DNA of 39,517 nucleotides from positions 1-39,517 of IMG/VR virus record IMGVR_UViG_3300042938_001824. One strand, written 5' to 3'. This DNA comes from a virus. Of the stretch, positions 1 to 39,517 are shown piece by piece. Both the position numbers and the translations under genes were made by a program. The notes beneath the pieces are model-generated. The model saw only the letters and a program-made list of their open reading frames with translations. It was not told where the DNA came from and searched no databases. Position 1 is the first letter of the stretch; each line of letters begins with the position of its first letter.

Positions 1-2
1 TT

Positions 3-287
3 TTAGAGCAGATCCGGCCACGGCTCCAGGCCCCCAAACTGCCAGACGCACCCCCCATCACCCTCATTCAGTGGTGCAAAATCGCCGCCTATGCCGAGAC
101 CCCACTCAGCATCACCGCCCGCCAGATCCTCAGTCATGATGGCCGACCCAAGGGCCGCCGCTCCCCGAGTTATTGGCGCACCTACTGGCGCACACTCAGT
201 CTCACCGACTTGGAATGGACTGACCACCTCCATCTTCTCAGCCAGTGGCAGCAGGGATCACCGCCCCCGCAGCCCGCCACCCGTTGA
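3..287 (+). CDS. C-terminal fragment of an unrecognised protein (5' end outside window)
   Basis: An open frame enters from the left edge and reads about 94 codons to a TGA at 285-287. The visible part is rich in Pro, Trp and Arg. A central stretch with SHDGRPKGRRSPSYW looks nucleic-acid-binding in character, but I do not recognise a family. It is followed about 50 bp later by the primase/helicase-like gene on the same strand, so a replication-related role is plausible but only by position. Neither of the other two plus-strand frames stays open across this stretch, which supports this frame as coding. Confidence 0.55.
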   Translation, partial: LEQIRPRLQAPKLPDAPPITLIQWCKIAAYAETPLSITARQILSHDGRPKGRRSPSYWRTYWRTLSLTDLEWTDHLHLLSQWQQGSPPPQPATR

Positions 288-334
288 CTCGCCCATGAAC
301 ATGCCCACCCCGTCCGCCACCCTTTCCCACTCCC

Positions 335-868
335 GTGCCCAACGCCGCGCTCACCGAAACCACCCGCAGGCTACCCGCTCGGCTCCGCCGCGCACCCATC
401 ACCAGGCCCAGACTGCGCGTGCAGATGCCCGACGAGGAGCGCGACCTTGCCGACACCGCGCATGATCTTGGCGCCGCCCTGCGGGGCCTCACCACTCCCA
501 TCCTCTTCCGCCGTGGCCGCATCATCGTCTATCCAGATTTACTGCCCGAAGGCGATGGCCTCTTCCGCATCGGCCTCATCGAGCTAGACCCCGCCACCGC
601 CCGCACCCACTTCGCCGATTATGTTGAACTCTGGCGCGTCAAATTTGGTGCCAATGGCCAGACACGGGAAATCACCGTCACCCTCAGCAAGTCAGAAGCC
701 GAAGGCATCCTCAGTTCCAGCCAGTTCATCATGCAACTGCCCGAAATCAATGCCGTTCACGCCCGCCAACTCCCCGTGATCGATCCCCTCACGCAAGCCA
801 TCCGCCTCCTCCCCACCGGCTATGACCCCACCACCCGAATCTACACCTACCCCACCACCAGCGCCTAA
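335..868 (+). CDS. N-terminal half of a split phage primase/helicase-like protein
   Basis: The ORF starts at GTG 335; an in-frame ATG at 425 (MPDEERDLADTA) is an equally likely or better start, giving 147 aa. The C-terminal half reads PEINAVHARQLPVIDP followed by LLPTGYDPTTRIYTYP. In my experience of phage and plasmid primase/helicase-type ATPases, a 'PVI...GYD..T.IY' segment sits just before the linker to the ATPase domain, and the ATPase domain then begins with a 'L...FPF' segment. Here the protein stops right at that boundary. The matching ATPase domain starts as a separate gene about 860 bp downstream at 1727. I therefore read it as the N-terminal domain of a split enzyme that may form a two-subunit complex. 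No catalytic primase motif is visible. Confidence 0.6.
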   Translation: MPNAALTETTRRLPARLRRAPITRPRLRVQMPDEERDLADTAHDLGAALRGLTTPILFRRGRIIVYPDLLPEGDGLFRIGLIELDPATARTHFADYVELWRVKFGANGQTREITVTLSKSEAEGILSSSQFIMQLPEINAVHARQLPVIDPLTQAIRLLPTGYDPTTRIYTYPTTSA

Positions 869-924
869 CTTGTCGAGTGAAGCCATCGCTTCGCTAGAAC
901 GCCTCGCCAACAACCTTCACTCTT

Positions 925-1164
925 ATGACCTCCGACCCACCGCTTGATCTCATCACCCTTGATCGGCTCATCACCAATGTCGGCACCGAAGTCAAACGCT
1001 GCCAACCCCTCCTAACCAAATACGCCAGCGCCCTCACCAGTCCCACCGCCAGCTACAAATTTACCCACCTGCAGCAGCTACTCGCACGCACCGCCACCGC
1101 ACTCGAAACCACCGATCCCACCCAATTACAAACCTGCATCACCCAGCTCCTCACCTTCAAATGA
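925..1164 (+). CDS. small unknown protein, paralogue A of a tandem pair
   Basis: 79-aa protein with no family I recognise. Its N-terminal third contains VKRCQPLLTKYA, which aligns without gaps to SRCQELLTQYA in the next gene (1161-1382). The rest is predicted helical and rich in Thr, Ala and Leu. The TGA stop overlaps the ATG of the next gene by 4 nt (ATGA), so the two are probably translationally coupled. Both lie between the two halves of the split helicase-like protein. Function unknown; binding to or regulating the helicase is speculation from position. Confidence 0.6.
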   Translation: MTSDPPLDLITLDRLITNVGTEVKRCQPLLTKYASALTSPTASYKFTHLQQLLARTATALETTDPTQLQTCITQLLTFK

Positions 1165-1382
1165 CCCTTCCCACCCAAGAGACAACAACCCTCGCTGACT
1201 CACTCCTTAGTGAGCTATCCCGCTGCCAGGAATTACTCACTCAATACGCCGCCATTGGCCCAGCGGGATTAGTGGGAGCCATGTTCATCAAGCAGGACAT
1301 CGCCGCCGCCAATAAAGCCATGATCGAAGGCGATCCTGTTGGAATGATTCGAGCACACGCAAAACTGCAAGGCTGTAAATAA
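1161..1382 (+). CDS. small unknown protein, paralogue B of a tandem pair
   Basis: 73-aa protein starting in a 4-nt stop/start overlap with the preceding gene. Residues about 19-30 (SRCQELLTQYA) match the preceding protein, and the overall plan (N-terminal helix with the RCQ..LT.YA motif, then a variable linker, then a C-terminal helix ending in Lys) is shared. That supports a local duplication followed by divergence. There is no signal peptide or metal motif. Function unknown. Confidence 0.6.
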   Translation: MTLPTQETTTLADSLLSELSRCQELLTQYAAIGPAGLVGAMFIKQDIAAANKAMIEGDPVGMIRAHAKLQGCK

Positions 1383-1390
1383 ACACCCAC

Positions 1391-1699
1391 ATGCCCACCC
1401 CACTCGAAACCGCCCAAGAACAGCGCCTCAACATCCTGCGCACCACCCTCGCCCGCGAGCGCATCGTCTTCACCGACATCATCGCCGAAATGAACCAGCG
1501 CCTCATCGACCGCACCGATGGTTTCATGTTCAGACTATCTCACAAGACCCTGCGTGAGCGCTATGTCCCCGAGACACAGTATAACGAACTCCGCACCCTA
1601 TGCATCGACGTCATCAAAAACTTCGCCACCGAAGCCACCGACGACCAGCACGCCCAAACCCTCGAATCCATCAGCGCCCACATGCTAGGCACTACCTAA
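1391..1699 (+). CDS. small unknown helical protein
   Basis: 102-aa, mostly helical, charged protein starting at ATG 1391, eight bases after the preceding stop. I see no known domain. It completes the three-gene insert between the two halves of the split helicase-like enzyme and is followed 27 bp later by the ATPase gene. The leader before the ATG is C-rich (aaacacccac) with no Shine-Dalgarno sequence, like the plus-strand genes of the right arm. Confidence 0.6.
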   Translation: MPTPLETAQEQRLNILRTTLARERIVFTDIIAEMNQRLIDRTDGFMFRLSHKTLRERYVPETQYNELRTLCIDVIKNFATEATDDQHAQTLESISAHMLGTT

Positions 1700-1726
1700 C
1701 CCTCAGCCTCATCCTTCCTCCCTCCC

Positions 1727-3097
1727 ATGGCCCCCACCGCCCCCTACCTGATCGATCTCTACAAGCAGTTCCCCTTTGCCGAAGGCAGCATCCAGGATCT
1801 CACCGCCACCGCCAGCTCCCTTGAATCCATCCCCGCCGAGCATTGGCCGCGCAGCTTCCGCGTCCACCTCGCCTGCATGGTCTCCCTCATCGTCAATGCC
1901 ATGCTCCCGAAAGGCTGCAACCGCCTCGGTTACGCCTACAACGCCAACGCCCAGCGCTCCGGCAAGTCCCTCCTCGCTCAGTCCGCCATCTGCCCCGTCC
2001 ACGGCTGGACCGCAGGCCGCTCCTGGCCTGTCGGTGGAGACAAAAAATCCGTCACCGACGAGAACGAACTACGCAAGGTGCTCGACACCATCTCCATCGA
2101 GGGAGCTTCCTATGCCTTCTTCGATAACGTCCGCGCTCAGGTCGAGTCACCCGCCATGGAGGCCTTCATGACCCTCCCCGTCTGGAATGGCCGTCTCCTC
2201 GGTGGCAATCGCAGCTTCAGCGCCGCCACCAACTGCACCATCATCGTCACCGCGAATAACCTCAAGTTGTCCGTCGATATGGTCGAGCGCTTCTTGCAGT
2301 GTGACCTCTTCGTGGAAGAGGTCGAGGCCCAGTCCCGCGTCGTCACCGGCTCCATCGAGCAGAACTGGATCATGCAGCACCGTGACGAAATATTCAATGC
2401 CGCCTACGGCCTCGTCACCCATTGGGACAGCCTCGATCGCCCACCCGCTCCAGGTCGCGTGCGCCGTGGCTTTGAGACCTATTCCCACATGGTCGGCGGC
2501 ATCATCGCCGCTGCAGGTTTTGGGGATCTCTTTGAGCCCCGCCTCGCTGACTCAAACTCCGGTAACACGGTCGATACCGACATGCGCAAACTCGTTCATC
2601 TCATGGTCGATCGCTGCCAGCCCACCCTCCTCACTCACGAACTGCCCACCTTCGCCTATACCTTTGACGACCTCGCCCAACTCGCCTTTCAGAACAGCCT
2701 CTTCACCTATTACCTTGAAGGCCGTGAAGAAGTCAGCGCCGCCACCGGCGTCACCCGCCTGCACCTCAGTCAGAGCGCCAACGCCCGCTTTGGTAACTGC
2801 CTGAAAAATTACGCCCCCGAGCGCCGTGGCCGCACTTGGGCCCTTCCCCACAGCTCCACCTTCCGCTTCCGTTGTGAGGGTGAGGGCCGCGCCCGCAAAT
2901 ACATCGCCACCCTGCATCTCACGCCACGCGCGCGGCTGCATTACCTCATGCTCGCAGAGGGCATCGGCATCGCCTCACTCAGTCAGGTTCTTGAGAGTCA
3001 GGGGCTCCCCGCCTTCGACCAGTGCGTCACTGACGATTACCTGCAGATCATCACCGCTTGGACCAGCCTTCTGCCCCATCTGCGTAGCCTCAATTAA
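1727..3097 (+). CDS. phage replicative helicase-type ATPase domain protein (split from N-terminal part)
   Basis: 456-aa P-loop ATPase. The Walker A motif is NAQRSGKS at residues 74-81, a variant lacking the usual first Gly but keeping GKS. Walker B is YAFFDNV at 129-135, a polar sensor segment TIIVTANN lies at 171-178, and a candidate arginine finger is ERFLQCDL near R188. It begins with LYKQFPF, which in fused family members directly follows the domain encoded here at 335-868. The C-terminal third (about 310-456) has a winged-helix-like, arginine-rich composition. The likely role is ATP-driven DNA unwinding or priming at phage replication forks. The 3' end overlaps the minus-strand Cys-rich gene by 123 bp in convergent orientation. 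Confidence 0.7.
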   Translation: MAPTAPYLIDLYKQFPFAEGSIQDLTATASSLESIPAEHWPRSFRVHLACMVSLIVNAMLPKGCNRLGYAYNANAQRSGKSLLAQSAICPVHGWTAGRSWPVGGDKKSVTDENELRKVLDTISIEGASYAFFDNVRAQVESPAMEAFMTLPVWNGRLLGGNRSFSAATNCTIIVTANNLKLSVDMVERFLQCDLFVEEVEAQSRVVTGSIEQNWIMQHRDEIFNAAYGLVTHWDSLDRPPAPGRVRRGFETYSHMVGGIIAAAGFGDLFEPRLADSNSGNTVDTDMRKLVHLMVDRCQPTLLTHELPTFAYTFDDLAQLAFQNSLFTYYLEGREEVSAATGVTRLHLSQSANARFGNCLKNYAPERRGRTWALPHSSTFRFRCEGEGRARKYIATLHLTPRARLHYLMLAEGIGIASLSQVLESQGLPAFDQCVTDDYLQIITAWTSLLPHLRSLN

Positions 3098-3427
3098 AGG
3101 CTCCCAATTACCCACAGGACAGCGCTCCGTGCTCAGGCGCATCTTCGCCTTGGTGCATCCGCACGCCGCATGGCCACAGGCCCCGCCGCCACCATACGCC
3201 TCCGAGCGCCACCACTCGCAGCCGCTCTGGCACACCGCCAGCCGCCGCTCCGTTTCCTCCGCACTCACCAGCACCGCCTGCCCACGCACAGCCGCCACCA
3301 CCACCCGCTGCAGCGCCTGCACCCCATGCACCACCCGCACCGGCATACTCGGCATCGCCGCACTTTGCGGTTCTATCACGCTTGCCTTTGGCTTGCGCAT
3401 TGAGAGATATGCTTCCAAAGGATTCAT
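2975..3427 (-). CDS. small cysteine-rich putative metal-binding protein at the end of the late operon
   Basis: 150-aa protein whose ATG overlaps the stop of the upstream gene in an ATGA arrangement. Six cysteines occur in an ordered pattern: C66xxxC70, then C84, C89 and C91 within ACGHAACGC, then C103 in the ERCPVGNW segment. Such 'C..C ... CGC ... CP.G.W' arrangements recur in small phage proteins encoded near tail genes and are thought to bind zinc; the exact function is not known to me. The last 40 residues are antisense to the end of the ATPase gene, so the C-terminus is less certain than the Cys-rich core. Confidence 0.6.
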   Translation of the reverse strand: MNPLEAYLSMRKPKASVIEPQSAAMPSMPVRVVHGVQALQRVVVAAVRGQAVLVSAEETERRLAVCQSGCEWWRSEAYGGGGACGHAACGCTKAKMRLSTERCPVGNWEPLIEATQMGQKAGPSGDDLQVIVSDALVEGGEPLTLKNLTE

Positions 3428-4977
3428 GACTTGGTGACGTCGATATTTACTAAATTCATGTTCGTATTGCTCGGCGTTGTGAACGCAGCGCCGTAGGCAA
3501 AACATGAGCCGACCGCGATCGTTACCGACTGGTTTACATTGGCCCCACTCACCTTGATCTGCCACGTCTCGTCCACTTCTGGAAAATACGGCAACGACAC
3601 CCGTATCCGAAACTCCGCATTTGCCCCATACACATAGCCATCCTCCGCCAACACCGTTTGTTCCATGGCATCGCCACCAGTGACCCTATCCATTCTTTTC
3701 ACCAATTTTGTCTTGCCCGCCTCCACACCGCCTGCCATCGCCGCTGAGGTAGCACAAATACTTGTCATCGGCGTTAAAAGCTCGATTGCGTCCTGCATGT
3801 TCATCTGTTCGGCGGCGACATACGCTTGCTTGATTTTTCGATTATAATGAATCGTTAAAAGATCCTCATTATCTGGCATGTTTCCACCGTCCCTGCACCA
3901 CGCCACCATCTCAGCCTTCCATGCCTGATGGTCCGCCAAATACTTTGCCTCAAAGTTCGCCAACTCTTGCTGCGCCACCTGCAAACGCCCCTGATAATAA
4001 TTCATGTCCGTGGTATAAGCCGCTTTGGTTGCTTGATCTGATGCCGCCTGCGCCGCTAAACCCTGCGCCGTTACGTTGCCAAACCTGATCCCACATTTGT
4101 GCTCTTTGAGATAGCTCATGCCTTCCAAAGTTACATGCGCTCCCCATGGTAAACTCGACGGCGAAGGCAGGCTGTTAAGCTTCCCCTCCGCATACGTTTG
4201 CAGGGACGCATCCGTTGCCTCATCGGAGTAAGTGACCTCCCATGAGTAATCATTACTACCATGAGGCGGCTCCTCCATACTTTCCGACATCTTATCTGAA
4301 GTCGGCGTCTGAACAATCACCGACGGATATATGTATGCCTCATTGAGATAATCACTACCAATGGGTTGGGACCAGCTCCAAAAAACATTATTTATATACG
4401 CGCCGGGAATTACACCGTTAGCATTGTCCCTCGCAGAATCCGTGTCACATGGGTAAGTCGGTTGCGCAATCTGGTAAGACTCATTCCAAGATCCGCTCTC
4501 GCAGCCATCTGCATCCACACTCCAGTTCATGTTGTAATTTCCTGTCTCACAAAGCACCCAATCGCTCCCATCTTTCCTACGGTGATCATGCGTTGCTGTC
4601 GTGGAGCCGCTGCCCACATAAGTGATGTTACCCAACTCATCCTTCTCTTCCGAATACTCACGGTGGCAGTTCACATCAATATGCTTCTCAGTGCCCTCAG
4701 ACTCGGCCTGATCCCACTTTGAATCCAGCACTAGAGCCCGCTTCTTATACAGCTCCCCACCACCACCAGGAGAATTAAAACCCTCAGCGTGTCCTTGAAA
4801 TGATCGCATCCGGGACTCCAACGACCAAAAAGCACCCCCGCCAGGGCATTCATTGCACATCGTGTCATTTGGCACGTCCTCATTCACGCTATCTGCAGGC
4901 GACACCGAATGGCAATTAGCCGCCTTTTCCACCCAAGAATAGCCGCTCCCCAAACAAGGACTGATCGGTGTGCTCAT
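3424..4977 (-). CDS. putative distal tail / host-interaction protein
   Basis: 517-aa protein with no family I can name. It is rich in Asp, Ser, Gly, Trp, Tyr and scattered Cys in the first 300 residues, as often seen in exposed tail proteins. A coiled-coil-like segment around residues 310-360 (YYQGRLQVAQQELANFEAKY) follows, and the C-terminal part from about 420 is beta-rich. It is the second-to-last gene of the tail operon, after the tape measure and two small tail proteins, where tip or receptor-binding proteins usually lie. Base composition dips toward AT around 4300-4450 relative to its neighbours, hinting at a separate evolutionary history. Confidence 0.6.
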   Translation of the reverse strand: MSTPISPCLGSGYSWVEKAANCHSVSPADSVNEDVPNDTMCNECPGGGAFWSLESRMRSFQGHAEGFNSPGGGGELYKKRALVLDSKWDQAESEGTEKHIDVNCHREYSEEKDELGNITYVGSGSTTATHDHRRKDGSDWVLCETGNYNMNWSVDADGCESGSWNESYQIAQPTYPCDTDSARDNANGVIPGAYINNVFWSWSQPIGSDYLNEAYIYPSVIVQTPTSDKMSESMEEPPHGSNDYSWEVTYSDEATDASLQTYAEGKLNSLPSPSSLPWGAHVTLEGMSYLKEHKCGIRFGNVTAQGLAAQAASDQATKAAYTTDMNYYQGRLQVAQQELANFEAKYLADHQAWKAEMVAWCRDGGNMPDNEDLLTIHYNRKIKQAYVAAEQMNMQDAIELLTPMTSICATSAAMAGGVEAGKTKLVKRMDRVTGGDAMEQTVLAEDGYVYGANAEFRIRVSLPYFPEVDETWQIKVSGANVNQSVTIAVGSCFAYGAAFTTPSNTNMNLVNIDVTKS

Positions 4978-4980
4978 ACG

Positions 4981-5604
4981 TTAAGACCAGCCCATTGAAT
5001 ATTTTGTTTCCGTGCAGCTCATGTAATGAACAGACCGCCCAAACTGCCGGTTTTTGTTTTCCACTTGCTCCACACTCTCCACCCCGCCACCAGATGCTCC
5101 AGTGACTCTGACCAGTGGTAAATAGACCTTGCTCGGCGCGTTACTCGAAGAAAACCATGCCGTAGTAGGGGCCGGTAGAGAGGAACCACTCATTAAACTC
5201 GCCGACTGGACTGCTCCTTTGTTGTCCAGGCTCGCCTCCGCCCACACCCATACTGCCGAGCCTGCCCCCACGCTGAAAACATTATTCATACCGGAGGGCA
5301 CCATCCCATTAACATGCCCACTCGTCAGCGTAAATTGAGACACCGTGCCATCTACAGGCGGCCCACGAAAGCGCCACGGGTGGTCCACGATTGGTGTGAA
5401 CGTCAGTTGCCGCCGGAGATTGATCACCGCCCCCCCAGGTCCATTGCGCACTCGCACGCCCGCTCCACCACGCAGATTGCGCAATGACGCACCCTCCACT
5501 GCCAGCAGCGCCAGAGCATTCAGCCGCTCCGCCGTCACCGCCTCACGCAGCCGCGTCCCAGGCTTGGTGCTTTTTAGCTCATCAGAAAATCGGTAAGCAC
5601 TCAT
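4981..5604 (-). CDS. tail-associated protein
   Basis: 207 aa, beginning MSAYRFSDELKSTKPGTRLREAV. It contains a short 'RLNALALLAVEG..LRNLRGG.GVRVRNGPGG' stretch of the kind common near the N-terminus of tail-tip or fibre-like phage proteins, followed by beta-rich sequence. It lies 3 bp from the downstream gene and 6 bp from the upstream one, in the distal-tail part of the operon. I infer a structural tail role and cannot name a family. Confidence 0.6.
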   Translation of the reverse strand: MSAYRFSDELKSTKPGTRLREAVTAERLNALALLAVEGASLRNLRGGAGVRVRNGPGGAVINLRRQLTFTPIVDHPWRFRGPPVDGTVSQFTLTSGHVNGMVPSGMNNVFSVGAGSAVWVWAEASLDNKGAVQSASLMSGSSLPAPTTAWFSSSNAPSKVYLPLVRVTGASGGGVESVEQVENKNRQFGRSVHYMSCTETKYSMGWS

Positions 5605-5610
5605 GGTTTG

Positions 5611-6363
5611 TTAATAACTGTAAATGTCAGAGTCCCAGCCTCCAGGCCCCGACAGCAGCCATTCGTTTGATATTTCATAGACCACATTACTGCCGCCACT
5701 CGGTGACCCCCGCCGCTGATAAGTAAACCCCATGTTCAGCCAGTTGCGCCCGCCTGAAAACCCCGCAAACCCAGGCACCGAGCTTGTCACTCGGCCAAAC
5801 CCTGCGCTGCTAGGAGATCCACCCGACACATAGTTCTCTCGGTAAGTCACCGTCGGTGCCAAAAACGATTCCAACCCGCCTTTCGGGTTCTTGCCACCCC
5901 CCGTCAGCACCGGCGCAAACCGCTCAAACACCCCACGAGCATTACTCGTGCTGACGGTTCCCGTGCTTGGGTCCATGAAGATCGCCCCATTGCGCGGCAC
6001 CGCACTAGTGCCCGCCAAATGACTAACGAACCGCGGGTGCGTCTCAATCGGCTGTTCCTGCATCGAAATCACCATCTCATAGGTCGGGATGTTGTATTGA
6101 GCGGCCTCCGCGCCCGCATAGCGGCAGTCAGCTCGCATCCCATGCGGCGTTTGGGTGATGATTCGCGTCTCCATCCATAAATAATTACTCAACGGGTGCA
6201 CCCTCCCCAGGGGTGGTAAATAAGCGCTCAGCGCCACGCCAGGCACGCCAAAGACCTCAAAACTCGCCTCGCCCTCGCTCAACCCATTGGATTTTTGCGA
6301 CAGGCGCAGCGTGTTCGGCAGCGTGCTCGCTACATTTCTCAGCCCATAAACTTTTAGCGCCAT
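5611..6363 (-). CDS. minor tail protein immediately after the tape measure
   Basis: 250 aa from ATG 6363 (MALKVYGLRNVAST). A TTG start at 6384 would add seven residues but is less likely. The sequence is rich in Gly, Ser, Pro and aromatic residues, and the C-terminal half is beta-like. Its position directly after the tape measure corresponds to minor tail or distal tail proteins in siphoviruses. The ATG is preceded, 16 nt away, by TTGAC, a looser instance of the pre-start motif seen elsewhere on this strand. Confidence 0.65.
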   Translation of the reverse strand: MALKVYGLRNVASTLPNTLRLSQKSNGLSEGEASFEVFGVPGVALSAYLPPLGRVHPLSNYLWMETRIITQTPHGMRADCRYAGAEAAQYNIPTYEMVISMQEQPIETHPRFVSHLAGTSAVPRNGAIFMDPSTGTVSTSNARGVFERFAPVLTGGGKNPKGGLESFLAPTVTYRENYVSGGSPSSAGFGRVTSSVPGFAGFSGGRNWLNMGFTYQRRGSPSGGSNVVYEISNEWLLSGPGGWDSDIYSY

Positions 6364-6394
6364 ATAGTCTGCTCGATTTGTCAATCACCACGCA

Positions 6395-9334
6395 TTACCG
6401 CAGCATCGGCTCCTCTTGCCCCTGCGCCTCCACCGCTTTGATCAATCGGTCCAACCGGTCCAGCACCGCCTTAGGATCACCCCCACCATAAGTGCTGCCA
6501 CCCCCACCAATCTTCGCCATTGAGTCTGAGACTGATCGCTCGCCCAGCGCCAACCCCAGCGCCCCGCTTTCCTTGTCCATCTCCCGCCCCAGCCGGTTGC
6601 GGTTAAACTCCGCCTGCGTCTGCTTGATCGCCTCCTCCTGGGTCAGTCCACTGTCCATCAAGGCCTGCTCCCGCGCTTTCCGCCCAGCCTCTTCCCGTGC
6701 CAGCGCTGCCTCTTCTTCCAGCTCACGCATCTTATCTCCCTTGCCACCCATTCGCGCCGCCTTAGCCCGTAGATCCAGACCTTCGGCCTTGAACTCACCT
6801 TTGCGACTTTCTTCGGCGATCTCTTTTTGTATGTCCAACCGCTGCTGATCCACATCCAGCATCCGCTGCCGCGCTTTGTAAGTCCGCTCATCCATATTCT
6901 CCAGCTCCACTGCCAGCATCAGTCGCTCACGCTCCGCATCCAGCGCCGCCTGCTCGCCCGCCAGTCGGCCAGCCATCCCAGCCTCCGCCGTCGCCGCGTC
7001 CAGCTCCACATTCCTCCCGCCGATTTCTGCCGCACGCCGCACCGCTTCGGCCTGCTGCCGCAGCCGGATTTCTTCGGGCCGATTCATCAAATCACCGCCA
7101 GCTTCCGCACGCCTGCGCTCCACTTCCGCACGCATCGCTTGCGCTGCCACTGGCGTCATCTCCTGACCCGCCGCCGCCGCCGCCAGTAGATCCAACGTCT
7201 TCCGCTGGTCCTCCAGCGCCACATTAAGTTCCTCCACCCGCTTGAGCTTTTGCTCATCCGCCCCCGCCGCCGCCGCTGCTTCATCGCGCGCCGCCTCTGC
7301 TGCCGCCACCGCCGCCTGCGCCGCTGAAAACGAATCCCACACTTTCAGCTTTTCCATCATCACAGCGATCTCACTGCCACTCGCCTTCGCCTGATCCATC
7401 GTCGCCGCCGTCAGGGCCTCCTCCTCCTGCTTCAAAACCGCCAGCTTCCCAGCCAGCAAATCAAGCTCCTTCTTAGCAAGCTCCGTTTTCGCAGTGTCTG
7501 TCTCAGTCACACCCTCTCCTGTATAGCCTCCCAGCCTCGCGCCAGTCGCGCCTGATGTTCCAGCACCCGTGGCCCCGCTTTTATTCTTCTCGGCTTCCCA
7601 CGCCCGCATGCCCTCCGTGACCTCTGTTTGTTGGGTCCGGTTGCGGGCCAAATTCGTCTGCGCCTCCGCGCCGCCCTCGGTATAAGCAATCTGCCCAGCG
7701 ATCTCCCGCGCCGCCGATTCCCGCCTCGCTAGCATTTCATCGGCCTCCTTATTCAAATCTCCTTCGAGCTCTCCTGGCGTCATTGTCTGCCGCCTAGCCT
7801 CCCGCTCGGCAGATCCCGTCGCCCGTTGATTGTCCTTCACTCTCGACATCGTTTCGACCACCGATTGTGGCATTTCCAATGTGGCTCGGTTGATCTGATC
7901 CAGATACTCTAAATGCGCCCTCAAATAAGCGATCCGCTCCGCCGCCGCCCGCTGTTGCGGTCCATTCCCCTCCACAGACGCCGTCGCCTGCTGCTCATAG
8001 GCTTCCCGTAGCTTGCCCAGCGTTTGCTGATAGCCCAAACTCAAATCGTCCAGCTTCTTGATTGCCATCGCCTGCGCTTGGAGTGACGTGACCAACGACC
8101 GTGTCGCCCCATCATACTCACGCACCGCTTCCTTCGCCCGCAGTGTTCGCCCATGCATCATGTCCAGCGCCGTCACCAGCACCAGCAGCGCCACCGCCAA
8201 CAGCGCCACCGGTCCAGACAGCAGTAAAAGCAGTGACCGCCCCAGCATCGTCACCCCCAGCCGCGCCACCAGCGCCGCTCTGCCGAGTGCCACCATACCA
8301 CCTACCAGACCCCACACTTTCACCAGCGCCATCACCGCACTCAAGCCCACAATCGCTGTGGTCAACACCACCACCCCACGCGCCGCCGCTCCCAGTGCCA
8401 CCTGCACGGCCTTGAAACTCGTCACCCAGGCCAGGGCTTTATCCACCATGGATGACGACACATTGATCACTCGCGAAAAAGATTGCCCCAAATCCGCCGC
8501 CACTGGCGTCAGGTTCTTCATCGTTTGCGCTTGCGCTTCCAAAGAGGCTTTCTGTCCCTCAAGGAAATTCATGCTAAAAGCCGCCTGCATCTGGTCACTC
8601 GCATCACTCGCAGCCTGCTGCATCCCTTCCATGGTCCGACTCGTGAACTCCATAGTCCCGGCACTGCGCTTCAGTTCGCCCTCGACCACACCCCACACTT
8701 CAGCAAAGCCTGCCCCCGATGCCTGCAACTGCTCCAGCCGCGTGCGTGCTGTGCCGCTGATCACTCCCAGCTCGGCCAGTCGAAACAGCACCTCACCCAC
8801 CGGCCTGCCCGCCGCCAGTCCATCATAGAGTCGGCCCACATACACAGCCATCCCCTCAAAATCGGTGCCTGCCTGCGCCGCTGCATCCCCCACCAGCGTC
8901 ATCATCTCTTTCGTGCTCAGCGCCCCACGACCCATGCTTTCCATGACCCGGTTCCCCGCCACCACATCCTTCATGCTAAACGGTGTCTTCACGCTGAATG
9001 CCTGCATCTCGCGCACCCGTTGCTTGGCAGCATCCAGCCCTTTCAGCATCACTCGTAACTGGTTCTGCACCTTCTCCATGCTGGCCGCAGAAGCCATGCC
9101 CATCCCTGCAAAACCTTTGGTCAGTGACACCACCGCTTTGAGCGCGCTCAGGCTGGCTCCCGCCACATACGCCAGCGGTCCCAGCACTTTATGGGCAATC
9201 GCAAAGCCCACGCCATTCAGCGCCGCCTCAGCCTTGCTACCCCCCGTCACCAGCGTCATCAATGCCGCTCCCCCACCTTCGATGAGATGAGACTTATTGT
9301 TGTTCACCAGGTTGCGCAAATTTGGGGTCGCCAT
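6395..9334 (-). CDS. tail tape-measure protein
   Basis: 979-aa protein. Residues about 85-260 form a tape-measure N-domain typical of siphoviruses, with MEKVQNQLRVMLKGL, FSVKTPFSMKDVV and LVGDAAAQAGTDFEGM. Residues 309-393 are strongly hydrophobic with several candidate membrane segments, and the remainder is Ala/Glu/Arg-rich helical coiled coil. It sets tail length and probably passes into the cell envelope at injection. Its size would predict a tail of roughly 150 nm if the usual proportion of about 0.15 nm per residue holds. It follows the tube and chaperone-like genes as expected. Confidence 0.9.
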   Translation of the reverse strand: MATPNLRNLVNNNKSHLIEGGGAALMTLVTGGSKAEAALNGVGFAIAHKVLGPLAYVAGASLSALKAVVSLTKGFAGMGMASAASMEKVQNQLRVMLKGLDAAKQRVREMQAFSVKTPFSMKDVVAGNRVMESMGRGALSTKEMMTLVGDAAAQAGTDFEGMAVYVGRLYDGLAAGRPVGEVLFRLAELGVISGTARTRLEQLQASGAGFAEVWGVVEGELKRSAGTMEFTSRTMEGMQQAASDASDQMQAAFSMNFLEGQKASLEAQAQTMKNLTPVAADLGQSFSRVINVSSSMVDKALAWVTSFKAVQVALGAAARGVVVLTTAIVGLSAVMALVKVWGLVGGMVALGRAALVARLGVTMLGRSLLLLLSGPVALLAVALLVLVTALDMMHGRTLRAKEAVREYDGATRSLVTSLQAQAMAIKKLDDLSLGYQQTLGKLREAYEQQATASVEGNGPQQRAAAERIAYLRAHLEYLDQINRATLEMPQSVVETMSRVKDNQRATGSAEREARRQTMTPGELEGDLNKEADEMLARRESAAREIAGQIAYTEGGAEAQTNLARNRTQQTEVTEGMRAWEAEKNKSGATGAGTSGATGARLGGYTGEGVTETDTAKTELAKKELDLLAGKLAVLKQEEEALTAATMDQAKASGSEIAVMMEKLKVWDSFSAAQAAVAAAEAARDEAAAAAGADEQKLKRVEELNVALEDQRKTLDLLAAAAAGQEMTPVAAQAMRAEVERRRAEAGGDLMNRPEEIRLRQQAEAVRRAAEIGGRNVELDAATAEAGMAGRLAGEQAALDAERERLMLAVELENMDERTYKARQRMLDVDQQRLDIQKEIAEESRKGEFKAEGLDLRAKAARMGGKGDKMRELEEEAALAREEAGRKAREQALMDSGLTQEEAIKQTQAEFNRNRLGREMDKESGALGLALGERSVSDSMAKIGGGGSTYGGGDPKAVLDRLDRLIKAVEAQGQEEPMLR

Positions 9335-9354
9335 GCCCTACCCACCGCGTCAAC
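9335..9354 (-). promoter_or_regulatory. pre-start motif of the tape-measure gene
   Basis: Read on the minus strand this is CGTTGACGCGGTGGGTAGGGC immediately before the ATG. TTGAC ends 14 nt from the start, and its TGA is also the stop codon of the upstream gene (…CGT TGA). Confidence 0.55.
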
Positions 9355-10030
9355 GAGCCGTTGACACTCGGGCTCGCAGCTTCCGCGCCCGCACCAGCAT
9401 TTCAGCCTCCGCCGACGGTTCAGGGTCGGTCATCGCCTTCGCGGCCTGCACCTTCGCCATCAGATCCTTGTCCTCACTCGTCACAAACTTCCGCCCTCCC
9501 TCCTGACTCGCCAGCGTCTCTTGCATCCAGCCCACCAGCGATGCCGGCCATATCCCCACGACCTCCCGCCACGGGTAACCCGCTCCGACCAGCCGCACCC
9601 AGCTATCCAAAAACGCCGGTGCATCCCGCCGCTGCCCTTGGCCTCCCTGCCGGTCCTTGATCATCATCTCCGGCTGCCGCAGGTTCGCCGCCACATACTC
9701 CGCCATCAGCGCCCATTGCTCCGGCAGCGTCCACCACCAGCGCAGCAGCAGGCATGTAAAACGCAGGCTTTCCCATCCCCGCCAGCTCCTTCTCCGCCGA
9801 CTCAGCCACCTGCCCGCTGCCCACGGCTCCATGCTGCAAATCCGCGCCGCTAAATCCAGCTCCGGCAGATTCATTTTGCCCCCCGTCACCACCCCACTGC
9901 CCACCATCCGCAGCAGTTCCATGTGCAAGAGCGAAATCGGCTTCAACTTCCGCCCCAGCACCCGCCATTCGCCACCCTCACACCAGGCCAGTAAAGCATT
10001 GTCCAAATCAGGGTGCGATTCATCATTCAT
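9350..10030 (-). CDS. putative tail assembly chaperone / tail protein between tube and tape measure
   Basis: 226 aa, Trp- and Arg-rich, starting MNDESHPDLDNALLAW. I do not recognise a domain. The assignment rests on position: the gene between the tail tube and the tape measure is the assembly chaperone in most siphoviruses. There the product is often made in two forms by frameshifting. I saw no clear slippery heptamer followed by a second conserved frame here, so frameshifting is not claimed. It ends with CGT TGA inside the pre-start motif of the tape-measure gene. Confidence 0.6.
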   Translation of the reverse strand: MNDESHPDLDNALLAWCEGGEWRVLGRKLKPISLLHMELLRMVGSGVVTGGKMNLPELDLAARICSMEPWAAGRWLSRRRRSWRGWESLRFTCLLLRWWWTLPEQWALMAEYVAANLRQPEMMIKDRQGGQGQRRDAPAFLDSWVRLVGAGYPWREVVGIWPASLVGWMQETLASQEGGRKFVTSEDKDLMAKVQAAKAMTDPEPSAEAEMLVRARKLRARVSTAR

Positions 10031-10050
10031 GCTGCTCCATCCCCGTCAAC
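10031..10050 (-). promoter_or_regulatory. pre-start motif of the chaperone-like gene
   Basis: Minus-strand reading is GTTGACGGGGATGGAGCAGC followed by ATG, again with 14 nt between TTGAC and the start. The tube terminator lies only about 18 nt upstream, leaving no room for a separate promoter between the two. Confidence 0.5.
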
Positions 10051-10067
10051 ACCCGCAACCACCTACC

Positions 10068-10105
10068 CAAAAAACAAAGAGGCCGGGGTAACCAACCCCG
10101 GCCTC
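10068..10105 (-). terminator. rho-independent terminator after the tail tube gene
   Basis: Perfect 10-bp inverted repeat GAGGCCGGGG / CCCCGGCCTC with a 7-nt loop. On the minus strand it is followed by TTTGTTTTTT. It sits 34 bp after the tube stop codon and probably limits read-through into the low-copy tail genes. Confidence 0.9.
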
Positions 10106-10139
10106 ATCGCCCTATCTTTTCAACCACCGTCCATGGCCG

Positions 10140-10532
10140 CTAAGCCACAATTTGTGTGCCAGCCTGATCCGTGATCTGGCTGAAGCTGACTCCTGTGAGG
10201 GTGCCTGTCTGAAAATCATCCTTCTTCACGCCGAGCTCCGAGCCAGTGACGATGAACACATACGTCTGGTAAACAAACGTCAAACCTGGAGCCGCTGCGA
10301 ACAAGCCGGCATTGCTGATGTAGCCATCCAGGCTGAACGACTTCTTGCTGCTCGTGTCCAGCGCAAACGCCACCGTGCGGTTATAAATATCTTTGCCTTC
10401 GGCCTCCACTTCAGGAGAGCGCGTGAAAGACAAACCTTGTGGGGTCAGCCCCAGTGTCGCAGCGATCCCGGCTGCTTCACCATCGGTGAAGCCATAGACG
10501 TATCCCTGATTGCCAAATTGTTTGAGAGCCAT
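10140..10532 (-). CDS. tail tube (major tail) protein
   Basis: 130-aa, beta-rich protein with an even mix of Gly, Thr, Val and aromatic residues. It reads ALKQFGNQGYVYGFTDGEA at the start and ends on a Thr/Gln-rich strand (DFQTGTLTGVSFSQIT). Size and position (after the joining proteins, before a strong terminator, then chaperone and tape measure) fit a small tube subunit. The terminator directly downstream, like the one after the capsid gene, fits a high-copy product. No residue-level family signature was recognised. Confidence 0.65.
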   Translation of the reverse strand: MALKQFGNQGYVYGFTDGEAAGIAATLGLTPQGLSFTRSPEVEAEGKDIYNRTVAFALDTSSKKSFSLDGYISNAGLFAAAPGLTFVYQTYVFIVTGSELGVKKDDFQTGTLTGVSFSQITDQAGTQIVA

Positions 10533-10552
10533 GCTTCGCGCTTTCTGTCAAC
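10533..10552 (-). promoter_or_regulatory. pre-start motif of the tail tube gene
   Basis: Minus-strand reading is GTTGACAGAAAGCGCGAAGC followed by ATG. The spacing is 14 nt, but the G-rich part seen in other copies is replaced by an A/G-rich stretch. Confidence 0.45.
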
Positions 10553-10571
10553 ACGCCCGCGCTCAGATCCA

Positions 10572-11024
10572 CTACATCTCGACATCCGCTGTGTATGTCG
10601 CCCCACCTTCCTGCTTCTCCAGCACCCCACAGCCCACATTCAGCTCCAGCAGCGCCCCCACCTCATGCTCCGTATTGGCCTGCGTCACTTGCAGCAGCGT
10701 CAGCCCATACAGCCGCACTTCATGATCTTCATCCTCCGCTGGCCTCGGCAGCGCTTCCAATGCCAGCCTCACCGCCTGCACCAAAGCCCCAACGCCTGAC
10801 TGCGGCGCCTCATCCAGCGCCATTGTCACCAGCAGATACACCTTCACATAAAACACCCCACTCTCAGGCGTCGTCTCCCGCGCTTCATCCGCCTGGATCA
10901 ACCCATACGGCGGTTGCGCCTCAGGGTTCTCATGACTCAGCAGCCAGGTCACTTCCGCCACTCGTGTGCGCAGTTCCCCACCCAGCATTAATTCCACCCG
11001 TTGTTCGATCGTCGTCGTTGCCAT
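10572..11024 (-). CDS. tail terminator / tail completion-like protein
   Basis: 150 aa, starting MATTTIEQRVELMLGGELR. It has an alpha/beta layout with VFYVKVYLLVTMALD and a central VQAVRLALEALP helix. These features and the position between the head-closure-like protein and the tube correspond to gpU/gpZ-type completion proteins. No diagnostic motif was found, so the call is positional. Confidence 0.5.
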   Translation of the reverse strand: MATTTIEQRVELMLGGELRTRVAEVTWLLSHENPEAQPPYGLIQADEARETTPESGVFYVKVYLLVTMALDEAPQSGVGALVQAVRLALEALPRPAEDEDHEVRLYGLTLLQVTQANTEHEVGALLELNVGCGVLEKQEGGATYTADVEM

Positions 11025-11045
11025 ATCTCGGCACTCCGCGTCAAC
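11025..11045 (-). promoter_or_regulatory. pre-start motif of the tail completion-like gene
   Basis: Minus-strand reading is GTTGACGCGGAGTGCCGAGAT then ATG, with 15 nt between TTGAC and the start. It lies wholly in the intergenic gap, so here it is not tied to a stop codon. Confidence 0.5.
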
Positions 11046-11059
11046 AGGTCATCGATCTC

Positions 11060-11404
11060 TCATCGATCTCCCACTGGCCCACAATCCAGTTGCACCCCAG
11101 CACCACCCATATCCACCACTTTCAGCACTCGACCGCGCCGGGTTCCCCGTATCACGACCTTGCCTTTGAGAGCTTCCGCCCCCTCTGAAAACAGCACGCT
11201 CACTTGCAGCAAACTCAGGTGCACTTGAAACGTCACCCCGCTGTTTACCACACCCCCTTGCGCGCCTTTATGCACGCCTCCCGCCTCCACCTCACTCACC
11301 ACCGCATTTAGAGACACCTCCGAGATCGTCACGGCCTCACCCATAATCGCCAGCGCGGACTCCGTCTCAGGAGCCCACGCTTGGTCAAAAATACTCAGAG
11401 CCAT
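11060..11404 (-). CDS. head closure / head-tail joining-like protein
   Basis: 114 aa, beta-rich, with a long internal run VVSEVEAGGVHKGAQGGVVN and a C-terminal 'KGKVVIRGTRRGRVLKVVDMG' style strand pair. Small beta-barrel joining proteins (gpFII-like) occupy this slot between cement/connector and tail terminator genes. The family is inferred from size, composition and order only. Confidence 0.5.
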   Translation of the reverse strand: MALSIFDQAWAPETESALAIMGEAVTISEVSLNAVVSEVEAGGVHKGAQGGVVNSGVTFQVHLSLLQVSVLFSEGAEALKGKVVIRGTRRGRVLKVVDMGGAGVQLDCGPVGDR

Positions 11405-11416
11405 GACTGTGTGCCG

Positions 11417-11833
11417 TTAAGCCACCGCGCCACCTGCCACAATGCTCAGATTGATGGAAGTCGCGCTCAGCGCCACCCCGACTACGACCGTCACGCCACC
11501 AGCATCAGCCGGGGCTAGCTGTAATTTTCCGGGCGTCGTGTCCAGCACCAGCACATCTCCGGGAGCGATCACCACAGTGGACGTTGCTCCCGTGGTCAAG
11601 AGTGGATCTTTTTTCACCACCAAAACCGTCTGGCCCGCCGCTGCGGCGTTCACCACCATGCCATTCACCACCTTGGCCGCATCTGTGCCATTAGCATCAG
11701 ACAACCACCACAGCCCTGTCGCTGCTGCGCGGTAAACGACATCTCCTGCTGAGATCGCTTCTCCAGCGACCCCGAGTTCTTTATCGGCTGAAATGCTGGG
11801 CTTGAGTCCGGTGCTTGAAAATACAACTGCCAT
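11417..11833 (-). CDS. capsid cement-like protein (short paralogue)
   Basis: 138-aa, Ala/Val-rich beta protein. It matches the first about 140 residues of the next gene (11889-13358) along its whole length: shared blocks are GLKPS..AD, GE.I..GD.VY, TGLWW..DANG, NAA..GQ, GKL and VVGV.LS....NL..VAGG. The 'GD.VY....GLWW..DANG' pattern resembles small phage capsid cement proteins (DUF2190-like). A role in coating or stabilising the capsid or neck is inferred. A 55-bp leader without a Shine-Dalgarno sequence precedes the ATG. Confidence 0.65.
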   Translation of the reverse strand: MAVVFSSTGLKPSISADKELGVAGEAISAGDVVYRAAATGLWWLSDANGTDAAKVVNGMVVNAAAAGQTVLVVKKDPLLTTGATSTVVIAPGDVLVLDTTPGKLQLAPADAGGVTVVVGVALSATSINLSIVAGGAVA

Positions 11834-11888
11834 AAAAAAAGTGAGATAAGTTGTTAGCTGTCTCAGCTCTCATCATGTCAACCACCGG

Positions 11889-13358
11889 TTACACCAGCGC
11901 TCCATCCACCCCAGCCGACCCAGCGCTTCCAGCGCCCCCATCTACAGCACTCCCACCGCCATCGCTGCCTGCCGCCCCATCTGCTCCGCCGCCGCCACCT
12001 CCCCCGCCTGCCGCGCCTAACCCTCCCACAGCAATGCCCGCGCCACCTGGAATGCCAGCTTCTCCGCCGATCCCACCCGTCAGTGTGCTTGTCATGACCG
12101 TCCAATTTCCCACATACACCGTGCTGCCCGCCGCCCCCATCCCACCGCCACCGCCCCCGCCTCCATTAGCATCCGCGTTACCGCCTGATCCACCACTGCC
12201 GCCATCGCCCGTTCCAGTATGATTGCCGCCAGGGCCACCGACTCCGCCCGCCGCATTGCCGCCACTCCCGCCAGCGCCGCCACTCCCGCCAGCGCCACCC
12301 ATGCCAATGATTGCCCCGACCACGCCACCCGCACCCGCCAGCGACAGATTCCAAGCCCTGCCGCCATTGGAGCCCGTGCCTCCACCGGTGCCCGACGCGG
12401 AGGCGTGTCCCCCTGACTCTCCACTGGCCGGTGGATCTCCAGCCGCTCCAGCGCTTCCATAGTTGCCCACCACCGTGCCTCCCGAGAAGCCAGGCTGTCC
12501 CGGCATTCCATACCCCCCAGGCAGCATGATTTGCCCAATCACGGTCTCCGCATCCCCCGTCACCAGCCCCGCCGATATGACACCCCAAGCATCGTTCGGC
12601 TGCTTTTCCAGCACGGGGATCCCCACCTTGATAAGTGTCAGTTGCGCGCCCGTCTTTGACCCCAAAGACACTGGCCCCGTGCCGCGCACCGTCGCATCAT
12701 AAGACCGCAGGGTTAAACCGTGAGTCAATAATCTGTCCAGCGACGCACTGAAATCCAAGTTGGTCTGCGTGTCCGTCATCAACCAAATCGTCGTCCCCCT
12801 ACTCGGGTATGCCGCTTCCAGTTCAGTCGCTGCTGCGTTCAGGCTGTAATATGGGAAATTAATGTTGCCCACCCCTCCAGATGCGTCACTCCCCACATTG
12901 CTCACAAATACCTCTCCAGGGTAGGTCACTGAAAGAGCGGTCACTTCTCCACCCGCCACCCCTTGTAAATTTACGGCGTGGTCACTCAGCGTGACTCCCA
13001 CCACGTTCACTGAAAAGCCCAAGCCTACTGGAAACACTTCCAGCTTGCCCTTGACGCCACTCAGCCAAATCACTTGCCCCGATCCAAAGTTTTGTCCCGT
13101 CGTCACGCCCGTTTCTAAATTCAGGTCGCGCATCACCACCACTAACTTTTGGCCTGGCACTGCCGCATTCAGCGCCAACCCGCCACACACTCGCGACGCC
13201 GCCGTCGGTCCGTTCGCATCCGCCGTCCACCACAACCCCGTCAGCAGAGATTGGTAAACCGCGTCTCCATACGCAATAGATTCGCCGACACCCCCTACGG
13301 TAATGTCGGCGTCCTTACTTGGCTTGAGTCCATCCGCTGCAAAAATAATGTTGGCCAT
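11889..13358 (-). CDS. cement-like protein fused to a glycine-rich domain (long paralogue)
   Basis: 489 aa. Residues 1-140 are a paralogue of the 138-aa protein downstream. About 140-270 is a linker or beta domain with FPYYSLNAAATELEAAYPSR, which looks like the start of a repeat-containing surface domain. From roughly 285 to the end the chain is dominated by Gly with Ala, Ser and Asp (GGAGGSGGAGGSGGNAAGG and similar). The likely picture is a capsid- or neck-bound base carrying a flexible, exposed glycine-rich extension, perhaps for adsorption. The low-complexity DNA makes it prone to length variation. Confidence 0.65.
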   Translation of the reverse strand: MANIIFAADGLKPSKDADITVGGVGESIAYGDAVYQSLLTGLWWTADANGPTAASRVCGGLALNAAVPGQKLVVVMRDLNLETGVTTGQNFGSGQVIWLSGVKGKLEVFPVGLGFSVNVVGVTLSDHAVNLQGVAGGEVTALSVTYPGEVFVSNVGSDASGGVGNINFPYYSLNAAATELEAAYPSRGTTIWLMTDTQTNLDFSASLDRLLTHGLTLRSYDATVRGTGPVSLGSKTGAQLTLIKVGIPVLEKQPNDAWGVISAGLVTGDAETVIGQIMLPGGYGMPGQPGFSGGTVVGNYGSAGAAGDPPASGESGGHASASGTGGGTGSNGGRAWNLSLAGAGGVVGAIIGMGGAGGSGGAGGSGGNAAGGVGGPGGNHTGTGDGGSGGSGGNADANGGGGGGGGMGAAGSTVYVGNWTVMTSTLTGGIGGEAGIPGGAGIAVGGLGAAGGGGGGGGADGAAGSDGGGSAVDGGAGSAGSAGVDGALV

Positions 13359-13373
13359 GCCAACCTGCGCGTG

Positions 13374-13640
13374 TCACTTCAAACCCAAAATCCGAGAACT
13401 CTTGTCGCCGTCACTCGCACTCAGTGCCACCCATCCAGCGACAAATTCAGCCTTCGCCAGCATCAGCATGTCAGGTGAAACCACCGCCACCGATCCATTA
13501 GCGATCCCATTGAGGTGATCCAGCACCACCAGGGTCGCGTGACCGATCAATACCGCTCCACCCAAACTCGTCTTCCAGTGCACCAGCGCCGAGTGCAAAT
13601 ACCGTGTCAGTAATTTCAAAAGGTAGTCCATCATCTTCAT
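13374..13640 (-). CDS. small membrane protein, possible holin
   Basis: 88 aa. A basic N-terminus (MKMMDYLLKLLTRYLHS) is followed by a hydrophobic segment at about residues 26-42 (LGGAVLIGHATLVVLDHL). A second mildly hydrophobic stretch leads into a charged tail (ASDGDKSSR). Two other membrane or lipoprotein genes lie immediately upstream, giving a lysis-cassette-like cluster. Holin is inferred from topology and context only; a virion membrane role is possible. Confidence 0.5.
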   Translation of the reverse strand: MKMMDYLLKLLTRYLHSALVHWKTSLGGAVLIGHATLVVLDHLNGIANGSVAVVSPDMLMLAKAEFVAGWVALSASDGDKSSRILGLK

Positions 13641-13662
13641 GCTGTGTGTGTCCTGATTTCGG

Positions 13663-13884
13663 TTACTCCGTTGCCTCAGCCGTCTTCAGCAGTTCCCTAT
13701 TCCGCGCCTGCGCTTCCCGCACATGGCTGCCCGTCACATCACCGATCTTCACCAGATCCATGAAAGTTAGACCTGTTTTATTGATCAGCAGGATCTGCCC
13801 CTGCTCACTGAATCGTTGCACCGCTGCACAAGCATTCAGCATCAGACAAACAAATACCAGTAGGAGAATTGAGGGCCATTTCAT
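13663..13884 (-). CDS. small lipoprotein, possible outer-membrane spanin
   Basis: 73 aa with a clear lipoprotein signal peptide: K2, a hydrophobic core ILLLVFVCLML, then NAC with the candidate lipidated Cys at position 19. The mature part is about 54 residues, polar and helical. Short phage lipoproteins next to a membrane-anchored coiled-coil protein are typical of Rz1/Rz spanin pairs, which suits a Gram-negative host. The preceding gene (13919-14293) is the candidate partner. Confidence 0.6.
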   Translation of the reverse strand: MKWPSILLLVFVCLMLNACAAVQRFSEQGQILLINKTGLTFMDLVKIGDVTGSHVREAQARNRELLKTAEATE

Positions 13885-13904
13885 GCCTCACTCCCCGCGT
13901 CAAC
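13885..13904 (-). promoter_or_regulatory. pre-start motif of the lipoprotein gene
   Basis: Minus-strand reading is GTTGACGCGGGGAGTGAGGC then ATG, with exactly 14 nt between. The GGAG and GAGG within it could also act as weak Shine-Dalgarno sequences. Confidence 0.5.
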
Positions 13905-13918
13905 TTTAACACCTCGAC

Positions 13919-14293
13919 TCAGTGCTTCATTTTATCGTCCACCGCCGTCTTCACGAACGTGCGGAAATGATCCACCTGCTCCTGCGTCAGATCCACCAAC
14001 CGCTCCAGACAACTCGCTTGCCTATCCACCGACTCCCGCATGGAGTCTTCCCTCTGCCTCGATTCTAACTTGTGATTGTTTTGCATCACTTGCATCTCCT
14101 GCTTGTGGTCTTTCTGGGACTGCAAAAAAAGCCTCGAAATGTAGATTAGCGCCACCCCTAAAACCACCTTCAAAGTCATCTCATCCCAACCCTTCGTATC
14201 AGACATTAAATCTGCCAGGAAGGCACCGCCGCCGATCACCGTCGCGCCCAGTAGTTTTGTCTGAAAAATAAATGCGTCGATGTCTTCAAACAT
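13919..14293 (-). CDS. membrane protein with coiled coil, possible inner-membrane spanin or holin
   Basis: 124 aa. There are two hydrophobic segments, about 13-30 (KLLGATVIGGGAFLADLM) and 41-57 (LKVVLGVALIYISRLFL). A long charged coiled-coil-like tail follows, 58-115, rich in Gln, Glu and Arg. The ATG overlaps the end of the sigma-like gene by 8 nt and has a real Shine-Dalgarno sequence (AGAAGGAGG) inside that gene, one of the few on this strand. The topology fits an i-spanin partner for the next gene's lipoprotein or a class II holin. Confidence 0.55.
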   Translation of the reverse strand: MFEDIDAFIFQTKLLGATVIGGGAFLADLMSDTKGWDEMTLKVVLGVALIYISRLFLQSQKDHKQEMQVMQNNHKLESRQREDSMRESVDRQASCLERLVDLTQEQVDHFRTFVKTAVDDKMKH

Positions 14294-14768
14294 AAGTGCC
14301 TCCTTCTAGTTTTTCTCTGACCACCCACGCCACTTGCTTGCGAAAACGATACAGCCGCACCCTCTCCGCATTCGTCATTTGCGGGTTCCAGATCACACTC
14401 GCTTCCGTCACCCCACACTCCTCCAGCACGCGCGCTACATCCACCCGCTCCGCTGCTTGGTCGGGCGTTTCTCCAGAATGAGCCACCGCCGCCACCGCTT
14501 GCTCCAGCTCTAGGCACTCACCGCCCAGGATGCGCCGCCGCCGCTGCTCCCGCCGCCGTGCTTCCAAGATGAGCCAGTTCAACTTCTGCTGCAGCCACGG
14601 CCGCAGATTCCGGCTCATGTCCATGAGCTTCAATTCACCTCTTCGGAAAATTCCCAAAAACAACTCCTGCACATGATCCTGCGCACTCCCCAGATCGCAG
14701 CCCCAAGCCATCGCATGCGTCACCAACCCCGGCCGGTGCTCTGTGTAAATGTCAGATAATACACACAT
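14286..14768 (-). CDS. sigma-70 (ECF)-like RNA polymerase sigma factor, divergent
   Basis: 160 aa. Residues about 18-40 (AMAWGCDLGSAQDHVQELF) match the sigma region 2 core, in which an acidic 'A.D..QE.F' helix contacts polymerase. Residues 55-78 (LRPWLQQKLNWLILEARRR) match the following 'WL......N...D..RR..R' helix. The C-terminal part should carry region 4 but lacks a clear helix-turn-helix, so promoter recognition may be altered or lost. It sits between the fibre genes and the lysis-like genes. A phage-directed switch for late transcription is possible; a repurposed, non-sigma role is the alternative. Confidence 0.5.
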   Translation of the reverse strand: MCVLSDIYTEHRPGLVTHAMAWGCDLGSAQDHVQELFLGIFRRGELKLMDMSRNLRPWLQQKLNWLILEARRREQRRRRILGGECLELEQAVAAVAHSGETPDQAAERVDVARVLEECGVTEASVIWNPQMTNAERVRLYRFRKQVAWVVREKLEGGTYV

Positions 14769-14780
14769 GGTTATTCAGCA

Positions 14781-15914
14781 CTACGGCTCGTATCCACAAC
14801 TAACAGAGTTGGACTCCACAAGGCCATCGTAGGTTCCACCACTGCCATCAGCGTATGTGTAGAACATGTCATAACCAGAGCAGTAGCTACTTAGCACAGT
14901 GCCTGCTCCTGGTGGTGGCGGCGGTGGTGGTGTATAGCCGCAGTCAAGAGAGTTGGACTCCACAAAGACCGGAGCTGAGCCACCCGATCCATCCGCAACG
15001 GTGTTGTATTTGTCGGTGCCGTCGCAAGTGAACCCAAGGACGGTGCCTGCTCCTGGTGGTGGCGGCGGCGGTGTGTAGCCGCAGTCAAGAGAGTTGGACT
15101 CCACAAAGACCGGAGCTGAGCCACCCGATCCATCTGCAACGGTGTTGTATTTGTCGGTGCCGTCGCAAGTGAAACCAAGGACGGTGCCTGCTTCTGGTGG
15201 CGGCGGCGGCGGCGTGTAGCCGCAATCAAGAGAGTTAGACTCCACAAAGACCGGAGCTGAGCCACCCGAGCCATCCGCAACGGTGTTGTATTTGTCGGTG
15301 CCGTCGCAAGTGAAACCAAGGACGGTGCCTGCTTCTGGTGGCGGTATGTAGCCGCAGTCAAGAGAGTTGGACTCCACAAAAACCGGAGCTGAGCCACCCG
15401 ATCCATCCGCAACGGTGTTGTATTTATCGGTGCCGACGCAAGTGAAACCAAGGACGGTGCCTGCTTCTGGTGGCGGCGTGTAGCCGCAGTCAAGAGAGTT
15501 GGACTCCACAAAGACCGGAGCTGAGCCACCCGAGCCATCCGCAACGGTGTTGTATTTGTCGGTGCCGACGCAAGTGAAACCAAGGACGGTGCCTGCTGCT
15601 GGTGGCGGTATGTAGCCGCAGTCAAGAGAGTTGGACTCCACAAAAACCGGAGCTGAGCCACCCGATCCATCCGCAACGGTGTTGTATTTGTCCATGCCGA
15701 CGCAAGTGAACCCAAGGACGGTGCCTGCTTCTGGTGGCGGCGGTGGCGGTGTGTAGCCGCAATCAAGAGAGTTGGACTCCACAAAAACCGGAGCTGAGCC
15801 ACCCGATCCATCCGCCACGGTGTTGTATTTATCGGTGCCGTCGCAAGTATACCCAAGGACGGTGCCCAATGGTGGCGGCGCGGCAGCAAACCGATATGGA
15901 TTCAGGAGATTCAT
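14781..15914 (-). CDS. repeat protein with eight 40-47-residue units, fibre-like
   Basis: 377 aa beginning [15 protein letters not shown]. Eight tandem units follow, each of the form [17 protein letters not shown], then [14 protein letters not shown] and LDCGY, with two Cys per unit. Units are separated by proline runs of 3-7 residues. The first seven are nearly identical in both protein and DNA; the eighth is diverged ([19 protein letters not shown]) and probably reflects the ancestral unit. Similar 'DGSGG...NS..CGY' modules occur in phage tail and fibre proteins. The start overlaps the preceding collagen-like gene's stop (ATGA), so the two are probably made together. Confidence 0.7.
14900..15880 (-). 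repeat. in-frame tandem repeat array (8 units of about 125-145 bp)
   Basis: Units share long identical DNA runs (for example CAGTCAAGAGAGTTGGACTC on the plus strand). They differ mainly in the length of the GGTGGTGGCGG proline-coding spacers. The array lies entirely inside the repeat-protein gene. Confidence 0.9.
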
Positions 15915-17743
15915 GCGCGGGTGCCAATGAGTGTGACTTTGTAGCCTGCGCCCGCTTCGGTGCTGCCGATCTGGTCGATGATAAAAGTCAACACAGCATT
16001 GTCCTCCAGTGTATTATCTGAGAGCGTGCCAGGGACAGCCCCACCGACTGAGGTGGTCTCTGAGATGGCAATCTGCGGACTCACGCTGAAGATAGTCGTG
16101 CCTGCCTCCTGCACGTCGATGATCGCAACAGATCCCGTAGGCGCCGCGACACACTCAATGCGCACACTCGTCACCGTCATCGCATACGGCACACGCCAAG
16201 TGACTTTAGTGCCAGTCGTTGCCGCAGATGTTTCGTCACCTAGCGCAACGGAAAACTCAACGGGCATCCCGACAAATGAGCCGCCTGCGCGGTAGTAGCG
16301 CTCATCAACACGCAGATCCCAAACCGCAGCTTCTTCGGTCGCATCGCTGCACACCCATTCCCGGCCATCCTCATGCACCCATCGTGATCCGACGCGGAAT
16401 CGTAGCGAATCTTTGGCGTCATCGTAAATCGTTGGGGCACTAAAGTTCATCCGCACCTCGCGAACGCCGCCCGCACTTTGGTCGTAATACCACTGCCTCC
16501 CGCCTTCCCAGCGTTGCCGGTAATCAAGGGAACAGACCTGCTCGATGCCGCCTCCAGAGCCCATGCTGCCATAGCTCGGATCTCCAGCGGCGAGGAATGA
16601 GCCGTTGTCAAAGTCAATAGGGATACTGCCGCCGACTCCATCGTTACCTGCTGGGCCTTGCGGACCTTGCGCGCCATCGTTGCCTGCTGGGCCTTGCGCG
16701 CCATCGTTGCCTGCTGGGCCTTGCGGACCTCCATATTCACCCTGCGGGCCTTGCGGACCTTGATCGCCCTGTGGGCCTTGTGGGCCTTGCGGACCTTGCG
16801 CGCCATCGTTGCCTGCTGGGCCGCCGGGGCCTTGCGGACCTTGCGCGCCATCATTGCCAGATGGGCCGCCGGGGCCTTGTGGGCCTTGCGGGCCTTGCGG
16901 GCCTCCATATTCACCCTGCGGGCCTTGCGGGCCATCGTTTCCCTGTGCGCCTTGCGGACCTTGCGGGCCATCGTTGCCTGCTGGGCCGCCGGGACCTTGC
17001 GGACCTTGCGCGCCATCGTTGCCAACTGGGCCGCCGGGGCCTTGTGGGCCTTGTGGGCCTTGTGGGCCTCCATATTCACCCTGCGGCCCTTGCGGTCCTT
17101 GATCGCCCTTTGGGCCCTGCGAGCCATCGTTGCCTGCTGGGCCTTGTGGGCCTTGTGTGCCTCCACCTACGCCAGCACCATCAAGCCCAAGATTTTCCAC
17201 CGCCTGCTCTTGCTGCTCCGTGGTCAGTGTCTGTGGGCCGTCGTAGCGCACAAATCGTGCATCACACTCCGGCAGGCTGGTGGCGGGTTCGGCGTTCTCG
17301 GTCGGGTTACCTTCACTGTCTCCTGTGCTCACTTTTCGTAGCAACGTCAGTTGCAAGTCGTCACTCGCCTCCCAATCGGTCGCTCCAGGGATCTTCCACA
17401 AAATCTCTCCAAAGACCGCCAGACTCTGTTTGAGCGGGTGCTCGGCCAGTAGGTCCACCACGGCCACGGTGTTAAAACTCAGTCTGCCCGTGTAGAATCC
17501 TTGAGCCACACTTGCCGGCACACTCAACTCCGTCATCTCTGCTAGCAGCGTGCCACCCTTGGCATCACGCACCACCAGTTTAATCTCCGTGCCAGCGGGC
17601 ATCCCATACGCTTCCCCCACTTCAATCCAGCGAATCTCGACACGCTCTCCAGTCAGCGCTTTGACTTGCTGCTGGTAACCACCCGCCCTGGCTGGCAGCT
17701 CTGCACTCACTGTCCCATCCATTAAGTTAATAAAACAACGCAT
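15911..17743 (-). CDS. collagen-like tail fibre or appendage protein
   Basis: 610 aa. Residues 1-135 form an N-terminal beta domain ([36 protein letters not shown]) like the upper-baseplate/fibre-attachment domains of phage proteins. Residues 170-187 carry [15 protein letters not shown], a motif common in tail-fibre necks. Residues about 196-371 are collagen-like Gly-Pro-Gln / Gly-Asn-Asp triplets, expected to form a trimeric triple helix. The rest is a globular C-terminus ending in a beta domain with [10 protein letters not shown]. It probably binds the host or decorates the virion. The large GC-rich repeats create long meaningless plus-strand ORFs. Confidence 0.8.
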
Positions 17744-17764
17744 ACCTTAATCCTCTGCGTCAAC
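17744..17764 (-). promoter_or_regulatory. pre-start motif of the collagen-like gene
   Basis: Minus-strand reading is GTTGACGCAGAGGATTAAGGT then ATG, 15 nt from TTGAC to the start. It lies within a few nucleotides of the capsid terminator's T-run. A sigma-70 promoter using TTGAC as the -35 box would put the start site inside the gene, so an RNA-level role is more likely. Confidence 0.5.
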
Positions 17765-17768
17765 CCAC

Positions 17769-17799
17769 AAAAAAGCGCCGCCAGTTTCCCGGCGGCGCT
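17769..17799 (-). terminator. rho-independent terminator after the major capsid gene
   Basis: 9-bp perfect stem AGCGCCGCC / GGCGGCGCT with an 8-nt loop, followed on the minus strand by a run of T. It is 24 bp after the capsid stop codon. Confidence 0.9.
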
Positions 17800-17823
17800 G
17801 CTGAATAATCCTTCGCTTGGCGA

Positions 17824-18795
17824 TTAAGCCCACTGCGTCGTGATGCAGTAACCCTCGTTCACATCGGTGATCTTCTCAGTGCTGTTCTGGCGCACGCGCA
17901 TGATGTCGCTGCGGTTCGTTTCATCGCGGTAGGACTCCGCGACATACAACCCGCTGGCATCTTCGGTCCAAACGACCGTGCGGCCAATGCCGCCTTCGCT
18001 GAACTCGCCGCTTTTCAGGTTGGCCAGCACGATGGTGCTGGTGCCCCAAATCGCGCCAAGGGAGAGCGTTGCGCCCTTCTTAGCCGTGTTGCGACTGCGG
18101 GTGCCGATGAGCAGTTCCTTGACCTCAAGGGCTTCCGCCAGTTCACCCAGCGTGAGACGCTTGTTGCCGACGTTGGCATGGTTGCCGAACACATAGGACA
18201 GCAGCTTGGCCGAGCGGCGCAGGCGGTCAAACACCACGTTGCTCATGATCAGGCTCATGTCTTCCTGATTCACGCCACGGGCGGTCAGGTATTGCTTGGC
18301 TTCCTGGATGTCGCGAGCCAGGTCAATGGTCGCCAGATTGGCTTCCGTGTAGGCCACGACGCTGTTGGCGGCTTGGAACCCGCTGTTGGCGGCGATCATC
18401 ACCTTCGTCGCCACGCGCTGCTCATAGGCCAGCGCGGTGTTGCGGCGGAGCTTTTGAGCGGCGGAAACTTCCATGTCGAAGAACTTCTTGACCTTGCGGG
18501 CGTCGGTTTCATCGACGGCTTCTTCAAGGCCACGGTCTTCGCAATCGAAGGTGTCCCATTCGTAGCTGCGATTGATGCGCTTGTAGCCGGAGCCTGGAGC
18601 GCGTTTGGTGTCGGTGTCAGCGTCCAGAAGGCCGCCGTTGCCGATGTTGTAGCGCGGGTAGCGCCCAGTGGGTTCGTCGCTGGAGTAAACCCCCAGGACC
18701 TTGTCGCCGATCAGGCCTTTGTCTGCTTCGCGGGCCTGTTCAAGCAGGACGCGGATGTCAGAACGGGAGACGGCTGCTGTGTTTGCGTATGCCAT
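17824..18795 (-). CDS. major capsid protein
   Basis: 323 aa. It starts AYANTAAVSRSDIRVLLEQA and contains an extended segment with RYPRYNIGNGGLLDADTDTK, a long helix around DIQEAKQYLTARGVNQEDMS and 'SNVVFDRLRRSAKLLSYVFG'. The C-terminal part has VELLIGT-like and AIWGTSTIVLANL strands typical of HK97-fold capsid P- and A-domains. Gene order (portal, protease/scaffold, decoration, then this) matches the lambda-like plan, and a strong terminator follows, as expected for the most abundant protein. I infer the HK97 fold; I did not confirm it. The leader (TCGAAAGAATCTAAAATT before ATG) has no Shine-Dalgarno sequence. Confidence 0.85.
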   Translation of the reverse strand: MAYANTAAVSRSDIRVLLEQAREADKGLIGDKVLGVYSSDEPTGRYPRYNIGNGGLLDADTDTKRAPGSGYKRINRSYEWDTFDCEDRGLEEAVDETDARKVKKFFDMEVSAAQKLRRNTALAYEQRVATKVMIAANSGFQAANSVVAYTEANLATIDLARDIQEAKQYLTARGVNQEDMSLIMSNVVFDRLRRSAKLLSYVFGNHANVGNKRLTLGELAEALEVKELLIGTRSRNTAKKGATLSLGAIWGTSTIVLANLKSGEFSEGGIGRTVVWTEDASGLYVAESYRDETNRSDIMRVRQNSTEKITDVNEGYCITTQWA

Positions 18796-18843
18796 AATTT
18801 TAGATTCTTTCGAGTGTTTGCAGTTGCAGTTTCAGTTTCCCGA

Positions 18844-19563
18844 TCAGTTGAAGACGACGCGGATGATGGTGCCGTCAGTGGTGCTCGCTTCGAGCGCCTG
18901 ACCGATCTTCGGCAACAGGAGATTAAGAGTGGCCGTGACGGCGATGTTGCTGCCACCACCGGATTCCACGGCGATGGAGAGACGCACATAACGACGGGCC
19001 GTTGGGGCCAGCGCAATGTTTGTGGTCAGCGCTGCAGAGCCTTGGCTCGTGGCAACGCCGGTGCGGGTGATGGCTGGCACACCCGCCATCGTGGCAAAAG
19101 TGATGTCATCGGCACTGTCCTGCACCGTGAAGGTCGCAACCTTGGTGTCCACCAAAGATGGCAACGCAGGGATGGCGACTTGAAGCTGAATGCCGTTCAC
19201 CGGATTCACCGAGAGGTCATGGCTGGCAGTCACCGCGGTTGCGGCGGCGGCTGGCATGGCGATAGCGGCAGCCACTGCGGCGTGCTTGTCGATCTTGCCC
19301 AAGGCCGCGCCCTGGATGGCGTCACCTGCGGCGATGGCCGAAGTGCCATTGTGAGTGGCGTAGTGGCTGCCGTTGCTGCGGACATGAACGCCCACCGTGT
19401 TGGCGGACGGCTCACTGCCGTTGAAGTCGGCCTCGCTGCTGCCCATGAACTGCTGGGCAGCTCCGGCATGAACGGCGTTACCTGCCACGTTGGCGATTCG
19501 GCGGCCCATCGTGATTGCCACGCCGGTATCGGCCACCAGACTCAAAACATTGGAATGCTGCAT
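18844..19563 (-). CDS. capsid decoration / auxiliary head protein
   Basis: 239 aa, Ala- and Thr-rich. The C-terminal half reads LVDTKVATFTVQDSADDITFA, then TARRYVRLSIAVESGGGS and TATLNLLLP. This 'D..T.TVQDS.D...F...RYVR..V' layout resembles capsid auxiliary proteins of the Bbp16 type. It occupies the gpD slot between protease/scaffold and capsid. I infer an outer-surface stabilising role. Its N-terminal about 90 residues look like a separate Gly/Ser/Asn-rich domain. Confidence 0.65.
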   Translation of the reverse strand: MQHSNVLSLVADTGVAITMGRRIANVAGNAVHAGAAQQFMGSSEADFNGSEPSANTVGVHVRSNGSHYATHNGTSAIAAGDAIQGAALGKIDKHAAVAAAIAMPAAAATAVTASHDLSVNPVNGIQLQVAIPALPSLVDTKVATFTVQDSADDITFATMAGVPAITRTGVATSQGSAALTTNIALAPTARRYVRLSIAVESGGGSNIAVTATLNLLLPKIGQALEASTTDGTIIRVVFN

Positions 19564-19599
19564 ATATGTGTGTTTTTTGTGAAAGTTTGTGTCTCTGGA

Positions 19600-20946
19600 T
19601 TACAGGTTCGTGACGCCCTTGCCCTTCTGGTGCGCGGTGTAGTCACCAGGGTAGGTGCCGATGGCAAACTTCATGGCCTCAGCCTTGGCTGAGAACTCCG
19701 AAAGCGTCGGTTGGCTCTTGCGGATCTCGGTGAACTTGGTCGCCACACGCTTCTCAAAAGCGGTGCCTTCGACTTCGCTGCCCGATTCATCGAACATGAT
19801 CTGCTCTCCACGGCTGGACAGTGCCACTGGCGCGCCAGCCTGATACTCAGATACCAACTCACGCAGCGCCTCATTCTCAGCGGCCACGGCTTCAAAGCGC
19901 GTGATCAACTCAGCCTGCTTGGCTTCGATCTGGCTGAACATCGTTTGTTCGGCAGCGCGTTTCTTGGCCTGCTTCTCACCGGCCAGCTTGGATTCAAGCA
20001 TGTTGATGCGATTCTCAAAGTAGGTGATCGGATCGCGGCGGCTCAGCTCAGCTTCGGCAGCTTCAGCAGCTTCGCCTTCGCCTTCGCCTTCGCCTTCGCC
20101 TTCGCCTTCACCTTCGCCTTCGCCCGCCTCTTCGGCCAGCACCAGACCGCCCTCGCCGTCTTCGACCAGCGTGCCGTTGTCGATCAGTTGCTGAATCTCA
20201 GCATCAGAAAGTTCGGATTCAGCGCCTTCTTCTTCTTCACCGCCAGCTTCCATCGCGTCGATACGCTCGTTGATGCCGGAAATTGCTTTCATGAGGTCCG
20301 CCATCGTTGGTTCGGCGGCTGTCTGTTGGGATTGTTCGAGGGTTTTAGCCATGCCCTTCTCGGCGCTGTCAACACCCAAGGCATTACCTTCGGCAAACAT
20401 GCCGCCTGGATTCGCCGCTGGACTCGCCACCAGATCGGTGCTCACCAGCTCGGTGCAGCGGGCATGGCGCGTGGCTCCCGCCTTCAACGGCACCTTGCGA
20501 CCGCCTGCTGCCAGCGTGTAGTATTCCTTGGTCTTCTCATCCTGAAAAATGGTCTCGCCATCCGCCGTTTCGGGCTCGCCGCGAAACGCCACACTCAGGC
20601 CAATGCTCGATGGCATCCGCTCGGCCATCTCCAGCAAATGTTCGGTGGTGGCATAGGTCCGCAGCAAGTGCCAGTCACCCCGCACCTTGTCGCCATCCAT
20701 GCGGAAGTTGGTCAGGAATCCATTCACGGCATCGACGCCGCTGCCGTGATTCGTCTTCACCGGCACCTGGCCCATCTTCTTGGCGCAGAGAAAAATCTGT
20801 TTCAGCGTCTTCGCATCCACCTCCAGCCCATGACCTTTGGCGGTCAGGCTGCCAGTGATCATGCTCACGCCGGTGATGACGGCATTGTCGGAATCAACGG
20901 CACCATCGGCACCGAACGTCGAGAAAGTATAAAGGGGTTTGCTCAT
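19600..20946 (-). CDS. prohead protease fused to scaffold
   Basis: 448 aa. Residues 1-185 look like a herpesvirus-assemblin-like prohead protease: candidate His in KTNHGSG (H67), candidate Ser in SSIGLSV (S113/114/118) and the third element near ELVSTDLVASPAAN (D171). Residues about 190-300 hold an acidic low-complexity run of Gly-Glu dipeptides. About 300-400 is a helical, coiled-coil scaffold (RINMLESKLAGEKQAKKRAA). The C-terminus has LSEFSAKAEAMKFAIGTYPG. The fused protease plus scaffold is like lambda gpC/Nu3 in concept. It would process the head proteins and itself. Confidence 0.8.
   Translation of the reverse strand: MSKPLYTFSTFGADGAVDSDNAVITGVSMITGSLTAKGHGLEVDAKTLKQIFLCAKKMGQVPVKTNHGSGVDAVNGFLTNFRMDGDKVRGDWHLLRTYATTEHLLEMAERMPSSIGLSVAFRGEPETADGETIFQDEKTKEYYTLAAGGRKVPLKAGATRHARCTELVSTDLVASPAANPGGMFAEGNALGVDSAEKGMAKTLEQSQQTAAEPTMADLMKAISGINERIDAMEAGGEEEEGAESELSDAEIQQLIDNGTLVEDGEGGLVLAEEAGEGEGEGEGEGEGEGEGEAAEAAEAELSRRDPITYFENRINMLESKLAGEKQAKKRAAEQTMFSQIEAKQAELITRFEAVAAENEALRELVSEYQAGAPVALSSRGEQIMFDESGSEVEGTAFEKRVATKFTEIRKSQPTLSEFSAKAEAMKFAIGTYPGDYTAHQKGKGVTNL
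20071..20124 (-). repeat. hexanucleotide repeat encoding Gly-Glu
   Basis: On the plus strand this is repeated ttcgcc, read on the minus strand as GGCGAA encoding Gly-Glu dipeptides in the scaffold linker of the protease fusion. Perfect hexamers here are expected to slip and vary in copy number. Confidence 0.85.
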
Positions 20947-20971
20947 AGCAAACCCCGCCCATTGTCAATTC

Positions 20972-21175
20972 ATGCTCGCCATCCCCAACTTCACCGCTCT
21001 GGAATCCGAACTCATCCTCGCCTTCCTCATCCTCGCCTGGCTCGCCGCCGCCCTCTGGGCCTTAGCTCACCAAACCCGCCGCTCCTGTCATTTGTCATTT
21101 TCCCCTACTCCCCCTGCATCCGCCGCCGCTGCATGTAAGCTCCTGCCCCCGGCTTCTCCGACGGAGATTTCATGA
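20972..21175 (+). CDS. possible small antisense membrane protein
   Basis: 67-aa plus-strand ORF in the unusually long 158-bp gap of the minus-strand operon, extending about 70 bp antisense into the next gene. Residues 8-30 (ALESELILAFLILAWLAAALW) would make one good membrane helix with acidic residues at its N side and Arg-Arg after it. The rest is Ser/Pro/Ala-rich low complexity. It is the only plus-strand candidate inside the late operon. No ribosome binding site is visible, and a real protein is not established. Confidence 0.3.
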   Translation: MLAIPNFTALESELILAFLILAWLAAALWALAHQTRRSCHLSFSPTPPASAAAACKLLPPASPTEIS

Positions 21176-22130
21176 ATCCCTGGCCACGCCCGCCACTGTT
21201 CTTCGACACCACCGCCCCCCGCAGCTTGTGCAGACCACCGCCCGCTGCCTTGAGCCCTTGGCTCACCAGTTTGCGCCCACCGCGCGTGCCAACCAGCATC
21301 CCCGCTCCAGCCAGTGCCGCCGCACCCGCACCTGCCACCAGCGCCTTCTTCCCGTAAGCCTGCCGCATCGTCACCGGATCTGCCCCACCCGTCGCCGCCC
21401 CAACAAACTGCCCGTCATTGTCACGCGAACGGTCGGAGAACTCGGAGAACCCGGTTCCCTTGAGTTGCTTATCCAACTGCGCACGCTCCTTACCCTTCAA
21501 CCGCTCCAAGCCCCAACCGATATGAGGTGTTTTAGAGGGTGAAGATTTGTGCCATTCCTTCTCCGCCTTTTTCGTGGAACGAATGTCGCGGATCGTGTTC
21601 GCCACATGGCGTGAACTCGGAATTGGATGGCTCCCTGGGGTATTTCCCTTCCATGTTGATTGTTGCCGTTGCGGAATCCGATAATGTTTCAGCAAATCGG
21701 CAGGCGGCTTCCCACCGTGAACCAGCTTCAATGCCTGATCCCCACGCGCCAACTCCGTCAGCGCCCCATCCAACCGCTCCAGCATCACGGCTTTCGCCGC
21801 GCCTGGCTTGCTTTCCTTGGCTTTGGCTTTCGCCCCGGCCTGCGGATCGAAACTGCGGATCTCCACATCCATGCCATACTTGGTTTTGCCGTCCCGATTG
21901 CTCATGTTGCGGCCGGTGATCTTGTATTCGACCAGCGCCGTGCCTGTCTCCGGCACCCCCATCACATCATCCTTCACCCGATTCACATACAGATTCGGAT
22001 ACTGCACCTTCGGCGTCTTTGAGTCGCCGAGCGATGATGGCATACAGCCGTAGCTATCGTCATAGGTGAAGCCCAGATCGAGCTTGTCGAACTGCGTCAG
22101 CAGCCGGGAGAGTTGAGTGAGGGAAGTCAT
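21105..22130 (-). CDS. virion protein, function unknown
   Basis: 341 aa. The N-terminal region has an extended, charged stretch with YPNLYVNRVKDDVMGVP and EYKITGRNMSNRDGKTKYGM, which looks like a small structured domain found in phage head proteins. Later comes GTGFSEFSDRSRDNDGQFVG, whose 'F.DR.RD..G.F' form recurs in phage proteins. A short hydrophobic Ala/Gly helix (VAGAGAAALAGAGMLVGTRG) follows, then a very basic C-terminus. It belongs to a trio of basic/hydrophobic proteins between portal and protease and is probably packaged or injected. The 38-bp leader is made of GATGAAG-type heptamers. Confidence 0.6.
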   Translation of the reverse strand: MTSLTQLSRLLTQFDKLDLGFTYDDSYGCMPSSLGDSKTPKVQYPNLYVNRVKDDVMGVPETGTALVEYKITGRNMSNRDGKTKYGMDVEIRSFDPQAGAKAKAKESKPGAAKAVMLERLDGALTELARGDQALKLVHGGKPPADLLKHYRIPQRQQSTWKGNTPGSHPIPSSRHVANTIRDIRSTKKAEKEWHKSSPSKTPHIGWGLERLKGKERAQLDKQLKGTGFSEFSDRSRDNDGQFVGAATGGADPVTMRQAYGKKALVAGAGAAALAGAGMLVGTRGGRKLVSQGLKAAGGGLHKLRGAVVSKNSGGRGQGFMKSPSEKPGAGAYMQRRRMQGE

Positions 22131-22168
22131 GTCAGGAAGGATGAAGGATGAAGGATGAAGGATGAAGG
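22131..22168 (-). repeat. heptanucleotide repeat leader
   Basis: On the minus strand this is about four copies of CTTCATC ending 7 nt before the ATG at 22130, with no Shine-Dalgarno sequence. The same heptamer leads many plus-strand genes on the right, in the same orientation relative to the gene. Confidence 0.7.
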
Positions 22169-22936
22169 TTACCAGTCCGTTGGCTGGATGCCGCGTGCTG
22201 GCCCTGCCTTATTTGATTTGCTCCAACGCATCATCGCACTATCCGCCTTGCTTTTACGCTTCGGCACAAGTGCGTTGTTTTTTTTCATCAAGACGTCTGC
22301 CTCAGACATGTTGCCAGCCCGTGCGGACTTGAGCATTTTGCGCGAGATTGACTTCATGACACGGTCTGTCTTCTGATAGCCCAACTCCACCAGCGCCCCA
22401 TCCAACTGCGCTTCGAGTTCGACCAGACGTTCAGCACTGGAGAAACGCACGCCTTTGAGAGCGGCCATCGCGGCCTTGCCAATTCCCAGCTTCGGTTTCT
22501 TCCAGCCCATGCCCGCCGATCCCGCCATGCCCGCTTGCGTGGCCGACTTCAAATTCTGTCCATACGCCCCGACACGCGCCGCTGCCGGTGCCGCTGCGGC
22601 CTTGACTTTGTCCACCATCGGACCTGCCACTGCCCTGAACTTGTCCGCACGCTCGACGCCCGCCACCTTATTCAGCGCCTGATTGCCCACGGCTTTGTAG
22701 GCGTCACGCGCCCGCACCGGACCAGCCTCACTGGCACGGTTCATGATGCTCTGATGCCCGTAAAGACCAGCCGCCCCCACCAGTCCCGCGCCTGCCACTT
22801 TTTTGAGACGGCTGTTGCGCTTCTCACGCTGCTGCGCCTGCCACGGATATTCACCACTGGCATTCGCCGCCAGTGAAAATTGATTGAGTGCCCCATTGAG
22901 CTGGGAGGAAAGTTGGATCAGCTGCTGTGTGTTCAT
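22169..22936 (-). CDS. basic virion protein with Ala/Gly hydrophobic segment
   Basis: 255 aa from ATG 22936 (MNTQQLIQLSSQLNGALNQFSLAAN). A longer ORF begins at 22993, but its added N-terminus would read through heptamer-like sequence and is unlikely. The mature part is strongly basic, with VAGAGLVGAAGLYGHQ near residue 60. This resembles the GAGYGGH segments of the 1204-aa protein next door. The short motif LNQFSLA near the start also fits the 'L..F' motif shared by that protein family. Probably an internal head or injected protein. Confidence 0.6.
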   Translation of the reverse strand: MNTQQLIQLSSQLNGALNQFSLAANASGEYPWQAQQREKRNSRLKKVAGAGLVGAAGLYGHQSIMNRASEAGPVRARDAYKAVGNQALNKVAGVERADKFRAVAGPMVDKVKAAAAPAAARVGAYGQNLKSATQAGMAGSAGMGWKKPKLGIGKAAMAALKGVRFSSAERLVELEAQLDGALVELGYQKTDRVMKSISRKMLKSARAGNMSEADVLMKKNNALVPKRKSKADSAMMRWSKSNKAGPARGIQPTDW

Positions 22937-22978
22937 AGAAAAAGTGTGTCCGTCAGTTTGGTTCAAGTTGTCAATCGG

Positions 22979-23003
22979 CTCGTCATTCGTCATTCGTCAT
23001 TCC
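22979..23003. repeat. CGTCATT heptamer repeat
   Basis: Three perfect CGTCATT copies between the stop of the 1204-aa gene and the next gene's leader. The same heptamer recurs at 30561-30578, 30847-30862 and 33766-33780. Confidence 0.75.
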
Positions 23004-23004
23004 C

Positions 23005-26000
23005 TCACGCCGCCGTCCTCGGATGCAGTTGAATCGTCGGCCCGCCACCATTGCTGGCTTTAGGCTTCACCGCCGCTTTCGCCGCCCGCATCTTGTTCAC
23101 CTTCTGCAACGCGGTGCGGACCTTCGCCCGCTCCGCTTGCACAGCCGAGTTCGTGACACTCGCCAGCTTCTTGCCGCCGAGTTTCTTCATGACCGCCGCC
23201 GTTAGCCCGCTGCCGGCCAGCGCCGCACCCGCCCACAGCTTGCGCTCGTTGTCGATCTTCTCATACCACTCCTTCGGCCTGCGCTCACGCCCCTGGCTGC
23301 CCGGTGCAAACACCCGCGCCGAGCGACCCCGCGCATCCCGCAGATCCCAGCCGTGATCCAGCGGATCATTGAACGATGTCACCCGCTGCGGCCACGCCGA
23401 AAGCCCCAGCGTGCCTGTGCCTGCTCCTGGCTGTGCCTTCGGTTTGCGCACCCGTGGCTTGACCACTTCCAGCGGTTTCGTTGCGGCTGCTTTGGCAGCG
23501 GCCGCCCGCTGTTTCAGTGACTCGGCTTGGGCCTTGATGTCTGCCGCAATCTCCGCTGCTGTGCTCTGCTTCTTGCCCGTCTGCGCTGCCGCATGGGCCG
23601 CCGTGCCCTTATCAGGGAAGGCGTCTGGCATGACCTTGTTCACGGCGTCTTTGCCTTTGGCTTTGAGCGACTCCACCCCGCGCTGAATCTTGGGGAATTT
23701 GCGATACGCCAGCCCTGTCGCCAAGATCGCCCCACCCGCGATGAGCTGGTTGCGCTTGCGCTGGAACCATGGCTTCTCCCACTCGCGCTTTTTCTCGCGA
23801 CCCCAGGCATCCTTCTCACGCTTCTCGCCCTTGACGTGCTTGACCACATCCCGCGCCAGACCACCGCCGCGCTCTGCGACCATGCGCACGGTGTTGGCCT
23901 TGCGCATGATGCTGCGCCCGACCTGCCCCGTGGTGGCTTCCAGCGGATTGTCTTCAATGCTTTTCATCCCTTCCTGAATCCGCTTCACGGTGTCCGGCTC
24001 AAACTTGCGCGACCCCGTGCTATGATCCTTCAACATCTTGCGCATCCGGTTGTAGTCGTTCACGTCACGTTTGCGATAACCCTTGGCCTTGCCGGTAAAC
24101 GTGTCCCAGGCATCCACATAACGACCGCCATGCAAATCCGCCTGCTGCTCACTGCCACCGAACTGCGTCTCAGGTTTCGCCTTGCGCCCGATCATGCCAC
24201 CGACCGCGCCACCGATCGCCGGTGCGCCATTCTCGATCGCATAAGCTCCGGCCCGCGCCCGACGCTTGGCCCACTTGCCCAACGGCTTCTCAGGATTGCG
24301 CCGCAACAGCGCACGGTAAATCGGTGCCCGCACCTTGCCGCCCAGCATCGCCCCCGCCACCGTGCCGATCGCGGCCCCGATGACGTTGAACTGCGTCAGC
24401 TTCATCTGGCCCGCTGGCCCGACCTCCAGCACGCGCAGCTTCTTGCCGATGTGCACGACCTTCTTCGCCCAGCCTGCTGTGGGTGCCGCTGCCGCTGCCT
24501 TGGCTCCGCGACGAAACCCTCCCTTAACCTTGGCCGCGTAGCGTTTCGGATCACGCAGCGGTTGCGTCAGATCCCCATAGATGCGCCCCACATCCGCCCC
24601 GATGCGTGTGGCGTTGCGGACGTTGCCCGACACTGCTTTCGCTTCCCGCACGGTCGGTGCCACAGCCTTCACGACCTTGCGACCCTGATGCACGACATAC
24701 CCTGCCGCACCCGCCGCCGCTGCCGCACCGCCCAGCACGGCGATGTCTCGCGCCTGGCTCAGCTTGTCACGCTTCGGTGCGACCTCAAACCGCGTCAGCT
24801 TCCGCCCATCCGCCCACAGTTTAATCTGGCCGATCTTCTTGGCTCCCACCGCAATCTTGCGACCTGCTTTGGCAATGCCGCGATTCATCGTCGCCGCTGG
24901 CTGCACGGCATCATTCACCGTGCCCAGAGTTTCCTTGGTAGTGATCGCTGCTTTGCGCCAGCTCTTGCCAATCTTACCCGCCTGACGCAGCCCGACATTC
25001 GCCCGCGCCAGCGTCCGCCGCACAGCCGGTGTCAGATCGGCCACCGCCTTCTGCCCCTGCTTGTAGAGACGGTGGCCACCGTAGCCCGCGCCACCGATCA
25101 ACCCCAGCGTGCCGACATCCTTCGCCAGCCCCAGCTTGTCCCGCAGATCCCGCGTCCGATTGCTCTCCGCAAACTCGGTTTTTTCTTTCGCGGGTGCCAG
25201 TCGCGATACTAGCTTTTTGTGAACCTTCACCGCGCCAGCCCCAATCAAGGCACCAGAGAGCCCACCCAGCGCGGCCACACCCCCCAGCAGTTTCGCGTCC
25301 TTTTTGACCTGCTTGCCCACAAACTTCATGAGCTTGGACGCCGCGACCCGCCGTTCATTCCTGGTGACCCCTCGGCCTTTCAACGTGTTCCACAGTTTCC
25401 CAGCTTTAGGCGTGCTATGCACGACCGCCGCCAGTCCGCCCCCCGTCATGGAGGCACCTAAAGTCGCCGCGCCAATCTTGGCTCCCGTTTTTTCCGCCGC
25501 GTGCTTATCCTCAGCAAACTCCGTGAGACGCTGCCCCGACTCGCAGTTCCAGCGCTTCAAAGCCGCGCCCTTCGGCGTGAGTTGACCACCCTTGCTGGTG
25601 GCTCCCTGCATCCCGCCCATGCGGGCACAGAAGCTGGCGCGACGGCCCGCCTCTTTGCTGCCTGCCTTGAGCTTGCTCGGTGCCGTCGTCACCGGACCTT
25701 TGAGATTGCTGCCGTGCTCGCGGTTGTAGCTCTTGCGGAATGCATCGTTCAATCCTCCCGTGCGCGCATGACGCTTGGCATTATAACCCACGAAGGGCTT
25801 GTCGGCGAACTCCGTGGTCTTCCCTGTGCTCAACCTTGCCGGGGTCAGATCCAACACGTTCAACGAACTGGTGATCGCGCCGCGCTCGGCTTTCGCCAAA
25901 AAGTGATGGCCATCGACAATGCGGTCGTTCATGAGCAGGATGTATTTGCTGCCGGCCTTGATCTTGCCGTTCACTTCCTCCCACGCGCGACTCGCCCGCA

Positions 26001-26619
26001 GCGTGCCCAAGGCCTTGCGTGCCGACTTCAAATTCTCAGCATCCGCCTTGCCGATCAGTTCCGTGACGGTCATGCCGTAATGCACCAGCGGTGTGCCCGC
26101 TTTCGCATCGACAAAGCGCGTCACCTCACCCTGCACGTCTTTCGGCAGGGACTTGAACGTCATGTCTTCGATGAACGCGCTAAATCCATACGAGCTTGCC
26201 TGGCGTGTCTGCCCAGGAATACGTTCCCGCTTGTTGAGTTTTAGCCATTGAGCGGCTTTCTTTGACGTGCCGTTGAGATTGCGTCGTGGAATCTCCACCC
26301 GCAAAAAGCCCGCATCTGCGCTGGCACGCCGAAGGAAATCACCCCTCGAAAACTTCCAGTCGCCGCCGCTGCCAACACTGTCCACGGTCTCACTGCGCTT
26401 GCCTTTATTCGTCGCCCCCAGCACCGCGCCCGCCACGCCACCCGCCCGTGCGCCATGCACGTTCACGGTGCGCTTGCGTGTGCGTAGCAGCCGCGCCAGC
26501 GCCAGTGGGATTTTCACTTTGCCATCGAGCACCATGCTACCGAGATAAGCCCCGGCGGTGCCGGTGATGAGCGCATTGCGGGCACGATCGCCGCCTGAAA
26601 TTTTGGAGTTGTCAGCCAT
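23005..26619 (-). CDS. 1204-aa internal virion protein with ParB-like segment and many hydrophobic repeats
   Basis: Very large, basic protein. Residues 225-246 contain ILLMNDRIVDGHHFLAKAE, matching the 'DGHHRLAKA' core of ParB-like nuclease folds. Residues 329-359 hold SFCARM and LKRWNC, a short motif met in other phage proteins. From 360 on, segments such as LTEFAEDKH, KTEFAESNRTRD, LTRFEVAPKRD and LTQFNV are each followed by Ala/Gly hydrophobic stretches (for example LGLIGGAGYGGHRLY and LGGAAAAAGAAGYVV), repeating four to five times. This is the pattern of a packaged pilot protein that could insert into the host membrane on injection. Whether the ParB-like part is active is unknown. Confidence 0.7.
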   Translation of the reverse strand: MADNSKISGGDRARNALITGTAGAYLGSMVLDGKVKIPLALARLLRTRKRTVNVHGARAGGVAGAVLGATNKGKRSETVDSVGSGGDWKFSRGDFLRRASADAGFLRVEIPRRNLNGTSKKAAQWLKLNKRERIPGQTRQASSYGFSAFIEDMTFKSLPKDVQGEVTRFVDAKAGTPLVHYGMTVTELIGKADAENLKSARKALGTLRASRAWEEVNGKIKAGSKYILLMNDRIVDGHHFLAKAERGAITSSLNVLDLTPARLSTGKTTEFADKPFVGYNAKRHARTGGLNDAFRKSYNREHGSNLKGPVTTAPSKLKAGSKEAGRRASFCARMGGMQGATSKGGQLTPKGAALKRWNCESGQRLTEFAEDKHAAEKTGAKIGAATLGASMTGGGLAAVVHSTPKAGKLWNTLKGRGVTRNERRVAASKLMKFVGKQVKKDAKLLGGVAALGGLSGALIGAGAVKVHKKLVSRLAPAKEKTEFAESNRTRDLRDKLGLAKDVGTLGLIGGAGYGGHRLYKQGQKAVADLTPAVRRTLARANVGLRQAGKIGKSWRKAAITTKETLGTVNDAVQPAATMNRGIAKAGRKIAVGAKKIGQIKLWADGRKLTRFEVAPKRDKLSQARDIAVLGGAAAAAGAAGYVVHQGRKVVKAVAPTVREAKAVSGNVRNATRIGADVGRIYGDLTQPLRDPKRYAAKVKGGFRRGAKAAAAAPTAGWAKKVVHIGKKLRVLEVGPAGQMKLTQFNVIGAAIGTVAGAMLGGKVRAPIYRALLRRNPEKPLGKWAKRRARAGAYAIENGAPAIGGAVGGMIGRKAKPETQFGGSEQQADLHGGRYVDAWDTFTGKAKGYRKRDVNDYNRMRKMLKDHSTGSRKFEPDTVKRIQEGMKSIEDNPLEATTGQVGRSIMRKANTVRMVAERGGGLARDVVKHVKGEKREKDAWGREKKREWEKPWFQRKRNQLIAGGAILATGLAYRKFPKIQRGVESLKAKGKDAVNKVMPDAFPDKGTAAHAAAQTGKKQSTAAEIAADIKAQAESLKQRAAAAKAAATKPLEVVKPRVRKPKAQPGAGTGTLGLSAWPQRVTSFNDPLDHGWDLRDARGRSARVFAPGSQGRERRPKEWYEKIDNERKLWAGAALAGSGLTAAVMKKLGGKKLASVTNSAVQAERAKVRTALQKVNKMRAAKAAVKPKASNGGGPTIQLHPRTAA

Positions 26620-26639
26620 GTTGGCCGCTCCACGTCAAC
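26620..26639 (-). promoter_or_regulatory. pre-start motif of the 1204-aa virion gene
   Basis: Minus-strand reading is GTTGACGTGGAGCGGCCAAC then ATG, exactly 14 nt after TTGAC. A 91-bp non-coding gap follows the upstream small gene, with no promoter consensus seen. Confidence 0.5.
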
Positions 26640-26729
26640 CCTTAACCAACGACAGGATTACAAGCCTGTGAGGATGAACAAGATTTTTCTGACCTGTTAA
26701 TCCTGCTTATCCTGTAAATCCTGGAACCC

Positions 26730-26954
26730 TCACTCCACCTTCCACGCCTCAATCCTCTGATGCACAAACACCTCCCGCCTCAGCCTGCGACTCATGGTTT
26801 CATGCCAGACATAGGTTTCTTTGTGGATCACCACCCGCCGCGCAAACGGTGGATCTCCTCCCGGCTCACTGGCGGGCACCAGGGCAAACTCGGCGCCATC
26901 CTGCAATCCTCCATAGCACACGCCTCTCGGCACCTCTGGTTTTTCAATTTTCAA
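26730..26954 (-). CDS. small unknown protein
   Basis: 74 aa if translation starts at TTG 26954; a GTG codon eight codons downstream is the alternative. The N-terminus overlaps AATTGAA heptamer repeats, so the start is doubtful. The C-terminal half, with RRVVIHKETYVWHETM and SRRLRREVFVHQRIEAW, is basic and well formed. No family is recognised. It lies 15 bp after the ACP gene. Confidence 0.5.
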   Translation of the reverse strand: MKIEKPEVPRGVCYGGLQDGAEFALVPASEPGGDPPFARRVVIHKETYVWHETMSRRLRREVFVHQRIEAWKVE

Positions 26955-26969
26955 TTTTCAGTTCTCAGT
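26937..26969 (-). repeat. AACTGAA-type heptamer repeat at the end of the ACP gene
   Basis: Minus-strand AACTGAG, AACTGAA, AATTGAA, AATTGAA in tandem. These are degenerate heptamers between the ACP stop and the next small ORF. Confidence 0.6.
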
Positions 26970-27215
26970 TTACTCGCTCGCAGACTCGATGTGGGTCAAC
27001 CAATCCTGGACGGTGAGGAGTTTTTCAGCTTCGTCGTCAGCGATGTCGATGCCGTATTCCAGTTCAACGGCCATGCAAAGTTCCACTACATCAAGGGAGT
27101 CCGCCCCTAGTGCTTCGAGTTTAGCATGAGGGGTGACGGCGGCTTCATCCACGCCGAGCTGCTCAACGATGAGATCAGTGAAGTAGATGCGGATTTGATC
27201 AGGGGTTTGTTTCAT
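26970..27215 (-). CDS. acpP-like: acyl carrier protein
   Basis: 81 aa with the full acyl carrier protein signature. Helix II begins [15 protein letters not shown], with the 4'-phosphopantetheine attachment Ser at position 40. It is preceded by the usual 'LG.....VT....L..LGADSLD' layout and followed by the acidic segment [17 protein letters not shown]. Length and charge are typical of bacterial AcpP. It needs a host phosphopantetheinyl transferase to be active. It sits inside the virion operon between the SSB-like gene and a small ORF. No ketosynthase or acyltransferase gene is in the window, so the acyl chain's use is unknown: lipid or LPS modification, acylation of a virion protein, or a decoy for host enzymes are options. 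Confidence 0.9.
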
Positions 27216-27253
27216 GGGAGTTTGGTTCTCGGTTCGTAGTTCGCGGGTCTCCG

Positions 27254-27598
27254 TCAGAACGGTATGTCGTCACCCTCACGCGGCTCCGCTGTATTCATCG
27301 GCCCTGTCTCCGACGGTGTCGCTGGCTTGACCCGACTCGGCGCCCCGCGCTGAGTCTCCATGCCAAACATCTTCACCCGTGCCGAGCTGGTGCCCTTCTC
27401 CATCTGCTGCCGCGCCAGCGTCGCCAGCACCGGATTCAGCGCATCGACATGCAGCCGCACCTCGCTCCACTTGTTGCCTGCGTTGTCGGCGAACTCCATC
27501 ACCACCCCGATCTCACGATACTCGACGGTGGGTTTCTCTGCGCCTTGTTTGGAATACTGCCCCACGGGCAGCGCCAGTCTGTGTGTTACTTCCGCCAT
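27254..27598 (-). CDS. SSB-like single-strand DNA-binding protein with DDIPF tail
   Basis: 114 aa. A compact domain of roughly 70 residues with alternating strands ([42 protein letters not shown]) is followed by a proline/threonine linker and a C-terminal DDIPF. DDIPF at the very end is the hallmark of bacterial SSB acidic tails, which recruit host repair and replication proteins. The core is too short and diverged for a confident OB-fold call. Its place in the late operon is unusual for a replication protein. The leader contains TTTTCAG-type heptamers. Confidence 0.6.
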
Positions 27599-27599
27599 A

Positions 27600-27659
27600 A
27601 ATTTTCAGTTTTCAGTTTTCAGTTCTTGGTCCTCTACCTTCATCCTTCATCCTTGCCCC
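27600..27659. repeat. heptamer repeats between portal and SSB-like genes
   Basis: Plus-strand tttcagttttcagttttcag followed by ttcatccttcatcc: two different heptamer families in one 60-bp junction. Relative to the minus-strand gene they lie in the opposite orientation to the leader at 22131-22168. Confidence 0.7.
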
Positions 27660-29384
27660 TCACGGCACCACCATCTCCGCTTCCGCCAAATCCATGCCAT
27701 AGCTAGCCACGAGCACCGTCACTGCCTGCTCGCGAGTCAACTCCCCTGCGTTGAGTTTTTTCATGATGTCCAGCAAGCCCTTCACCGCGTCCTTGCCATG
27801 CACCGCTGCCAGCCCTGCGGGCACCGGCCCCTGCTCGGCTCCAGGCATCTGCTCCGGTGCGTTCTCATCCAGCACCGGCTGCTCGGCGTCCGGCTCCCCG
27901 CGCGTCTGCATCGCCGCCATCAGTTGCGTAGCCTGTGGGAATCGCTCACTCTGCAACTCAATCGGCACGCCGGTCTTGGCGGCTGTGGCCTGACGGATGT
28001 TCATCTCCCGCGCCTGCGTGTCGCAGAGTTCCTCAAAGTCCCCACCCAGCTTGCCTTCGACCAAATCACTCAGCGCCAGCGCCCCGACGTTCAGTAGTTG
28101 GATGTCCGCACTCGTGTCATGGCCGACATCTCCGGTGATCTCGGCACCAAACGTCCACTTGCCCGACCCGCGCTTGGCGTGTGGACGGATCGCCCGCTCG
28201 GCCACCCCGCGACGCAGCACGCGACCAACGATCTCTTCCAGCAACTTCGACCGCATCAGCTCGCGGAAATATTTCAACGTGCGCATGACCTGATTGACTT
28301 CGATGCGTGCCGTGACGCCACCCAGCATCGCCAGATTCCAGACAAACCCGAACGGCATGTCGAGCTGAATGGCCAGCTCACGGATCTTGGTTTCGTAGTA
28401 GGCGGTGAACGCCCCCGATGGTCGCGACGGCGGTTGCTGGAAAATGATGTCATCCCCCGCTGGCAGACGGCGGATGATACCACTCTTCATGTCCATCTTG
28501 TTCACCCCCTCGGCACTCACGCCATCCCAGGCCGCACCACCCTTGGCGCCATACGGTGAGTCCGATTTCAGGAAGCCCGCAAAACTGCCGGCAAACTTGG
28601 CGGCATCCATCTCGGCTTGATCCAGCTCCTTCAAATCCCTCGGCACGGTCAGCGCCCCGCCCGCCCAGCAGACGCCGCGTGTCTGGTCAATGCGCAGCGC
28701 ATCCATCAGCAGCACAAAGTTGCCCGCTGGCACCTCCTGATCCAGATCATACTGGTTGTTGCGATTGCGCTTGTAAATCTTGTAGCCTTTAGCCCGCCCC
28801 TTCTCATCGAGCACCACACCCCGCACTTCCTGGTTGCTCTGGTTGCCTGCCTGATTCGGATCACCAATGCGGTCGGCCTCGATCCCTTGCAGTTTGAGTT
28901 CGCCCTCTTCATCAACAAAATGCACGCCGACATCGCCATCTCGTAGCATCGATCGCAGGTAAAGCTGCAGCAGCTTGGCAAAGCCGTGCTGGCCTTTGTA
29001 GTCGCAGTCTTTCTGCCACTGCTCAAAGTAGGCTTCATACTCGGCATCGACCTCACTGTCTCCAGTGCGACTCTGCCACTTCACCGTGCCCAGCGCATAA
29101 CGCACCACGCGACTCAGAATCCCGCTCCACAGCGCCGAGTTGCGCTCCAGATCCCGGCTCTCCCACATCAGCTTCACCACATCCAGACTCAGCCGTGGAT
29201 TCTCTGGCGACCCATTGCGCCCCGCCGAGCCGCCCGTCAGTCCGCGCCGTCCGTCGCCATTGACGCCATCATAACCAAACTGAGTGATGGCATCCCGCGC
29301 CCGACCCCGCTCCAGAGCCACCTGCGGCGCCACATAGGTGATAAGTTGATCCAGTAGATTGAGTTTTTTTGACGGCTTTCCCAT
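27660..29384 (-). CDS. portal protein, lambda-type family
   Basis: 574 aa. It has the recognisable lambda-family portal layout: RDLERNSALWSGILSRVVRY near residue 90, FEQWQKDCDYKGQHGFAKL, then LRSMLRDGDVGVHFVDEEG and LQGIEADRIGDPNQ. These are followed by RGVVLDEKGRAKGYKIYKR, and later MPFGFVWNLAMLGGVTARIEVNQ. It would form the dodecameric vertex channel through which DNA is packaged and ejected. It begins the lambda-like head order with the gpW-like protein just upstream. The C-terminal about 80 residues are acidic and proline-rich (VLDENAPEQMPGAEQGPVPA). Confidence 0.88.
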   Translation of the reverse strand: MGKPSKKLNLLDQLITYVAPQVALERGRARDAITQFGYDGVNGDGRRGLTGGSAGRNGSPENPRLSLDVVKLMWESRDLERNSALWSGILSRVVRYALGTVKWQSRTGDSEVDAEYEAYFEQWQKDCDYKGQHGFAKLLQLYLRSMLRDGDVGVHFVDEEGELKLQGIEADRIGDPNQAGNQSNQEVRGVVLDEKGRAKGYKIYKRNRNNQYDLDQEVPAGNFVLLMDALRIDQTRGVCWAGGALTVPRDLKELDQAEMDAAKFAGSFAGFLKSDSPYGAKGGAAWDGVSAEGVNKMDMKSGIIRRLPAGDDIIFQQPPSRPSGAFTAYYETKIRELAIQLDMPFGFVWNLAMLGGVTARIEVNQVMRTLKYFRELMRSKLLEEIVGRVLRRGVAERAIRPHAKRGSGKWTFGAEITGDVGHDTSADIQLLNVGALALSDLVEGKLGGDFEELCDTQAREMNIRQATAAKTGVPIELQSERFPQATQLMAAMQTRGEPDAEQPVLDENAPEQMPGAEQGPVPAGLAAVHGKDAVKGLLDIMKKLNAGELTREQAVTVLVASYGMDLAEAEMVVP

Positions 29385-29404
29385 GCCACGCCCACCGCGT
29401 CAAC
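29385..29404 (-). promoter_or_regulatory. pre-start motif of the portal gene
   Basis: Minus-strand reading is GTTGACGCGGTGGGCGTGGC then ATG. The TGA is also the stop of the upstream gene (GCG CGT TGA). It is nearly identical to the copies before the tape-measure gene and the gpW-like gene. Confidence 0.6.
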
Positions 29405-29642
29405 GCGCCGGCAAACTCCCACCCGCCGCCACCGGATGCAGCGCGGTGATGACCGCCAGCAATTCCTCGATCACCAGCCGGTTGCCCACCGCTGGCAGCG
29501 GTTGCCATTCAGCGGCTCCGCTAAAATCCACTTCCTCTTCCCACTTCACCTGCACCTGGCAGCGCGTTTGCGCTCCCACCAGCATGAACGTCCTCAGGCC
29601 CGCCGCACGCTCGATCTCGGTGCTGGTTTCAATCACTGGCAT
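29400..29642 (-). CDS. small protein between gpW-like protein and portal
   Basis: 80 aa from ATG 29642 (MPVIETSTEIERAAGLRTFM). That start overlaps the TGA of the gpW-like gene by one base (TGATG), so coupled translation is likely; a longer ORF from 29720 would overlap the upstream gene. Strand-like segments (TRCQVQVKWEEEVDFSGAA) suggest a small beta or alpha-beta fold. I do not recognise a family. A neck or completion function is inferred from position. Confidence 0.55.
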   Translation of the reverse strand: MPVIETSTEIERAAGLRTFMLVGAQTRCQVQVKWEEEVDFSGAAEWQPLPAVGNRLVIEELLAVITALHPVAAGGSLPAR

Positions 29643-29884
29643 CAGTTGCCGGAAAAATCCGCCCTCCCTCTCATGGCCGCATTGCCGCTGCTCGCCCCTT
29701 GGTTCTGCACGCGGATGCACGCTTGCAGCATGTCATCGACCCGACGCAGATCCTGCGTGTAGCTCTTACCGCCCACCGATTGACTCAAAAAACCCTGCCG
29801 CGCCACCTTGAGCCGAGTGATCTCCGCCGCCAGTTCCGGTCCGGTGTAGCTCTGGTAAACCTCAATGTGTGCGCTCATTCCCAT
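29642..29884 (-). CDS. gpW-like head-tail joining protein
   Basis: 80 aa from ATG 29884. Residues about 14-60 (TGPELAAEITRLKVARQGFL, SVGGKSYTQDLRRVDDML) match the gpW pattern of a short helix, a beta-turn containing a Gly-Lys-Ser/Tyr element, and a second helix starting L+.Y. Lambda gpW is 68 aa and sits, as here, immediately upstream of the portal gene. The C-terminal extension NAAMRGRADFSGN also resembles gpW's disordered tail. It would help seal the filled head. Confidence 0.65.
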   Translation of the reverse strand: MGMSAHIEVYQSYTGPELAAEITRLKVARQGFLSQSVGGKSYTQDLRRVDDMLQACIRVQNQGASSGNAAMRGRADFSGN

Positions 29885-29904
29885 GCCACGCCCGCCGCGT
29901 CAAC
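29885..29904 (-). promoter_or_regulatory. pre-start motif of the gpW-like gene
   Basis: Minus-strand reading is GTTGACGCGGCGGGCGTGGC then ATG; the TGA doubles as the amidase stop codon (GAT CGT TGA). It differs from the portal-gene copy in one base of 20. Confidence 0.6.
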
Positions 29905-30496
29905 GATCAGAGGTTACTGAATCCGGCATCCCCTTGAACCCACAGGCTTCCCGCATCGCCTGCATCGGGAAGGCCGGACCCGGATCGTTCTTGCGTGCTG
30001 GTGCCACATCCTCATGGCCCATGGCATCATCGAGCTTGTAGCGTTTCACCAGAGCCTTCGACAATTCCTCACACGCCGCCAGTTGCAAAGGCGGATACGC
30101 CTCCCACTCCTGCACGGCTCCGCCGTTGCCATGCTTCGCCTTCACCAGAGGCAGCTTGGTCCAGCGTTTCGCCAGCGCCACATCATCCCCAGCGTTCGCC
30201 AGTTCAATGCCCAGACTGCATGAGTTCAGCCCATCAAAGCCCTGCCACTTCGAGCGCCCAGCATGGCCACAGGTCTTGTTGAATGGCCTGCACTGGTAGA
30301 TCGTGCCATTGCGGTCGATCACCACATGCGCACACGCTCCCTGCGCGTCCAGCGAGTTCCAATAATTGATGCTTGAAATCGCCGTGGCCCCGCTCGTGAA
30401 ATGCCAGACCAGGAAGCGACGCACCTTCATCTCCGCGCCGCCCAGCACCGGACGCCGCACCGCACCCACCAGCCAATGATCTTCTGAAATCGTCAT
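29900..30496 (-). CDS. N-acetylmuramoyl-L-alanine amidase (endolysin)
   Basis: 198 aa from ATG 30496, which is preceded by GGTGGCGGAGG; a GTG start at 30508 is less likely. It is an Amidase_2-type domain. The first zinc-ligand His is in VWHFTSGA, the substrate strand is AHVVIDRNGTIYQ, then SLGIELAN, and the second His and acidic ligand lie in GHEDVAPARKNDPGPAFP. It cleaves the lactyl-amide bond of peptidoglycan during lysis or entry. It has no signal peptide or wall-binding domain. The gene is far from the holin/spanin-like genes but is the first of the late operon. Confidence 0.9.
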   Translation of the reverse strand: MTISEDHWLVGAVRRPVLGGAEMKVRRFLVWHFTSGATAISSINYWNSLDAQGACAHVVIDRNGTIYQCRPFNKTCGHAGRSKWQGFDGLNSCSLGIELANAGDDVALAKRWTKLPLVKAKHGNGGAVQEWEAYPPLQLAACEELSKALVKRYKLDDAMGHEDVAPARKNDPGPAFPMQAMREACGFKGMPDSVTSDR

Positions 30497-30579
30497 GGCC
30501 TCCGCCACCTGTCACCCATTCCCTCTTGCATGTTCGCCGTTCCCCGTTCTCAGTTCCCCGTTCGTCATTCGTCATTCTC
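30497..30579. promoter_or_regulatory. divergent control region between amidase and HTH gene
   Basis: 83 bp separating the first late gene (leftward) from a small HTH-like regulator gene (rightward). It contains gttctcagttccccgttcgtcattcgtcattc heptamers written in short runs (GTTCTCA, GTTCCCC, CGTCATT). No clean -10/-35 pair could be assigned. Confidence 0.4.
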
Positions 30580-30822
30580 ATGCGCACTCTCACCCTCCCC
30601 GCCAACTACGACGTCTGGCTCACCGAGTTCAAAGACTACCTCGACCGCCACCCCGGCAGCAAGACCGCCCTGGCCCGTCACCTCATGCAGCAGCGCGGCC
30701 TCGCCACCCTTGAATCGGCTCAGGCCGCCGTCAGTCGTTTTGCCAGTGGTAAGGTGCAACCCATGGCCGGTTACTTCCTCGACATCGCCGCCTGGCTGCA
30801 AGCCCAGCAGGACGGACGGTGA
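30580..30822 (+). CDS. small HTH-like DNA-binding protein
   Basis: 80 aa from ATG 30580. KTALARHLMQQRGLATLES followed by QAAVSRFASGKVQPMAGYF resembles a Cro/CI-type helix-turn-helix, with the 'A..LG.....VSR...GK..P' pattern of the recognition helix and turn. It is encoded divergently from the late operon and next to an intergenic region with a perfect inverted repeat, so a transcriptional switch is plausible. No dimerisation or ligand domain. Confidence 0.5.
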   Translation: MRTLTLPANYDVWLTEFKDYLDRHPGSKTALARHLMQQRGLATLESAQAAVSRFASGKVQPMAGYFLDIAAWLQAQQDGR

Positions 30823-30977
30823 AGCTTCGCGGTTCGCGGTTCCCCGTTCGTCATTCGTCATTGGCTACCTCCCGCCGCCCACCGGCGGACGCACCACCCA
30901 TGTTCCCGCGCCAACCGGCGTTATAGGAAATATACTTATACATAAGTTAGTTTCACCTAGTGGTAGAAAGTTGTGAA

Positions 30978-31014
30978 CTTGGCACACTTTCCCACATTCA
31001 TAAAGTGTGCCAAG
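30978..31014. promoter_or_regulatory. 13-bp perfect inverted repeat, candidate operator or hairpin
   Basis: CTTGGCACACTTT, an 11-nt spacer, then AAAGTGTGCCAAG. There is no T-run after it on either strand, so a terminator is unlikely. It could be a dimer-binding operator for the neighbouring HTH protein, or an RNA hairpin. Confidence 0.6.
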
Positions 31015-31203
31015 TGACACTCTCAATTTTGAGAATAAGCGGGAACTAGGAGCGGTTTAATATCAGGAAAAGAGTGATCTGAGCTTGCAACGCTTTCGCG
31101 ATGTGGTAAGCTTCTTTAGTGGTTCACGCTGTGAAGCGTCAGACCTGAGCGAGGCCGCGAGCCTTTCCGTTTTTCTCGAAACCATACTGGAATCGGGCGG
31201 GAA

Positions 31204-31239
31204 GTCCGTGCCGAAAATAGCACGCTTGGCGTGCATCCC
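31204..31239 (+). repeat. REP-like element, copy 1
   Basis: 36-bp element containing the hairpin GCACGC-TTG-GCGTGC, ending 7 bp before the next gene's ATG. About 29 of 36 bases match the copy at 32117-32152. Confidence 0.65.
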
Positions 31240-31246
31240 ACTGCCC

Positions 31247-32020
31247 ATGAAATCCGCCCCCATTCAATCCGCCCCCGTCTTCGCCACTCTTGATCTGGCA
31301 ATCCTTGCCACTCTTTCGAGTGACGCCATCAAATCACTCGCCATTGCAGAGTTCACTGCGTTCGATACTTTTTCTACTTCGCGACTGCCCTACATGGGTG
31401 CGATTCGTCATCACGCTTCCCGCGCTGGCTTGTCACTTGCTGACATCATCAAAACTCATGGCCCTTCCACCCGTAAAGCATTTGAAGATTCCAAATCATT
31501 CGCCGATATTCTAGCGGCCCTTGGTTCGCTCATAAGTCAGGCAACTTTCGAGAATATCAGTCGCGCTGAGTCTCGCGATTTGAGCGCGTATCTGGCAGCC
31601 ATTAAGAAAGAGACCGCTACGCTCGAAAAACTCGCGAAGTATCTCAGCGGCCCCTGTAAATTCCGCGCTGGCTGGATAGCCTACATCCTCGAAAAATTCG
31701 CGGCCCCCGTTACCATTGACGCTACGGCCCCCGCTACCGCTACGGCCCCCGCTACCGCTACGGCCCCCGCTACCGCTACGGCCCCCGCTACCGCTACGGC
31801 CCCCGCTACCGCTACGGCCCCCGCTACCGCTACGGCCCCCGCTACGGCCCCCGAAAAAATGACGGCCAAACAGCTTGTCGAATTCGTGGAAGCGGCCCTT
31901 TCCCGCATGAGCGACAAGCAAGCATTCGCGGCCCGCTCCATGCTCCATGAAATGACGGCCCCCGCTACCGTTAGCGCGGCCCCCATCGCTGATATCATTG
32001 AATTCAAGCAAGCGGCCTAA
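31247..32020 (+). CDS. Ala/Thr/Pro repeat protein of unknown function, cassette-like
   Basis: 257 aa from ATG 31247 (MKSAPIQSAPVFATLDLA); the ORF extends upstream but the extension crosses a REP-like hairpin. Residues 1-155 are helical with RLPYMGAIRHHASRAGLSLADI, possibly an HTH-like DNA- or protein-binding domain. About 160-205 is a seven-fold TAPATA repeat from an 18-bp DNA repeat. The C-terminal 50 residues have MTAKQLVEFVEAALSRMS and end in IIEFKQAA. Codon choice (many GGCCCC) looks unlike neighbours. It is flanked by similar 36-bp elements and followed by its own terminator, like a moron. Function unknown. Confidence 0.6.
   Translation: MKSAPIQSAPVFATLDLAILATLSSDAIKSLAIAEFTAFDTFSTSRLPYMGAIRHHASRAGLSLADIIKTHGPSTRKAFEDSKSFADILAALGSLISQATFENISRAESRDLSAYLAAIKKETATLEKLAKYLSGPCKFRAGWIAYILEKFAAPVTIDATAPATATAPATATAPATATAPATATAPATATAPATATAPATAPEKMTAKQLVEFVEAALSRMSDKQAFAARSMLHEMTAPATVSAAPIADIIEFKQAA
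31723..31852 (+). repeat. 18-bp tandem repeat (about seven copies) within the gene
   Basis: Period acggcccccgctaccgct, nearly perfect, encoding Thr-Ala-Pro-Ala-Thr-Ala. Expected to vary between strains. Confidence 0.9.
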
Positions 32021-32033
32021 ACTGCCAAGCCTG

Positions 32034-32066
32034 AAAAGGCCGCGCTCAAAAGAGCGCGGCCTTTTT
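32034..32066 (+). terminator. rho-independent terminator after the repeat-protein gene
   Basis: Perfect 10-bp stem GGCCGCGCTC / GAGCGCGGCC with an AAAA loop, flanked by A-run before and TTTTT after. It begins 13 bp after the stop codon. Confidence 0.92.
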
Positions 32067-32116
32067 AACGGCCCACGTTCCCGCCAGCCCGTCCGCAAGG
32101 ATGCGGCACAAGGTAG

Positions 32117-32152
32117 GTCCGTGCCCACGATAGCACGCTCGGCGTGCCTCCC
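32117..32152 (+). repeat. REP-like element, copy 2
   Basis: Contains GCACGC-TCG-GCGTGC; 36 bp aligned with the element before the repeat-protein gene. Confidence 0.65.
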
Positions 32153-32196
32153 CGTCCGCCGCTCTGCGGCACCAAGCTAGAATCATACCCACCCCC

Positions 32197-32211
32197 GCAC
32201 GCTCGGCGTGC
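32197..32211 (+). repeat. REP-like hairpin, copy 3
   Basis: GCACGC-TCG-GCGTGC, 6-bp arms, followed like copy 2 by CTCCCC. It lies 17 bp before the next gene. Confidence 0.65.
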
Positions 32212-32228
32212 CTCCCCCATCCCCGACT

Positions 32229-32666
32229 ATGAAATTCACGTTCGATCACCCACGCGGCTTCACCGCCCCTGCCTGCCATGACGACGCCTTCACCGCGCCC
32301 ATGAGCTACTCGGCGAATCTCGCCGACACGAACATCGCCATCAAAAGCAACGGCCAGCCGTTCTATCACGACGGCAAAGTTGTCCTGCTCTTTGCCCAGA
32401 AAGCCAGCCCTGGCACATTCGCCAGCCGCAAGGGCAAACTGCGCAAAGCCAGCGCCGTGGCGACCATCAAGTCCCAGCGCTGGTTCGCCCCCGAAGGCGA
32501 GGCCCATGCGCGGAAGATGGACCGATTCCAGCGCGGGTGGCTGGCCACCAAAGCCGGAGTCATGACCCGTCTGGTCGATCCCGCCACCGTGGCCACCACC
32601 CGTGAACCCGCCCGCAAGAAACCCCGCACCGCCGCCCAAATGGACCGCGCCCGCTGCACCGCTTAA
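32229..32666 (+). CDS. basic protein of unknown function
   Basis: 145 aa from ATG 32229 (MKFTFDHPRGF). The chain is rich in Ala, Lys and Arg, with a strongly basic C-terminus (REPARKKPRTAAQMDRARC). It includes NLADTNIAIKSNGQPFYHDG in a beta-like core. I do not recognise a family; nucleic-acid binding is a fair guess from charge alone. It is followed by a terminator 22 bp later. Confidence 0.6.
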   Translation: MKFTFDHPRGFTAPACHDDAFTAPMSYSANLADTNIAIKSNGQPFYHDGKVVLLFAQKASPGTFASRKGKLRKASAVATIKSQRWFAPEGEAHARKMDRFQRGWLATKAGVMTRLVDPATVATTREPARKKPRTAAQMDRARCTA

Positions 32667-32688
32667 TCTCACCCCACTCCAAACCCAC

Positions 32689-32720
32689 AGCCCGTCCGGC
32701 CCCCGCCGCACGGGCTTTTT
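32689..32720 (+). terminator. rho-independent terminator
   Basis: Stem AGCCCGT / ACGGGCT with an inner CGGC/GCCG pairing and CCCC loop, followed by TTTTT. It separates the basic-protein gene from the string of small genes to the right. Confidence 0.75.
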
Positions 32721-32758
32721 CATGCCCACAAGTCAGAGCCTTCACCCTTCATCCCTTC

Positions 32759-32974
32759 ATGAAACTCACCTATACCCCCGCCACCCGCAACGCCGTCGCC
32801 ATGCCCGAAAGCATCGGCGAAGAACCCGCCGTCCGTGCTCACGCCGCCAACATCCTGCGCAGCGCCCGCCGCCGTCAGGACGGCAGCCTGAAACCCCGCG
32901 AACTCCGCCCGCGCTCCGCTGGCAAAGCCGGCCTCTGGAAGCTGGCCCAAGGCTTCCTCCACCTCTGCTGGTAA
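32759..32974 (+). CDS. small basic unknown protein
   Basis: 71 aa, starting directly after a CTTCATC-type heptamer leader. Arg/Ala-rich helical sequence with ANILRSARRRQDGSLKPREL. No family recognised. Confidence 0.5.
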   Translation: MKLTYTPATRNAVAMPESIGEEPAVRAHAANILRSARRRQDGSLKPRELRPRSAGKAGLWKLAQGFLHLCW

Positions 32975-33018
32975 CCCATCAAGCTTCATCCTTCATCCTT
33001 CATCCTTCACCCTTTCCC

Positions 33019-33759
33019 ATGCCCCTCTACCTACACCTCTTCCACGGCAGATCTCACCCCGACGACCAACTCGATGACTGGGGCCGCGAAGGTCCCACCT
33101 TCGGCCCACTCGCCAGCATCAGCACAACCTACGGCTCTGCCCCCCGCCTGTTCTTCCCCGACGACTCCGAGGGTTACCTTACCGAGGTCGAAGGCCTCAT
33201 CTACTACGACGGCTACTACTACGGCGACCTGTCCCTGTTCGACAGCCCCAACTTCGAGGAAGCCACCGCGACCTTCTCCCAGCGCGAGGCCATCCCGCCC
33301 GGTATGCCCTGCCCACCCGACCCTGTGCCGCCCGAGCCCGACCGATTCCCCGTGCGTCAGATGGCAGAGATTCCTGCCCTGCAACGGACCGCGCTCTATG
33401 TGGCTGAGGTGGATAAAGTCGTCACCCCCGAAAACGAATGCGGCATCTTCGCCATCACCCCTGCCGCCGAGTCCCCGACGCTCGATGCCATGGACAAGGC
33501 CCTGATCGACTGCCTCGTCCGACTGCGTGACCAGCAATCCTTGGGCCGTGAGAATGACGACCTCATACAGCACGCTGTCAGCGCCCTGGCGGCCAAACTC
33601 GGCCCCTTCGACCCGACCGCAGGCTTCGATAGCGTCGAGCAGGCTGGCTACCTCATCCACGCCACCGCCAACCCCGCAGCCTCGGTCAAGGCCGTGATCG
33701 CCCACAACCTTGACCAAGGCGAGTTCGGCTTCTGCACCGGTCTCCTCATGGACTGGTAA
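33019..33759 (+). CDS. unknown acidic protein
   Basis: 246 aa from ATG 33019 (MPLYLHLFHGRSHPDDQLDDW), preceded by four TTCATCC heptamers; an upstream extension of the frame (from 32602) overlaps another gene and is rejected. N-terminal half Tyr/Asp-rich (GLIYYDGYYYGDLSLF). It includes a Pro-rich middle and a helical C-terminal part ending GFCTGLLMDW. No known domain recognised. Lying in the early-type arm, it could be a host-interaction protein, but nothing in the sequence says so. Confidence 0.6.
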   Translation: MPLYLHLFHGRSHPDDQLDDWGREGPTFGPLASISTTYGSAPRLFFPDDSEGYLTEVEGLIYYDGYYYGDLSLFDSPNFEEATATFSQREAIPPGMPCPPDPVPPEPDRFPVRQMAEIPALQRTALYVAEVDKVVTPENECGIFAITPAAESPTLDAMDKALIDCLVRLRDQQSLGRENDDLIQHAVSALAAKLGPFDPTAGFDSVEQAGYLIHATANPAASVKAVIAHNLDQGEFGFCTGLLMDW

Positions 33760-33804
33760 CCCCTCGTCATTCGTCATTCACCCCAACCCACCCCACCCAC
33801 CCAC

Positions 33805-33990
33805 ATGAAAGCAAGCATCCAAAACAACATCCTGAAAATCGAAATCCCGCTGAACGCACCGAAGATCTCCGCCTCCGGCAAGTCCTTCCTGCTCGCCAGC
33901 GACACCACCAAGAACGCCGCCGAATACACCGCTGACGATGGCAGCAAGAAGCAGGTCACCGTGGCCCTCAACGCCTACTACAAACCGTAA
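33805..33990 (+). CDS. small unknown protein
   Basis: 61 aa with alternating strand pattern (KASIQNNILKIEIPLNAPK, then VTVALNAYYKP), suggesting a small all-beta domain. It starts after a C-rich leader (ccccacccacccac) with no Shine-Dalgarno sequence. Function unknown. Confidence 0.5.
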   Translation: MKASIQNNILKIEIPLNAPKISASGKSFLLASDTTKNAAEYTADDGSKKQVTVALNAYYKP

Positions 33991-34202
33991 CGTCCAAGGG
34001 TGCTGGCTATGAGTTTTGGAGACTGAACGTGTTCTCCAGCACCTACTTCCATGAACCGTTGAACCTCCCGCCGCAGCGTCACGCGTCCGCCTCACGGCGG
34101 CGCGTTGACGTCTGCCGTTGCTTTGTCCGAGTTTGTCACACATTGTTAAAAAACTGTTTCAGTTACACATCTTCATCCTTCCACCCTCCACGCCCTACCC
34201 TT
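33991..34202. other. 212-bp intergenic region with a strong hairpin
   Basis: No gene is supported. It contains GGTGCTGG (33999) complementary to CCAGCACC (34036), and the 18-bp imperfect hairpin at 34073-34115. Later come two attempts at TTG-rich promoter sequence and a cttcatccttcc leader before the next ATG. Confidence 0.45.
34073..34115. promoter_or_regulatory. 18-bp imperfect hairpin, candidate structured element
   Basis: Arms GCAG / CTGC, CGTCA / TGACG, CGCG / CGCG and CCGCC / GGCGG pair around a TCAC loop with three single-base bulges. It also contains CGCGTTGACG, the core word of the minus-strand pre-start motif, here on the plus strand and 93 bp from the next start. Confidence 0.5.
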
Positions 34203-35177
34203 ATGGCCCTTCCCCTGTCCCAAACCACCCTGCTCGCCCGCCAAAAGTTCTCTCTCTTCGGCAACAACGTCAAAGACGACGACCTCACCGCTGAGGTCCA
34301 CATCAAGCATTCCATGAGCGACAAAGCCGGGAAATACACCCGCTGTCTCCTCCCCGCTGACTGCCTGAAACCCATCCGCGACATCCGCAGCGCAGCCCGC
34401 AGCGATCACGAAAAGCAGACGATGGTCACCCCCTTCGGCAGCATCCTGCCCGCCACCCGTTCGGAGAACTACCTGCGCTCCATGACCGCATGGAAGGTGC
34501 AGTGGGACGGTGCCGTGCGCCGCTTCATCGACAATTACGCCAGCTACAAGCAGCGTGCCCGACTGGAGATCCTCAAGGATGCCTACCGCGAAGAGGACTA
34601 CCCTTCGTCGTCCCAGCTCCCCGACCTGTTCTGCTTTGACTTCGGTTTGCTGCCGCTGCCCAACCCCGATGCGTTGGATGGTGTTCCCGGCCTGAGCGAT
34701 GCCCGTGTGCAGATGCTCAAAGACCAGCTCGCAAGTGCTGCCGAGTTGGCTGGCACTCAAGCCCGCAATCAACTCATGGAGCGCATCACCGACAAGATCA
34801 ACCGCCTGTTCCAAACGCTTTACGAGGCCGGTCCAGACGGACAGCCGCGCCTCAAGCCCAGCCCGCAGATTCACAGCTCCACGCTCGATAACCTGAACGA
34901 GATCCTGGAACTGGCTCCCAGCTACAACATGACGGATGACAGCCGGATCTCCCGTCTGGTGAACGATGCCCGACGGATGTTGAACCGAACCAAGGATGAC
35001 CTGCGCGACAGCGCCGTGGCCCGCACTGCCACCGCAGCCGCCCTAACCACCCTGAGCAGCACCTACGGCCTCAACTTGGCCCCGCGCAAGCTCGCCGCCC
35101 CATCTACGCCCCCCCGCAGCACCACACCGCCCCCAACCAACAGTGCATCATCCCCCACCGCCGCGATGGCCGCTTAA
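34203..35177 (+). CDS. DUF3150-like protein
   Basis: 324 aa from ATG 34203 (MALPLSQTTLLARQKFSLFG). The order CLKPIRDIRSAARSDHE, TPFGSILPATRSENYL, YKQRARLEILKDAYREEDYP then FDFGLLPLPNPDAL resembles the DUF3150 family, known from phage and plasmid gene clusters often alongside AAA ATPases. Function of the family is unknown to me. The C-terminus is a long, disordered Ser/Thr/Pro tail (TTPPPTNSASSPTAAMAA). Its start follows cttcatccttcc without a Shine-Dalgarno sequence. Confidence 0.65.
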   Translation: MALPLSQTTLLARQKFSLFGNNVKDDDLTAEVHIKHSMSDKAGKYTRCLLPADCLKPIRDIRSAARSDHEKQTMVTPFGSILPATRSENYLRSMTAWKVQWDGAVRRFIDNYASYKQRARLEILKDAYREEDYPSSSQLPDLFCFDFGLLPLPNPDALDGVPGLSDARVQMLKDQLASAAELAGTQARNQLMERITDKINRLFQTLYEAGPDGQPRLKPSPQIHSSTLDNLNEILELAPSYNMTDDSRISRLVNDARRMLNRTKDDLRDSAVARTATAAALTTLSSTYGLNLAPRKLAAPSTPPRSTTPPPTNSASSPTAAMAA

Positions 35178-35227
35178 CCGATTCATCCTTAATCCCTTAT
35201 ACTTAATCCTTCACCATTCCTCCGTTT

Positions 35228-35527
35228 ATGCTCGCCTGTCACACACCACCTCGTAAAGCTCCTGACCGCATCCACCGCAGCCTAACCGATGCCAGCCTGC
35301 AAGCCGCTAGCACCGGCGTGTCCCAACGCTACCGACCACCCGCCGCGTTTGTATTCATGGGCCGCGAAGGCGACTCCGTCTCCATCTCCTCTGATGGCTT
35401 CGTCCGCCGCGTCCGCGTCTATGATCGGCCAAGCACCCAATGGGTCTGGTTACACTGCGCCGCCTTTCCCGCCAGCGCAGTCGCGAAACTCCCCTTACCC
35501 GCAGCGGCCAGCCTGCCGATTTTTTAA
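35228..35527 (+). CDS. small unknown protein
   Basis: 99 aa; central beta-rich part FVFMGREGDSVSISSDGFVRR and RVYDRPSTQWVWLHCAAF. It resembles a small SH3- or OB-sized barrel, but no family is recognised. The N-terminal 40 residues are basic and Pro/Ser-rich and may not all be translated. Confidence 0.45.
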   Translation: MLACHTPPRKAPDRIHRSLTDASLQAASTGVSQRYRPPAAFVFMGREGDSVSISSDGFVRRVRVYDRPSTQWVWLHCAAFPASAVAKLPLPAAASLPIF

Positions 35528-35612
35528 TTGTTGATAGATCAATTTTTTAATTCTCGTTAATTTTTATTATTTAAGATAAATTAAATATTAATTAAATTTA
35601 ACTAATAACATC
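35528..35612. other. extremely AT-rich 85-bp island
   Basis: This gap is well over 80% A+T in a GC-rich genome. It contains TTTTTTAATTG, a near-palindrome TTGATAGATCAA, and a long run of AATTAAATATTAATTAAATT ending 7 bp before the next ATG. It could be a strong promoter, a replication-origin-like unwinding element or a remnant of insertion. Base composition is all I can show. Confidence 0.45.
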
Positions 35613-35846
35613 ATGACCTTAATGATAGCTAACGGCAGCGTCCGCGCCCTGTGGACCGACGCCATTCCCTTGCGCGATCTCGGCCCCTGCCAAGTCGAGC
35701 GCGCTTCCACGGTGGATTTCAACCCCACTTCCCAGGAATGGGAAGTCCGCGTCCACGCTGAACGCCCGCCTCTCTTCTGCCATCCCGACCGCAGCGCCTG
35801 CCTGCAATGGGAAACCGACCACGATCACCTCCTCCTCGCTCAATAA
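35613..35846 (+). CDS. small unknown protein
   Basis: 77 aa from ATG 35613, right after the AT-rich island. Acidic/Trp-containing, with WTDAIPLRDLGPCQVERAST and HAERPPLFCHPDRSACLQWE; two Cys. No family recognised. The following gene starts 33 bp later after ccccatcccacttcatccc-type sequence. Confidence 0.5.
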   Translation: MTLMIANGSVRALWTDAIPLRDLGPCQVERASTVDFNPTSQEWEVRVHAERPPLFCHPDRSACLQWETDHDHLLLAQ

Positions 35847-35879
35847 CCTCCTAACTCCTAACCCCTCACCCTTCATCCC

Positions 35880-36335
35880 ATGTCCCACATCACCACCATC
35901 AAGCTCCAGATCAAAGACCTCACCACCCTCGAAGCCGCCTGCGCTGAACTCGGTGCCCAACTCGTCCGCAACATCCCGACCTACAACTGGTATGGAAGGA
36001 AGGTCGGAGATGAACCCCTGCCGGAAGGCATGTTGCTCTCCGATCTCGGCAAGTGCGACCATGTCATCCGCCTCCCTGGCGTGCATTACGAGGTTGGCGT
36101 CGTCGCCAGCCGCACCACCACCGGCAACTACACGCTTGCTTGGGACTTCTTTGGCAGCGGCAAAAACCCGGCACACGACGGCCTGAAACTCAAGGCCCGC
36201 TTTGGCGATGCCCTCGTCAAACTCCAGGACGCCTATGGCGCCCAGACCGCCATGCAGATGCTCCGCCAGAAAGGCTACACACCCATCCGCAAAACCCTAC
36301 CCAACGGGGCCATCCAAGTCACCTGCGCCGCCTAA
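35880..36335 (+). CDS. ycf35-like: DUF1257 family protein (Ycf35-like)
   Basis: 151 aa starting MSHITTIKLQIKDLTTLEAA, the unmistakable DUF1257 N-terminus (MSHFxTIKxQIxD). The rest follows the family plan: IPTYNWYGRKVGDEPLPEGM, CDHVIRLPGVHYEVGVVAS, then LKARFGDALVKLQDAYGAQTAM. In cyanobacteria and plastids the family is Ycf35, of unclear function. Its usual neighbours are a DUF2997 protein (here the next gene) and a Ycf46-type ATPase (here at 38707). The three probably work together, but their biochemical role is unknown. Confidence 0.88.
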   Translation: MSHITTIKLQIKDLTTLEAACAELGAQLVRNIPTYNWYGRKVGDEPLPEGMLLSDLGKCDHVIRLPGVHYEVGVVASRTTTGNYTLAWDFFGSGKNPAHDGLKLKARFGDALVKLQDAYGAQTAMQMLRQKGYTPIRKTLPNGAIQVTCAA

Positions 36336-36369
36336 CCTTCATCCTTCGTCCTTCACCCCTCATCCTTTA

Positions 36370-36558
36370 ATGAAAACCATCACCATCACCCTACACAACG
36401 GCACCACCGTCGTGGAAACCAGCGGCTTCAAAGGCAAGTCCTGCCAAAGCACCACCGCCCAGATCGAGGCTGCTCTCGGCGTCGTCACTGCGGTTAAAAA
36501 GAAACCCGAGTTCCACAGTCAGGCCACCACCGCCACCTATCAAAACGCCAACGCTTAA
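36370..36558 (+). CDS. DUF2997 family protein
   Basis: 62 aa. MKTITITLHNGTTVVETSG followed by FKGKSCQSTTAQIEAALG matches DUF2997, where a strand with a 'T.VET.GF.G..C......E..LG' pattern is conserved, including this Cys. Such proteins are typically next to DUF1257, as here (34 bp upstream). A partner role for the adjacent protein is the standard inference from gene neighbourhood. Leader: heptamers (cttcatccttcgtcc) then tttaatg. Confidence 0.8.
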   Translation: MKTITITLHNGTTVVETSGFKGKSCQSTTAQIEAALGVVTAVKKKPEFHSQATTATYQNANA

Positions 36559-36561
36559 ACC

Positions 36562-36897
36562 ATGGACACCACCACCATCGACGCCTTGATCAAAACCAAG
36601 GCACAGGCACAGGCAGAGACCGATATGCGGGATCTGCGCAATCTCATCCATAGCTGGCAGTCCACCCACCCGACCGCTAAGCCCGACCAATCTGGCTGGC
36701 TGGATTTTCACTACAGCAACATGAGGGTGAATGACTATGCCGCTAAATCCCTGAAAGGGCCCAATGCACACACCCACCGTGAGACCATTAACAAAGGTCT
36801 CTCAAGCCTGATGCACTACTACCAAACCGACCGCGTCAATTTCCTCATCAGTGAGATGACCGCCGATCTGCTCTCCAAAGTCTCCCTCCTTGGCTAA
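36562..36897 (+). CDS. small unknown helical protein
   Basis: 111 aa beginning three bases after the DUF2997 stop. Mostly helical: IDALIKTKAQAQAETDMRDL, then MRVNDYAAKSLKGPNAHTH, and a Leu-rich C-terminus. No family recognised, but the tight packing with DUF1257/DUF2997 suggests the same module. Confidence 0.55.
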   Translation: MDTTTIDALIKTKAQAQAETDMRDLRNLIHSWQSTHPTAKPDQSGWLDFHYSNMRVNDYAAKSLKGPNAHTHRETINKGLSSLMHYYQTDRVNFLISEMTADLLSKVSLLG

Positions 36898-36948
36898 CCC
36901 CATATCAGTTCCCCACCCTTCATCCTTTCTTCCTTCATCCTTTCTTCC

Positions 36949-38037
36949 ATGACCACCACTCTCTACAACCGCCAAGCTGGCAGTGACAAGGTTTACCAAG
37001 TCACCATCCAGCCGATCAGCCTCGGCACGGCCATCGTCACCTTTGCCTATGGCCGCCGGGGCAGCACCCTGGCCACCGGCACCAAGACCCCGGAACCCGT
37101 GCGTGACGCCGTCGCCCTGGACATCGCCCAGAAACTCATCCGCTCCAAGCAGGCAGGCGGCTACGTCATCGCCACCGATGGCCAGACCGCCGCCGCCGTG
37201 GCCCCACCCGTCAGCAGCACCCCGGCACCCGAACCGACCCTGCCCATGCTGCTCAACAGCATCACCGATCTGGAGATGACCAAGCTCCTGCTCAATGACC
37301 TCTACTGCGCCCAGCAGAAATACGATGGCAAACGCATGACGCTCACCCTCAGCAGTGTCGGCGGCAAAGGTGTCGTCACCGCACTCAACAAACGCGGCCT
37401 GCCCTGTGGCTTTCCCGCCACCGTCCAACGCGCCATGCTTGGCCTCGACCACCAATGCGTGATCGACGGCGAAATGGTGGGCGATACCTTCCACGCCTTC
37501 GACCTGCTCAGCTTCGACAACGTGGACTACCGCCACCACTCCTACTCCGCACGGTTCAGCCTGCTCTACGAACTCCTGACCGACGATGGAGGCAACTGCC
37601 AAACCTACCTGAACTGCGTCGATTGCGAAGAGGACTACGAAGGCAAGCAAGCCCTGCTGGATCAACTCCGCGAAGACAACGCCGAAGGCATCGTCTTCAA
37701 AGACCTGCACGCCCGGTGGTCCAGCAGCCGTCCGAATACGGGCGGCCCGGCCCTCAAGTTCAAGTTCACCGAGACCGCCAGCTTCATCACGGGATCTCCC
37801 AACATCCTGCGCAGCGTGCCCCTCTTCCTCTACTCCGGCGGTCCCGTCCTGCGTCCTGTGGGCAACGTCACCATTCCGCCCAACCACACCGTCCCTGCCA
37901 ATGGCTCCATTGTCGAGGTCCGCTACCTCTACGCTTTCCCAGGCGGCAGCGTCTTCCAACCGGTCTATCTCGGCCAGCGCGACGACGTCACCCGCCGGGA
38001 ATGCCACGTCTCCCAACTCAAACTCAAAGCCGCTTAA
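36949..38037 (+). CDS. WGR domain fused to an ATP-dependent DNA ligase
   Basis: 362 aa. Residues 1-75 are a WGR-type domain (LYNRQAGSDKVYQVTI, IVTFAYGRRGSTLATG). Residues about 115-362 are a nucleotidyltransferase ligase. Motif I is QKYDGKR with the candidate lysyl-AMP Lys at 124. Motif III includes CVIDGEMVGDTFHAFDLL, motif IV is AEGIVFKDLH, and motif V is LKFKF near 270. A C-terminal OB-like part (GSIVEVRYLYAFPGGSVFQP) completes the ligase fold. It would seal DNA nicks using ATP. WGR domains bind DNA or proteins in eukaryotic PARPs and in bacterial fusions; here it may guide the ligase to its site. Confidence 0.85.
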   Translation: MTTTLYNRQAGSDKVYQVTIQPISLGTAIVTFAYGRRGSTLATGTKTPEPVRDAVALDIAQKLIRSKQAGGYVIATDGQTAAAVAPPVSSTPAPEPTLPMLLNSITDLEMTKLLLNDLYCAQQKYDGKRMTLTLSSVGGKGVVTALNKRGLPCGFPATVQRAMLGLDHQCVIDGEMVGDTFHAFDLLSFDNVDYRHHSYSARFSLLYELLTDDGGNCQTYLNCVDCEEDYEGKQALLDQLREDNAEGIVFKDLHARWSSSRPNTGGPALKFKFTETASFITGSPNILRSVPLFLYSGGPVLRPVGNVTIPPNHTVPANGSIVEVRYLYAFPGGSVFQPVYLGQRDDVTRRECHVSQLKLKAA

Positions 38038-38127
38038 TCAGTTCCCAGTTCCCAGTTCTCAGTTCTCAGTTCCCCGTTTCATTCTTCATCCTTCATCCTT
38101 CATCCTTCATCCCTCTTCCTTCTAACT
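38038..38127 (+). repeat. longest heptamer array, mixed heptamer types
   Basis: 90-bp junction: AGTTCCC/AGTTCTC heptamers (38041-38078) followed by four TTCATCC copies, leading to tctaactATG. Several heptamer types occur side by side in one leader. Confidence 0.75.
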
Positions 38128-38667
38128 ATGCCTTCTGCTGCTCTAAACACCGCCCTACTCAAACAACTCGTAATCGTCGGAGACGCCCTTGAAGTCAGCC
38201 GCCGCGCGGAGATCGCCAAGCACGTCTATACCACTCTCAAGTGGCAGTTAATCGACCAGTCGACCACCGCTCATGTCGGCTACCTGATCGGCTCGATCCT
38301 GGAAGGTAATGACTTCCTCGACCTGCGCCACCTACCCGGCTACGCAGACCACCCGCTGTGGACACTCCTGCGCCGTAACATGCCGCACGACCACCCCGTC
38401 TGGCACTGGATTCAGGGCCACAATAAACCTAGCGACCGCCTCCCCGACCCTCAACAGCAATACCTAGAGAACGGCGGCACCTGCTGTCCGAACTGCGGCA
38501 GCACCTCCATCCAAGCCAGCGCGCTGGAACAAGATGCGGACATCGCTGAGCAGATGGTCGATTGCCAGGACTGCCACGCAAACTGGTATGACCAGTTCCG
38601 CCTCACCGGCTACCGCGACCTGCAAGTGCCCAGCACCGAACCTGAAACCCACAGCGAAGACGCCTAA
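38128..38667 (+). CDS. zinc-ribbon protein of phage type
   Basis: 179 aa. The C-terminal half holds C120PNC123 and C146QDC149, a CxxC/CxxC zinc ribbon, followed by HANWYDQFRLTGYRDL, a tail found in other phage zinc-ribbon proteins. The N-terminal 100 residues are helical with GYLIGSILEGNDFLDLRHLP. Located between ligase and Ycf46-type ATPase; probably part of the same transcription unit. The substrate (DNA, RNA or protein) is unknown. Confidence 0.65.
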   Translation: MPSAALNTALLKQLVIVGDALEVSRRAEIAKHVYTTLKWQLIDQSTTAHVGYLIGSILEGNDFLDLRHLPGYADHPLWTLLRRNMPHDHPVWHWIQGHNKPSDRLPDPQQQYLENGGTCCPNCGSTSIQASALEQDADIAEQMVDCQDCHANWYDQFRLTGYRDLQVPSTEPETHSEDA

Positions 38668-38706
38668 CCTTCACCCTTCATCCTTCACCCTTCATCCTTT
38701 CTTTTT
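38668..38706 (+). repeat. heptamer leader of the Ycf46-type gene
   Basis: TTCACCCTTCATCCTTCACCC (heptamers TTCACCC/TTCATCC) followed by CTTTTT and ATG; no Shine-Dalgarno sequence. Confidence 0.7.
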
Positions 38707-39517
38707 ATGAACACCACCACTCTACTCACCCAACGCATCCAAGCTGGCTATGCCGGTCTCATCCTCGCCTCCCACGAGGAATCACGCGCCGAACAACTGC
38801 TCGACCGCGTCTGCACCGACCTGACCTACGGCCTGCACACTTGGTCCACCACCAACGGCCGCATCGACACCCGTGCTCACACGGTCTCCGCTGAGGACGC
38901 TTTCGACGTCCTCAAAGCCGTGGCAGGTCTGCCGGAAAAAACCGTGCTCCTGCTGCGCGATTTCCATCTCATTTTGGCCGACCCCAACCCGATGCTCTAC
39001 CGCCAGATGAAGGACAGCCTACTCATCGCCAAGCAGCGCCTCATCTCCCTCGTCCTCATCATGCCGGAGGTGAAACTGCCGATCGACCTGGAGAAGAACT
39101 TCTCCGTGATCGACTTCGCCCTGCCCGACCGCAGCGAGTTGCTCGCGCTCGCCACCGAACTCTGCTACGAAACCGACGAAGGCGGCACCCGCACCCTCAT
39201 CCGTGATCTGCCCACCGGCGAAGCGCTGGATGCCCTGCTCGACGCCGCCGCTGGCCTCACCAGCCCCGAAGCGGAGGATGCCTATGCCTTGTCCATCATC
39301 GTCAGCGGCAGCTTTGACCCGGCTCTGGTGCTGCGCGAAAAGATCGCCATCCTGCGCAAAAACGGCCTGGTCGAATACATCGACTCCCCACTCACCCTGG
39401 CCGATGTCGGCGGCTGGGATGCGTTCAAAGATGAACTGCACACCTTCCGCCACCAGTTCACCAAAGCCGCTGAGGACTACCACCTCACACCGAACAAAGG
39501 CTGCCTGCTCGTCGGGA
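38707..39517 (+). CDS. ycf46-like: Ycf46-type AAA+ ATPase, 5' part (3' end outside window)
   Basis: 270 codons from ATG 38707, running off the right edge. The N-terminal domain (1-160) has LILASHEESRAEQLLDRVC, then KTVLLLRDFHLILADPNP, and then LISLVLIMPEVKLPIDLEK with DLEKNFSVIDFALPD, the order found in Ycf46. The C-terminal part reads LADVGGWDAFKDELHTFRH and then KGCLLVG, which is the sequence leading into the Walker A motif of the AAA module; the P-loop itself lies beyond the window. Ycf46 ATPases are named after plastid homologues; the known gene partners DUF1257 and DUF2997 are present 2.4 kb upstream. Likely a remodelling ATPase acting on an unknown partner. Confidence 0.88.
   Translation, partial: MNTTTLLTQRIQAGYAGLILASHEESRAEQLLDRVCTDLTYGLHTWSTTNGRIDTRAHTVSAEDAFDVLKAVAGLPEKTVLLLRDFHLILADPNPMLYRQMKDSLLIAKQRLISLVLIMPEVKLPIDLEKNFSVIDFALPDRSELLALATELCYETDEGGTRTLIRDLPTGEALDALLDAAAGLTSPEAEDAYALSIIVSGSFDPALVLREKIAILRKNGLVEYIDSPLTLADVGGWDAFKDELHTFRHQFTKAAEDYHLTPNKGCLLVG

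Follow-up and report, generated by a model that had tools for sequence, protein, structure and literature searches.

The gp55 protein of phage T4 has a C-terminus that binds the sliding clamp, and it reads a -10-like element in late promoters. In published accounts its likeness to sigma factors is limited to region 2, the part by which sigma factors bind the beta-prime clamp helices, and a layout with region 2 only can work (PMC2988020, PMC7892883). According to one of these accounts, every T4 relative whose sequence was then available has the gene (PMC2988020). Other phages are described as encoding sigma-70 family members of their own, among them those of phiEco32 / 7-11, of SPO1 and of the sporulation type (PMC4331800, PMC9429907), and phage-encoded sigma factors, including ECF-type ones, are already known. 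Sigma proteins without region 4 reveal how little redirects bacterial RNA polymerase, with T4 gp55 as the worked example, and another short example, this one of ECF origin, would make it possible to ask what region 2 achieves by itself. The locus described here encodes a candidate for such a protein.

The window, that is the whole stretch of DNA analysed, is the 39.5-kb virus record IMGVR_UViG_3300042938_001824 at its full 39,517 nt, and its genes are of the kinds expected in a tailed phage. The structural cassette is on the minus strand, in the order amidase, gpW-like, portal, capsid and tail genes; the portal gene was recognised by PHROG 21 (E 2.4e-46) and the capsid gene by PHROG 1005 (E 2.8e-30), the gpW-like gene was named by its place and the tail genes by gene order and length. 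The amidase (endolysin; 29900-30508, minus strand) is 15 kb from the gene for the sigma-like protein, P0001 (14286..14768, minus strand; 160 aa, ATG start), which sits between a repeat-protein gene and three small hydrophobic or lipoprotein-like genes. The next gene after it, which encodes P0002 (13919..14293, minus strand; 124 aa), overlaps it at its start by 8 nt and specifies one hydrophobic stretch followed by a charged, coiled-coil-like tail; it is referred to here as the TM gene. Beyond lie a 73-aa lipoprotein-like gene (13663..13884, minus strand), with a hydrophobic N-terminus and a lipobox, LNAC, recognised by eye, and an 88-aa small hydrophobic gene (13374..13640, minus strand), with a hydropathy maximum of 1.44, below the usual TM threshold. 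An earlier, sequence-only reading had placed the sigma-like gene upstream of lysis-like genes. The position stands, and the lysis identity is argued from the hydrophobic stretch and the lipobox, as judged by eye and by hydropathy; the family searches gave no informative match for these genes, the best (PHROG 17441, E 0.0025, for the TM gene) being to a family with no assigned function.

Several further features of the window were noted. On the minus strand, a 377-aa protein built of repeated units of ~45-50 residues (14781-15914) and a 610-aa collagen-repeat protein (15911-17743; Pfam Collagen E 7e-18) make up a fibre-like block that is the most variable part between relatives. Beside the portal gene lies an 81-aa ORF (26970-27215, minus strand) which by eye resembles acyl carrier protein, and which has a 31% match over 70 aa elsewhere in G297. 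A DNA ligase-like gene with a WGR domain is found on the plus strand (36949-38037; Pfam DNA_ligase_A_M E 8e-11, WGR E 5.7e-5). Low-complexity repeats of the CTTCATCC type stand just before start codons, at 22131-22168 on the minus strand and also ahead of the plus-strand starts at 1727, 34203, 35880, 36949 and 38128.

The ORF at 14286..14768 is a real gene, with a 46%-identical homologue (P0003, over 156 columns) in the same gene order in three related contigs. The capsid proteins of these contigs (L005, L006 and L007) are 90-91% identical to that of the window; as the homologue is identical in L005 and L007 and reads the same in L006, it counts as one independent sequence. A further contig, 3300046000_003551, has a copy with a protein identical to P0001. 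In the relatives the sigma-like gene is followed directly by the TM gene and the block that includes the small hydrophobic gene; in G296 the TM gene, which occupies the same position, is 44% identical and the small hydrophobic gene 42%. The overlap of the sigma-like gene with the next gene is kept as well, and the genes just upstream of it differ between relatives. For the lipoprotein-like gene no tblastn match was obtained in the relatives at E<=1e-3, and at its position L005-L007 have a gene of similar make-up. G301 and G305 are more remote members of the lineage, with 61% identity in the capsid protein, 53% in the portal protein and 41% and 38% in the tape measure protein. At tblastn E<=1e-3 neither of them has a counterpart of the sigma-like gene, the TM gene, the lipoprotein-like gene or the small hydrophobic gene; the corresponding position is taken by another TM gene, its tail charged, and by a gene that includes a lipobox-like stretch, both judged by eye. 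Since these two phages lack the sigma-like gene together with the lysis-like block, the P0001 gene is an accessory travelling with that block, and not a core late regulator of the lineage.

Wider searches did not extend this distribution. The phages collection held no homologue of P0001 (8 records, all partial and at E 7-8, and none at E<=1 in a second search), none was found in the genome contigs collection by pattern and tblastn, and in the viral contigs collection the matches were the window's own relatives only; a capsid-protein profile reaches the same five contigs as the single capsid sequence. General ECF factors match the two-row profile of P0001 and P0003 (E<=1e-3) in 34 of 288 Verrucomicrobiota genomes, and these matches, where the aligned range was given, extend no further than position 133 of the 169 in the profile.

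Sequence profiles and predicted structure assign residues 7-77 of P0001 (14538..14750, minus strand) to sigma-70 region 2 (2.1-2.4) of the ECF type. The resemblance to ECF factors had been proposed before, and it is borne out by Pfam, NCBIfam, a sequence search of the PDB, AlphaFold and a fold search. Pfam Sigma70_r2 (PF04542) matches residues 7-77 with E 1.1e-4 and 22.4 bits, just missing the gathering score of 24, and the identical copy in G294, taken with its in-frame neighbours included, scores 24.1 bits. Among the NCBIfam models, PRK09645 matches residues 4-117 (E 3.3e-8) and TIGR02989, the "Rhodopirellula/Verrucomicrobium family", residues 7-118 (E 4.5e-7); under the curated cut-offs of these ECF families P0001 does not qualify, its best scores being 33.6 vs 202 and 29.9 vs 124.55. 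A phmmer search of the PDB found SigL of M. tuberculosis (E 0.0023). The structure prediction that had been proposed for region 2 agreed: in an AlphaFold model from the two-sequence alignment, residues 1-80 form a block with pLDDT 74-95, the remainder being poorly defined, and this block matches ECF sigma entries. Such entries lead a second-look fold list (top row Z 10.6, rmsd 2.6 A, 78 residues), in which nothing clearly unrelated appears before row 39 (SRP54, Z 6.8). Foldseek gave nothing below E 0.001 for the model, its best rows being sigma-factor entries with SigL on top at 0.024. As a Z under about 13 can arise by chance for helical bundles, the region-2 claim is founded on sequence first.

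The same fold list contains the sigma-like domains of PhyR, the anti-anti-sigma factor (3t0y, Z 7.1; 4qic, Z 6.2), which have the region-2 fold in common with P0001. It could therefore be asked whether P0001 is a PhyR-like decoy, a mimic of region 2 that sequesters an anti-sigma factor of the host and thereby releases one of the host's ECF sigma factors. However, PhyR ranks below the ECF factors in that list (Z 7.1 vs 10.6); PhyR_sigma2 is listed neither for P0001 (limit E 10) nor for P0003 (limit E 1), whereas the sigma factor of another phage, included in the scan of P0003, does match it (0.002); and the 160 residues of P0001 hold no receiver domain. Nothing found favours the decoy, and we regard it as most improbable.

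Conservation within region 2 bears on what the domain may do. The region 2.2 residues D31, Q34 and F37 are kept in both P0001 and P0003. Within residues 1-81, ten positions reach at least 70% conservation among 14 host ECF factors; nine of these are retained in P0001 and seven in P0003, a count that is partly circular as the host factors were picked by their matches to the P0001 profile (one host sequence, L190, was omitted before the alignment). Between the two phage proteins, 17 of 41 positions are identical in region 2.1-2.2 (41.5%) and 12 of 38 in region 2.3-2.4 (31.6%). The better conservation of the core-binding part over the DNA-reading part is what would be expected if P0001 were purely a mimic of sigma, filling the sigma2 docking site and shutting off host or early transcription with no reading of promoters; the lack of a detectable canonical region 4 and of any motif accompanying the gene would suit such a mimic too. 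However, the gap of 42 to 32% is small at these counts, region 2 of P0001 ends in a strongly basic stretch (RRREQRRRR) like that of DNA-reading sigma factors, and a place in the late cassette would be late for host shut-off. We consider a pure mimic unlikely.

The sequence-only reading had also stated that the expected promoter-recognition domain was not visible, and this was confirmed. Neither P0001 (Pfam scan, limit E 10) nor P0003 (limit E 1) has a region-4 family listed, while positive controls in the scan of P0003 were found: an ECF factor of C. flavus (Chthoniobacter) at 4e-11 and, both below the curated cut-off, the sigma factor of another phage at 5e-4 and a long-family host factor at 0.013. 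In place of canonical region 4 there is a conserved C-terminal element, DVARVLEECGVTEASVIWNPQMTNAERVRLYRFRKQV (residues 110-146; 14331..14441, minus strand), which is identical at 28 of 37 positions in P0003. It forms the core of the best conserved part of the two proteins (residues 102-155, 35 of 54 identical, 65%). AlphaFold models, both of the full-length protein and of the C-terminal part folded alone (low confidence, pLDDT 65), show two long helices and no canonical region 4, the full-length model having one 4-residue helix between them. Foldseek with the C-terminal part alone gave three matches at E 5-7, with no sigma factor among the matches listed.

The element can nonetheless be aligned to the region-4.2 helix-turn-helix of long verrucomicrobial ECF factors, with DVARVLEECGVTEASV and RVRLYRFRKQVAWVVREKL opposite TDYAALAAECGSTEGAL and RVAAHRLRKRFRALVREEV, provided that region 4 is taken to have lost its first helices and to have gained an insertion of about ten residues (IWNPQMTNAE / IWKPGMEDAK). 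On this basis P0001 could be a rebuilt but complete ECF sigma factor, with an altered region 4.2 that still reads a -35-like element. With a profile of the long family, 70 and 24 of 5000 shuffles reached the score of the element; with the profile of all 14 host factors, however, 504 and 727 of 5000 did so. The long-family score itself is 4-5 bits, below the 25 best unrelated ORFs listed, and in hhalign the isolated C-terminal part reached 26-30% against two of the host sets but 2.5% against the third, its templates having been chosen by region-2 matches to the query, which makes its region-2 probabilities partly circular. As neither AlphaFold model has a canonical region 4 and the part alone finds no sigma factor with Foldseek, we think a rebuilt sigma factor improbable. 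The C-terminal element is constrained yet unclassified.

This constraint also bears on whether the gene is a relic, captured from a host and in the course of losing its function. Two sister phages are without it, region 4 is undetectable, and the sigma-like protein has diverged faster than the capsid protein (46% vs 91% identity), all of which a relic would explain. Its divergence, however, equals that of its neighbours (44% for the TM gene and 42% for the small hydrophobic gene), and open frame, start, overlap and place are maintained in both lineages. The C-terminal half, where decay would be expected, is the best conserved and does not look like decay; a relic is thus very improbable.

The sequence-only reading had further suggested that the protein might relate to an odd TTGAC motif ahead of start codons. 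The window has 15 copies of GTTGAC on the strand that encodes the structural genes and four on the opposite strand. Ten of the 15 coding-strand copies have an ATG 20-21 nt after the G, one of them internal and nine at gene starts (29884, 29384, 26619, 17743, 13884, 11024, 10532, 10030 and 9334, minus strand), and GTTGACG is present in 6 of the 18 intergenic stretches of the structural cassette, where 0.28 would be expected. The copy nearest downstream of the P0001 gene (13882..13904, minus strand) stands ahead of the lipoprotein-like gene. Over 55 viral sites, with redundancy removed solely on the first 12 residues encoded, the shared pattern consists of GTTGACGCGG from -20 to -11 followed by GGC from -3 to -1 (GTTGACGCGG-N7-GGC-ATG), with no conservation upstream of -20; because many loci were collected with a strict pattern, part of it is selection, from which the window and the relatives found by protein are exempt. 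The motif is also found in G301, G305, G007 and other viral loci, and in none of 40 virus records does it occur with the ATG two bases further off, which served as a spacing control.

Some details of the motif sites were also noted. At the sites before 29884, 29384 and 9334 the TGA within GTTGAC is the stop codon of the upstream ORF, leaving an intergenic gap of 15 nt in all at 29885-29899 and at 9335-9349. GC-rich, terminator-like hairpins with T runs, recognised by eye, lie directly upstream of GTTGAC at 17744-17823 and 10031-10139, where they follow the capsid gene and a tail-tube-like gene; they would fit transcription restarting at the motif. Ahead of some copies stands a second one in inverted orientation (GCGTCAACTGTTGACGC; GTCAACGGCTCGTTGAC), near the motif at 1947 in L016 and near 9354 in the window, as would be expected of a site bound by a dimer.

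P0001 was considered as the reader of GTTGAC and was rejected, as the motif is not tied to the presence of a sigma gene. The pattern GTTGACR-N10-GSMATG matches seven times in G301, seven times in G305 and four times in the window, and neither G301 nor G305 has a sigma region 2 (PF04542, E<=0.01). At the same threshold 40 virus records were searched, comprising five relatives of the window and 35 other contigs from the motif scan; region 2 was present in four of the five relatives (G295 being without it) and in one of the 35 motif-found records, as part of a 239-aa protein. Restricting the latter to records of at least 25 kb gave 1 of 14, and G007 (79.0 kb), with two motif matches, has no region 2 either. 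As the records are fragments, absence in any one of them counts for little, and a record with one match only may owe it to chance; the comparison therefore leans on G301 (63.6 kb) and G305 (36.3 kb), phages that have capsid, portal and tail genes in common with the window. P0001 does not seem to read the pre-start motif, and an intergenic search revealed no promoter-like sequence that goes with its gene, the sole strong motif being shared with phages which lack it. As another candidate reader of the motif, the single-subunit phage RNA polymerase family (PF00940) was matched in 0 of 16 records, a result that carries no weight as it had no match in any control genome either, and the region-4 family PF08281 was matched in 6 of 16 records at E<=0.1, none above the cut-off.

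GTTGAC was likewise rejected as a signal of the host, the strict motif being present in 2 of 288 Verrucomicrobiota genomes, both of C. flavus (G001 and G005) and both brought into the set through the motif scan. Their two copies agree with those of virus record G007 in both sequence and spacing. Over 400 kb of C. flavus, one TTGAC has an ATG 19 nt after it, the phage distance, where other distances average 4.65 such pairs; at 18 nt there are 12, slightly more than the maximum of 11 elsewhere. The motif scan of genome contigs gave 112 stretches, and as those come from many phyla among the 80 listed, most are chance. The motif looks like a phage-specific, start-associated sequence which merits separate study, and its uncoupling from P0001 frees it to be studied as a phage-specific signal. 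The Start-Associated Sequences described for cluster K mycobacteriophages are likewise asymmetric, repeated, placed right before many starts and nearly all in one orientation (PMC3203893). The sequence given there is GGGATAGGAGCCC (PMC3203893); the GTTGAC motif is a different sequence and has two parts, GTTGACGCGG and GGC. The host of the phage is likely a member of the Verrucomicrobiota, as hinted by TIGR02989 being the second-best NCBIfam match of P0001, and by G007, which carries the motif too, both copies recurring at the same spacing in C. flavus, and in which a distant match to the portal was obtained (23% over 460 aa, E 7.5e-17).

With the alternatives weighed in this way, the reading we prefer is that P0001 steers the host polymerase through region 2, displacing the host sigma factor, a proposal for and against which we see the balance as about even. 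The protein would have derived from an ECF sigma factor, retaining region 2 with its core-binding residues in region 2.2, and its private, conserved C-terminal element would stand in for canonical region 4. From the position of the gene inside the structural cassette and its overlap with the next gene, we infer that P0001 would be made together with the late genes; its region 2 may then dock on the beta-prime clamp helices of the host RNA polymerase and steer the enzyme by region 2 alone, in the manner of T4 gp55, host sigma being displaced on binding. The host-conserved positions kept by P0001 (9 of 10) and P0003 (7 of 10) argue for this mechanism, as do the conserved place and overlap of the gene. 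The lower conservation of the DNA-reading region 2.3-2.4 (12/38) argues against it, so that displacement of sigma with no reading of promoters fits equally well. A broader proposal, that P0001 founds a small class of phage regulators consisting of an ECF sigma factor minus canonical region 4 plus a private C-terminal element, is tentative and to our minds doubtful. If true, it would describe a one-domain switch for late or lysis genes in Verrucomicrobiota phages, with an ECF factor as the independent starting point of a solution like that of gp55. P0001 would also give a handle on transcription in Verrucomicrobiota phages, on which a few word combinations put to the open-licence literature found no dedicated study; the same kind of search found no account of the P0001 protein or of the GTTGAC motif.

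Compared with the systems described so far, P0001 is closest in layout to T4 gp55, both being phage-encoded and having region 2 without region 4; the likeness is one of layout only. The -10-like element read by gp55 contrasts with the situation here, where the strong motif, GTTGAC, does not go with the gene. As for sequence kinship with the gp55 family, no PHROG family matched P0001 at a limit of E 10, a search in which the HMMER filters drop most weak matches. Where gp55 was present in all T4 relatives then sequenced (PMC2988020), P0001 is missing from two sister phages. With the ECF (group 4) sigma-70 factors P0001 shares the fold of region 2 and the region 2.2 residues, and the match to PRK09645 and TIGR02989 reaches the start of the linker or region 4 (residues 4-118); it differs from them in falling far under the family cut-offs and in having no detectable canonical region 4. 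Phage ECF-type factors were listed in a BFVD fold search with P0001 at E 0.05 or worse only. The sigma factors of phiEco32 / 7-11 are described as reading phage promoters and those of the sporulation type as affecting sporulation (PMC4331800, PMC9429907), whereas no promoter-like sequence was found to go with the gene of P0001. Lacking canonical region 4 and carrying a private, conserved C-terminal element in its stead, P0001 is thus a variant of the phage sigma factor.
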